Shown: one piece after another, positions 1 to 64,000 of the stretch | Numbering within the stretch: the first letter of the stretch is position 1 | Layout of the letters: each line of letters starts with the position of its first letter | Assembly (NCBI RefSeq): GCF_000165425.1 | Contig: NW_001799388.1 | Coordinates: 62,001 to 126,000 of the forward strand | Length of the DNA stretch: 64,000 nt | Direction: 5' to 3' | Source: Paramecium tetraurelia | Taxonomy: Eukaryota > Ciliophora > Oligohymenophorea > Peniculida > Parameciidae | The notes under the pieces: generated by a model | Told to the model about the DNA's origin: nothing | The model's database searches: none | The model's input: the letters and a program-made list of their open reading frames with translations, nothing else | Made by a program: the position numbers and the translations under genes

Positions 1-1
1 G

Positions 2-232
2 GGACATAATAAATAGTTAATCACTTTAATAAATAAATATATTGCAAAGAAAAGATTATCTCAAATTAAGGCCAAAAAAGCTGAATAAAAGAATCTTAAA
101 CATTCGATGTAATCAAAACAATGGATAAAACCTTAAAAATAATTCAGCTCCTTTATTAATGGTTTCTTAATTGAACTCGCCAACAATTCTCCAAAAGAGC
201 TCTGCAAACAATAGTTTTATAAAAATAATTGA
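2..232 (+). CDS. 3' end of an unknown protein (cut by window edge)
   Basis: Reading with TGA as the only stop, one frame is open from the window edge to TGA at 230-232 and gives about 76 residues rich in Lys, Gln and Asn. It includes the stretch LSQIKAKKAEQK and ends LCKQQFYKNN. It meets the convergent kinase gene at 379 tail to tail. No domain is recognisable, and a frame this short could be chance, so the call rests on composition and position. Confidence 0.4.
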
Positions 233-378
233 AGCTTAAGCTATTATTACCATACAATTTTTATCTACTAAGAAGTTTATTGATTTCTCTTTAAGAATAT
301 TACCTGTATTTTTTAAAATCTTTCGATTAAGCACAATTCCAAATATTATAATTTTTATTCTAGTAAAATATGATTTGA

Positions 379-1926
379 TCAAAATTATTATAGTAGTCTA
401 ACAAAATTTTCTTTATTAATTATCCCTTATTAATCAGAATCACATTTTTTGAGCACTTCTTCCCAATGAGTTTAATCTATTATAATTCCTCCAAAAACAT
501 CCTCTAGGTTTTCCTTTTTGACGAATCCATCGTTATCTAAATCAAATTATTTAAATGCCTGTTCCAACTTATTTGTTTTTTCTGACAATTCCTATCTTAT
601 CATTATGCTCAGAAATGCGTTGTACTCAATAGATCCAGTTTTATTAAAGTCACATTATTCCATTATTTTATCTATTTATTTCTCAATCTGAATTTCATCT
701 AGTTTCAATTCTTTTAAACCAAAGATCAAATCCTCTCTATTTATTCTACCATCTCCATCCTTATCTAATGATTGGAAATTCCCTAGAATCTTTATCTTGT
801 CTTCAGGTGTTAAAACCTAAAAAGTTATATATTATTGAATTAATTCTTATATAACATTAGATTACTAAAAATAGATTTCAATTAATTACATCAAACTTTT
901 ATAAACTATTAAGGGCTTTTGAATCTATTGTATTATTTATATGTTCCTATAGCCAAGGATCTAGATATGCTTCTTCTGCTGATATTCGTTTATCTGGATT
1001 ATATGTCATAAGTTTCTTAACAAACTTCTTGGCTTCTGGAGAAATTTGAGCCCAATCATTTTTATCAAAACTCCATTTATCATATTCTATCAATAGTTGT
1101 GTTTGTCTAGCATCGCTACCATTGAAGGGGAGATACCCACATAATAAAGTATAGAGGATAACTCCACAAGACCAAATGTCACACTTTTCTGTGTATTGTT
1201 ATTTAAAAACTTCTGGGGCGGTGTAATGAGGCTAGAAACTAATAAGATTGCATTATTACCGTCCCTAACTTAGATGTAAGGTATTTTTCTTGGATAATCT
1301 TACGAGATGTACCAAAGTCTATAACCTTTAGAACTGGTTTTTCTGATACTATATTTAGCATTAGATTTTCTAATTTTAGATCACGGTGAACTATCTTGGC
1401 TTTATGACAGTATTACAAGGCAGATATGAGTTATCTCATGTAATAAGCAGCTTCCGCTTCAGAAAATGTTTTTTGTGCTTGTATTTTTTATATAAGTGAA
1501 CCTCCTTAAATTAATCTAAAAATCTAGAAAAGCCAAATACTCAATAATTAAATAATAGTTTTTTGCATCTTCAAATAGTTCAAAAAGTCTAACTATATTT
1601 GGATGATCTAATTTACGAAGAATGTTGACTTCTGCAAACATTTTTTCCTTTTCTTCATTGATTATCTTTTTTTTGGCCAATGTTTTTAAGGCCCTTACCT
1701 ATCCACTTTGCTTTTGAGTAGCTTTCATAACTTGTCCAAATGCTCCAACTCCAAGAACATCACCAAATGTATAAAAATTCTCTATCTAGCCATTTTTTAA
1801 GTTTATGTAAAGATCAGTTCCATATTTAAAACTGTTACCAGTGTGCCTTCGACCAGGACTACTTGGCCAGTGCTTCAGCTTCAAGGCCAAATCATCCTTC
1901 TATTTTTTAGATGAACATATTCCCAT
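379..1926 (-). CDS. Calcium-dependent protein kinase (CDPK)
   Basis: Four exons joined by introns of 25, 28 and 25 bases encode a kinase domain followed by four EF-hands, the CDPK layout that couples a Ca2+ rise to Ser/Thr phosphorylation. The start MGICSSKK fits N-myristoylation (Gly2) and palmitoylation (Cys4), so membrane anchoring is likely. Visible motifs are GVGAFGQV (P-loop), VHRDLKLEN (catalytic loop), DFGTS and GTPHYTAPE. EF-hand loops include [36 protein letters not shown] and a weaker DSDQQGIINKEN. The stop is TGA at 379-381. Its start lies 33 bases from the end of the upstream TypA gene on the same strand. Confidence 0.93.
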
Positions 1927-1959
1927 TTTGTAAAATTAAAATATAATATTGAATATTAA

Positions 1960-3955
1960 TCATTTTTGTTGATTTTTACGCTAAGTTTTTCTAAGTGTTG
2001 AATCTAATTCTTTTTTTCTAATTCTGAGATCTTTTGGAGTTACTTCGACTAATTCATCATCTCTAATGTAGGCTATGACATCCTCAAGAGTAAATGTTTT
2101 GGGAGGGAATAAACTTATCTTTTCATCAGCTAAAACTGTTCTAACATTCGTTAATTTCTTTTCTCTTATGGGATTCACTTCAATGTCTTATTCTAATTTG
2201 TGTTCTCCAATAACTTAACCAACATAAACCTTTGATCCTGGTTTGACAAATAATGGTCCAAACTTTTGGATATCTTCAAGAGCATAGCCTTAGCAAGCAC
2301 CTGCAGCCATAGAAATGATGGCTCCCTTTAAATTCTTTTTCAAAGTTCCTCTATATTCTTAATAACCTAAGAATTATTATTGCATAATGGCTGTTCCTCT
2401 AGTGTCATTAATTAACTCTGCTCTTAGACCGACTAGACCTCTAGTTGGTGCTGAGAATATTAATTTAACTCTAGATTTATCGATATTTATGCAATCTTCA
2501 TAAATAGCTTTCCTTTAGGACATTTTATCAATTAAACCAGTCATGTATTGTTAATCAATTTCAATAGATACTTTTTCGATTGGTTCCAAAGTTTTGCCGG
2601 TCTGTGGACATTTCTTAGTAACGATTTATGGTGGTGAAACTTACATTTCAAATCCCTCCCTTCTCATATTCTCAAGCAAAATAGCAAGGTGGAGATCTCC
2701 TCTTCCTAACAATTATACACAAGCACTATCGTCTGATTTATCTTTAACCATCACTTATAGTGCAACATCGCTTTATCCTTCTCTCATTAATCTATCTTTA
2801 ATCTATTAAGCATTTAATTTTGTTCCTTCTTTTCCTGCTAAAGGACCAGTATTCACACCAATTGATACTGAAATCATAGGAGGATCAATAGGGATGGATG
2901 GAATCACTTCATTTTTTCCCATTTCATTTAAAGTATTAGTTACGATTGCATTAGTAAATCCTGCAACTTAGACAATATCTCCAGCAACAGCTCTTGCCAT
3001 TTCTAATTGTTGCATTCCATATCTTCTTAAAATTTTCAAGACTTTTGCAGTTTCAACTAACTTTCCTTATTGGTCAACTGCTAAAACTTTATCGTTGAGT
3101 TTGATCTCTCCCTGATGAATTTTTCCTATCACAATTTTACCATAATATGGATGACTTTCTTATTATGATACCAACATTTTGAAATTGCTTTCAGTGCCAA
3201 TTTATGGTGATGGGATAGTTTCAACAATAGTTTCCAATACATCTTCTAATCCTTGCTTTTCAGCTTCCATGGACCCTTTTCTGACCCATCCTTCTTTGCC
3301 TGAACAAAAATACAAAGGATAGTCAAGAGATTCGCTTGGAGCATCTAAATCACAAAACAAGTTAAAGATTTCATGCTCAACTTCTACAGGTCTAGCTGTT
3401 GGTCTATCTACTTTATTAATGATGACAATTGGTTTCAAATTTGATTGCAAGGCTTTCTATAAGACAAATCTAGTTTAAGCCATTGGTCCTTCGGTTGCAC
3501 AAACCAATAAACAAACACCATCAACCATTGACATAATTCTCTCTACTTCTCCTCCGAAATCTTGATGGCCTGGTGTATCCACAATATTTATTTTGCTTCC
3601 TCCAAAAGTAACACCGGTCACCTTCGATAAAATAGTAATTCCTTTCTCTTTTTCTAATGCATTGCTGTCCATTGAATCATATTCATTTGCACAACCACTT
3701 GCTCTTAATAAAGCATCTACAAGAGTCTTTATCAAATATGATCAAATATTTACTGTTTTTCCATGGTCAACATGGGCTATGATGGCCACATTTCTAAAAA
3801 TGTCTCTTGATTCTGAATGCAAGATTTTTAATATTTCCTATAGATCTCTCAAATAATATTAGTACATCTTTAGGAGCAACTTCGACTGCACCTGAAAACT
3901 ATCTTACAGAGACTCTATGGAAAATTGAACTAATCTATCTCAGTGTTCTGAGCAT
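1960..3955 (-). CDS. typA: TypA/BipA-type translational GTPase, probably mitochondrial
   Basis: The protein matches the bacterial TypA/BipA family of ribosome-binding GTPases related to EF-G. G-box motifs are AHVDHGKTT (P-loop), [12 protein letters not shown] and [10 protein letters not shown], followed by the family's C-terminal domains with [17 protein letters not shown]. Two introns (28 and 27 bases) lie near the 5' end, the second inside the P-loop. The chosen start gives [20 protein letters not shown], rich in Arg and Ser and lacking acids, which looks like a mitochondrial presequence. In eukaryotes TypA genes are usually of organellar ancestry; the mitochondrial location here is inferred from the leader. 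Confidence 0.92.
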
Positions 3956-4293
3956 TAATTTTAGCACCACTAATAAATTTATTTTGCTTATCAATCATAA
4001 TTCTTGAGATGATATATATGTATATATTGCATTATATAAATTATTTAATCATTTAACAGAAAGTATGCTTTGGAAACACTTATCAAAGAGATCTATTTCA
4101 CCACAGAATAAGGAAAACTTAAATCAACAGGTTGTACATATTTTGTTATCAAAGAGGTTATAACTAGAAGGAGGGATAGCAAGATTTCAAATCGATATCA
4201 TGACAACTCTTCTTAACTCAAAATCATCGAAAACTATTAAATACTAAAATAACCAAAAGCAAATACATTGGATCCCCTTTTTGATGTAACTCT

Positions 4294-5417
4294 ATGAAAT
4301 GCAATTCATAAGATTTAACATTAAAACTATTCAAAGAATCAATTATTGACAGAACAGTAGCATTTAAAGAAATATATATGGTTGGTAAATAAATTGGTAC
4401 TGGCTCCTATGCTAGTGTTAGATTATGTGCAGATAAATTAACACTCAAATCTTATGCTCTTAAAATTTACAATAAATCTGCCATCTCTTCAAGTCGTTAA
4501 AAGTCCATATTTCGTGAAATTCGTATACTTCAAATGATCAAACATTCAAATATCATTTAAATTTATAATGTAATCGAAACCAATAATCATATCAATTTAC
4601 TCATAGAATATATTGATGGAAAATAATTAAATAGTTTAAAAGGATATAATTTAAAATAAGTTTTATACTAAATGGCATCAGCACTAAATTATTTACATGC
4701 TAGAAACATTACTCATAGAGATGTCAAAATTGAAAACATTCTTTATTCGGATGGATAAGTTAAATTAATTGATTTTGTTTTTTCTACTCTGTTTTCTAAT
4801 TCAATCAAAAAGAAGATCTATTGTGGAACTCCTAGTTATATGGCTCCAGAAATTGTAAATAAATAATATTACAGTGGGCCCCCTGCTGATATTTGGGCTT
4901 TTGGAATTGTGATCTTTTATTTAACTCAAGGTTAGTTCCCATTCAAAGGTTCAAATGATAAAGAATTATTTCAGTTAATAATTTAATGCAAAATTAACTT
5001 TAATTCTATTAACGATCACTACTTACAAGATCTATTATGCTAAATGTTATAATTTGATCCTTAAGATCGCATCTCTGCAGCTAAGTAAATTTACTTTGTA
5101 TTTAGATCCTTTTGCACCCTTGGTTTCTAGATTATAAAAAGCCAATTAGTAAATCTCAAAAATCTGGCTGTACTAAAATTAATTTACCCAAATAAATCAA
5201 CCCTTATCAATAATATTAATCTACAGTTAAGAAAGCTGATAAAGCCTCAATAGAATATCAATTAGATCATTCCTAAATCAGAAAGGGCATAGTTTAATCA
5301 TATATGAGTTCTGTAGCATCTACCAAATCGCCAATACTTCGAAGAAGAGATTCAGGCAATCAAACATTTGATAAAGGCAGTAATTCCGCACTTCATTTGT
5401 TTAAATACTGTTAATGA
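4294..5417 (+). CDS. Ser/Thr protein kinase with an altered DFG motif
   Basis: A kinase domain runs from GKQIGTGSYASVRLC through YALKIYNKS (Lys), THRDVKIENIL (catalytic loop) and GTPSYMAPEI, ending HPWFLDYKKP, then a Lys/Ser-rich tail. The Mg-binding DFG reads LIDFVFST, so Gly is Val, which may weaken catalysis. Near 5092-5112 the frame moves by one base where a GTAAAT...TTTAG intron of 21 bases would be expected. Either one base is missing in the sequence or the splice is unusual. The ATG at 4294 is the first after an in-frame TGA; one at 4065 in another frame would need an intron I could not place. Confidence 0.8.
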
Positions 5418-5481
5418 AATCAAAAATTGATCTAACTTCTAAATATTAATAATACGAAAATGATAGTATTAATTAGTATAA

Positions 5482-5703
5482 ATGAATAAAATTTCTTTCA
5501 AGTCAAAATTTATAATATTAATACAACCAACTTTAATTAAGAAGAAAGACAAAGCATCCATTTCTGAAAAACAATCTTGTAATTATATTAGATTTAAAAA
5601 GAAAGATGAAACTCTAATCTAATAAATTTTAGTGTTTAGACAGGATCAAAAACTGTAAATTTTATTTCATTTAAGAGAATTCATATTGGATTAATAGGAT
5701 TGA
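5482..5703 (+). CDS. Small candidate ORF, 73 residues
   Basis: An uninterrupted ATG-TGA frame sits alone between the kinase gene and the next long gene and follows an in-frame TGA at 5461. It starts MNKISFKSKF and ends REFILDQQD and is rich in Lys, Ile and Gln. No domain or signal is visible. Frames of this length arise easily by chance when TGA is the only stop, so it is listed only as a possibility. The rest of 5418-6009 holds no other gene that I can see. Confidence 0.2.
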
Positions 5704-6009
5704 TGTTTATTTATATGCAGTACTCTATTTATTCTAAATTTCTGAAGGATAAAAAAGGTTAAAATGAATTTCAAAGATTAATATGATTAAATATTTATAG
5801 TTATACCTTTTTAATTTGGTATATAAATAAAATTTAATAGAAAGATGTTAATAATCAATATATTGAATCTCTTATTATATATATGCTATGTTTAAATATA
5901 CATAAGTTATTTTATCGATAATACAATGAGTTTTTATAAGATAATTAAATCTATTTACTTTAAATGAAGTATTCTAATATTAATACAGTTAGATTAGATA
6001 AGTGAACAA

Positions 6010-7641
6010 ATGAAGAATTTTCAAAAACCCAAGTAGAATTCATAAAATAAAAAATAAATTAATAAAAATTTAATTTAGTCACCTCGAAAAGGTTTTATAA
6101 GAAAGAATGTCTAGCCATTTATTAGATTGGATTAAATTAAACAGAATTTAATAAATTTTATATTTTCTGAGAAGTTGAATTGCAAAATATTTTGGTATAA
6201 ATTCATAAAAGAAAATAAATCAAAAAATAAATACCCATAATAAGAGCAGCTCTAATTAATGCCCTGTAATATTCAAAATTATTTTAAAAATAGCCTAAAA
6301 TTGCGATTCTTCTCAATGCCAAGAAATTACAGTTTACAGAAGACTAACTCAAATTAAAGAGGAATTCTTATCGCAGCCTTCTAAATCAAGCAACGTTACT
6401 AGAATATTTAATTGGTTATTCCTCTTCAAAGTAGAATTCATTATTGAAAATAAAGAATGCCATTATAAAAATGATTATATAATAATTATGTCATAAAGTG
6501 ATGAGAATGATTAATTCCAACAAATTTTAAATTCACTTGAGATCAGCAAGCGAAAGATGAGTATTTCTGTTCATCAGTCCAAACTATTGGAAGAATCAAA
6601 AAGTTACATATTCACTTTATAAATTTCTTAGAATAATAAAGCAAACGATTTACTATGGAGCTCCCTAAAAATATTGAGGCCTCTCAATCTCAAAAAGAAA
6701 GAATCATCACTAATCATCTTTTAAAAGATTTAGCCCCCCTTGACAAATAGAATGAAGAAAATCTGAAAACTCCTAAAGTACCACCAACAAATAAAATAAA
6801 AACCATTAAAAAAGGAATTTTATTATTAGGCTAAAAGTTTCATAAAGATTTGAGCTTCTATTTAAAAACAATGGAACCTTTAGATTTTTAAGAATTGTAA
6901 TAATCAAATGAATTGTTAATATAAAATGCTTTATGCGCTGGTAAATATGTAAATGATTATGGGTTATTTTGTGTGTTAAAAGAAGCTTTGAACAAAAAAA
7001 ATATCAAAACAATCATATAATAAGATTGTATTGTAGATGAAGATGGCAATTTTGCAGGAATACCATAAAATACAAAAAATCTTAGAAAGACATTGGGTTT
7101 ACAGGAACTTCATTATTGCAGTGGAAAAATTTCATTATTAAAATTTCATATAAATAATAGGTTTAATTTATCTAATTACATTTTTTGGTCAAAAGAACTT
7201 GAGAAATTGGAAACTGTAATAAAAGATAGCCTTTTGAGTTAAAATTAGTAGATATTAATGATAAGAATAGATGAAACATATTTAGAATTTACTATTCCTG
7301 ATTTTGATGATAATCAATCTCCATAATTTATGTCAAAATTAAGGTAACAAAATTTAGATGTCTAAGTGTTACCATTAATTACTCATTTCACATTTAGATT
7401 GTCTGACTTAAATCCATGGATGAATAAAGAGATAAACAAAGAATGGAAATTATTTTCGGTTCAGTGTGATCAATAATAATGCATTGGATATATTGATATG
7501 AATTAACCTACTATTTTTAATGAAATTCCTAGTCCAAAAACTTTGGCCATCAAACTTTATGGCGAAATACATCAATATTAACTAGTTTTATAGATGAGTG
7601 AAAAATAAGTAATGGGAATTTTACTAAGAGACAAAGCTTGA
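6010..7641 (+). CDS. Unknown protein, about 525 residues
   Basis: Three exons joined by introns of 25 and 29 bases give one open frame ending at TGA 7639-7641. The N-terminal third is basic (MKNFQKPKQNSQNKK), the middle is charged, and the C-terminal half alternates hydrophobic and acidic stretches such as LMIRIDETYLEFTIPDFDD, suggesting a folded domain. I do not recognise the family. It has no signal peptide or membrane segment. It is convergent with the coiled-coil gene at 7744. Confidence 0.75.
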
Positions 7642-7743
7642 TTTTTAGACTCTTTAACAAGTTGATTATTTTTATATTAATTTAAAATAAATAACAAAAT
7701 GGAGTATTTAATATTATATATAGGTCAATATTAATTAATTAAT

Positions 7744-8497
7744 TCATTTAATCGATTTCTAGAGTGTTATTCGATTATTGTAATCCATAAAATTTTCTTT
7801 AAAATCTTATCTAGCAGATTGATCAATATCATTCATTAACTGAGTGATATTTTCCCTTGAACTTCGATGAACAGATTTGCGAGCTAAGATTCTGTTTTTG
7901 ATTTCATCTATTTGCATTTATGTTTTACTCGGAGGAGCCACTTGTAATCTTAATTAAGCAATTATTTAATCTTTTTAGTCTATTTCTTATTAGATTAATT
8001 ATTTTTCTTCATTTATCAATTCAAAGGCCTGATTAAATTCTTCTGATTATTTTTCTAATTGATCTCTTAATTATTCGAAATCTTGAATCAGTAACTAATT
8101 TTAATGTTTACTCTATTGTAATTCTAATTGTAATTTTCTTATTTATTCTATAAAATATTATTAATAGTGTACATTTTAACTATTTATTCTCTTCTCTTTA
8201 ATCGACATCGTCATAGGAAATATTTTAAGGAGTGTATGATCCCAAATCTTATCGTACTACTTATTAGCTTCTATTAATAAATTATTATCTTGTTAATCTA
8301 TCTTCTTCTACTGATTTATTCTTTTATGAGTGATTTATTTATTTTTGAAGTATTTATTGTAGCCTTTGACCAGGATTATGATTTTTATTTTATTAATACA
8401 TCTCCAAATATGATGAATCTAAAGTATTGTCATCTTTTAAGATGAATTTAGGCTGACCAATAGTTTTCTTAGACATAGATGACTTGCGAGGGATCAT
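7744..8497 (-). CDS. Coiled-coil protein, about 242 residues
   Basis: One 25-base intron (GTACACTATT...TTATAG) joins two exons in frame. The N-terminus is basic and Ser-rich (MIPRKSSMSKKT). The middle, around residues 115-190, is a Gln/Glu/Leu coiled coil with heptads such as IRKLQLELQQ and QLRDQLEKQSEE. The tail RILARKSVHRSSREN contains possible phosphorylation sites. No catalytic domain is seen; a structural or scaffold role is inferred from the coiled coil only. Confidence 0.75.
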
Positions 8498-8542
8498 AAA
8501 TTTAAAATATTTCTAATTATTTTAACGTTATATATTAATTTA

Positions 8543-8951
8543 TCATAATGTTTTTAGGAGTGTATTTGAAAATGCACATATTCCAAATGTTCCAGGTAAT
8601 ACATATGCAAAAAATCTTTCACTTCTTAAGATATTGAAATTAAAGAATAGTACCCAATAACAAACTAACCACAAAATAGTCAATTGTCCAAAAAACTTTG
8701 ATCTTCATATAATAAGATATTCTATACCCAAATAAATACATTAAGGAACTCAAAATCCCTAAAATAGAGATAGCTTCTCTAATAAAATCAATTCTATTCA
8801 ATATTTATAATAATGGGTTAAATAATCTTGCATTTTCTCTTGACATTCTCTCAAATCTTTCTTATGACCAAGGATCAAATAATAGCTAAATACAGATTGT
8901 TTACACTGTTGTAAATATTAATAATTGAATGAGAAGGTGCTATATTTTCAT
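8543..8951 (-). CDS. Small multi-pass membrane protein, unknown
   Basis: With one 25-base intron removed (GTATAGAATA...ATGAAG) the frame is 128 codons including the stop. Hydrophobic stretches LLIQLLIFTT, AISILGILSSLMYLF, ILWLVCYWVLFF and VLPGTFGICAF suggest three to four membrane spans. Between them lies the soluble stretch DPWSQERFERMSRENARL. A 21-base GT-AG stretch near the 5' end could be spliced too without changing the frame. No family is recognised. Confidence 0.6.
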
Positions 8952-9024
8952 AAAATAAAATTAATATATATATATCCCCAATAATATAAATAAATAAAAA
9001 ATAAAGAAATAGTAATTTTTACTA

Positions 9025-9654
9025 TCAAAATGTATCTTCCACAACCCAAATATCATGGCCAGGCTATTAAGTTACACAAACTTCCATATGACCTTTAAGT
9101 ACAGCTTTATTTTTGGTACCAGATAAATAGGTGTTGGTTTGAGCATGTTTAATTCCTTATTAAAGATAAATTCAAATTCTTACTAATTAGATTATTGCTA
9201 TGCAATTTGTTAATTTATTTAGAATCATTAATAATCTCTATTATCCAATAATCATCCTCTGTTAAATCTTAAATTATATCAACGCAGGAAACTTGTTGTA
9301 ATTTTGATTTAGTTAAGATGTTATTGCTAGATCTGAGGATGCATTTGGTGATCTTGTGTTGAATCTTAAAATATAAAATTTAAATACTGCCACTACATCA
9401 CCATCTTTAACAGGTTCATAATGATTAGTTAAAATTAACCATTCATCATAATCGTTCTTTTCAATTTCATTGCATAAACTTACTTCATGTTGTTTTAAGC
9501 CTTTGTCTTGCTTAATAGCATGAGAATGCAATTTTCTACCATTACTAATATTGATGAATTGAACTGATATTCCTGATGTAATGGCACTGCCTAATGGTTT
9601 CACTTTAGATACTGCATTGGCTAGAGTTGATCTTTTAACTTAGTTTTCTTCCAT
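9025..9654 (-). CDS. SDF2-like MIR-domain protein
   Basis: Three exons (introns 23 and 28 bases) give 192 residues, close to the SDF2 family size of about 210. The sequence carries consecutive MIR repeats: ITSGISVQFINISNGRKLHS, then EPVKDGDVVAIQHK, then IRIKHAQTNTYLSGTKN, and ends GHDIWVVEDTF. MIR proteins of this family act in the ER in protein quality control and O-mannosylation. Unusually no signal peptide is visible before the first MIR repeat, so an unseen 5' exon or a cytosolic location is possible. It is divergent from the WD gene at 9976. Confidence 0.8.
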
Positions 9655-9975
9655 TATTGTATATATGGAGTATAAAGAGGACTATTATAAATATGACTCC
9701 TCTTCTAGTATGACACAATCCGTAATGTTCGGATTTAACAGTTTAGAACTGTATGTTCTATTCATTGGCTAAATTGTGGGTTTTTAAGAGTTTCTTTATA
9801 TGCTTCTTTGTTCATCGCCTTCTTTTGTAACACACTAACCCATTTTGATTAATATAATATAGAATTAAATTATTAAATAAATACAAAAATTTGTATCTCT
9901 AAACTTTGGGTTTCCGAATAAGAATGTTGTTAATTTTGGTTTAAAATTTGATAATTAAATTGTATATTAAATTTA
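9655..9975. other. Divergent intergenic region
   Basis: This 321-base stretch separates the divergent MIR and WD-repeat genes and should hold both promoters. A frame from about 9668 stays open into the WD gene, but it overlaps that gene's better reading and is judged chance. The 11-mer ATGTTCGGATT occurs here near 9735 and again at the WD start codon (9976), possibly a small duplication. Confidence 0.5.
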
Positions 9976-10889
9976 ATGTTCGGATTAAGATTATCTGAGA
10001 ATATTGCAGTTGTTTAGGAAGATTAATAACATGAAGTGTTAGACATAAAAGGCAAAGAAGTCATAACTTATAAGGATTTCATTATAGTGGGATGTTTGGA
10101 TAAGACAGTCAAAGTTTATAAAAACCTTTAGTTGACTTTCACTCTTAAGCTTCTTAAAAAGGTGAAGAGAATCACAGTCAATGAAAGCAATGATAGTGTT
10201 TATGTTTGTGATAAACATGGAGATATGTGGTCATTTCAATTAGGATAGGAAGGAATATAATCAATTACGAAAGAAATGACACCAATATAAACTAATCTAG
10301 CTATTCCTAAATGCTTTAAGTATCTAGAAATTAATGATCAAAAAGTCATTATTTTAGGAGATTCATATTGTAAAATTAAAGTTTATAATGCTAATAATAT
10401 TGATGAATTACTCTGGGTTTGGATTCCATTTGAAGGTTTCTTAAAACAAATAATTTAAGATGGTGAATATATTCTTATGCTTTTTAAAAGATTTGATGAA
10501 CATGTAAATAAAATTATTTATTCTTTCATTAGGAAAATTAATATTATCAAGTTTATTAAATTAAATAAACAGAATTATTAAAATAATAACCAAACTTTGA
10601 ATAAATATTTGATGATTAAGATCTAAGTAAATAAGTTATTAAAGCTCATTTAATAAGTAAATCATTGTTGGCATTCTAATTTAATTTCAATAAACTTACC
10701 ATTTATAAAATAGATTAAAATAAATAATTATAGATATTCAAAGAAACTTTGGGATATTTAATTGATGTTTAATTCTCAAAACATAGTAACAACCATTGTT
10801 TATCAATTAAGAGTACTCAACAAAATCAAGAAAATAATATAATTATTCTAGATCATCAGCTACATTTTATAGATCACGATATCATTTGA
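9976..10889 (+). CDS. WD-repeat protein, possibly Trm82/WDR4-like
   Basis: Two exons joined by a 29-base intron encode about 294 residues with WD-type beta-propeller blades: FIIVGCLDKTVKVYKNL, SVYVCDKHGDMWSFQLG and VIILGDSYCKIKVYNANN. The DKHGDMWSF segment resembles the conserved DKxGDvy stretch of Trm82/WDR4, the non-catalytic partner in tRNA m7G46 methylation. The match is partial and I keep the specific assignment tentative. The start is the ATG directly before the first blade. Confidence 0.7.
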
Positions 10890-11044
10890 AAATACAAATT
10901 TATACATATTATTAATATTAATTAATTCATCTCTTTACATTAGAAATAATCATTGTTTATTATACAAGAAAACAATTAATAAATATTTATTTTAATTACT
11001 TCTAACATAATAATCAGATTGTATTATTATAATTATTAATTTAT

Positions 11045-13255
11045 ATGTAAAAGGATAAGGAAGATTCTTCTTAAAATGTTAATGTAAATTCACCTTAACA
11101 AGCTTTTACATTATAAAAAGAGAATGGTAATATAGAAGGAGTATTGTACGATATTTAAATTGATATTCCTTAAAAAGATAAAACCTAATTGGATGAATAA
11201 GCAGAATTTAAAAACATCAAGATATTTAATGAATATAAAGAATTGTTCAAATTCTTAGAGTCTTTGAAAAGCGAAATTGAAGTCTGTTAATGGAAAAAAA
11301 AGCATGAAAATAATCATTAACCTTCTGAAAAAAAGGCATTTTCTGATTATTCAATATCCGCATCTAAAAATGATGACGGCAAATCGATCTCTATGTAAAT
11401 GAATATAATGACGAGTTAATATGAAATAATTCTTATTTAAGGTATTTAATTTATTTAAATAAGACTAAACATTTACTATTAATAATATTTGCTTAGATTT
11501 AAATCGTAATTTTAAAATAGGATCTTTTGTGTATTTAGATTAAACAAACTAGATTATTTATGAGATTAAACAATTTTAACTCAAAAATAAAGATTAGATT
11601 AGGTGCATTATAGATGATGCGATCAAGAATTTTGAAAAAATGATTAAATAATACATATACCCACTTGTATTCAAGATTAAAAAAATTAAATCCACATTTT
11701 TTTCTGAACTAAAGTCGGAAAAAAGGGCAGATAATACCTTAAATGAAAAAGTAGACACTGTATATGACTCTTCAAATTTTAGTAAGTAATAAATAATCGG
11801 TGAGAAATCTATTGAGGAATTCAAAAATTCAGATTATTTAACAAATGAGGAGAAAAAAGAATCTTCAAATAACTTAGAGGAGCTAAAATAAAAAAAATCA
11901 AAAATAAGAATAAATTTCAAAAATTGTTAAACCCCAAAAAACTTAAAAAAAATAGAAAAGAAGGATAGAATATTTCAAATATGAAATTCCTCAATTAAAT
12001 GAAACTAATTTGATAGATTAAGGCGGATCNNNNNNNNNNNNNNNNNNNNNNNNNNNNNNNNNNNNNNNNNNNNNNNNNNNNNNNNNNNNNNNNNNNNNNN
12101 NNNNNNNNNNNNNNNNNNNNNNNNNNNNNNNNNNNNNNNNNNNNNNNNNNNNNNNNNNNNNNNNNNNNNNNNNNNNNNNNNNNNNNNNNNNNNNNNNNNN
12201 NNNNNNNNNNNNNNNNNNNNNNNNNNNNNNNNNNNNNNNNNNNNNNNNNNNNNNNNNNNNNNNNNNNNNNNNNNNNNNNNNNNNNNNNNNNNNNNNNNNN
12301 NNNNNNNNNNNNNNNNNNNNNNNNNNNNNNNNNNNNNNNNNNNNNNNNNNNNNNNNNNNNNNNNNNNNNNNNNNNNNNNNNNNNNNNNNNNNNNNNNNNN
12401 NNNNNNNNNNNNNNNNNNNNNNNNNNNNNNNNNNNNNNNNNNNNNNNNNNNNNNNNNNNNNNNNNNNNNNNNNNNNNNNNNNNNNNNNNNNNNNNNNNNN
12501 NNNNNNNNNNNNNNNNNNNNNNNNNNNNNNNNNNNNNNNNNNNNNNNNNNNNNNNNNNNNNNNNNNNNNNNNNNNNNNNNNNNNNNNNNNNNNNNNNNNN
12601 NNTATTATCATTTCAAAAGTTTAAGAGAGTATTTACAAAAATATAAAAATGTCATGTCATTAAAAAGAAAAATTAAAATATTAGTATAAATAGTATAGGG
12701 TATCTAACATTTACATAAAAAGAATATTTTACATTTAGACATAAAGCCTGATAATGTTTTGGTATATATAATTCTTAAATTTCTAGATAAGTAAAAAAGG
12801 TAATGTTAAAATTTGTGATTTTGGAGAAGCTCATCACCCTTTATATCCATTTTAAAGAGAGGGTATTAAATACTCGGTGCCCTTTACTGCACCAGAAATT
12901 TTAAGAAATAATGAAGTAACAAATAAAGCAGATGTATTTTCATTTGGTGTGCTGGCTTACGAATTATTATTTGGAAAATTGCCAATAGTATACAATTCAT
13001 ATCATCAAATAGGCTTATATGTCTAAGAAGGATTACATAGCTTAATTTAAGGTTTCTAACTTTAATGTCGAATCAGATTACAGAATTTTTTCAGGCCCTA
13101 GAAAAATAGAATAGGATATGCTATATATAATTTTGCATTGTAAGATTACTTATATTCTAGGCCTTTGTCCAAATAAAGATGATAGATTTGATATCAATAC
13201 AATTTATGAAAATTTAAAAAATCAAAATCTTAAAATTAAGAATTATTAGATTTGA
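11045..13255 (+). CDS. Protein kinase with long N-terminal region, split by an assembly gap
   Basis: The 5' part (11045-12029) is an acidic, Lys-rich region with one 22-base intron and ends FKYEIPQLNETNLI just where a kinase domain should begin. The gap hides the N-lobe. After it (12603 on) come HLDIKPDNVL, a 25-base intron, KICDFGEAH, TAPEILRNN and FSFGVLAYELLFGKLP, then a 21-base intron and the end KIKNYQI. The catalytic loop reads HLD instead of HRD, so this is a non-RD kinase. That the two flanks are one gene is inferred from order and content. Confidence 0.75.
12030..12602. other. Assembly gap (573 N)
   Basis: A run of N interrupts the kinase gene spanning 11045-13255. The flanking sequence is kinase N-terminal region on one side and catalytic loop on the other, so the missing part should contain the P-loop, catalytic lysine and helix C. 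Confidence 0.99.
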
Positions 13256-13317
13256 CAAAATAATTAGAGCATTTTAAAATATTTTAATATATTGCGGAAA
13301 TTCAAATTAATATAATT

Positions 13318-14340
13318 ATGGATTCTTCATTTCAAAAAAGTTACGTTGAATTAAAATGTAGAGATCATTTTATCATATTCTTATCTTGATCCTCAGAGCT
13401 TCGAGAAATCTTTTAAAAATAAGAACATATTAAAAAAACTATGTCAATTAATACTGAAGGATGAAATAGAATCTAAAAATTTTTTAGTAAAATTGGATGT
13501 ATTCACATGAAATCTTTTGTTATTTGAGATTCAAAACCATCTTAATTTTTAAATAATTGCTTTCCTGAGTCTCAAATTATTTTGAAATTCTAAGACGGGC
13601 TTGCTAAAGTGGACTAAAATTTGGATAATTTCAAATAAGAAACCTTTCGAAGAGTAGAAACTATGTTGAATTTTAATTACGAATCTTTGAAAATAAGAAT
13701 TTTAATTATTTATATGATTAATAAAGATCACCTACACATTAACAACTTATATAAGATTGATCAATTCTTCACACTAAGTAAAGTATTAATAAAATTTAGG
13801 CTTCATGAGATGAACAAAACAATAAATCCTCTTCTAAATTTACTTTTCAATATGAAACCACAAAGAAAATTCCAAAATGCTTTAAATCTGAACTCTATCA
13901 TTTTAGCTAATTAGATGCCTAAAAAAGCTAAATATTTTCTAATGAATAGTTGATCCTCTGCTCAATAAAGGTTGGTAATATTCAAATAAGAGGCATAGAC
14001 AAGAAGATTCCCATATTTATATATTATTTTAAATGTGGAAATGATAACCAGAAAAATTATCATTTAAAGATTTTTCCTAAAAGTTTCACAATAATTATTG
14101 TTATACTGTTTGAAGTTGGATGAACAAGTATTAACTCTAAACTAAAACTTATTGTTTATGTAAACAGTTCACTTTTTGGATTATTTATTATATTGATCGT
14201 GAACAAGTGTAGCCATGTAGAATGATTCATGAATTCTACCTCATACTATCAAAAAAACTATACATATAGTATGTCTTAACTGAGATAATACCCTTGGTAT
14301 TTTCGGTTTTGCTTACATTCAAATGACTAAATAGGGAAAT
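13318..14340 (+). CDS. Unknown gene in a low-quality stretch
   Basis: Several clearly coding pieces follow one another in different frames: SYSYLDPQSFEKSFKNKN, then a long piece with FRRVETMLNFNYESLKIR and NLLFNMKPQRKFQNAL, then KVGNIQIRGIDKKIPIF. They join without stops if the A run at 13334-13339 were one base shorter and the T run at 13546-13550 and A run at 13921-13926 one base longer. A 30-base intron lies near 13510. This is next to the assembly gap. A decaying gene is the alternative. The 3' end is unclear; QVLTLNQNLLF near 14130 may belong. No family is recognised. Confidence 0.5.
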
Positions 14341-14417
14341 AGGAAGTAAATTAATTGAATCTGAGTTATTAAATATGCATTATGTATATTATGTTTATTT
14401 TCGTTATTTAAATTTGA

Positions 14418-15646
14418 ATGAAGCAACCACTACAAAGTCGATTAATAATCCAGGATGCAAGAAGAAAAAGTTTAAGTGCTATAGCTTTTCTAGACCCATC
14501 GCCAAAGTAAATCACTATAAGGAAGGCACCTATAGAAGCATTCAAAAATAAGGAAAATATTAATATAAATGAAACATAAAAGAACAAAACTCCTCAAAAT
14601 GCTAATATAGAAGATATTAGAAGATAAATTAACTAACCTATTAAGAGAACAACTCAATAATAAAAAACCAAATAAAAAACCAAATAAACATTGTCTGTGA
14701 AGAATAAATACAAATCAATGATAACCAAGTTAGAATTTTCGCTGAATTTACCCTCAGGTTATTGTACTAAAAGGAATAAGAATATCGGATAAATCCATTA
14801 TTTTTTGATCATCAAACAAGCACAACACCAATTATGAGATCCATCTTATTTGATTGGATTAGTGAAGTTTGCAAAGAATTCACTTTAAAAAGAGAGACCT
14901 TTCCTCTTTGCGTTCACAATTTAGACAGATATATTTCAAAAATTAAAATCTCTAAATAAGAACTATAATTACTAGGTTTAGCAAGTCTATCTATTGCATG
15001 TAAAACAGAAGTAATTTATTAGTCGATCATAGGAAATCTATCCTCCAAAAATTAATGATTTCTCTTAAGCCAGTAATTATAGCTTCACAGAATAACAAAT
15101 CATTGAGAAAGAATAACATATGCTCACTTAACAAAAATGGTTGATAAATCCTCCTACACTTTACCTTTGGATTTATCTCAATTGGACATCTATTATCCTT
15201 AACCAAAACTGTAGATTAAATAACCTACACAAAATTCGTACACATTATTTCGACATTATATAACCTTGCTTGATTGTGCAATCTTAGATATTAAATTATA
15301 TTAATTTTCAAATAGAGAGATTGTTGCATCTCTTCTTTATTTGGTTTTACTGAAATAATTTAGTGGAAGCACTTATTAAAGAATAGTTGAAAATAAACTC
15401 TAAGAAAGAGATCTTTTAGATTTTCAACATATTTATACACCGTTTATTGAATTAGTTTTTGGATTCTAATTAACTTAATTGGCCAAATGCATCAAATACT
15501 TAACCAAACTTTTGACACTTGATATTATTGTTGATTAGCATGGATAATTCAAAGTTAATGCAGAAAGGGAATTCGAAGAAGCTTATGAGAATTTTTTATC
15601 AATTTAAACACACAATCCAGCTAATCTTTAATTCATTAGATAATGA
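14418..15646 (+). CDS. Cyclin
   Basis: After a basic N-terminal region comes a cyclin box: MRSILFDWISEVCKEF, FPLCVHNLDRYISK, LGLASLSIACKTE and NPPTLYLW, then the second cyclin fold with LLDCAILDIKLYQFSNREIV and LYLVLLKQFSG. Introns of 23 and 22 bases lie before and inside the box, the second right after ACKTE. Cyclins bind and activate CDKs. Near 15169-15175 the frame shifts by one base; one more T in the run would restore NPPTLYLWILSQLDIYY. The class (A/B/E-like) is not decided here. Confidence 0.85.
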
Positions 15647-15772
15647 TTGATTTAATATACTTTAATAGTTGTTTATAATCAAATTAATATATATATACTC
15701 ATCAAACTTAATAAAAATATTCCTATTATCAGATGTAGTACAAATTCCTATTATTATATTGGTTTACTTTAT

Positions 15773-16245
15773 TCAACCAGAGGTTTTTTGATCAAAGAAA
15801 GAAAGGTTTTTACATTGGGTATAGGTTTACAAGGTCTGCTGTCTTATATTTTTTTAATAAGTATTTCTTGTTCTTTAACTTTATATTAAGCTAAACTATA
15901 TTTCTAAAAAATTACATAAACAACCGAAATGGCAAGCTTCCTTTTATTCCTTAAACAGATCTAAAAGTTCTTCATTAAACTTTAATTAATCTAGGCTACT
16001 CTATGCACAAAATTATGCTGTTTCTTTTATCTGTTTTCAGACGCTCCAATTTAAGGTTTTAGTATTTTTTCGTTTATATTGTTATCCTTTTGTGCTGATT
16101 CAAATTTATCTTGCATTCTTGTTGATATTTCCTCTTCTTTTTTAGATTCTGATAAATTTTAAGCTTATTGAGAATGATATCGAAGATGCTCAAATCTTTT
16201 ATTTGTAGATAATAGACTTGGTTATTGAGATCTAGATTTTTTCAT
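15773..16245 (-). CDS. Unknown basic protein, 143 residues
   Basis: Removing introns of 20 and 21 bases gives an exact 144-codon frame. It begins MKKSRSQQPSLLSTNKRFEH and contains SESKKEEEISTRMQDKFESA and EELLDLFKEQKEACHF. It ends NLSFFDQKTSG. It is soluble and charged, with no recognised domain, and convergent with the cyclin gene 126 bases away. Confidence 0.65.
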
Positions 16246-17437
16246 TTTTCTTCTTTCTTCTTATATATTCAATAGGGGTTATTGACATCTTTTAATAATG
16301 AGTTTTTGAAGTTTGTTGATTGCTAAGCTCCAATGGTATCTTAGAACCATCAACTTAAATTTGTTCGAGGGTTTTAATTATGTTTAATGTTTAATTAACA
16401 ACAATTCATTTTATCTAATAGTAATCTGGCTTGAGATTTCATTATTACTTTAATTTTATAAATGGATTTAGTAAATTAAGCATTTAAAAAGTGATACTCT
16501 CAAGATTAATGCTACTTTTTTTTATAATAAAAACTAACTATTGTAGAAGTCATTCCTCTCTAAAAATAGATTATACCAACACTTATTTCTAGAAATCAAG
16601 TCCAATATCTAGTTTCAACCTATAAATATCTGTCTTAATTAAATAAATTCTAAACATTTGAATTTCTGTGTATTAAGGTACTCATATATATGTATATATA
16701 ATTGTTTTCTATATTGCCATCGAATATTTTAATTCAGATAATAATGAATGTCTATTTTTTATAGATAATTGATTATTTCTACAATATATATTTTCTAACA
16801 TATCCTTATTACTTTTGAAAAGCTGATCTATTGATTTACCCTTTTTGACCTACTAAAATACTACTTTAGAAAGATATACCAGACAGATCGAATAAAAATA
16901 GATATTTTCCTCCTCTGAGGGTGTGGCTATTGACAATATAAATTATGTATCTTTATTCAGGATAGAATAGAAATCAAAAAAGAAGATTAATCCTATATGT
17001 CTAACTTTAATATTTATAAAAAGGAGAATTAAAATATTTATAAAAATACTATAAATAATTTTCCTGTCCATTCATAGATCGAATAGAATCTTAATAAATT
17101 TCTAATTATTTTTGATATAAATTGGTGATTGGCTAAAGTAATTTACTGGATTAAAGTAATTTCTGACAAACTTCTTAGGCTTAACTCTATTCAAAATTTG
17201 TCATATTGTTCCTTAGAATTTTGGTATTCTTTCGATCGATGATAAGATATAATAGTTAAATATTTATATGGGAAATGAAATTTATCAATAAATTCTTTTT
17301 ATTTAGGTTTTCAAGGAGTGAAACTTAATTAAATATCAAATTTTAATTAATATACAGATTAATTTGAATATATATGTAATTAATTTATTGTGATTATTAT
17401 AACATTTTATTATTATTATTATTTTATTAATATTATA
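16246..17437. other. Intergenic, no gene seen
   Basis: Nearly 1.2 kb of AT-rich DNA lies between divergent gene starts. I find only short frames (for example about 40 residues on the minus strand near 16650) and nothing with domain-like content. It should contain both promoters. Confidence 0.4.
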
Positions 17438-18881
17438 ATGGGGGTATGCACATCAAAAAAAAAAGTGGATGAGAACATTTAAATAGTACCCTATAAGTAA
17501 AACAAATGAATGATTGATTTTGATAGAGTTTGTATAACTGCGTTCATTTGGAATAAAGAAAGTCATAATTTATTTGATTTTGAGAGTAATTAGGCTGCTA
17601 AAAAGGAAATAGAATTAGATTTTTCAGGTAGTTATGAGTCAAATAATTAGCAACACTTTCAATGGTTGACAACTAAATTATCGCATTAACAGATAATGTA
17701 TAAAATTCTCACAATTATAAAACAGGAATATGTAAATAAATAGATCCAATTACTCAGAGTTGATTGCGAATAAGAATATATGATGTTGTCTGGAATGAAT
17801 CAAAAATCAGATCAAAGAGTATGGGCTATTTTATGCAATAGGCCAGATTTTGAATCATTAAATGTACATTTATAAACTATAAAGGAATGGGAACTTTAAA
17901 AAGGAGATATGATCAAATTAGGAAGAATGAAATTGTAGCTTCTAGAAATAAATTATGTCATTGATGCACTCCAATAATAAAAAGAATAAGCAGAAAATGA
18001 TGATGAATTATAATCTAAGGATTTAGAACTTGAAGCTAGTTAATGTAGAATTTGTTTCTCTAAAAGTGGTTCTCCGTCTAACCCGCTTTTTAGTCCTTGC
18101 AAATGTAACCTTCATCATTATTTCGATTAGGTATTGGCTCTATGAAATATGTCCATCTTAATTGTCTATAAATTTGGATTCAGTAATCAATCAAAATTAA
18201 AAACCAATAATCATCCATTCAATATATATGGAAGAAAATGGAATGTGAAATCTGTAAAATGCAACTTTAAAGTACTTACACTTATTAAGGCTAAATATTT
18301 TGTATCATGCAAATACAAAAACCAGTCGTCCCTTATATGATATGGAAAATAACCTCTGATGATAAATCCAAAGAAGGAATCATTCAAGTTATGGAATTGC
18401 TCGATAAATCTGAAATTAAAATTGGGAGAGTCCCCGATTGTGACATTAAATTAAAGGACATTTCTGTCTCAAGAAGCCATGCTATTATTAAAGTGATTAA
18501 GTCAGAAGACAATCGATATAAATTAGTTTTGTAAGATAACAACTCTAAATTCGGAACTCTGTTATATGCATAATCAGATAAATTGCTAAAATATGAATTA
18601 TAATCTCCATAAAAAGTTCTCTATTAAATAGGTCGAGTTCTCCTTTACGTTCAACTAAAAGAAAAAGGCAAATTTTATAACAAACAGTACTCCAAATCAT
18701 CTATTTTAGATTTACCTGTTACAGACACCCAAATCAAATTCAAGTCTTCCCCAAAAAAAGCATTAATGAATAAGCTACTATTGTTCCAAATCTTGAAAAA
18801 GACAAAGACAATCAACTATCATTCTAAACAAATAATGAATTAAATCAGGATGACATAGTTATTAATGTTAAATAAATATGA
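17438..18881 (+). CDS. RINGv-FHA protein, likely membrane-anchored E3 ubiquitin ligase
   Basis: Introns of 30 and 26 bases join three exons. The start MGVCTSKKK fits N-myristoylation plus palmitoylation. A RING-CH (RINGv) finger follows: CRICFSKSG, PCKCIGSMKYVHLNCLQIWI and CEICK, with the second intron splitting the CxC pair. Then comes an FHA phosphothreonine-binding domain with IKIGRVPDCDIKLKDISVSR, SHAIIKV and DNNSKFGTLLY. RINGv proteins are E3 ligases. The last part stays open only if the A run at 18753-18759 is one base off, giving an acidic tail ending at TGA 18879-18881; otherwise the frame ends further on. Confidence 0.85.
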
Positions 18882-19279
18882 TCATCTGTTGACTATTATA
18901 TTATTGTATAATTTACATTATATGCTATTGATCTTTTTAAAAATTAAAAACAATGCATTTATATCCAAAAAGTAATTCGATCTTAATAAAAAATAGAAGA
19001 GCAAACTTTTTGAGTTAAACTGAAATCCTTAAAATCTTAAAAATTGGGAGATTTAGTGTAATTTATAAAATAATAAACTCTAAGTATTCCTAATTTATAG
19101 TATACATAGTTTGGTTTGTAAAGATGCTAACCAAAATAAGAGAATAATCTTATAAATAAATTAATTCTTAATCTCTGAGTTTGCTTGATCGACGATAATC
19201 TAAATAAATTTAACTATATATATATATGTTAGGATAGTGAGAATAGTTGTAAATAGTTATATAATGTAAAAAACTATTA
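18882..19279. other. Convergent intergenic region, no gene seen
   Basis: Nearly 400 bases of AT-rich DNA separate the 3' ends of two convergent genes. No frame or RNA gene is supported. Confidence 0.4.
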
Positions 19280-21151
19280 TCAAATTCTTTTATGCATTTT
19301 TACTAAAGAATGAATATCATCTAAGACTCTTAATTTATTTTGTGTTGTAACTTGATCTTATTTAATTTAAAAATCTTATTTTTATTTAACCGATCTTTCA
19401 TTTTCATATATCTTAACTTTTTCTTCTATCTAGAAAAATAATGAGTATTCTTACTTATTTTACTGTGTATTGACTTTATTCTATTTATTGTTTATATTTA
19501 GAAGATTTTTGTGTTAATTTAATTATTTCCTCATCTTAATGCTTTATTTTTTACTTATATTCATTTTCCCTTGTTTTAAATTATATGATTTCTTCTTTAG
19601 AGGAAGACAATGATTTTACTAGATGATCAATCTTAATTTCAATTTCATCCATAGTTAAATCATTTTCATGCTATCTTAATTGTAACATATTCTCTAGATC
19701 TCTACATTATTATTAAAACATTCTTAACTATTCTTATAAACTTAGAACTTAATGTTTAAACTAAAAATCTTAAAATATATTACTTATTCAATAGTTCGAA
19801 AATCTTATCTTGTCATAAGTTCAAGCTCTTCAGCTTTTAACTTTTTTTATTGTAAAACAGATTTTTGATCAGAGAGCTCTTACGTTAAATCTTAGATTTT
19901 ATTTTCTGCACTCACTAATTTAACTTATAAATTTTCAATTAAAGTGTTCATTTCACTATTAATATCTTGTATTTGTTTTAAATCTTTCTAATACACAATA
20001 CTATTTTTCTCTTCATTTTCTAATAATCTTTAAAAGTCTTAGATTCTTGTATGTAAATTGTCTATTAAAGCCTTTTATTCAATAATTTTTTATTTTTTTT
20101 TTTCTAAAAGATTGCTTTGCTGAGATAATCTTTTTTCAATCTCTACTTCTTAATTTTATAATAAGCGTTATTAATTTTTTTCAGCTTTTGCAAGTTAAAC
20201 TTAAGTGACTTCTTATTTTTCATTAGCTTGATCTAATTAAGATTTTAAATAATTTAGCTGTTGATTCAAACCCTCAATTTATTGTTATTGGTCATAATCT
20301 CTATATCGTACATCTTAAAACAACTATTCAAAATATCTAATCTGCTCATTTTATGGGCTAAATCATTTTTAGATTGCTCTAATTCTACTTCCAATCCTCT
20401 ATTTTATTATTCTTAATTCTTTCTAAATAATGTTAATATTTTTAGATTACATTTCATTTGAAAATTCTTCACATAACTATTATACTCTTTCAAGTTCTTT
20501 ACCGAAACTTTATCCTTACTATTCAAATACTGTTTCTCCTTATTTCAATTAATCTCTCAATGAGGCTAATTTTTATTTTTTAACTTGCAATTTTTATCGA
20601 AGAACATGATTTTGCTATTACAATTCTTCTAGATATTTTTCTTGACTGTCCACTTTAACTTTAACCTCTTTAGTGATGTAGTCGCCCCTATTTAATTGAT
20701 CTTGAAATAATCTATTTTCAGATTCTAAAGCTTTAATTTATTTTTCTTTAATCTATAACTTATTTTCTAATTCTTTGTTGATATTCATATAGTCCTTTAA
20801 GGTAATCTAATTAATTTGAAATTGAAGATACTTTTAATTCCTGGTTTAATATTCTAATCCTTTCATATTTTTCCTTTTCTTGTAGCTCCTTTGCATTCAA
20901 TGTATCTCGCAATCTGCTAATCTACTCTAAAGAACCGCTTTATCTACGTCTTTCTTTCGAAGAATCCTCACTAAATGAAGAAAAAAAGTTTACTCATCAT
21001 CTTTAATCCTACTTGGTCTAGATCTTCCAGTATAATAGGTTGCAGGCTACTGAGGAGTTGGTTCATATTGCATAATTTAATCAATCTATTATGTCGTTTT
21101 TTTGTATCGATCTATAAGTTTGTTCACGTTTCTCTCTAATCGGTTATCCAT
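19280..21151 (-). CDS. Long coiled-coil protein, 573 residues
   Basis: Seven exons with introns of 23, 25, 28, 26, 23 and 25 bases splice to exactly 574 codons. After MDNRLERNVNKLIDRYKK and a Pro/Tyr-rich linker almost the whole protein is heptad coiled coil, for example KQIKALESENRLFQDQLNR, LEEKVEELEQSKND-type stretches and RIQDFQRLLENEEK. Such proteins are typical of cytoskeletal, basal-body or centriolar structures, but that role is inferred. The start codon lies 9 bases after the stop of the upstream coiled-coil gene. Confidence 0.85.
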
Positions 21152-21160
21152 TATTTAAAT

Positions 21161-23123
21161 TCAAAATTATTATAAATCAGGTTAACTTTATTTTCTTATT
21201 TCTTACGAATCAATCATTTTCAAATCTGGATCATCATTTTGGACATCTTAGAAAGGGTTTTACTCTTCTTCCCCTTTCAATTGTTCTCCACCATTGGGTA
21301 ATTCTTAATGTTCATTTTTGATATGTTCTTGATTTTTCTATTTATTTTTGGATTCCCGTTTGATTGAAAACTTTTTTTTATCATCTTCGTCTTCATCCTC
21401 GTTTAAATTAACTAATTCTGATTCTTATCTGTTGTGAATACTAATAATTTGACTTTAAGATTATCTAACATTTTTTGGTAATTCATTGTTGAAATCATTA
21501 ATTTAGGGTTATTCATCCTCATCTTCTTCTTCATTCCCATTGATATCAAAAGGAGAATGAATTTATTAGAGAAGAATCCTTCGTTGCTTATTTTGTTTAG
21601 TTATGAGAGCATAGAAATGATCAATTTCTAACTTACTTAATGTAATTTCAACTTATTACAAGACTTCTAAATAAATCTAATTATTGCAATAATTTACATC
21701 AATATTAATATACCCATTTGTATATGTATCTGGATATTTCTTTATTAGAATATCTGAAATTTCATTTTTCTTCTTCATAATTTACTAATTGATACTATTT
21801 AATTGTTGTGTAGTCAATATTTAATAATTTTCCAGGAGAGTTTTAAATATACATCTAACATATGCACTAGTAGTGGTTTCAGTTTCATTGTCAACATCAG
21901 CTAAATAAATGGCTGCCATTTCAATTTATTCAATTGTTTAGAGACCGAAGATTCTATTTGACAAATTTTTCTTAAGTTGATGTTAAGTTAAATTTTCATG
22001 AGTTAAGAGATATTATTCTACTTATTATAAGGAGATCTTTAATCCAATAAGATTCAATTTGACTTACCGAGCAATAGCCAAAATCTCATTTTTCTCAACA
22101 TTGATAATCTTCTTCTTTTACAATTCTTTTTCCTCTTGTTACTAAACTTGTTCTTCAGGTGTTAGGGTCCATTACTCTTTATTAGGATTGTTCTTTTAGA
22201 TTAGTACTTTTGAATTTTCTCTTAATCATATTCTCTTTATAATATTTCATATGATCTCTTTTAATCAGATAATTTCTTCTAGGTTATCTATTTATTCTTG
22301 ATTTTCAGCTTGCATTTTCTGCATCATATTTTCCAAGTATTTGTTCTTCTACCTCTCATTTCTTAAATCTACAAGTGCTTGATCAAAATCTAACTATAAC
22401 TATTCTTCAACCTTTTTGTTGTCCTTCTATTGCGGTCTTTCAAGAAATAATGTATCTTTTTTCTTTAATTCCGCTATCTCCAAAAGTAATTAAGCGTTGA
22501 GGTTCTTCAAATATTTATACTTATTTAATATTGAATTGTATCTTACCTTCATCTTATTATATTAACTCTAAATTTAATTAAATTTAATACTTAAGCTTGG
22601 TTTACTGATTATTCTTGCTATTAGATCATTTGAGCCAGTTTCATATTATCTTCACTCAATGACATGCACAAGTTTTCAACATTGTTTTTATTTAAAGGAT
22701 TTTATAGTTATTCAATATATTATTGCTATTCTGCTAACTTTTATTGTAATTTGATATTTTCATCCTAAAATTGAGACCATAAAGTACCTCTAGTCTAGTG
22801 ATTTTTTCTAAGAAGCCCATTTTTAATCGTGAATTACTTTTGGTGGGCGTTCCCTCATCTTTTGAGATTGATTGCACTTCTCTTTTAAAATATTAAATTT
22901 ATGATTGGAACTATCTCAATACTAACTTTAATTGATTGTTCTCCTATTTCAATCTCTGGATTTCCTCATCTAAGCTTTCCTCATCATGGATAATATATTT
23001 TGCTCTCAATTTATTTGCCTCCACATTATCTAGGGTTCTGTTCCTGGAATATAGGTTTTATCTGTGTAATTTCTTCTGTGAATGCACTTATAATGATTTT
23101 TATGTCTGAGAAATCGATAGCAT
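21161..23123 (-). CDS. Coiled-coil protein with acidic tail, about 627 residues
   Basis: Introns of 23, 23 and 34 bases are removed. The N-terminal half is coiled coil (EEIQRLKQENNQLKLVL, KLAEQQQYIEQLQ), followed by AAIYLADVDNETETTT and a very acidic C-terminus (NGNEEEDEDE, NEDEDEDD). Near 22273-22275 one extra base in a short T run is needed to pass from NLEE to YLIKRDHMKYYKEN; with it the spliced length is exactly 628 codons. It is divergent from the gene at 23146, with only 22 bases between start codons. Function unknown; a structural role is plausible. Confidence 0.8.
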
Positions 23124-23145
23124 CTTTTTTATAATTAATAATAAA

Positions 23146-23781
23146 ATGCAATCATTAATCTAAGTTTTTCAGCAGAAAATATCCTTGTCTGCTTCATTTG
23201 TTAAATAATCTACTCCATAAATATTATTTGGCATAAGTCTACTTTCTTGTTTATACCTTTTAAATAAATAATAAAAAGAGGAAAGCCAAGTTGAACCTGA
23301 AAAGACTGAAAAAAAATTAAAAAAAAAAGCATCCAGCCAAAAAAATCTGGATGAGAATAAGCCACAATATGTTGATGTGATACAAGATCTGGTATGAATA
23401 GTTTAATTTAAAAGAAAAAAAGCTAAAAGAAATTAAACAAAAAAATTAATAAGCAATTCGATGATTCAATTGACAACACAGAAGAAAACATACCAAGATC
23501 ACCTGATTATAGTGTGGTTTCTGAAATAGATTAGAAATACTTTTTAGAGCTAATTCAAAATTAAAAAAAAACTAAAAGAGCATACCAAACTGATTGCGAA
23601 TCAACACCTGTAGTATCATTAAGAGGGTAATTTTCATGAAAGACTTTTTAGATTCAGGAGAAATTAGCAATTAATAGGAGAAGAAGAGAAAAAAGGGGAA
23701 GATAGATTGTTTTATATTCTGAAATAACGTGTCATCGAATAAGAGGAGAAGGAAAATGAAATTGATGAAGACGATTATTGA
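23146..23781 (+). CDS. Unknown Lys/Glu-rich protein, 195 residues
   Basis: Introns of 23 and 25 bases splice to exactly 196 codons. A moderately hydrophobic N-terminal stretch (LFGISLLSCLYLL) is followed by a strongly charged body (EKTEKKLKKKASSQKN, EENIPRSPDYSVVSE) and an acidic end, EKENEIDEDDY. The hydrophobic stretch could be a signal anchor. It shares a 22-base divergent start region with the coiled-coil gene on the other strand and is convergent with SF-assemblin. Confidence 0.7.
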
Positions 23782-23827
23782 AATAATTAGTCAACAGTAT
23801 GATTAAAATCAAACAAACAAAATATCA

Positions 23828-24658
23828 TCACCTTCTCAGGGAATTTTCCACCCGATTGCATGTCTCGTTTAATAATCTGATCATTGTTCTTTCAGTTTCA
23901 TCTCTTTATATTTGTTCTTCAGCCAATTACAAGTTTAAATTATTGCTTATCTCTTAAATCATAGCCTTCATTTTGTTCTGAGATTCTTATCTCTAATGCT
24001 TTTCTTAATTCAATGTTTCCTACACTGAAAATAGTTATTCTCTTCTACCTACAAACCCTTGATATAGAATTTCTCTATTAATTATAATTTTATCATACCT
24101 CTCTTCTCATTCCTTACATCCACACTCAAATTTTGAATTCTATTCTCAATCTCATTTCTGTAATGCGATTCAGTCTCTTTTCTATACTATTGTTATTTAG
24201 ACTACTCTAATCTCATTTTATAAGATTTTTCATCCATTAATTTTGTTAATCTTTTCTCAAATAACTTACGACGAACTTTATCCTTTAAATAGTCTATTAT
24301 ACACTACTTTCTTGTTCTTTTAGAGTATTTTAACGAAAGTTTTTAGAATTAGTCTATTAATAAATTTTATTTTATTTTTCATTCTTGATTATTTAATCAT
24401 TTCTTAACGTTTCTTCTATTTTATTCAATTAATCTTATAATGATTGTAACCTACTAAGATCATTATTATGAGCAATCTGAACCTTTTAATTTATCGAATT
24501 CAATTTTGCTTCATATGTTGCTTTTTTAGTGTTCTATCCTCATCTATTGATAATTAAGAGAGTTTTTCGTTCAATTGAATTACTCGAGAATTATTTGGAG
24601 ATACTACTTGTGTATTTTTATAGTATATTGAAGTTCCATAAACAAAGGACACAATCAT
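23828..24658 (-). CDS. SF-assemblin / beta-giardin family (striated rootlet protein)
   Basis: The rod-like coiled coil and the family's typical segments are present: RRKLFEKRLTKLMDEKS, YRKETESHYRNEIENRIQ, EKFYIKGLQETL and MIRLLNETCNRVENSLRR. SF-assemblins polymerise into the striated fibres attached to basal bodies; Paramecium has a large family of them. Introns of 20 and 29 bases are removed. An A run (24532-24537 on the plus strand) is one base short: restoring it joins LSIDEDRTLKK to ATYEAKLNSINQK and makes the coding length exactly 261 codons. Confidence 0.9.
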
Positions 24659-24741
24659 AGAAGAATTTCTGAGTTTTTATCTATTTGGGGAAAAATATAT
24701 TGAGCTATTTAACATATAATTAATAAAATATAATAAATAAA

Positions 24742-25889
24742 ATGAATAGAACTCCTCATATGGATTAATTGATCTCCAAAATCTATAGATAACGTAAAAA
24801 TGTAAGTCTAATATGTTAACAAAAAGTAAACTCCAAATGATTATTCTAGAGAGATGTACTCTCATCCAAATAGCCATTAAACATCTAACAAAGACCTTTT
24901 GAATTTGACTAGCAAATAAAAATTAAATAAATCGTGTAACTACAATTCGAATTTACATCAACGACTCCAATCCAAAGCAGGAGGAGATATAAAATAAAAA
25001 TTATTAGATGAAAGTAAATGTATGTAATTACTTTCACAGTTTTAAGAGGATCACATTCTAACATTTCAACTAGTTATTTAATCAGTACACTAAAAGAAAA
25101 AGTTAGTGAAAAGATCAATTAAAAAGTTTAAAAATACAACACTTGCTAAGAAGCCTCATCATTCACCGTGCCTGAAAAAGAACTCTCCCCAAAACCTATG
25201 TTTAAAATTCTTGAAAACTTTCTCTTTGCTGAATGTTAAAACCTCAAAAACCAAGTTTCACTTAACTCATTTCAAGAACTACTTGATAAAATGGAAATAA
25301 AAGAGCAATCTTTAAAAATCTCAATTTTTGCAGATTTAAAAAAGCTTTTCATTATCTTAGCTTAATCTATTCGAAATGATGTTCAAACGTACAAGAAAGA
25401 AATCGAATCTCTTCTTCGATAAAATAATTCGTTGAAATCCCAAATCCAAGAAATGAATTCTCAGTTGGATAAATTCAAATCTGTTATTGAAGATTAACAG
25501 AAATAAATCAAAATTAAAAGCGAAGAAAACTTTATTTCAATCATGAATACATTAAGATCTCATGGAGTTGACCCTCGAAAAATGTTGAAAAAATGTTAAG
25601 ATAATGTCGAAACCTGTAAACTCAAATAAGAACAATCTGAATTCATAGATGAATCCTAAAAATATAGCTCAGATGATTCTATTCCATTTGGTAATTATTG
25701 CTTATTACTTTAGTCGATCCGCAAACAATAATAAAAAATGAAAAAAAAGTAATTGGACTAGCTCTAAATTTAAATCCCTTAAAAGATCCAAAAAAAGCCC
25801 CTATTGGATATTAAGATGAATTTATGGCTAATATTAATGAATTCAGCGAAAGTTGGAGATAATAAGCATTAGCTGAAAAAAGATTTTGA
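24742..25889 (+). CDS. Coiled-coil protein, 359 residues
   Basis: Introns of 25, 20 and 23 bases splice to exactly 360 codons. The Ser/Asn-rich N-terminus (MNRTPHMDQLISKIY) leads to a conserved-looking helical region, FKILENFLFAECQNLKNQV, FQELLDKMEIKEQSLK and FADLKKLFIILAQSIRNDV, then coiled coil (LLRQNNSLKSQIQEMNSQL) and LRSHGVDPRKMLKKC. The strong sequence quality of the helical core suggests an old family, which I do not identify. The start region is divergent from SF-assemblin (84 bases). Confidence 0.8.
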
Positions 25890-26112
25890 CTTTTTATTTT
25901 ATTTTTTTATATTGATTAAGTAAGATATAGATTAGACATACCTTGAAGAGATTGTTAAATGATTGATTATCTAATATTGTTACTAATTATGACAATTGTT
26001 TTCAAAAAATTGAATTTCATCATAGAATACACATATATTATTATTACGTCAACCCCAATCCACATGAATATTCAATATAAATAAAATCAAATTACTCAAA
26101 AAAAGACAGAAA

Positions 26113-27767
26113 ATGCGACCTAACAAACCCTCATAAGATGCCTTTGATGAAGTGCAAGGATCCTATTCAATGGACGATCAATTTAATGTATAAGAAGGGT
26201 ATAGAAATTCATATGATGAAATTCCGGCAAATTAACTTAGGTACTCTGTTTATAACATAGTATAGTGGAGATGAAGCATTAGAAAAGAGTTTTATGCAAT
26301 CAACAGGTCAATCATCTATATGGCAAAAAAAGGCATAAAAAACTTCGATTCCAATGACATCTGTAATTGTAATGAAGAGTATGGTTGGAGTGGGAATTCT
26401 AGGAATAGTATTAAATTGATTTTAAATTAGCCTTATGTAGCATCAAATTTTGGGGCTATTCTAACAATAATAATTTTGATGATCATCTTTTGTTTGGGAA
26501 TCCTATCATCGAGTCTATTGTTAAAATCTAAGAATCTTTCAAAAAGAAGTAATTTTTCAACAATCGGGTTTTATATCTTTAAGCATAAATGGATTATTAT
26601 AGTAGTGAATGTAATGATAATATTATCAAATTTGGGAGTATGTTTAAGCGAATTAATGTAATTAATCGTATATATTTTTAGTATTTTTGGAGACACAGCA
26701 AGCAATCTTATAAATTATTTTACTGATAGAACTACAGATGATCAACCATTCTATCTGAAAAGACCAGTTTTTCTAACAGTAATAAGTATATTATTGCTTC
26801 CTTTTCTACTTGTTAAATCTATTGAGAAGTTGAGATTTGTAAGTTTATTTGCTATTCTATCAATCAGTTCATTTTCATGTCTGGTAGTCTATAATTTTTT
26901 CAGAATTGATTAAACTAATAGTGAATTCTCATGGTGGATTCCTGATAATTTCAATATTAAGAGAGCTTTAGCATCTATGCCAACTTTGATATTAGCATTT
27001 AATTGGCAATTTAATCTATTTCCAATTTATAAAGGGATGGCATAACCAACTGATTAGAATTTAGTCACATCAACAATTCTTGGATTTTGTTAGGGATCTT
27101 TCCTATATTTGATAGTAGGATTGCTAGGATATGCAACTTATGGAACAAATGTAATAAATCTCAATAAATTATAGATTCAACCAAACTTTTTATTAAGTAT
27201 TGATGAAGAGGACGTTGGCGCAACTTTATTTGTTATTTTGAATTTAACCTTTGTGTTTTCTACAACTCTTACATTGCCGGTGATATTTTTTGGAGGAAGA
27301 AACAATTTTATTTAAATGATCAAACAATTCACAGTAATGATTTTTATTAAATGTAGGAAAATAAAAAAGTGAACATTTCGGCCAAAAAGAAACTATTAGA
27401 TAACTAATAAACTGAGTAGTATTACAAAGATTTGTTGTAATTCAAAAAGAAATCTTAAGCTATTCGATTTTATGGGATCAGTATTGGATTGTTTATTTTA
27501 TTGGCTATTGGAGCAGTTTTCATAAAAAATTTAGGAACTGTCTACAATTTATTAGGATCCGTAGCATGCAATGCAATTTAATTAGGACTACCTACATTAT
27601 TCTATGTATTTTTGGTAAAACAAGTGAAGAAAATGAAATTTCGAAGTTATTCAAATAAATTATTTTATGTTTTTGTGTGTGTTCTTTTAGGTGTAAGCAT
27701 AATTTTAACATTCTTATGTGTGACCTGTGAATTTATTTAACCAGAAAAAGAGGTTGCTGATGATTGA
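26113..27767 (+). CDS. Amino acid transporter, AAAP/SLC38-like
   Basis: Introns of 25, 23 and 23 bases splice to exactly 528 codons. After a hydrophilic N-terminus the domain opens with the family-typical TSVIVMKSMVGVGILGIPYV. About eleven membrane spans follow, for example IIVVNVMIILSNLGVCLSEL, PVFLTVISILLLPFLLV, LASMPTLILAFNWQFNLFPI and GLLGYATYGTNVINL. This family moves amino acids across plasma or vesicle membranes, usually with H+ or Na+. The substrate cannot be read from the sequence. Confidence 0.9.
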
Positions 27768-27833
27768 TATTTGTATAACTATTTATAAATAATAAGAAAA
27801 TTAAAGGAAGTATTTTAATAAATAAAATAAATA

Positions 27834-28953
27834 ATGGATTAAAATTCCGCCAATCGAGATGAGAACTCAGTCTAGGCAAAACTCAGAAGGAGAAGAAACG
27901 ATTCAAATAATAGAGACTATTCTTGTGGTTGTGGAAAAAGCTATTTAAGTTATGCAGCCCTGTATACTCATTTAAAGTATGATGTAAATACGATCGAAAG
28001 ATAGAAACATGATTCTAAGGCTCCTGATGGAACTTAATTGCCCAATAATGCAAATTAAAGACCAGGAAGAGGTAGACCAAGAAGAGTAACTTAAATATAA
28101 TATACTATGAGCAAGATGATTAAGATAGAAAAAGTGCTAAATCTGATGAAGGATAATCAGAAAGTGGAAATGAACCTGATGATATTCTGGAAGAGCTTTT
28201 AACTTTTTTGGATAGTTTAGGTAGTTTTAGATAAACTGAAAAACTGTCTAGCGATGTTGATATTTAGGCTTTTCTTCTTTCAAATTTTCCTTAAACTGTC
28301 TTTTCAAATTATCAAGAATATTAGGGAATATTTGATTTATTAAAAGATATTACAGATGAAAAAGTACTCAATGTTTTAATTAAAAGATTAAAGTTTAAGA
28401 TATTGATCAAATTGCTAATGAACCTTTTGATAAGGATAAGTCTTTGCGTAAAACAAATATTACTAAGATATTGGCATATTTCTTGATATAAATAGGTCCA
28501 AAGTTAAATGCTGAAGCATATAGAGAAGTAAGTAATTTTACTAGATATTTTAATAGATGTGTATATTCATCATATGTTTTTAAAAATGTTTGAATACGTT
28601 GGGTTATTTCGCACTCTAAAAATACTACTAGGATTAAAAGAATGGAGATAATAAATAATTGGATATCAAAGAGGGTGATATTTTTTAAAATATATTTAGA
28701 GGTCTCACAAAACTAGGAGTTCTGTGATGTTCAAAATGGAGAGCATATGCTATTAATTTCAAATGAATTTATTTTAACATCTTTACCTTAATCTTATTCA
28801 GGATTAGAGAAGGTCGAAAAGAGTTTCAAAATATTTGGTAGTTGTGCTGAAAAATTAAAAAATGCTGTGTATGTTACATAGCATTTCTCGTATTGGTTAT
28901 ATTCTTTAAAATTTACAAATTCAAGATTAGATTTTTATACTGAGGATGATTGA
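27834..28953 (+). CDS. C2H2-type zinc-finger protein, 331 residues
   Basis: Six exons with introns of 21, 26, 23, 29 and 25 bases splice to exactly 332 codons. A single finger reads YSCGCGKSYLSYAALYTH, then KYDKHDSKAPDGT after the first intron, a C-x-C...H-x5-H arrangement. Next comes RPGRGRPRR, an AT-hook-like basic patch, suggesting DNA binding. The rest is acidic and helical (DDILEELLTFLDSLGSF, DIKEEVSQNQEFCDVQ). It is probably a nuclear protein; the specific role is unknown. Confidence 0.8.
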
Positions 28954-29015
28954 TCATTTTTAATTATAAATGTGTGTTTAAATATATAGACAGAAATTAT
29001 TAATTAAATATTAAA

Positions 29016-29909
29016 ATGAGTGAGTTGGAATATGTGAATCTTGAAAAACAATCAAAAGGAAATAAAAACAGAAATAATAATTAATTCAATAGAAGAGGAA
29101 GAAGAGGAGATAGAAACTTTTCAAACAGAGGATCTAGGCCTTAATGGAAATAAAGATAAATACAATAAAGATAATAATAATAACAAGTACATCTTTTTGA
29201 AAACATTACAGGGATAATAAAGATCAAACAGATTCAGAAGAATACCAACTGGATAAGCTAGAAGATAAAGATTAAATCGAATCTAAAACAGGCCTAGATA
29301 ATAGGAAAGGGAAAGAGGTAGAGATAGAGTGAGGGAAAGAGTTAGAGATAGAGATGGTGAAAGAGATAGAGAAAGAGAAAGAGAAAGAGAAAGAAATAGG
29401 GAAGAATAGAGATATACTAATAGAGATAGGGATAGAGAAGTCAACTCAAAAGGACCTAGACCCAATGTAATTGTCAGAGGGTTAGATCCACACCAAACGG
29501 AGACTGGACTTAGAGTATAATATCTTATTTTAACATTTTTAGGAATTCTGTTCTTAATTTGGACCAATGGAGATGTGCAAATTGGAAAGAGACAATTTTG
29601 GAAATGTTAGGGTATTATATTTAAATTATTTGAATATAGCCTGAGGGAATTGGTTTGATTAGATTCTTTAAATAAGAAAATGCTGAATTATTTGTTTCAA
29701 AAGTTGATGGTGAGGTAGTCAATGTCAATGGAGATGATAAAAGTGTAAGTATTTTATATAATTGGTAGTTGAGAAGACTGTCTGCTAAATTAGTTGGGCA
29801 GAATAATAAAAATAATAATGAAAGATAAACTAGTGGAATTCTTAAGATAAGCAGAGGTCCTATTCAAAAGTAATTATCATCTAACATTATTAGATCATGG
29901 AGAAGATGA
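29016..29909 (+). CDS. RRM RNA-binding protein with Arg/Glu-Arg/Asp repeats
   Basis: Introns of 25, 28, 28 and 24 bases splice to exactly 263 codons. The N-terminal half is Arg/Asn/Gln-rich (QFNRRGRRGDRNFSNRG) and then a run of RE/RD dipeptides, as in splicing regulators. The C-terminal half is an RRM: NVIVRGLDPHQTETGLREF, FGPMEMCKLERDN and GIGLIRFFKQENAELFVSKV. A role in pre-mRNA splicing or RNA processing is likely. The dipeptide run is encoded by a purine-rich GA repeat at about 29311-29400. Confidence 0.85.
29311..29400 (+). repeat. GA-rich microsatellite inside the RRM gene
   Basis: Near-uninterrupted GAGAAA/GATAGA units encode the RE/RD dipeptides. The same tract gives a false Leu/Ser-rich frame on the other strand. 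Confidence 0.8.
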
Positions 29910-30118
29910 AATGGTGATATATGAATTAATAATATTAAAAACAAATCCTAAATATTTAGCATTAACTATGGTAAATAGCTTTATGGAGAAGTCTTTATAA
30001 GGATGTATTGTATTTAGATAATAATAAACATACTCTTTAGACTTTATCTATAAACTACTATCTTCACATATATTATCTATAATTATACACAGTTACGATA
30101 CGAATAATATGAATACAA

Positions 30119-31301
30119 TCATCTAATTTATTGCATTACTTTTAGGACATCTACCTTTGATTTAGGTTCTCTGATTTTCTTTGGTTCTTGCAAACAATAT
30201 TTGATCATAAAATATTTTAATGGATCAATCACTATTAAATCTAATAGTAAACTAGGTAGATATTCAATAAACCAATATAAATTATCAAAACTTAGAAACA
30301 CAATGAGCCAAATAATTATTCCAATACTTGAAATCCAAAGCAAAATTAAACCATATTTCAAATTTTGATGATGACGAACAATGCCTTTTATTGCATAATA
30401 ATCACTTATTTTGAACAGGAAACAACAGCTTGAAGTAATCCCAATAATAATCCACAAATTGAGATTTGGTAGATAATGAATAAGCACTCCTGACACATCC
30501 AAACAAATTAGTTATCTAAAATATGTAGTAAGGGTCATAAAGGTTCTTGATATCCCTTCTTTATGGGAATAAAATATTTTACTAAATTAATGACATTTCT
30601 ATTTTTATTTTTATTTATACATAAAAATCATTTTGTGGTTTTGGTATTTAATAATTTGGATCGCATTTGATAGCTTCAGCCTTTCCAAAATTACTAAATT
30701 GTGAAATTCTTGGTTGATTTTATTAATATTTTTGGTTGCTTGATCTCGGTGTAAAATCACCTACACTGCTCCTATCGCTTTGTATTTACGATAACTTCTT
30801 TCCAGGAGTCCTTAAGCTTCTCCTATTTGTAGTCTATGCAGTCTCAATTCCTTCAAAAGTGCCAATTGTAGGTTTTCTCAAAATAGTCTTTCTCAATGTA
30901 TTAGATCTTTGAGGAGTTCTATTAATTCTTGGAGATTAGACTTATTTTGTGTCAACAGTAAAACGAATCGGAGAATTTTATTCTGTAATATTTCTTTCTC
31001 CATTACTATAAAATTAATCCTCTTAATTCAAATTAGGTGAATTATCTCCTGGATTATTAAAAAAATCATCTAATTCGTTGTTTTCAAATCTAGTTAATTG
31101 TTGGCTTCTCATTTGGCTCTATATCTTTGATGTAATTGGTAAAATTCCAAAAGTTGTTTCACCTGGTGTCTTATTAATAGGTTGTGGAGATACTGATGCT
31201 AGTCTATATGATTTATCTAAAAGATATCCGATCAATATAATCAAGATAATGAATACTGTCCATGATGCTAAATATACTAAAATTATTAAGTTAGTAATCA
31301 T
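30119..31301 (-). CDS. Multi-pass membrane protein with long soluble loop, 386 residues
   Basis: A 22-base intron (GTATAAATAA...AATAG) joins two frames into exactly 387 codons. Residues about 3-30 form one membrane span (WTVFIILIILIGYLL). A Ser/Asn/Thr-rich hydrophilic segment of roughly 190 residues follows with TPQRSNTLRKTILRKPTI. Then a cluster of four or five spans: LICLDVSGVLIHYL, LNLWIIIGITSSCCFLF, LILLWISSIGIIIWLIVFL and YLPSLLLDLIVI. The block EGISRTFMTLTTYFRQLI before the cluster looks like a conserved cytoplasmic helix. The family is not identified. Confidence 0.75.
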
Positions 31302-31806
31302 AATTTATTTTATAATATTTCTTTCAAAAATTCTATCTTGATTCCAATGATACAAAACTTTAAACTTTTGAAAAGTGAATCATTATTAATTAATAGCAAT
31401 AATGCTCTAATTCTATTTGGAATTATGAATTTTGTATATAAAGGAAGATTATTTATATCTATAATAAAAGCCAGATTTATTTTGATTTATTCTTAACTTT
31501 TTTGTTAATTGATCTCTTTTAGTCTGTAATCTCAAATCATATAATCAATAAATCAAATATCTCTAAATTTTTAATTCTTAAGTTATTTTAATAATTATCA
31601 TTCTACATATATTTTGATTTATTTCAATTGCAATTATAATAAAAATGAGAATAACAAAATTTAAATAGATAATAAACAAAATGAATAAATAGAGTATATT
31701 TATATTTTCAAAACGACTCTAGAATTTAGAGTGAAATATATATTTGAGTTTATTTTAAATATTATTGTTGTCATATATTATAACTCTATCTATTTAGTTT
31801 TTCTCA
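31302..31806. other. Intergenic, no gene seen
   Basis: About 500 bases of AT-rich DNA between the start of the membrane protein gene and the 3' end of the MYND-kinase gene. No supported frame. Confidence 0.4.
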
Positions 31807-32945
31807 TCATTTATCTCTACCCATGCATGAGAATAAACTAACTATTCTTTGAAAGACATTTTTATCTTCATGAGAACTTTTAGGAGCAATTTATTATTGT
31901 TGGTAGCTTGCTTATGTTTCATCGGAATATGAATATGAGTTTTCTTCGTTTTTTAAATTATTCTGAGATTCCTTAGTAATATATGGATGTTATATTATCT
32001 CAGTTAATGTGATTCTTTTGTCAGGTTCAGGAACTAGCATCTTAATAATCAAATCCTTAGCATAGGGGTCAGCCATAGTAAAAGAGGGTTCAGTGAAATT
32101 TAGAATTTGTTCAATCATTTCATCTTCAGTGCCTATAGAATTTATTAGATTATGAATACCAGAAAGGATTGGTTTTTTTTCTAGCAACCAATATAGGAGA
32201 CAACCTAAACTCCAAATATCAACAGAATAGGATTGTGGATAATTCCTTAAAATTTCAGGTGCCATGAATTCATAGGTACCAGAAAAGTTACTTATGACAT
32301 CCTTTTAAGTAGCCAAACCAAAATCGCATAATTTAACATTATTTTTGTCACTTAACAATACATTAGTTGGTTTGATGTCTCTATGGATTATTCCTTTATT
32401 GTGGAGATATTGTAATGCATTGCATAATTGAATTATTATCTATTTTGGATTAACTTATGTAGTAGTGGTCAAATGACCATTTTCTAAAAACATAGAAATT
32501 ATATGAATACTTGCATATTCTTAAATCAAATATAAATGATCGTCTTTCTCTAAGAATTATAATAGTTAAATGATGTATTTGTGCTTTAGTTATTTGTGTA
32601 TTTTAAGTTCCCTGTAAGCTAGATTTTTATTTATTTTTTTTATCGCAAAATTATATCCATTCAGTTATTTTAAGTACACCATTCCAAAACTACCTTTTCC
32701 TATTAGATTCATTTCATCATCCAATTAACTTACAGTTAATCTAGGAACTATTTCAAATAAACCATTGCAAACCAATTAATGATATCCCTCCCTATACAAA
32801 ATGTAATCACTAAGTACCAATCGAAGTCTCTACATTTAATAGAACAATAGAATGCATTAGAACAATTGTCACAAGTTATCTAGGTGCCACTTATTATAGA
32901 GTTGTATTGTATCTGCTCATTGCATTTCGAGTTTTAGCAATTCAT
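31807..32945 (-). CDS. MYND zinc finger fused to a Ser/Thr protein kinase
   Basis: Introns of 26 and 27 bases splice to exactly 362 codons. Residues 3-51 match a MYND finger: Cys3, Cys8, Cys25, Cys28, Cys34, Cys38, His47 and Cys51 with [20 protein letters not shown]. The first pair is spaced x4 instead of the usual x2. The kinase domain follows from about residue 75: [39 protein letters not shown] and MAPEILRN, ending QHPYITKES. All catalytic residues are present. MYND fingers bind proline-rich partners, so the finger probably directs the kinase to targets. The fusion is unusual. Confidence 0.9.
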
Positions 32946-33027
32946 GTTTAGGTTTCAGAAAAGGAAAATTTATTAAACTAAAATAACAAATACATTTTAA
33001 TCGTATTATATGTGTATTAACATAAAA

Positions 33028-33541
33028 TCAATTATAGCTATATGGTACAACAATCTCCTCTTACTAAATAATAAATCACATAATCTTACATGATGTAAGG
33101 GAACCAAATCAATCCAATCAGCACTGTTCAATGGAAGCAACCCAATGTTGTATAATTTATACAGCACTACTCCCAACTACAATAATCCAGCAGATAAATA
33201 AATCAATTTATATAAAAACAACGATATTCCTCTGTTCTCCAATGATGAAAATGCTTGATCCATTTTCGCAATTGTGGAAATGGCTTACCATAAAAATTAC
33301 CCAATGATAACAATTGTAAATATGTTCATCATATTTCCTGTCATATACAAAGTGAACATAATCATAAAAATGTTTCCAAATCCTCCCTTAGCAATACCCA
33401 TGGCTTTCTAAATTGCTTACTAAATGGCCTTACTTTCTCTAAATCATCCCTCAACTCTTATCCCTAACAATCATCAAATGCTTTTTTATAGCCCACAGGA
33501 TCAGGTAAACTGTTTTCTCGCTTTATTTTGATTTCCCACAT
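33028..33541 (-). CDS. EMC4: ER membrane protein complex subunit 4
   Basis: Two introns of 26 bases splice to 154 codons, somewhat shorter than the usual 180-190. Family features are GIAKGGFGNIFMIMFTLYM, a membrane span, DQAFSSLENRGISLFLYKL and NIGLLPLNSADWIDLVP near the C-terminus. EMC inserts tail-anchored and multi-pass proteins into the ER membrane. The start MWEIKIKRENSLPDPVGYKK retains the typical LPDPxGY segment. Its start codon is 33 bases from the stop of the upstream gene on the same strand. Confidence 0.9.
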
Positions 33542-33574
33542 ATAAAATATATATTCTTATTATATAAAATTATA

Positions 33575-34641
33575 TCATCGTAATTTCGATTATCCAATTT
33601 CTACTTTATAGAGTTCCTTATAGATTACTGAAATGGATTTATCAAGAGTGGAAATTAAATGTCCAGAGCCTTAATGAACTATAGGAGCCTAATAGATTAT
33701 AAGAGATTCTACTTTGCTATTTCTTTCTTTAATTATATTGCATTTCTTTAAGATTTATTTAGAAGTTTCAACAGGGTTGAAAGTCTCTGTTTCATTGCCT
33801 TGTTTTGGCTAAGTTCCATTGTCCTCCTGTTTGTTTTAGTTTTCGTATGAGATAGTTTTTTGTCTTTCTTGAGATGTAGGCGGTTTTCTTTTGCTATCCT
33901 CTTATGTATGAACCTAAGGAAGTGATCGTGCATGATCCATTATAGATACTTAGTATTTTTATATATATTTACATGGTAGATTATTGTACATAGTTTGAGC
34001 AGCCTAAAAATGAGTTTTATTATGTAATGATGGTAGCAAATTCTTTGCTATCAGTCTTGATAAGTATGCCTTCCTTTCTAATGAAGACATGCCTTCTGAA
34101 AAATGTTCTATATTGAGAATCTTTTTATTATCAAATTTCATGTTCTCCACTTGAGATTGAGTATGATCTTTCAAAAATTATTCTATTCTTGCTAAGGCAG
34201 TTTTATCTCTATATCTAAAAACATCTCTTTTTATGTCTTTAGAAGGATCTCTTTCTCTAAAGCAATATTTTCCTGCCTTTAAATTTGGCAAGAAATCCAA
34301 ACTGTTATTCTTCTCCTATGCTTCTTGGATTCTATCCTTTTCATGCTTAAATCCTTTAACATATATTTGTGGATCTCCAAGATTCTTTGTAGGATCTTCA
34401 TCTCTAAATTAATATGCCTCAGGTGGCTTGTACTCATTGCATACGATAGGTTACTCCAACATGTTTATCAGAAAGTTTTCTATTCTTTTCTTATAGTTTT
34501 TGGATAATCTTTGATTAAGTTCTGATTTAATATCTCAAAAATACCTTTACGATTCTCCCTTTACTTTATGTACTCCTTTTTGATTTTGTCTATCTCTTTT
34601 GTGAATGCCAATTACTTATCGTACTGGTAACTATTAAACAT
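33575..34641 (-). CDS. Unknown protein, about 339 residues
   Basis: Introns of 23 and 24 bases splice to exactly 340 codons. The N-terminus is helical and basic (KEIDKIKKEYIKQRENRKEL). A conserved-looking middle contains YKPPEAYQFRDEDPTKNLG, AGKYCFRERDPSKDIKRDVF and LERKAYLSRLIAKNLLPSLH. The tail is Gln/Thr-rich and ends ISTLDKSISVIYKEL. The repeated FRxxDP motif suggests a cytoskeletal or ciliary protein, but I do not recognise the family. Confidence 0.75.
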
Positions 34642-34732
34642 ATGACTTAATTTTACTCTCCTTTATAATAATAAATTATATTTATATAAAATAATATATT
34701 AGTAGTTATTATATTCTTGTTACAAATTTACA

Positions 34733-35220
34733 ATGCAATTCAAAGTTAATGAATGTTATTTATTCAAAGTAAGAATATCTCCTACAATTTTCATCCTTCA
34801 ACATAAGATTATATTGTATTTTAATTTATTCAAATTTCCCTATCATAATATTCTTTAAACTGTCTTCCATATGTAGAACAGATAATTTAATTTAAATATA
34901 TGCTCCAAATAATCTAGAGAATAAAGATTAGATTCAATTAGTTATTTGTTGATTTAAGAATTATTCTATTAGAATTTTCAACTCAAAAGATAAAATTGCG
35001 AAAAAGAGAATCTTCTTATATAACTAATATTTAAAAATTACTTCTTTAACATTTATAGTGATTCACTATTCAACCAACTTAAAAATTGAATAATATTGAC
35101 CTATTCTCTATACTCCAAGATATCATCTCACTAATAGAAGAAATTCAAAATATTGAGATAGTCTTTAAGCTAAAAATATTGTATCTGATAATTGTAATTA
35201 ATTTATTTAGATGAATTATT
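34733..35220 (+). CDS. Candidate gene of unresolved structure
   Basis: A frame from ATG 34733 stays open for about 115 codons with plausible helical content (RLDSISYLLIQELFYQNF, LKRQNCEKENLLIQ). It is followed in another frame by NNIDLFSILQDIISLIEEIQ. I could not find an intron set that joins them, so this may be a gene with a sequence error, or chance frames. The rest of 34642-35321 holds nothing else recognised. Confidence 0.3.
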
Positions 35221-35321
35221 CAAAATCATAATTTATTTATATACTAAAATTAATATTTGTGTTTTGTATATATAAATAATTCAAGATTAAAGAAGCATTT
35301 ACTTCTTCTATCAACTTCCGT

Positions 35322-35844
35322 ATGAAACAAAAAAACTAATTTTAGTTGAAGAATGCAAAAACTTAAAGTATTTATTCGTCTGAATCAACAATTCAAACTC
35401 CTTCTAGATAATTATCACCTAAGTCACCATAGATTTAGATTTCATCTGCTTTATCCTATTCGAGTATCACCCCTTAATTATTAAATAGATTTGCCTGTTT
35501 AATCTGATGCATTATATTAGGTGAAAATAAAAGAACTTTTAGAAGAAAATTAAAAGTTGATTCATAAAAGCTCCATGCAAGACTTAATCATTAATAGATT
35601 ATAATAAATAGAAGAATTGGAACCAACACGATCAAGCAGAATTAATACTTTAAACAATACTCGCAACAATAGCAAGAAACAAATCAATAAAATTTAAAAC
35701 TTCGTTTACACTAGCCAAAAAGAGAGCAAAGATGATAAACTGCTATTCACATTCTACAGTCCAGAACCAAATCAGAAAACCAATGTTTGTAAGCTTCCAA
35801 AGGTGTTCTAAGTGATTCCAAAGAAGAGAAAATACTTTATATGA
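35322..35844 (+). CDS. Unknown Ser/Gln-rich coiled-coil protein, 165 residues
   Basis: A 25-base intron (GTATCACCCC...AAATAG) joins two exons into exactly 166 codons. The N-terminus is Ser/Thr/Pro-rich (SIYSSESTIQTPSRQLSPKS), with many SP sites suitable for CDK/MAPK phosphorylation. A short coiled coil follows (VKIKELLEENQKLIHK, LIINRLQQIEELEP), ending VFQVIPKKRKYFI. An upstream in-frame extension to about 35211 is possible. No domain recognised. Confidence 0.6.
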
Positions 35845-36116
35845 CCAATTGTTATTATTTGATAACATCGTTAATTTATAATTTGTATCTGATCTTTAAA
35901 ATTAAGGATTTATCTTATTTATTACTTTAAACATGGGGATTCTTAGGAAAGCAGTAGAATTAGTATAATTTCATTTTTACATTAATATCATGGTATTTTT
36001 ATCTTAAATTACTTATCGTTTGATAATTTTATTTTTATTTTTAAATCTCATTAGTTCTCTATATTTTATTAATAAATTCTATATTCAACGGAATAACCAC
36101 TACCAAAAATCAAAAT

Positions 36117-36419
36117 TCATCTAGAATTTGTCTATTAACATTATAATAGCTTAAATTACAGTAATTCAACAAAGATCCAACATATAATTGAACCATATCT
36201 TATACAAAATATTGAGATATATTATCTCAAAAATTACACTTCCCTAACAAGTTAATGATAAATCATTTGTAGTTACGATAATATTTACTGTAAACTCCTT
36301 AAATGAGAGCTATCATGAATTTCAAATAAAGTGTTTCTCATTTCAATACTGCTATCCAAAAACATAATCAAAGGAGGAATATAAAAACACAAAATATTTG
36401 GGTTAATCCTTTAAAACAT
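36117..36419 (-). CDS. Small unknown protein, 100 residues
   Basis: A single frame of 101 codons contains IPPLIMFLDSSIEMRNTLFE and HLRSLQQILSQLQMIYHQLV, which look like real helical protein rather than chance AT-rich translation. The C-terminal third is hydrophobic and less convincing, so an intron may truncate or alter it. No family recognised. Confidence 0.45.
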
Positions 36420-36460
36420 ATTATTGAAATATGGTTTGACTTTTGTCTTTCAAATAAATG

Positions 36461-36640
36461 ATTAAGAAGTAAGTTAGAGTTGTAATTGAAAAATTAGAAG
36501 CTTCTTAGATATCAGAATTTTACAAAGATGATATACAAAATAGAGGTATTATTTAGTTATATGTTTTAGAGCTTGAGAGTTTATAACTATAAATTTTAGA
36601 GTAACATGGATGAAGAAGATCAAAATAAGGATTAAATTGA
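36461..36640 (+). CDS. Possible short helical ORF
   Basis: From ATG 36461 a frame begins MIKKQVRVVIEKLEASQISE and continues FYKDDIQNRG, after which the frame becomes unclear; an acidic piece NMDEEDQNKDQIDTQLF follows in another frame. A gene with an unresolved intron is possible. It abuts the 3' end of the laforin-like gene. Confidence 0.3.
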
Positions 36641-36765
36641 TACATAATTATTTTAAATTGCTAATAATTTATGAAAAGTACTCATTATTAGAACTGCTGG
36701 GAATTTCATTTAATTGTAAAACAATGTATACTTCCTTACTTATGGCAAGAGGTTATAGATTTATA

Positions 36766-37860
36766 TCAAAGAGAATCAATCAGTATAGATACTGATTTGG
36801 AGTTTATAATAAAGTACTGGAATTATTAAATCATAGCTGCTATATCATTTGTTACTTATTAGATTAGATATATAAACACAATATTATATTCAATAACATT
36901 CTTTTCATTTTGAGAGTTTTTCATAGACTTATAGATACTTTCTAAGATGAGAGAGTGAATTATTGCATATGTAAATTAACTATTAATATATTAAAGTGCG
37001 TACCTAATATTTTTGAATAAAAATTTGAATGAGTTGAAGTAATCTTTGAGTGAAATTCTCTTATTTAAAGTGATAAAGGTTAACTATCATGTGTTGACAA
37101 TCATCCCTTTGAAGTTAGTGTTCTAACAAGCTCTTTTCTTGAGTATTACAAAATTCTACAATTGTTTTCAAATTAAAGTTCTTCAAAATTCTATAATCTT
37201 CCTTTGATTATGGAACATATCCATAACAAATATTTTTATTAAGTTAGAATATCATTTATTTTACTTTTGCTAAATTATCTGAATAGACTAATAAAGCATC
37301 TTTATAATATGATTCTAAAAAATAATAACAATACTGTTTACATTCAGATTCTAAATCCAGTTTTTACACAGGACTTGAAAACTCACTTTTGGTCAAGAAG
37401 TGATATTAATACTGTATCTAAGGATCAGCTACATCTAAGAGGCAAGTGTATTAAGAAATTCCATCTTTATTTTTCATTCTAATTCTTTTTTAAAATTTGC
37501 CCAGAGTTTCAGGAGATCCAGAAATATAGATCAAGCAATTTGATGGATTTAAACACTAAAAGCAAACCTTTCTGTAGTTCCACACATCAATTGTATGTTT
37601 AGTAGTTACTCTATTGGGTCCAGATTCCCATAAAACAGTTTAAATACTCTCATATTGAGAAATGAAATATTTATACTCAATTTTATGGTAGGCTATCTCC
37701 ACTTCCCAAATATCATTCTAAAGATTGATATAATAATTACTTCCGTCCAATTCATTCGGATTGCTTGTTTAGGATTCCATTGCCCCAAATACTTTGAATT
37801 CCCAGAAATATACACAGCCTAACCGAATTCAGTTTTGAATTGGATTTTTAAATGAATCAT
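36766..37860 (-). CDS. Laforin-like protein: two CBM20 domains and a degenerate dual-specificity phosphatase
   Basis: Introns of 23, 24 and 28 bases splice to exactly 340 codons. A first starch/glycogen-binding CBM20 reads AVYISGNSKYLGQWNPKQAI and IEYKYFISQYES; a second reads CLIYISGSPETLGKF and IQYQYHFLTKSE. A dual-specificity phosphatase domain follows (YGYVPQSKEDYRILKNFN, then FQYFIINSKSVSILIDSL, comparable to the C-terminus of laforin). At the catalytic loop the expected HCxxGxxR reads ICNNSLSH: the Cys is kept (codon 36965-36967) but His, Gly and Arg are replaced, with His (36947-36949) in the Arg position. It is therefore probably a pseudophosphatase that binds polyglucan. Confidence 0.8.
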
Positions 37861-38589
37861 TTTCACCAAAGAGAGTCAATAAATAATTAATTTCAAAGGA
37901 TTTATTTGAGATGCTTAAGATGCTTTTTATAATACGTAAGAATTTTAATATTAATTAGAAATTTATGATTAAGTAATTTCACTTCAAATAATCAATTACT
38001 ATCATATATCAGCTTACATACTAGATAAATAGTACTTTTATATAACCCAATATAACTAAAGATTGTAAATTGATTTTTAAGTAAGTAAATCAAATTGTAA
38101 AAGTATTATTGATCATATTTAAATAAATGGACTGGGGGGTGCAAATTAACATTTGAGACTAGATGAACATTTTTATTTTTAAACTTGAATTTATTTGTAA
38201 CATAAAATAAGTAATGTCTAATCAATGCCATTAATTTATATATATTTAATATTAATGTTATTATTTAACCCATTTCAGTGAATACTACTCAATAATATAT
38301 CATTTTACCCTTCATAATCGCTCAGTTTTATTGTTGTTGTTGTTCCAATCCAAAATTATCTGCTCAATGATGTCTTCAAAATTCTTACTTTCAGCTTTGT
38401 CTTACACTCCTTCTAGCCAATTTATATGTTTAAAAACACAGAATTTATTGGAAAATATAACTAATAAAATAATTATTATCCTAAATTGTTTAATGTATAT
38501 TTCAAATCTCTAATTCTTAGATATAGCTCTTGATTTATGGATTAAGTCTAGTAGTGAAGATCTCAATGCATTCATTAATTATATTTAAT
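37861..38589. other. Intergenic, no gene seen
   Basis: About 730 bases with no supported gene. A plus-strand frame from about 38331 continues into the trichocyst protein gene but is that gene's antisense shadow. The region includes an unusual run of six G near 38134. Confidence 0.4.
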
Positions 38590-39651
38590 TCATTGAATCT
38601 GAAAATGTAAAATAAATTATTACTTTATTTATCGTAAATTTTGGTTTGCTCTTAAATCATCATCACAAGTTTTTCTCCAATCTTTGTACTCCTAATTTTT
38701 TACAGTTAAAAATTGCTCTTTTGTTTCAATATCATTTTGAAATTCAAGTAATTTCTGCTTCAACTTTTCTGCCTCTGCCTGTAATGAGGCTATTGTAGTG
38801 GTAAAAGTTTATAATTCTGAATCATATCTACTTTTTTATAATGAATAAAGTTCCTCCTTTTGTTCATCTCCGGATCTATCAACAGAGAGCAAGTGTTACA
38901 ATGACTATTTTAATTACTAATTAAATTACTTCAACAAGTTCATCAATTATTTATATGATTTTGGGTACATTATCGTCGCCTGCAGCTGCAATCAGAATTT
39001 TGACTAATCCGTGATATGGACTACTCTTATTTAAGGATTCAAGATGCTTGTGTAATTTAGCTCTAACATCACCTACTTACAAAAAGGAACTTTTAAGTTA
39101 TGATAAAATGGCTTTTGCTTTTTTTAATCCTGATATAAAATCTATGGTTTCTTATTATTTTTATGAGAAATCTTTCTAATTTATATATTTCACATACTTT
39201 TTCAACTGATCTTGAAAATTCTGCTCCATTTCTTCGATCTTAAACTCTCTTTTATTAATCAACTTTATCTTTAATTTGATATGCAATGATATTTAATTCT
39301 TCTTATTTGAAGGGTAAAGTTCTCTCATTATCAGCTTTTTTATTTGAAGCATTCTCAATTACAGTTTGCAATTCATTAAATCGTTATTCGCAAGATTCCT
39401 AACTTTGTTTAATAGCTTATGAATTGTCATCTAGATCAATTTGAGTAGCTTTTTACATGGCCAAAAGTTAATTTACAACTCCATCAACGGATGCACTTAA
39501 AATGAATGAAATTTTACTCTTCGCTTTCTAATGTAATTTGCATAGTTGCTATAATAGTTTTTCCAAATTCATAATTTTAGAGTTATGCTAATAATTCATA
39601 ATCATTTGCTGCTACAACAAAGATGACTGAGAATATCAAGGATAAATTCAT
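38590..39651 (-). CDS. Trichocyst matrix protein family, paralogue 1
   Basis: A signal peptide (MNLSLIFSVIFVVAA) precedes a long Gln/Leu/Glu-rich helical protein. It shares the family's layout with its neighbour at 39817: EFGKTIIATMQ near the N-terminus, Cys-containing helices (SQESCEQRFNELQ) and SSPYHGLVKILIAAAGDDNV, as in TMP repeats. Introns of 22 and 25 bases are removed. One surplus base at the T run 39512-39515 must be dropped to join TLESEE to ISFILSASVDG; the length is then exactly 338 codons. These proteins are cleaved and crystallise in the secretory trichocyst core. Confidence 0.85.
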
Positions 39652-39816
39652 ATTTAATAATAAATAAAAACGATATAATCTCTAATATTTATATATAATG
39701 ATCAATTCTTATTTATGATCATGACAAGCATGTGAAAATCAAAAATACATAGAAATCTAAAAAGTTAAATGTAAATTTATTCTTGTATATTAAAAAGAAA
39801 CTTAAAGTCATTCCTT

Positions 39817-40938
39817 TCAAACTTGAATGTTGCTGAAGTCAGCACTTTCAACAACTGACAAAGCTTGCTCACTAATTCCAAGTTCTCTAGTGAACTCATT
39901 CTTTAAGTTAGTGTAGGTATCGGTTTCTTCAGCATAAGTGTTATTTTCTAATTCAAGTTCAGCAGTGTATTGTTTTCTGTCAGCTTCTCTTTGGTCTCTG
40001 AAATCACTTAATTAATCGATTTTTTCTAAAATAATTGATTATTTCATTACCATTTGTTGCAGTCAAATCAACATTAACTCTGTTGATTTATCTCTAGAAT
40101 TCAGCATACTCAGCATCTAATTATTCAAGGTATTCTTCGTGTTCAGCTTAGGCATCAGCTTCAGCAGCTGTTTAGGCATTGATTGAGTCAACAATAGCAT
40201 TTCTAAATTCATTAAGAGCACCAACTATTTAACCAATGATTCCTTAGTCTGAGAAGTTTTGGTTTGAAGCCAATGTGATAAGTGCCTTGATCATTGGAGC
40301 CATTCTAGATCTTGATTTGATCTTTTATTCAATGTTTTTCAAGGAATTTTAGAATCTCTTGATCTAAAGAAGAGATGGATTTGTTAATGAAGAAAGAAGG
40401 GCAAGTGCATCATCAACTGCTGCAGTGGCATCATTCAATTCTGCAATTTAGAATTCGAAATCTTCATGTTCTTATTCTCTTGTAAGAACAGCTTCATCAT
40501 AATTTTTTCTATTTGCCTCTTAGTTTTCTTAAATTTATTCAATTCTCACTTGGAGTTGTTCTCTTCTGGGGAATAATAAATTATCCAATGTGTCTTATGT
40601 ATTGTTAACATCTAAGAATGTATCATTAAAATACCGATCACAGCATCTTGAATGTCTTATTCATAACCGATGACTAATGAATTATGTTAATTAGTTCTTT
40701 ATTAGAAATTGAATTCAAGTTCTTCCAATTCCTCTTCAAGATCATTAATTAACTCTTCAATGGCGTCAATCAACTCTTAGACAGGACCACCAGCCATGGA
40801 ATGGAGTTCAACTAAATGAAGAAGGGCACTTCCATATGTGCTCTTTTTCAAATCTGTTGTAATTTTAGATAGACTTCTCTCTTGGACTCTAGCTGTGAAT
40901 GCAATTGCAATCAAGGCAATGAGGAACAATGATTTCAT
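39817..40938 (-). CDS. Trichocyst matrix protein (TMP), paralogue 2
   Basis: Introns of 23 and 25 bases splice to exactly 358 codons. A signal peptide (MKSLFLIALIAIAFTA) precedes STYGSALLHLVELHS and the acidic stretch ELINDLEEELEELEF, then coiled-coil repeats ending in ADFSNIQV. The stretch RSRMAPMIKALITLASNQNF aligns by eye with the matching part of the neighbour gene. TMP precursors are processed proteolytically in the trichocyst, and the acidic segments bind Ca2+ that drives crystal expansion on release. The pair is tandem, same strand, 165 bases apart. Confidence 0.92.
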
Positions 40939-41016
40939 TAAAATAATATATGAAAAATGAACACAAAAAAAATGCTTAGATTACAACAAAAACGACTAGT
41001 CTTATTAATTAAATTA

Positions 41017-42157
41017 TCAATTAAAACCACTATCAGATTCCGTATCTGCAGCCAAATACTCACTGTTCCAATTCATTTTCTTCTTCTCTTCCAATTTCAA
41101 CAGCTTCCTGCTGACCTCTCTGCAAAATTCTAATTGGTATTATTATTATAAAATTTAAAATGGTTGCATTTCAGCTTTATTATTTTTTTTATTGCTTGAA
41201 GAAGTAGTCTTTCGTAGTACTTTTATCTCACTCCCTAACTTAATAATAAATAAATAATATATTACCTTGTATTTTCCATTAATCCCACCATTGATCGTTC
41301 TTTTACTCAAAGATGGACGACTTAAAGTAGACTCAGTTGTATTCATAAATTTTGCGTTTTCTTTCTATTTGAGTACGTCTTGGAATGACAAATATTGTTG
41401 TTCCTATTTAGGTTATTTTACATTCATTATCATTTGTAACCTTTTATCTTTAATTCTAAAATCATTTTATTCAAAAAATGAATTGGAGCATTCTCCTTTA
41501 GATTCTTGCTTTATGGTATCAATTTGACGTCTCTTTTCAATGATCTACTCGGATTGCTATTTTTTTAATTGCAATTTTTGCTTTCTTAATGACGACTAAC
41601 AATTTCTTAATTAAAATTATTCACACCATTTTATCAAACACCTGTAAAATAGAACAGACCTTGATTTCAATTTTAAAAACATTTCTAGAAATTAGAGATC
41701 TAATTAATTTGCTTAATTAGTTCTTAATATTAAGAAACCCTTAACTAAATCGTTGCTAAATCTGAAATTTATTAAATATTTATTACTTTTCTATATAATC
41801 GTCATTAAAATTATCATGATATTTTTTTGACTCAAATTAAATCATTATACAAAGCATTCTGAGTATTATTTGAAATACGTACACATCCTATGGAGATAGC
41901 AGATATGTATTATTTTTTTCAGCATCTTTGATCGCATAGATTTGATGTTCCAATAATTTTGTCAATATCAATAATTATTTGTGTGCTTACAACCGATTAC
42001 ATAATTTCCGGCAAAATTCAATCTATTCACATATCATCTCAACACACATTATTATGTTTTAATTATTACTCAATTGTACAAAGCATTCCTCCAATTTCTT
42101 TTGAACATAATTTGGCAAAGTCTATTCAACATAATAAGAGAAGATGCTGCAATTCAT
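41017..42157 (-). CDS. Unknown helical/coiled-coil protein, about 370 residues
   Basis: The N-terminal half is helical and Cys-containing (YVQKKLEECFVQLSNNQN, LLILTKLLEHQIYAIKDA, FLNIKNQLSKLIRSLI). The C-terminal half is coiled coil (SSLRKQKLQLKKQQSEQII) and a Ser-rich stretch, ESTLSRPSLSKRTINGG. One 27-base intron is removed. At the T run 41629-41632 one base fewer joins VFDK to WCEQFQLRN; the total is then exactly 371 codons. Without this, two shorter genes would be called. Function unknown. Confidence 0.7.
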
Positions 42158-42792
42158 TGATTTGTTTGAATTTAAATAAAAATAATAACTAAAATAATCA
42201 AGATGTTAATGCTACTATAGTATTCATAAATAATTAAACATGATAAATTTCAAAATATCGATTAACTTAAAGAAACATAAAGATTTTATCTATATTTAAA
42301 ATAGATTACATTAAGTTCTAAAGTTTAAAATAATTATTTATTTATTCTTTTTTTATATTCAAACTTTTTCTCTAATAGTTTTAAATATATTCCCAAAACC
42401 ACTTTATTTTTTTGGTTTCTGAGATTATTATTAAACAATTGAGCTGAATGTTATTTATGTTAATCTTTTTTGGATAATATCTTTGTTTTATATTTATTAA
42501 GAAAGAATTTATTTCATCATTAAAATTTAGATATTTGATTTTATAATATCTATTCAATTAAGGAGTATTTTTAAAATTTAAGGATTAAAATAGTTAAGTT
42601 GATAATAGAAATATTGAATGCGCTTAACAAGTTACTGTATTTTATTCTATCAAAATATTCGTAAATATATTTTTCTTTATATATATAAAATATTTTTAGG
42701 TTAAATGAAAATAAATTTTCTTAAATTAATCGATAAATGAAAAAATTAAAGTAATATAGATTTGTAAATATTATTATATATTAATTAATCAA
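42158..42792. other. Intergenic, no gene seen
   Basis: About 630 very AT-rich bases between the start of the helical protein gene and the stop of the cNMP-binding gene. No frame with protein-like content was found. Confidence 0.4.
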
Positions 42793-44468
42793 TCAGCCTA
42801 AGTATTATTGTATCCGTTTCAATATTTTTTAAGTTGACTCTTTACAAGGAACAGATAAGAAATTTTAAGCTGAAGTAGATTTTTAAATTTATTATTAATA
42901 AGGTCTAATTTTACCCTTTTTCAGTAGTTCTCTTAGATTATTACTTTACTATTTATCTAAATTCATTAACATAGGAAGGATATCAATATCATTACTAAAA
43001 TCCTTAGAAAAGCTTGGTTAGGATTAAGGTTGTTTTGGTAGCTTTGTCTTTATTCTTAGTCTACTTGTATTTCGAAATTAGCCACGATATGACATTATTT
43101 CTTGGTATTAATTTTTATCAAAAATATTTTATGATTAGGTAGGTCTGTGAGTTTTGAGTTATTGTTGTTGAAAATTCTATATTTTATTAATTTAGACATT
43201 GAATTAATACTTAATACTATTGGATTCTACTCGTTTTCTTTTTTATTAATCTATGAGTCTATTATTTAACCAATTGGATTTGATTTACTTCTTATTTAAT
43301 AGTTATTATTTGAACCAATGGTAACGTTAACATAACATATTTATATCGGTAATTTTAACCCCATACAATTTACATTTGGTTGTTGTAACACATTTGAATT
43401 AATATTAATGAGCATCAAATGATTCTTCTCCTAATAAACATCCTTGATTGACCCTAGCCAAAGCATTCTGATCATCATTAATTTAACATTCCCCTAAAAC
43501 GAGAACATATATGAATGTCAATTGTTACCCCTTTTAATAAATTGTGTTATTAGGATTGTATTTAAATTTTATAAATTTGCTCATCAAAGATTTTACAAGT
43601 TAATGCATCTCATTTTCTGATTCAGTAATTTCACTTACAAATCCAGCCTCTAATTATCTATATATTTTCGATTATCTTTAGATTTTGATTTGATTTTCTA
43701 CATTTTAATAATCACTTAAATTCATTTGAATGATTACACAATCAGATAGTGCAAGAAGCAATGTATTGTGTTTTTTCAATTGAAGATCATTGTTTAAGAG
43801 TTCTCCCTCTTTAAATTAATAGGTTTGTCTTGCATTGCAAACGCACTGATTTAATAAATATTAAAAGTATGAATCATTGTGCAGTTTAATTCCTTTTAAT
43901 AGTTGGTCCATTTCTGCATTTAATGCCTATAGGTATTATGGGGGTAATTGGGGATAACGGTTATGCCTTATGCTATTTGTTCTTTTCAATTCTACTTTTT
44001 ATGGTAAATCACAAACCTGTGCTCTACGCAATCTAGGTTGATCATTAATTGTAAAAGTTAATAAACCATTCTACTAGTATGCTGCAGTTACTCTTCTGCC
44101 TGGTCTTTCAATAAAAATATCAGATTTGTATTATTTCATAAGTATTTTTCTTTTGTCTTCTAATTCACCATCCGACATCTCTTGATACTATTGAATTGAA
44201 CCAGAATATAGGATCATTATTTTATCTTGTCTATCATTATATTTCCAAATCAATGAACCTTTATAATAAATGAATAAAAAGTACCAGACTCATAATTAGT
44301 CAATACTGCATTTTGGGCCATTATACGAAGCAAAGCTTTATAAAGCTTCGCTTTGGTTTGGCTGTGCAAAATATCAAAATATTACAAGCAAATCAACTGA
44401 TCTTCAATGGCTTAATGTTCTTTACGACATCTTTCTTCTGGGTCCTTCTGTAATAAGTATATTAACAT
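42793..44468 (-). CDS. Cyclic-nucleotide-binding domain protein, 549 residues
   Basis: One 26-base intron gives exactly 550 codons. A first cNMP-like domain has FDILHSQTKAKLYKALLR and IWKYNDRQDKIMILYSGSIQ. A second includes FIKFKYNPNNTIYQKGQQLT, IYVLVLGECQI and GCLLGEESFDAHQYQFKCVT, the pattern of the cAMP-binding beta-roll. The basic, Gln-rich tail has no catalytic domain, so this is a stand-alone cNMP-binding protein of a kind common in ciliates. The start MLIYLLQKDPEERCRKEH lies upstream of an in-frame Met at 44321 and is preferred because the domain begins before it. Confidence 0.8.
44333..44348. repeat. Perfect 16-base palindrome inside the cNMP gene
   Basis: AAGCTTTATAAAGCTT equals its own reverse complement and is flanked by partly symmetric GAAGCA and CGCTTT. 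It lies within coding sequence (residues KLYKAL), so it is probably a by-product of codon content. Confidence 0.6.
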
Positions 44469-44529
44469 ATAATTAATCAAGTAAAGTAATTAATATTATT
44501 TAGGAAATAAAACAAATAATTAGTTGATT

Positions 44530-45210
44530 TCAACCTAAAAAGTTACTCTTAATGGCTAACTATTAATTTATATTCAGTAACTTTTTAAATTGTGTTGAAA
44601 GACTTTCTTATAATAAAATTAATTTACATAGTTCAATCCAAATCAACTACGTGTAAATATTATTAACAGCGAATAAAATGTATTCTTTGTGGAATTAATA
44701 TAGATCCATATAAATTTGAAAATAATTTTTTACTTCTAAATTAAATATTTAATTTAGGATACCTTTATAATGTAATGGCAACCCTAATCTGAGAAGAAAA
44801 TCGTTGCCATTTCTAATGCATAAGATAAGGTTCAATCTATATCTTCCTTTGAATTTCTTTGGCAAGTTGTTTTTAGTTCACTTATATTTTAGACAGCATA
44901 TATTTAAATAATGTAGCCTTGTTTAACTACTTCTAATTATTAACCTAAAGATTTAGGTATTTTGCTGTAGGACTTTTAAAATAAGTTTAAGTAATTGTTA
45001 AGTGGACTAATTTCTGACCCATTTTTAAATTCATCTTAATTCTCAAGCTGTGATTTTTGATTGTTATCTATTTTATTATGATAATACTAATAAAATTTGA
45101 AATAATACTATGTTCAGCCAGTATATTTAAGATAATTTAAATTTAGAGAAATAAATTATAAGGTTTGCCAAATAATTAAAGAATTTAGATCTATTATTTG
45201 ATAATTTCAT
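44530..45210 (-). CDS. Unknown protein, about 210 residues
   Basis: Introns of 22 and 27 bases are removed. At 44870-44874 one more T (plus strand) is needed to join IYAVQNISELK to NNLPKKFKGRYRLN; the length is then exactly 211 codons. The core reads RYRLNLILCIRNGNDFLLRL and looks like folded beta-rich protein; the C-terminus is helical (FQIYMDLYQFHKEYILF). No signal or family recognised. Confidence 0.6.
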
Positions 45211-45774
45211 TCTTCCTTAATCATTTTAATTAATGAACTTATTATATCATATATTTTGGTTATTTCTTAGTTTTAATAGATTAATTAAATGGATAAATTA
45301 ATAATGTCATATATTATTGATATTAATTATTCTTTAGAATGATACTGAATTTATTTATAAACAATCTTCAGGTTTTTAGTGAGGATCTCTTAGAATATCT
45401 TAAGGAAATAATTAATTGAAAATTTTATAAGAATTTTCTTTTTGAAATACTAGCTATATTTATTATAAAATTAATGATTTCATAATTTGAAGAGAGTTAT
45501 TTGAAATCTACTACAGTAATATGTAATCATTTAACCAAATCTCATAAGGATGTATTTTCTTGCTAATGAATTTAAGTTCTATTTGGTTATGTCAATATTA
45601 ATGAATTCAATCTAAATCTTTGACTCTTAATAAATACTATCAAACTTAAGAATAGATTTGATGTATTCAATAATTGAAAATTATGAAACAATAGTGTTTT
45701 GTATTTATTTTATGTATGCTTATGAGTTGATATATTTAGGAGAAATCATATAATTATTTATTAATAATTTATTT
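45211..45774. other. Divergent intergenic region, no gene seen
   Basis: About 560 AT-rich bases between divergent starts. No supported frame. Confidence 0.4.
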
Positions 45775-46646
45775 ATGCCTATTGTATAAGGAAAAGCAAA
45801 ATTGTGGCATCCAACATAGGAGGAACAAGTAGATTATTGATAAATATTAAAAGGATGCATATGATGACAGAATGATTGCCAACATTGAATTGAAATCATT
45901 AGACTTTGATGATGAAAACTTTTCCCCAGTGTTTAATAGAAGCAAAAAAGAATTCTTCTTATCTGCAAGTGAAAAATATAAGAAGGATTTGTCAAAAGTA
46001 ATTATGAATATTAAAAATAACATAGTTGGCCAGACCATTTTAATAATATACTTGCGAAGAGTTCGTTAATAAATACATTTTTATCAAACCAAACCATACT
46101 TATTGGAGAGAATGGACAATTACTAAATGGTTGTCAGGATTTGGTTTGGGATATTTGGTTTTGAGAGAAGTATAAAAAAATTTGAATTTAGTTACCACTA
46201 CGTAATTTTTATGCAAGAGTTTTTGTTATGTGGATCTTCTTGGCCAAATTAAGTGATCACTTTACTTCAATTCTTCCATATCATGGAAAAATGGTGATAT
46301 CTACAGCACGTGATAGATTTTCTAAGTAAATCATAACAAATATCTTATAGCAAAGATATCAATCAATATCACAATGTTTGCAGTGCATTACACTTCTTGG
46401 AAATGCCAACCTTTTAGAATAGAATTTCAGAATCTCTTGCATGGAGAGCCAGACAACCAGCTCATTTATTATATAATGATACAAACTGGTGCTTACACAT
46501 TCTTAAAAGGTGGCATGGTCGTCCCACTCACATTGCTCATTGGGTATTCCTTTTTTTATATTTAACAGGATGGTACCTTCAATCAACCCTTGGAAAGATT
46601 AGCAGACCCATACCACAAAGATGCCCACTTTATCCATTGGATTTGA
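45775..46646 (+). CDS. Unidentified aromatic-rich protein, 248 residues
   Basis: Six exons with introns of 25, 28, 22, 25 and 25 bases splice to exactly 249 codons. The protein has a membrane-like stretch (WLSGFGLGYLVLRE, FYARVFVMWIFLAKLSDHF) and many conserved-looking Trp, His, Pro and Arg positions: PNHTYWREWTITKW, LPYHGKMVISTARDRF, LHILKRWHGRPTHIAHWDG and LADPYHKDAHFIHWI. This texture resembles lineage-specific subunits of mitochondrial respiratory complexes in ciliates, but no presequence is obvious and that assignment is a guess. Confidence 0.8.
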
Positions 46647-46699
46647 GTATATGCATACATATAAATACAATTATTATTATTGTCATTATTATTATTATA

Positions 46700-48719
46700 A
46701 TGAGTGCTAGTGTTGCAGATGATATATCAGACAGAGAAATGATTGAATTTTCAGAGGATGAACATCTAACCTTCTTTTTCAATATTGACCAAGTAACTAA
46801 TCCAATCAATTCGAAGGTTTATGGAGAGATCCCAGGAGTTATATAAAATTATGGCACTTTTGCATAATCACTTTAAGTTTGTCGCTAGCTTTCCAATCTC
46901 ATCATTAAAAACTCTATAGCTGAAGCACAAGAGAGAGTAAGACTCTAATATTACTACTAAAGTTCATTGTCAGAAATATTCCAATTAATGCTATAAATGA
47001 AATTGAAGCTGAAACCAAGTTGTTGTTGAATGCTAAATTAAATGATGGGGGAATTGAAGTTGAATCCTGTGATTTAATTGAAGATCAAGAACCAGTATTT
47101 TATTATTCAATATTAAGGACCCTATCTTCTGTGATAGATGGAGAAGAAACAGAATTTAAATGATGATTGGTATTTTATATCACAATAAATCAAATAGAAG
47201 AGGAAACTCATGAAAATGAACAAAACGAAGAAAAGTTAACAACTGATCCCAATAAGAATATTTCTAAATCCAGACTCTATGATACCAAAAAATAAACTGT
47301 CCGACTTCCAACAACACCCTAACCACAACATTAGATTGAATCTAAAATAATTTAAATATTTTAAGAGGAATATGAAGATGAATTTGAAGATAAGTTAAGA
47401 AATGCTAAACTGTATGAAATGAAAAAGAAAAATGAAATTGAGTAAAAGAAAAAAGAAGATAAATTACAAAGTTAGGTAATTCTAAATACATTATTTGAGA
47501 TTGAAAAAAAAGATGGAGGAACACAGAAATACACTTATGATTTTGATGGCAAAATTCTATTGGCCAGAGCTGTTAAAATGGATAAACTGTAACCTACTAA
47601 TCAAAAATTGAAAGTGGAATTTAAAGAACCTTCAAAGCCTGATCAATAATAATAACCAACAAAAAAAGGTGGAAAGAGAGATTCTACCAAAATTAACAAG
47701 CCATTATGTCCTGAATAGGAGATACCAAATAGAGTATATTATTAACACATAAGGTTTTATAAGAACGCAAAGATGCTACAAAAGAAGTCATAGGAGATAA
47801 AGCATTAAGAATTGACAAAACATCTCTATTTCCTTATGAAGTCTTCACAATGAACAATGGAGTTAAATTGTACTTTGAGCATAAAATGAAGGAAGGAGTA
47901 AGGCATTAAATAAGTGATTCCGCAGAACATTTACAATATAAATTATCTGGCTCAAACCTACTCTCTGGAGATGATGCCTCTTAATTTGCCTCCTAAATTA
48001 GATTAACCAGAGCTGAATATTAATTGATAACTGATGCCAAGACTCTCCAAGCAACCAAATCCTAGTTTATGCCTAGTGAAACTATCAATGTTCCAGAACA
48101 TGATCAATAAAATACTCAATAATCCATTCTATTAAAGAAAAAATTAGGTGAAATTGGAAAATCTGAGTTCCCTTAAGATAATAAATAAGTTTAGTTTAAC
48201 ACTGGATCTAACTAATTACAACCTTTAAAAAAAGAAGTGCCTTCCTAACAAACTTCTCAAACAGAACGAATTCAATTAAAGAATGTCAAAATGATAGAAA
48301 ATTTAATAGTAACTGCACTACCTGATACTCCTAAATCATCCAAATAGGAAGCTCCTTTACCCTTAATTCCAGATGGAGTTTCAAAGTAATACAATTCTAA
48401 TCATACTAGGAATCCTATTGATGTTTTCAATTAATAGTTATTAACCTAAAAGGAATGGGGTAAACAAATGGGAGGTAAAACTACTTACTTTCCTCCAGTT
48501 AGACAATAAAAAAGATCGCTGGAAACCAAAGCTAAGAAAGGAAGTTTGGAATAAATGTAATATCAATCTATTAATATTGTAAAGGTATAAAATGCCAAGA
48601 GAAAGATTAGTAGCTTAGACTGGTAGAACAGCTATGAACTTTTATAAATCCAATTAGGACGGTAAATTATTATATGCTATATAAATAGGATAGAAGAATA
48701 TCACGAAATCTCTTAGTGA
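46700..48719 (+). CDS. Unknown large charged protein, about 630 residues
   Basis: Introns of 26, 23, 28, 24 and 20 bases splice to exactly 633 codons; a further optional 27-base intron near the end keeps the frame. The N-terminus is acidic (DREMIEFSEDEHLTFFFNID). Further on are PNKNISKSRLYDTKKQTVRL, a Lys/Glu coiled coil (DKLRNAKLYEMKKKNEIEQK), YTYDFDGKILLARAVKMDK and NNGVKLYFEHKMKEGVRHQI, then a Gln/Ser/Pro-rich tail. The compact segment YTYDFDGKILLA may be a small beta domain. No family can be named with confidence; a ciliary protein is possible. Confidence 0.8.
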
Positions 48720-48810
48720 GGGATTGATGTAAACATTTTATACCACTCATTCTAAATTTAGTGATAAACTTAGATAATGATTTTATTATATTATTTATCA
48801 ATATTGATAT

Positions 48811-48862
48811 AAAACATAGGTTTTCTTTTATATCATAAAACATAGGTTTTCTTTTATATTAT
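48811..48862. repeat. Two-copy 26-base tandem repeat
   Basis: The unit starting AAAACATAGGTTTTCTTTTA occurs twice in a row with one base changed (TATCAT versus TATTAT). Each unit contains a short inverted repeat (AAAAC...GTTTT). It lies about 90 bases after the TGA of the large charged protein gene. Confidence 0.8.
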
Positions 48863-49676
48863 AAAACAAATCTGCCATCAAAAATGTTAATGATTAGGTT
48901 GCAATATGAGGCTTAATATTTTCATAGACAGATTAAAGAAAAAATCTAAATTATTCTAATACTTCTAACATCATTAATATAATTCCTAAATTTGTGGTTA
49001 AGAAAATAGATTTGTTTAGATTTTACAGACGTTAAATTATTAATAATATTGTTATTTAGTATAAAATTACAAATTTGATAATATTCAAGTTATTGAAAAT
49101 TTTAATAGAATTTAATTAAGAAGATATTCTTTCCTAAATTTATTTTAAAATGAATTTGATATTTTAATTTCTTTAAGATTTTTAGGATAATTAAAGAACG
49201 AGATAGTCAATCGGGTAAAATGCTTTATTTATTTATAAAAATCATTTAATTCTTCTTTGTTTGCATTGTCAGTTTAAATCAATTACTTTTTTTAATTGAA
49301 TGAAGAATTATTTCATTGTTGTTCATGCTATTTCTATCTATTTTATATTTGGCTTTTTATAGGTTATATATTTATTATTCTATACTAAGAATAGCAAAAG
49401 TTTATTTTATTTTAGATTCCTATTTTCCTAAATTTAACTTTTAACTTAAGAAACCTTTTATTGCTGATATGATGAGAGAATGTTACAATTTTGGAATTAA
49501 ATTTTTATTAAGCATTTCTAATCAAGCTTTCCTATTTACACTAATGAGAGGATTTGAATTACCCTTTAAAAAGTAATAATACTACAATCTGATTTCTTGA
49601 GCATTTTTCAAAGATTTGAGATGTCTAAAATAAATAAGAATTTGAAAAGCAATATAATTTTTATTATTAAAATAAA
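48863..49676. other. Intergenic with one doubtful small frame
   Basis: About 800 AT-rich bases. A minus-strand frame of about 76 codons (about 49280-49516, containing AILSIEQQIYNLQKAKYK) is the only stretch with protein-like content. It is too short and isolated to call. Confidence 0.3.
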
Positions 49677-50467
49677 ATGAATTTGTTATAATTAATTGAA
49701 ATTGAAAGTAAATTTGAGCATCTTTCTATCATTCCAATTTTCGATGAAATTCTAAAGTACACATTAAGTTTAATAAGTGGTGGAATATAAACTGGAATAT
49801 TGACAGAATTATACGGTGAGGCAGGTTGTGGTAAGACGCATGTTTGCATGACTTTGATGATTAATACAATAATAAATTATAAAACTTCGAGAGTGATTTA
49901 TATTAGTACGGCTAAACAATTACAACAAGATCGTTTTAATCAGCTATTATGTAAAATTAGTTATGTTATTGGGAATTAGAATATCGCGTGGGTAAGAAAT
50001 CTAAAGATAAGTTTACTAATTTATTTAACAAATGTATTATACAACACTTAAATAATACTAAATTTATGGATGAATATATTTATGAACAACTACCTACTTT
50101 ATTGGAACAATACTAATTCAAATTAATTATTATTGACAATATTACAACCTATTTGCAGGAATTGTAATTAACCTTAAATCAGATGCAAAAAACATCAATA
50201 CTAAAGAAATTCTCAAACCATTTTAGAAAATTAGCGAAAAAACACAATATCGCTGTGGTTTTTGTTAATAATGTAGTTTCATCAACTTAAAATAACAAAT
50301 TGTATCCAGCCTTGGGGATAAAGTGGTCCGAGATGATTGATGAGAGAATATAGGTAGAAAAAAAAGGAATGATTCGACATTTTAGAATTGATATATCTCA
50401 TCGTGTTGCATTAGATGATGCCGCATTCACTATACAGGAAAGTGGAATCTACCCTTAAGTTGATTGA
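49677..50467 (+). CDS. RAD51-family recombinase, XRCC3-like
   Basis: One 20-base intron gives exactly 257 codons. The RecA core is recognisable: LISGGIQTGILTELYGEAGC into the Walker A motif GEAGCGKTH, VIYISTAKQLQQDRF, Walker B FKLIIIDNITTY, IAVVFVNNVV, then the paralogue-typical end LGIKWSEMIDERIQVEKK. A RecA core without the N-terminal extension fits RAD51 paralogues such as XRCC3, which help RAD51 in recombinational repair. XRCC3 is the best guess from the LGxxW and DxRIxVxKK segments. Confidence 0.82.
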
Positions 50468-50913
50468 TTACAGCTTTATAAACTAAACAAAAAATTAATA
50501 TATTCTCTTATTTTTAAATATAGATATCGATGCAAGAGAGTTTATGAACTCACTTACATTTTGATATTTTAGCCTGGTTAATAGATATAAGCTAGATTTC
50601 AAGTTATTAATTGGTTGAAATTTGAAAACTAAAATATCAAGCTTAACTAATTTTTTAGTAAGAAAATAAAACACATAGTTAATATCTTCAGAATGAAAAT
50701 ACTAATTTTAATATAATTATATATTATGATATGGGTAATCATTATAAATTACATTAAATAAAATTATCCTTTTTTTTAGAGAATATATTGAATAATTTTA
50801 ATATAGTAATTACATGAGGAATAATTTTGAATTTAGAATACTAATTAAAATGATAAAATAATGAATATGAACATTAATGTATTAATTTATGGAATAATAT
50901 GTAATAGATTTTC
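50468..50913. other. Convergent intergenic region, no gene seen
   Basis: About 450 AT-rich bases between the recombinase and proteasome gene 3' ends; no supported frame. Confidence 0.4.
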
Positions 50914-51699
50914 TCAGTCTCTATTTGCTATTAAATTCAAATAATGATCAACTTATTCGTTTGTTAATTTATGGAACTTCTTATCTTATTTGGTCACGAT
51001 TCCTACTTCAATGTCAGTGGGCTTAAAGTCTTATGAAATGACCTAAGTTATAAAATAGAGTCTACATTTTATAATGTTTATATAGCAAGCATAATGGTTT
51101 CATCATAATTTAAATCTGCCTTTTTTTTGATTTGTTTTTCCAAGTAGTTGATTGCTTCTTGTTCTTTGACTCCACTAGCAGTTGCCTTGTATCCACTGTA
51201 ATGTCCTGATGGGTCGAGTTTATATAACAATGGACCCAATTCATCATCATATTGACACAAGATAGTCTCAACACCATATGATCTCATTTAATAATATTGA
51301 GTATTGGTTTATGCTAAATCAGCCATTCTCTTTGATAATACATCAACAGGACAGTAGTAACCTAAAAGCATGACCAATGATGATACCATTTTTTAATCTG
51401 AATTCTCCTGCTTCATATCTCATTCTTGTAACAAGAGCTCTTGCATCTGATGGTATGCCTGTAGTCAAAGCACCAATCTTCTCTGAAACATTGAATAGAT
51501 TTGTGACAGACTTCTCGTCAATTAATTTATCTGGCACTCTTTTTTCTGTAATCAAACAAACTGTGTCTGTGCCTTTGACTCCTATTGATGTCAATCCACT
51601 AGTTTTCACGGCTTTGAAAGCATATTCCACCTAGTACAATCTACCCTCAGGTGAAAAGAGTGTGATATAGAATTCATGACCTTAGCTTCCTCTACTCAT
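50914..51699 (-). CDS. PSMA6: 20S proteasome subunit alpha-6
   Basis: Introns of 25 and 23 bases splice to 246 codons, the family length. The proteasome alpha signature is intact: ITLFSPEGRLYQVEYAFKAV at the N-terminus, then GVKGTDTVCLITEKRVPDKL, PSDARALVTRMRYEAGEF, RMADLAQTNTQYYQMRSYGV and DPSGHYSGYKATASGVKEQE. The start MSRGSQGHEFYITLFSPEG and the GHYSGYKA segment point to alpha-6 (alpha1 ring position). It forms part of the outer ring that gates the proteolytic chamber. Confidence 0.96.
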
Positions 51700-51738
51700 T
51701 TTAATTAAATTATCCTAATCTCGAAAATTAAATAATAA

Positions 51739-53294
<1,556 letters not shown>

Positions 53295-53733
53295 TTATAT
53301 TATTATTAATTTTTTTATTTAAAGGAAATAATAATGTATTGAATTTTATTTGAGAAACAAGCCTATATCCTATACAATCCAAATTTATCTAATCTCTAAT
53401 TCTAAAGTGAAAAAGTGTTATCTGTAATCAATAAATTCATTAAGTGTTAAACAACAGTTTCAGAAAAACAATTAATTATGAACCCTTCGTATAAAGTTAT
53501 TAAAAAAACTAAACATATAATCATAGATATTAAATTTTCATATCACACTATATTTATAAATACGATTTTAACCAAAAACCTAAACAGTATGGTTGACCAA
53601 AACTTTTGCCATTTAAGAACGCACTGATGTTTTGATTCAATTATATAGAGAGAATTTCCTATTTAAATTGCTAATTTAAAAAGAACTCAGTTGATTGTAA
53701 TGAGAAATGTGGAAGTGAATTTATGATATAATT
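53295..53733. other. Intergenic, no gene seen
   Basis: About 440 AT-rich bases upstream of the kinase start; should contain its promoter. No supported frame. Confidence 0.4.
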
Positions 53734-53973
53734 TCAAATGATTGTACATCCGCATGTTTATTTTGTTTCTTGATTCGGTGATTCCATATTATAACTTTTC
53801 CAACTTTCTACTTCATGCACTTAAACAAGAGAGTGTTTTTAATCAATCTCATCAATAAATGAAATTCGATGTTTCTTGGATCCTTAAATTATATTACTTT
53901 TAAATTTATCTTATCTTTGAATAGCCAATTCTTTTTTTGATCCTTTCATTATACCATTTTTTTTTGTATCCAT
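53734..53973 (-). CDS. Tiny protein with CAAX box, 79 residues
   Basis: An uninterrupted 80-codon frame, free of introns. The middle reads KKHRISFIDEIDQKHSLVQV then HEVESWKSYN, and the protein ends TCGCTII. The last four residues, CTII, fit a CAAX prenylation signal, with a nearby Cys available for palmitoylation. It is therefore probably a small membrane-tethered signalling or adaptor protein. The HEVESWKxYN segment looks like a conserved motif, but I cannot name the family. Confidence 0.65.
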
Positions 53974-54475
53974 CAAATTATTAATAATAATATAAATGAT
54001 CTAATTTTTAATATAAAATCATGAAGGAATTTTAGTTTTATAATTTTTTCGCAACTTCCTTCAAAGTGTTTTACTTCTAGTTTTTATATTTGTGAACTCC
54101 GAGTCTAATTTTCTCCAATAATACCACATTTTTAACATGAAAAGCTTTGATATTTTATTATTACTTTAATAAAAATTAATATATATATAAGAATATTCTT
54201 AAAGGGTTGATTGAGATTCTTCTATTAATTTTGGAGATCATCTCTCGGCAATAAAAGATAGGAGTAAAATTATATAGCTTATCAATAAATTGCTATAGAG
54301 TTAGAGCAAAATCAAGTTTGGTAAACTGTTAAATGCCCATAAGGAATTCTAAAGATAGATTATAATTATTTCCATATTTTCTGTGTAAAGCAAATGAATT
54401 CACTTTAAAGATATTAATTTTATAAATTAATAATTAAAATTAAAAATTGTTTGAATTAAAACTATCTAAAAATAA
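53974..54475. other. Intergenic, no gene seen
   Basis: About 500 AT-rich bases between the CAAX gene start and the PPP2R3C stop. No supported frame. Confidence 0.4.
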
Positions 54476-55954
54476 TCAAAATTCTTCATACTCTTCTACC
54501 TCAAGTAATTAACCACTTTCTCTTTGATCATATTCATAAAATGCTTTCGCGTCTATTAGCATACTAATGATGATGTCTCCTTGACCACAATTTTGCAAAT
54601 CTGTTAAGGTGATAGCAGTTGAAATCGCTGGTTTAGCCATATCAAATATTTCATCTTTAACATCTTCAACATTAAATCCAAATTTATCCTTATATACTAT
54701 TGCAAATTTCTACTTTATGCTCCAACTTTTAAATAATTGGCCTGAAAAACATGTTGATGACAAAAGAATCAATGGCTGGTTTGTGATACACATTTAAGAT
54801 TCTCCAGAAATATTATATTGCTTATTGACTTTTCTTATTTTCCATAGCAAGTACGAAGTCTATTGTAAATAAAAATGATTTAAACCTAAAAATGTTTTGT
54901 AATCCATTTCTCCCTCAAATGTTTGATACTCCTCAAACACTCTATCAATAAAGATATCTGTCAATCCCCATGAATACTTAGATAGTTCTTATTTTGATAA
55001 TAGACCATTATGATCATTATCCAATTTCAAATATCTTTCATAGACTTTTAAAGCTGATTATTTTGAGAACCAATTCTGACCTAGTTCTTCTAAGGTTAGT
55101 TTCTCCTGTCTCAATTCGTATAACTCTGCTAGGATGGGAGATGTCAACATGTCTTTAATGTATATTCTGCCTGTTCTTTTGGAGTCCAAAAAGAAAAAGA
55201 ACTTCCTTACAGCTGTGATCACATAAAAGGGGTAGAAGTTTTGCTAAAGTTTAAAATAACACTTGATCTTACATCTAATTTCTCTAATTAAGGAAATGTG
55301 GGTATTAATTCAAAGATATAATTCTCAAGATCCTTTTCTCTTAGATATCCATTTCTATATAAATAAGATTCAATAAATACCCAATAGAATCATACAAACT
55401 AATTTATATTCTAGTTTAAAATAGATTAACTTTTCTAACTATTGAATGGAAGAATGCAACAATATCAATTCTACCGTATTCATCCCTGTCAAATTTTAAA
55501 AATGTAGATGCACTAAAAAAATGTCTACATTTGATAGGTAATTATGAAGCAATAGTTAAAAATGAATTATAATTAATTCTTTCCTTCTTATCATCAGGTG
55601 GAGATATATTATTTTTAAGTTCTGTCCATAATTTCTCTAAATCCTCTTTATCTAAAATTTCTCCAGTTTTATGATTCAAAAATCTTGTTCTTGCTTCTTG
55701 TCTAACTCTGAAACTCAATTAATTTTCATTTGTAACTGAGGCCTTTTAGAAAAATTTAGGTATCTTCTTATAACTTGGATCTTCTTCTTATTCCTATTAA
55801 ATTAGACTGTTAATTAAACTTTTTTTCTTGCCTATTCGATGTAATCGAGAAACAGTTGATCAGTTTCATCATCGATTTCTTATGCAGTTCTCTGTTGTTT
55901 GGAGTCAACAAACTTTTTCAAAGTATTCACCCAATCAATACCCTTCTTAGACAT
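54476..55954 (-). CDS. PPP2R3C: Protein phosphatase 2A regulatory subunit B'' gamma-like
   Basis: The protein begins MSKKGIDWVNTLKKFVDSKQ; a 26-base intron after IEQARKK leads into EQEEDPSYKKIPKFFQKASV. Further introns are present but not all placed. Diagnostic segments are TGRIYIKDMLTSPILAELYE, LRQEKLTLEELGQNWF, YLKLDNDHNGLLSKQELSKY (an EF-hand), EGEMDYKTFLDFIF and VKDEIFDMAKP near the C-terminus. The family targets PP2A; PPP2R3C relatives (TON2/FASS in plants) organise microtubules and division planes, which fits the basal-body genes nearby. Confidence 0.92.
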
Positions 55955-56001
55955 AATTATTTGAATTTTTAGTTAATATATAATATTTATTATTGAGGTT
56001 T

Positions 56002-56548
56002 TCATTTAAAAATTTAATCAGAAATGTTTCTCCTTCCTCCCTGGAACTCATATTCATTATTGGATTCAACCACTTGGCCTGATTCAGGATAAACATTTCG
56101 ATATTTTGGTCCAGTTTATGGTTCATTTTGAACTTCTTGATTATTTATGACCTTCTTCATCCCAAATACAAGACCTATTCAATTTTAGGGGATTGATTTA
56201 CCATACAACAGAGGAGTTTATTTAGAATTATTATCTTCTACGATCTTCAATTTTTTTGTTATGAATCCTCTATCCAGCATTTCTTAAGGCATTCCTGCTT
56301 CTGAACTAAATACACTTGTTGTTTAACTATAATGATTGTATTCCATGTATTCTCTGATTAAATCATTGATTATCATATTTTCTAATTCAAATTCCAAATA
56401 TACCCATGGAGAGTTTAGGTTTGTCTTCTGGGTCTTCATTCAAAGCGTTGAATATCTCTGCTCTTATTCTCGCTCTCAATTGAGACAAGACTCCTCGTGA
56501 TTCCAGAGTTTCTTTCAGAGCGTCTTTCATTTCATTTATTGTTGTCAT
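56002..56548 (-). CDS. CEP20: Centrosomal protein 20 (FOR20/FOPNL)
   Basis: Introns of 22 and 27 bases splice to exactly 166 codons. The N-terminus, MTTINEMKDALKETLESRGV then LSQLRARIRAEIFNAL, and the LisH-type IINDLIREYMEYNHYSQTTS and SEAGMPQEMLDRGF match FOR20. The C-terminus, PLLYGLVFGMKKV and a Gln/Asn tail, is longer than in animals. FOR20 is needed for basal-body docking and ciliogenesis, including in Paramecium. An in-frame Met 13 codons upstream (56585-56587) exists but the family start is the chosen one. Its start lies 16 bases from the divergent ankyrin gene start. Confidence 0.93.
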
Positions 56549-56564
56549 AATTTTAATTAATAAT

Positions 56565-58560
56565 ATGAGAAAGCAATTCTCATTCAAGCCCCTATCAACT
56601 CACAACGATAATCAAAGTTTATAAACTAAATCAGACTCTATTGGTAGATTTCGCTCAATCATCGCTATTCGTAAAATATAGACCACCTGTTAATTTCTAA
56701 AAATTAAACAAGAGTTGGCACTTGAATTTCCTGAAATTCCAATACAATCCAAGAATCAAAGTTAAAAAGCCAAAATCTTCTCAACAAAGCCTCAATTCCA
56801 TACTGATTTCCCTATCAAAGAAGATCTTAGTTAATTTTCAAAAAAGATTCAATAGACAATCAAGACTAGCTTTAAGAAATGTCGATACCAGAACAAGACT
56901 AATTAGACAATTCTTACAAATGAGCTCCCCACTGTCTTTTATTTCAACATAACAATCACATATGAAGAATAGGAAACATCTTATTAACTTATTCGCCGTT
57001 TGGGAAACATTTAAAAAACCGAATAGAATAATAGCAAATAATTCAAAGCCAAAAATCTCCTCAAAATTGTAGGGGTCTTCGAAAAATATGACACTAGACC
57101 CATTTTCACTTTTAAGGTATTTTTACTATGATTTAAGATTAGAAGTTTTTATAAAATGTACTTACAAAACTAAATCGAATGGAACTATCAACACTTTTAT
57201 GATCACTACCCAAAATCCTTGTTTCTGGATTCCATTGACAAAAAAAAGAATAAATTAATCTCTCGATCAATATATTAATTTAATACAAAAACAGAATTAT
57301 TTAAATTACAGTAACAGTTTTGTGGAATTTTAAGCATAGAAACAACAAATAATTAACAAACAAACTTCATGATTGAGAATGACCAAGAAGAGGAAGATCA
57401 ACTTGATACTAGTGTTAAAATAATTTAATGCAGTAGAAGAATCAAACTTTTCAAATCTCCTCTTCAATGCATAGTGAATAGACTTGATATTGAGACACAA
57501 AATTAATTACTGACTGAGTGTGAAGAGCACTCTTTTACATTCCCATAATAACATTCTTAACACTTTAATCGGCATTTGCAATTCAAAGTACCAGATTAAA
57601 ATTGTATTGCCTTTAGGTTTTACAATAATTATTATGAAATATTAAATGGAATATTTGAAGATACTCATGAAATATTAAATTTGCAAGATAACATCACTAT
57701 GCTTGAATTTGAAGAGCCTTAAGAAAATCAAAAGCCTAAAATGGTCCAATCAACATAACATCAACAAATTTAACCAAAAAAATTGAATTTTGAGTCTATA
57801 ATGAAAAAATCAAAACATCAACCTTCTATTACTTAGGAAATATCTCCAAGGAGTGATCACTCACAGATAAGTACAATGAGAACTCCTAGAGAAGGTTAAT
57901 TATTGCCAGTTCTAATAAAACCTTAACTTGAAAACAATAAAATTAAATTAAGAACCAGTCCTCCATCCTATGATGACAATATTAGCAACTCTAACAATAA
58001 TCAATAGTATTCTACACATCATTCCAAAACCATTTCGTAAACAGATATGGTCTCCTTAAATACTCCAAGGTCATAACGAACTTCTTTAGCCATAAATTTG
58101 TCTCTTAGAACATCAATGACCAAAAATTCCCTTAAGACGAGAACTTTAGTGGTGGAACAATTCAAGAAATCATAGCAGAAAGCCAATCAATTAGCTGGAC
58201 TATTGATTTAAGAGAATAAATACAATGAAGTACAGTTTAAAATAATTAATTAATAGCTTGTTGAACTATTTAATAGCAACCCTAATCTAAGAATTGACGA
58301 AAGAATATCTAATGGGAATACCTATTTGATGTTGGCTGCCCAAGGAGGCAATTTAGACATCTGCGAATTAATACTGTCGAAAGGAGCCTCTGTAAATTTA
58401 TAAAATGTACAATAATCAATTATAGTTATTTTAGTTACAAGGAGACACTGCTCTGCATAAGGCATTCCAATATGGCAATTTCAGCGTTGCTGATCTTTTA
58501 GTATCTTATGGAGCCTAGGTAATGGTAAATGACAAAGGGAAGACTCCTTGGTAAATGTGA
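56565..58560 (+). CDS. Ankyrin-repeat protein, 648 residues
   Basis: Introns of 21 and 28 bases splice to exactly 649 codons. The N-terminal half has many Lys/Gln and conserved-looking helices, YQLIRRLGNIQKTEQ and YLQNQIEWNYQHFYDHYP; a Ser/Thr/Pro-rich linker follows. At the C-terminus are at least two ankyrin repeats: NGNTYLMLAAQGGNLDICEL then SKGASVNLQN, and QGDTALHKAFQYGNFSVADL then SYGAQV, with the last intron between them. Ankyrin repeats mediate protein binding. The partner is unknown. Confidence 0.85.
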
Positions 58561-58777
58561 ATAATTTACTTTTATTCATTATAACATACGATTTACACTT
58601 ATTTTATGATCTAGACCCCAAAAACAACGATCTCCTGTGGAGTAAGTTAAATTTAAATCTTAAAGTTCAAAATATGGTTGTAATTAAGTTTATAATAAAA
58701 TTAATAAATGAATCAACAATTTAGAGTGGAATACTTGAGAATCAAACCTTATCGGTACCGTAGATTACCCTCACTTA

Positions 58778-61249
58778 ATGCCACAGGCAGTCAAATTTTC
58801 AAGTACAGAGAGAGTTATAGGTTAGTCTCTCTTAGGAAATGGGTACATCGAGAACTAAGAAGAATTTAGTAAAACCGATGCTGGTATACATGCTGATTAT
58901 TCTCTAAGTAATCTCTATCAAACAAAAAAGAGGATGGCAAGAACTTCTATCATCATTCTACTATCTACAATGTAAAAGAGTTTAAGGAATTGAGCAAACT
59001 TCAAGAGTAAGTATATATTATGACATTTAGTTATCAAGAGCCTAATCTCGCTAAATACACAGAATTGTAGACTAAAATTATGGTTGCTGATTTCAAAAAG
59101 AAAGTTCATGCATTCCTATAAAAAAACAATTATAAGACTAATTTGATTGGTAGTAAAATAACTTCATCATTACATGAATTGGAATCATTTCAATCAACCA
59201 ATAATGAAGAATAGCTTAATAAATCTCTTTGCTCTAACAAATATACAATTCGAACTGAATGTAAATAATCTTGATTACTTTAGACAAATCTATGAAAGCA
59301 ACAGAGATACTAGTAATTAGTAATAATAAGGTTGTCTCAAGATAGATTATCTCCAGTGAATTAATTCAACAAAGACTATTAAAATAAATGGAAAATTTTC
59401 TTAAAGATGATAGATTTAACTACGATCTAAAGTACTCAATAAATTTCTATTAGGATGCAAACTATGATAGATCAATATGAAGATATTGTCAATAGGATTA
59501 GACAATAGGCATACACAATTAAAATTCCATAGAGTTATGAAATTTAAATGAGTGATTACAATGAGTTTTACTATAAAAAAGAAGAACCAAAAATCCCTTC
59601 TTTAAATGATAAATTAGAAATCTTGGCTGACTAGATCATATAAGAAATCTAACAATCAAGAGAATCTACACCATAATTGTAAAATCAAATTAATGAAGAG
59701 TAACAGGAGGATATTTCACCATATATTGATGAGATAGTTAAAACGGAACCTGTCTATACAAAAGAAGAAGAAGCCGCAAATGCCAACAATGAATAGCTTG
59801 GTCAAAGGAAGATAACACAGAGAAAAGGGAAGCCCAGAAAGAAGTAATAACAATAATAATAACAACAATAATAATAGTAAAATGAAACAACATCTGATAA
59901 TAACAATCAGAAATCTTAATAGTCTAGCTAATCAGAATTACCTGATGTTTCTACCTCTTAGCAATTTCATTATTAAAGAGAAATAAGAGAAAAAAAGAAT
60001 AGTTAATAAAATACACAACCAATTTAAGCTTAAGAATAAATTATTGAAACTGATCCTCATCAATAAAATTAACTACCACAAAATTAGCCTGCTGACTAAA
60101 ATAGCAATAAAAAACATTCAACAAATGATAAACCAAAAGGCAAGGTTCACTCAAGGAAAGTAACGGGAGATACTGTTTCTTAAAGATAAGTTCCTCTATA
60201 TTTAGAGGCTCCAAAAGATTAAATTCTAGAGACCTTAAGCGAAAGGTCATAGGATGAGAACTAATAATTTGAAGATGTTTAATCTAAAAAGCAGTAATCT
60301 CCAAAAAAAGAGCATTAAGAAACTAATTAAATAGAAAATCAGGAAATTGATATTGTCTAAAATGATTTCGAAGGAATAAATTAGTAAATAGACCAGTCTG
60401 AAATAAAACCATTAATTCATCCGATTTCAAACAGTAAACCGCTACGCAATCCTGAATAAAGAGATGCTGTTGATATTTGGGATAATGGTATACCAACAGT
60501 CATTAGGCCAATCCCTAGACCTTAACCAACTGTATAGGAGATCCAAACAATTGAACAACAGTAAAAGCAAAATAGTAATACCAATCTATAATAAGCAGAA
60601 GATATAGACTTAAATTAAGGAAAAGCCTCAGAAGGTTCAGAAAAATAATAAATTATTAATGAACAATCTTTGAAATCTGATCCAAGTTTGAATACATCAG
60701 AAACTAAATCAATAAAAAAAGAAGATTCTCAAACTAAATCCTTGCAATAATAAAATAAGGGCGTTATTACTAAAAAAGTTTAAGAATAAAAAGAAAAAAA
60801 CTCTGTTAAAATTTCAAAGTAGACTGTTGAATAAAAAGATTAATAAGTAGAAGATAATAGTAATATTGATTACTAATAGATTATCAATGAAAAAATGAAA
60901 TAAATTGAACAGCAACTTCAAGAACCTTGTCTTGATATCATTGATATCTTATTGGCTTCAGATTTAGTATATAATGTAAATATAGAAAATTATAAAATCT
61001 CAAAATCATATAAAAAGAAAGTCAATCATCCAAAATTTATGTTTGAATAGAAGGATGAAGAGGAAGTGTATACTCATTAGTAAATTCTTTATTTAATTTA
61101 GGGTAATTTGGAGACACGAATTATAGGAAGTAATACCGAAATTGTAAAATTTAAATAAACAAATTGAGGTTTAAATTGATGATAATGATGACTATATAAG
61201 AAGTAATGTTTACACAATAGAAGAAGTAAATGATGAATCTGATAATTGA
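58778..61249 (+). CDS. Unknown Gln-rich protein, about 800 residues
   Basis: The N-terminal domain looks globular (TDAGIHADYSLSNLYQTKKE, YIMTFSYQEPNLAKYTELQT, MVADFKKKVHAFLQKNN). Then comes a very long Gln/Asn/Lys/Glu-rich low-complexity region with a 12-Gln run at 59845-59880, followed by a conserved-looking acidic end, PCLDIIDILLASDLVYNVNI and VYTIEEVNDESDN. Introns of 23, 22 and 22 bases were identified. The A run at 58924-58929 is one base short. The true start is unresolved: coding signal begins before the ATG at 58778 but an in-frame TGA intervenes, and an ATG at 58709 lies in another frame. Confidence 0.75.
59845..59880 (+). repeat. Poly-Gln tract encoded mostly by TAA
   Basis: Twelve glutamine codons in a row: eight TAA, three CAA and one TAG. 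In the standard code this would be nine stops, so it also shows the reassigned code directly. Confidence 0.9.
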
Positions 61250-61285
61250 TTATTATGACTAAATATCTAATATATTAATTCGATA

Positions 61286-61570
61286 TCATTTTTAAATATG
61301 CTCGTACATATTCCAGATGAATTTATACTTTGGTTTAAACAAGTTTAATATTTTAATGCTTATGCTGAAGTATGCATAAATATACAAAGAATTTTTGATC
61401 ATCTTTATTAATAATTCCGATTAATTATTACTTTCAGTCTCTTTTGATTGGGAGTTATTGATATCTACTTTAGATTAATCAGAATCTTAATCATCCTCTT
61501 CCCTTTGAATTTAATTGTTTGTATTAATTTTTATGGTGTTGTTCCCATCCTTTAATAAAAGGTCCTGCAT
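61286..61570 (-). CDS. Small acidic unknown protein, 94 residues
   Basis: An open frame of 95 codons begins MQDLLLKDGNNTIKI and contains QREEDDQDSDQSKVD. The C-terminal part is hydrophobic (SLYIYAYFSISIKILNLF). A 28-base GT-AG stretch after KETE could be spliced and would give a different C-terminus running on. It is convergent with the Gln-rich gene, 36 bases apart. Confidence 0.45.
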
Positions 61571-62348
61571 AATTATTTAATAAATATAATATCATAACAA
61601 TAATTTAAACAACTTATAAGATAACAAATTTCTTAAGCGATATATATTAGCACTAAATATTCAAATTAATTATATAATCAAGGTAAATATCATGAAAGAC
61701 TAATAAGTTTCTGAATTTCAGTTATTTTAATTCTATGTTTGGGTAATTAATAAAAAGCATAAACAAATATTATTTGATTAATTTAGATTTATTTCTCAAA
61801 ATTATATTAAAGTAATAATCTCACAAAAAATATCATTTATATTTTATCCTAATATTGATTCAATCATAGTTTAGGAGAAATAAATTGATATCAATAATAA
61901 AATGAAATTGATCAATTATAGTTATTCGATACCTATGATATAATATTATAAATATGCTTATTTCATAATTGATATTCTTTTTTTATAAATATAATCAAAA
62001 TTAAAATCATATTTTCTTGTAATTTTAATAAATGTAACAACTGGAAACATGAAAAATCAGAAGAATGAATAAAAATAAAAATCCATATTATTTAAAGTTT
62101 TATATTTTTTTTAGATTATGTAAAACACATTTAATTTAATATAAAATTTAAGAATTTTTCAAAAAATTTATTTGCTTAAGTGGAGCACATTATATAGCAT
62201 ACCTTAAGAAATTAAGTAAAATATGAGAACCTTAGATTATCTTTAAATTTTATATAGATAAATAATAGTATAAAAAGTTTTACAAAATATATTCAAATAG
62301 CATGTTAATATTTGAGAGATCGTACAAAATATAATAAAAAATATAGAT
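61571..62348. other. Divergent intergenic region, no gene seen
   Basis: About 780 very AT-rich bases between divergent starts; no supported frame or RNA gene. Confidence 0.4.
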
Positions 62349-64000
62349 ATGAATTTACAGCAAGAATAAGAAGATGAAAAGAAAAGATAAGCATTTGAAC
62401 AGTTAGGAGATAATCCTACTGAAGTTGATATTAAATATGTTAGCTATTTATTGAAAATTCCATTGCTTACAATAAGATAGTGGCTAGATGAAAAAACAGG
62501 AGTTGATGTTCAAATTGAAATCCAACCTGAAGAAGAAAAGGATGTGTAGATAATTGGGATAGCATAAAAAAAAAAAATACAATTACAAAGTTTAAAAAAT
62601 CTCTAAATAAAAGAAGAGGAGCCTTCAGTATAATAGATAACTGAATTTCAGAAAAAAAAAACTAAAATTCCAGAACCAAAAGAAAAGTAAAGATAACGTC
62701 GAAGAAAAGTGGCAAATAAGTCATCCACAGCAAGCAAAAAGCTCCAAAAATTTAATTCCAAAAATTAAAATATATTAAATAATCAAACATCACTATAAGA
62801 TAGTAATAGTAAGAGTTAAAATCAGAAATAATAATCCAATAATAACTAATTAAAATAATTAGATTAGATTTAATAAAATTTGGCTGAAATTGTATAGAAT
62901 GACATTTAGTAAAATTAATCTTAAAATGATAAACAATAAAATCAAAATATTGCGAAAGATTAATAATAAATTATAAATCAAAATGCTGAAAAGCTACAGT
63001 AAAATAAATAACCAGAGTAAGTATCAAAGCCACTCAGAATTTGCATTTAGAATTAGGATCAACTATAAAAATAATCTTAATAAAATAATAATTAAAATCT
63101 ATAAGCATAATAATTATAAAATTAATTGAATACATCTACTTAAATTGATGTGAATTCAAATGCACAACCTATAAATATGTAGTAATAATAATAATAATAA
63201 TAAATTAAAAAATAATTTATATCATAGAATAATTAAAAAACTAATACAATATAATAAGCAAATAACTAATCGAAATAACCTCAGAATCAGCTTCAAAATA
63301 GCGAAAAATTAAAGCAAATTATTATATTAGATGATGATAATAATATAAGCTAAATCATTAAAAATAAAATTAAACAGGTACAATAACCAAAGTAACAATA
63401 ACCAAAAGATTAAAATCAGTAAAAGTTGCCTTAAAATGGTAATCCCAATTAAAAATTAAATAATACTGATTCTAATAATTTAAATAAAAAAAATCAGATT
63501 TCACAACCAAATTAATAAAATGTTGCATAAACATCAAATGAATAACGCATTATCAATAGTTCTTCTGAAAATTTCATTTAATAATAAAACAAATCACTTG
63601 ATGTTTAAATGGCAATTCCTTAAAAAGAGTAAAATGTTTAAAATAAACAAAATTTGATTTAAAAAGACGTAGGCAGTAATTCTAATTATTCTTAATAATA
63701 ATAAGAATTATTAAAATAACATACAGTTTTTGAATCTAATAGTTTTACTAATTAATAATAAGTATAACATTATTTATAATAAATTCCTCATTAATAGGGT
63801 GTATAATAACATCTTAGTGATTTTTAGCATAGTTAAAATAGTTAATAAATTTTTGAGTAAAAATAATCAAACTTTAGGTAATAACAAAGCCTAAATTATA
63901 ATTAAAATGATAATTCTGAAGCACAACGATTTGCAGGTATACCACCATAAGTTCAACCGAATTAATAAACCTCAAACAATCAAAACCTACTCATACAATA
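62349..64000 (+). CDS. Gln/Asn-rich, prion-like protein (runs off the window)
   Basis: A frame open for 1652 bases without TGA begins MNLQQEQEDEKKRQAFEQLG and has a short helical domain, VDIKYVSYLLKIPLLTIRQW, that could be a helix-turn-helix. A Lys/Arg-rich linker (PEPKEKQRQRRRKV) is followed by hundreds of residues dominated by Gln and Asn, mostly TAA and AAT codons, including eight Gln at 63180-63203. Such regions are disordered and often drive condensates; the basic linker suggests a nuclear or RNA-binding protein. The 3' end is not in the window. Confidence 0.8.

Follow-up and report, generated by a model that had tools for sequence, protein, structure and literature searches.

The window, the whole 64,000-nucleotide stretch of DNA analyzed, carries on its minus strand a gene with the domain order of laforin, in which the catalytic loop of the phosphatase has lost residues of its signature. 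The locus raises the question of whether such a gene encodes a maintained protein with another role, whether it is decaying, or whether its 3' end has been misread.

Gene structure and sugar-binding half

The original prediction of a CBM20 plus dual-specificity phosphatase (DSP)-like gene on the minus strand, starting with the ATG at 37860, was borne out by the paralog alignment and by the Pfam match to CBM20. In the genes read in the host genome TAA and TAG are Gln, and with this ciliate code the window gene (36905..37860, minus strand, as are its features below) runs from the ATG to a TGA at 36907-36905 and encodes 302 amino acids. Both its start and its end match those of five paralogs. Three introns had been proposed, of which only two were supported by the reading frame and the paralogs. 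Exon 1 (37741..37860) encodes residues 1-40 and is followed by intron 1 (37718..37740; 23 nt, GTA..TAG, phase 0). Exon 2 (37004..37717) encodes residues 41-278, and intron 2 (36980..37003; 24 nt, GTA..TAG) lies directly 5' of the strand that runs into the catalytic loop. Exon 3 (36905..36979) encodes residues 279-302 plus the TGA and holds the dead P-loop.

The site and phase of intron 1 were the same in all six genes of the family described below. An intron at the site of intron 2 was likewise present in all six, with lengths of 24, 27, 28, 24, 23, and 25 nt; in C228b, which has two extra introns, it is the fourth. Overall, the family introns measured 22-28 nt, and Paramecium introns are described as ultra-short, around 25 bp, in PMC5014332. 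Because the length of the pre-loop intron is not a multiple of three in three of the six copies, its splicing is needed for the frame there. In the window gene, C163, and C174 the length of this intron is a multiple of three and no in-frame TGA is present; if it were retained, the protein would gain eight or nine residues immediately ahead of the loop. In-frame stops are said to be highly frequent in Paramecium introns of this length class (PMC5014332).

The N-terminal CBM20 domain (residues 1-84; 37586..37860) is split by intron 1. The window protein matched Pfam CBM20 (PF00686) with an E value of 9.8e-19 and 67.4 bits (cut-off 23.3), and the domain matched a glucoamylase starch-binding domain in the PDB. 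The sugar-binding W-K-W triad (W28, K56, W70) was found in 6/6 family members in the alignment. Its register was taken from a profile alignment to the glucoamylase starch-binding domain; a single-sequence alignment shifts the Lys. The three residues correspond to W29, K206, and W278 of TgLaforin, which are reported as the CBM20 residues engaging sugar (PMC9254107).

A second, degenerate CBM20-like domain (residues 86-168; 37334..37582) was recognized by a profile match to the first CBM20 over 25 columns, with a score that none of 300 shuffles reached. The W-K-W triad is absent from this domain, which has no WExGPNR and in which the Trp of LGxW is replaced. The claim that two CBM20-like domains were kept therefore holds for the first, with its Pfam match and triad, but not for the second, which on its sequence is a remnant that lacks the tryptophans for binding. 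On reading, a second weak CBM20-like stretch also seems to precede the DSP in the intact relatives of the same genome (Pfam 13.9 bits in C10, below the cut-off), and the tandem arrangement is probably not confined to the dead family.

The phosphatase-like half and its altered loop

The DSP-like domain (residues 178-302; 36908..37306) is split by intron 2, and the part 3' of the P-loop helix is missing. Pfam DSP (PF00782) was reported in none of the four family proteins scanned, at E values up to 1. When a profile of the DSP-like parts of all six members was compared by hhalign with nine laforin-type DSPs that are intact in the same genome, the P value was 6.5e-5 and the probability 64% over 86 columns. 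The match runs in order and ends at IYI/VYV, immediately before the loop. None of 500 column shuffles reached the score of the DSP profile (best shuffle 25.1 versus 34.3). With the full-length family profile, the comparison with intact DSPs gave a probability of 46.5% and a P value of 2e-4. Homology of the DSP-like part to laforin-type DSPs is thus indicated by a profile match of moderate strength. The best PDB matches of the intact set were LSF1 (top), LSF2, SEX4, and laforin, so these DSPs are glucan-phosphatase-like. A PDB search with the single window sequence returned CBM20 relatives, along with weak hits at chance level (XPB among them), but no DSP, and a search with a profile of five family members returned CBM20 relatives only, again with no DSP. 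The fold of the DSP-like domain is unproven, because single-sequence AlphaFold on the 141-residue DSP-like stretch, read through the in-frame 24-nt intron 2, gave a pLDDT of 37.

Both the reading of the gene and the paralog alignment confirmed that the loop reads ICNNSLSH. The dead P-loop and the next helix span residues 280-297 (IYICNNSLSHLRKYLQVY; 36923..36976), with Cys-283, with His-289 at the Arg position, and with the signature His deleted. The loop of the window protein is YI-CNNSLSHLRKYL, and all six members have the form Y[IV]-CNNSL[ST]H. In 3/3 MAFFT strategies YVHCTxGIxR was aligned over YI-CNNSLSH, which deletes the signature His, places Cys on Cys and His on Arg, and removes both Gly. 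The HCx5R signature was absent from 6/6 members in either Cys register. In the D-loop, the MAFFT alignment placed His-256 (37070..37072) where the intact genes have Asp; the Asp was absent from 6/6 members, the aligned column holding His in three, Ser in two, and Arg in one. The sequence found 3' of the P-loop helix in intact DSPs was absent from the family, also in all three strategies.

Retention of the Cys is likely but not certain, because its register rests on a one-residue gap and the hhalign match stops short of the loop; Cys-283 is probably the former nucleophile. Of the predicted combination of a kept Cys and an Arg changed to His, the His at the Arg position was thus recovered throughout the family, and the kept Cys is likely only. 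The losses of the signature His and of the D-loop Asp go beyond what had been predicted. A different splice might have restored the phosphatase signature, but none of 49 candidate introns (single or double GT-AG, 15-60 nt, 37198-36600) brought back HCx5R. From its sequence the protein is predicted to have no glucan phosphatase activity.

Paralogs under purifying selection and their descent

The host genome (69 Mb, 231 contigs) was searched with two queries, the window protein and the C228b protein. At least six members of the dead-loop family were found, namely the window gene (C176), C163, C161, C174, C215, and C228b (on C228 near 260 kb). Member counts are lower bounds from the first-look candidates that were scored, and all evidence on the family comes from this one genome. 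Amino acid identity to the window protein was 69% for C163, 64% for C161, 42% for C174, 42% for C215, and 45% for C228b, and pairwise identities across the six paralogs ranged from 38 to 79%. The dead loop and the C-terminal end are common to the window gene and the five paralogs. C163/C161 and C174/C215 look like recent duplicates. The frame is open in five of the six members. C161 (226.6-227.6 kb, L064) is the exception; the loss of one base mid-gene breaks its otherwise open frame, which may reflect recent decay or an assembly error.

Residues 280-297 ranked first for conservation among 285 segments of 18 residues. The mean pairwise identity was 0.84 in the loop, compared with 0.53 in the CBM20 and 0.50 in the DSP-like stretch that precedes the loop, and the nearly invariant patch reads C-N-N-S-L-S/T-H-L/V-R-K-Y-L. 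Substitution rates (NG86) were determined for the two least diverged pairs. C163-C161 had a dN of 0.114 and a dS of 0.90, giving a dN/dS of 0.13 (the frame break was omitted from every comparison with C161), and C174-C215 had a dN of 0.147 and a dS of 1.25, giving 0.12. For the window gene versus C163, a dN of 0.199 was obtained with a dS of 2.7, which is near saturation; distant pairs say little because they are saturated. Within residues 280-297, pN was 0.00-0.19 and pS 0.46-1.2 over 15 pairs, with about 11 synonymous sites, so few that pS values above 1 are artifacts. In 14/15 pairs, pN/pS was lower in the loop than elsewhere in the DSP-like part, the exception being the window gene with C163 (0.28 versus 0.22).

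The sequences thus place the family under purifying selection, with its catalytic residues lost. Across the paralogs, dN/dS had been named as a check on the original prediction, and in the least diverged pairs it was about 0.12-0.13, not near one. Together with six paralogs that have the dead loop and with the loop as their most conserved part, these values uphold a maintained pseudophosphatase rather than a decayed gene. By sequence, these genes form a real, conserved family of pseudo-laforins, which is notable because the dead loop is its most conserved element.

At least 11 CBM20-DSP genes with an intact Cx5R were found in the same genome, eight in group I (C10, C11, C64, C229, C160, C175, C191, C153) and three in group II (C68, C228a, C205). 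These genes have in common with the family the CBM20, the second weak CBM20-like stretch on reading, and the DSP, but they keep HCTxGIxR and their DSP runs on past the loop. In the laforin-type DSP open reading frame of C153 (L058), the loop is HCTAGIWRAPS, with Trp replacing the Gly before the catalytic Arg. Three laforin paralogs were counted in each of two ciliates in a 2009 paper (PMC2714694). A search of part of the open-licence literature found no report of dead laforin paralogs in ciliates.

The evidence on descent points in two directions. A candidate intron at the site of the family's intron 1 was present in 8/8 group I genes, whereas the two group II genes read, C228a and C68, had no intron there. 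The family's N-terminal start and its D-x-W-x-H linker, in turn, are found in group II (C68). By hhalign, the family matched C68 with a P value of 2.7e-13 over 96 columns, all in the CBM20 and linker. In BLASTP, five of the six members aligned well with C68 only over the CBM20 and linker, and C228b aligned over nearly its whole length (23%). In the CBM20 tree the eight group I genes formed one set (98/99), with the family and two group II genes across that branch. A single origin of the family as one clade was seen in 16% of 200 bootstrap trees, in a tree with long branches flagged. The family thus stems from CBM20-DSP laforins, with the intron site pointing to group I and the start, linker, and tree to group II.

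Possible role and alternative readings

The laforin architecture, a CBM20 followed by a DSP in one protein, was found in the family with a shortened DSP. Laforin, the EPM2A product, and protist laforins such as TgLaforin likewise have an N-terminal CBM20 with the W-K-W triad and then a DSP-type domain. The family differs from them in its second CBM20-like stretch, in the absence of HCxxGxxR and of the D-loop Asp, and in a DSP that ends after the P-loop helix. STYX-type pseudophosphatases have, as the family does, a DSP fold without a working catalytic loop. They carry no carbohydrate-binding module, and the Cys is lost there, whereas the Arg is lost here.

The nearest functional analog would be LSF1 (LIKE SEX FOUR 1) of Arabidopsis, also a glucan-phosphatase relative with altered catalytic residues and a starch-binding domain. 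LSF1 is described in PMC8968401 as lacking residues essential for activity, as having no detectable activity, and as a proposed protein-recruiting scaffold on starch. In plants, this relative of the glucan phosphatases, with no activity detected, appears to serve as a scaffold. Unlike the family, LSF1 is a plant SEX4-type protein with a PDZ and a BAM1/MDH interaction domain, and it is reported to join BAM1 and malate dehydrogenase in a complex (PMC12892837). Because it keeps Cx5R, in the loop VTCTTGFDR, LSF1 is a milder case than the family. How far mammalian laforin needs its catalytic activity is a matter of debate. In a knock-out mouse, Lafora bodies were prevented by overexpression of dead laforin, although the paper reporting this argues that catalysis is still of importance in vivo (PMC12834914). 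With at least 11 intact-motif relatives in the same genome, such naturally dead laforins would offer a clean test of laforin-type roles without catalysis.

We give an even chance to the reading that the window gene is one of at least six paralogs of a catalytically dead laforin branch and acts as a glucan-bound adaptor. The N-terminal CBM20 would most likely serve as an anchor to storage polyglucan. In the phosphatase half the signature His, the Arg, the D-loop Asp, and the C-terminal helices are gone, and the former catalytic loop, now nearly invariant, would together with the basic helix (H-L-R-K-Y-L) most likely dock a partner protein. The protein could then serve as an adaptor on polyglucan, in the way proposed for LSF1 on starch. 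This reading is drawn from the CBM20 anchor and from a nearly invariant former catalytic loop without catalytic residues; we infer glucan binding, lack of activity, and docking by analogy. The scaffold or decoy role that had been suggested is plausible by comparison with plant LSF1 and with the dead laforin mutant C/S, which is reported to bind phosphate, long glucan chains, and its partners malin and PTG more strongly than the wild type (PMC12834914). More tentatively, the dead loop may have been re-used as a nearly invariant recognition site that defines a family of ciliate glucan-bound adaptors; a non-catalytic phosphatase scaffold for the control of storage sugar would then have arisen independently of plant LSF1.

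The altered pocket might instead bind glucose-phosphate on polyglucan without cleaving it, and so shield or sense the phosphate. Such a phosphoglucan reader would fit the near invariance of the Cys and the loop in the family. It would also fit the behavior of catalytically dead laforin C/S, with its reported stronger binding of phosphate and long glucan chains (PMC12834914). However, the C/S mutant changes the Cys only, whereas the Arg and both loop Gly are replaced here, and we consider this role unlikely. It is also doubtful that the proteins are decoys or partners of the intact laforin-type enzymes, pairing or competing with them on glucan and tuning their action. The intact genes of the same genome, at least 11 in number, would provide such enzymes, and a dimer interface has been reported for the TgLaforin DSP (PMC9254107), but the shortened DSP may lack it.

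Apart from the adaptor and these related roles, the genes could be decaying, or the rest of the DSP could lie in a missed exon. The original prediction had in fact carried the gene through a third intron to an end at 36766. This end was not sustained, because the five paralogs stop with TGA shortly after the same helix. Counted from the position of Tyr-297, the TGA comes 7-9 residues later in the paralogs and 5 residues later in the window gene, and the tails after the shared helix are EKLSFSPQK, EQLSFNHQK, KSLSISK, KSLGISK, and QKIIISQ in the paralogs and EKLSK in the window gene. The last exon so proposed (36766..36904, minus strand) is unsupported as a part of the gene. No paralog extends into it, and in the search of the genome itself, with 18/18 first-look candidates scored, the part of the query that holds it matched only its own place. 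Two GT-AG pairs do occur 3' of the loop, at 36938-36901 (38 nt) and 36928-36901 (28 nt). The 28-nt pair starts with GTC, whereas every intron used in the family and in group I genes starts with GTA, and the 38-nt pair exceeds their length range of 22-29 nt. The AAG end of both pairs does not speak against them, as AAG also closes the eight group I candidate introns. The common end of the family is a stronger argument against the exon than these intron features. For decay, the frame break of C161 can be cited, but against it stand the shared end of all six genes shortly past the loop, the low dN/dS, and the conservation of the loop, which is the highest of any part. Taken together, decay or a gene-model error is improbable.

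The proposed exon may instead be the antisense of a convergent neighbor's relic. The end of a convergent gene, cysteine-rich and SET-like by reading of its translation, lies 3' of C163 and C161. Positions 36813-36826 of the window have a 14-nt match to the end of this gene beside C161 (E value 0.03) and agree with C163 at 13/14 positions. In the window gene and in C163 alike, the match lies some 80-95 nt beyond the stop, and this similar distance suggests the relic. It is a weak point, as other chance-level matches in the same comparison were nearly as strong.

A changed but active enzyme, in which C-x5-H catalyzes another reaction, is very improbable. Cys-283 and His-289 are present in 6/6 members, but the D-loop Asp, the Arg, the signature His, and two Gly have been lost from a domain that is itself shortened. 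Hardly credible is a C-terminal part that is not a DSP, such as a remnant related to the XPB/Rad25 helicase: residues 168-227 match it below the cut-off (Pfam E 0.00064, NCBIfam E 0.0011, PDB E 0.018 and weaker), but this was taken as chance, since the match occurs in the window copy only (0/3 paralogs scanned) and is gone in the PDB search with the family profile, and the laforin DSP profile matches in order up to the strand before the loop.

A further CBM20 gene was seen at L071:499-1593 (C159), where a single open reading frame encodes a CBM20 (71 bits) and an Exo_endo_phos domain (51.6 bits).
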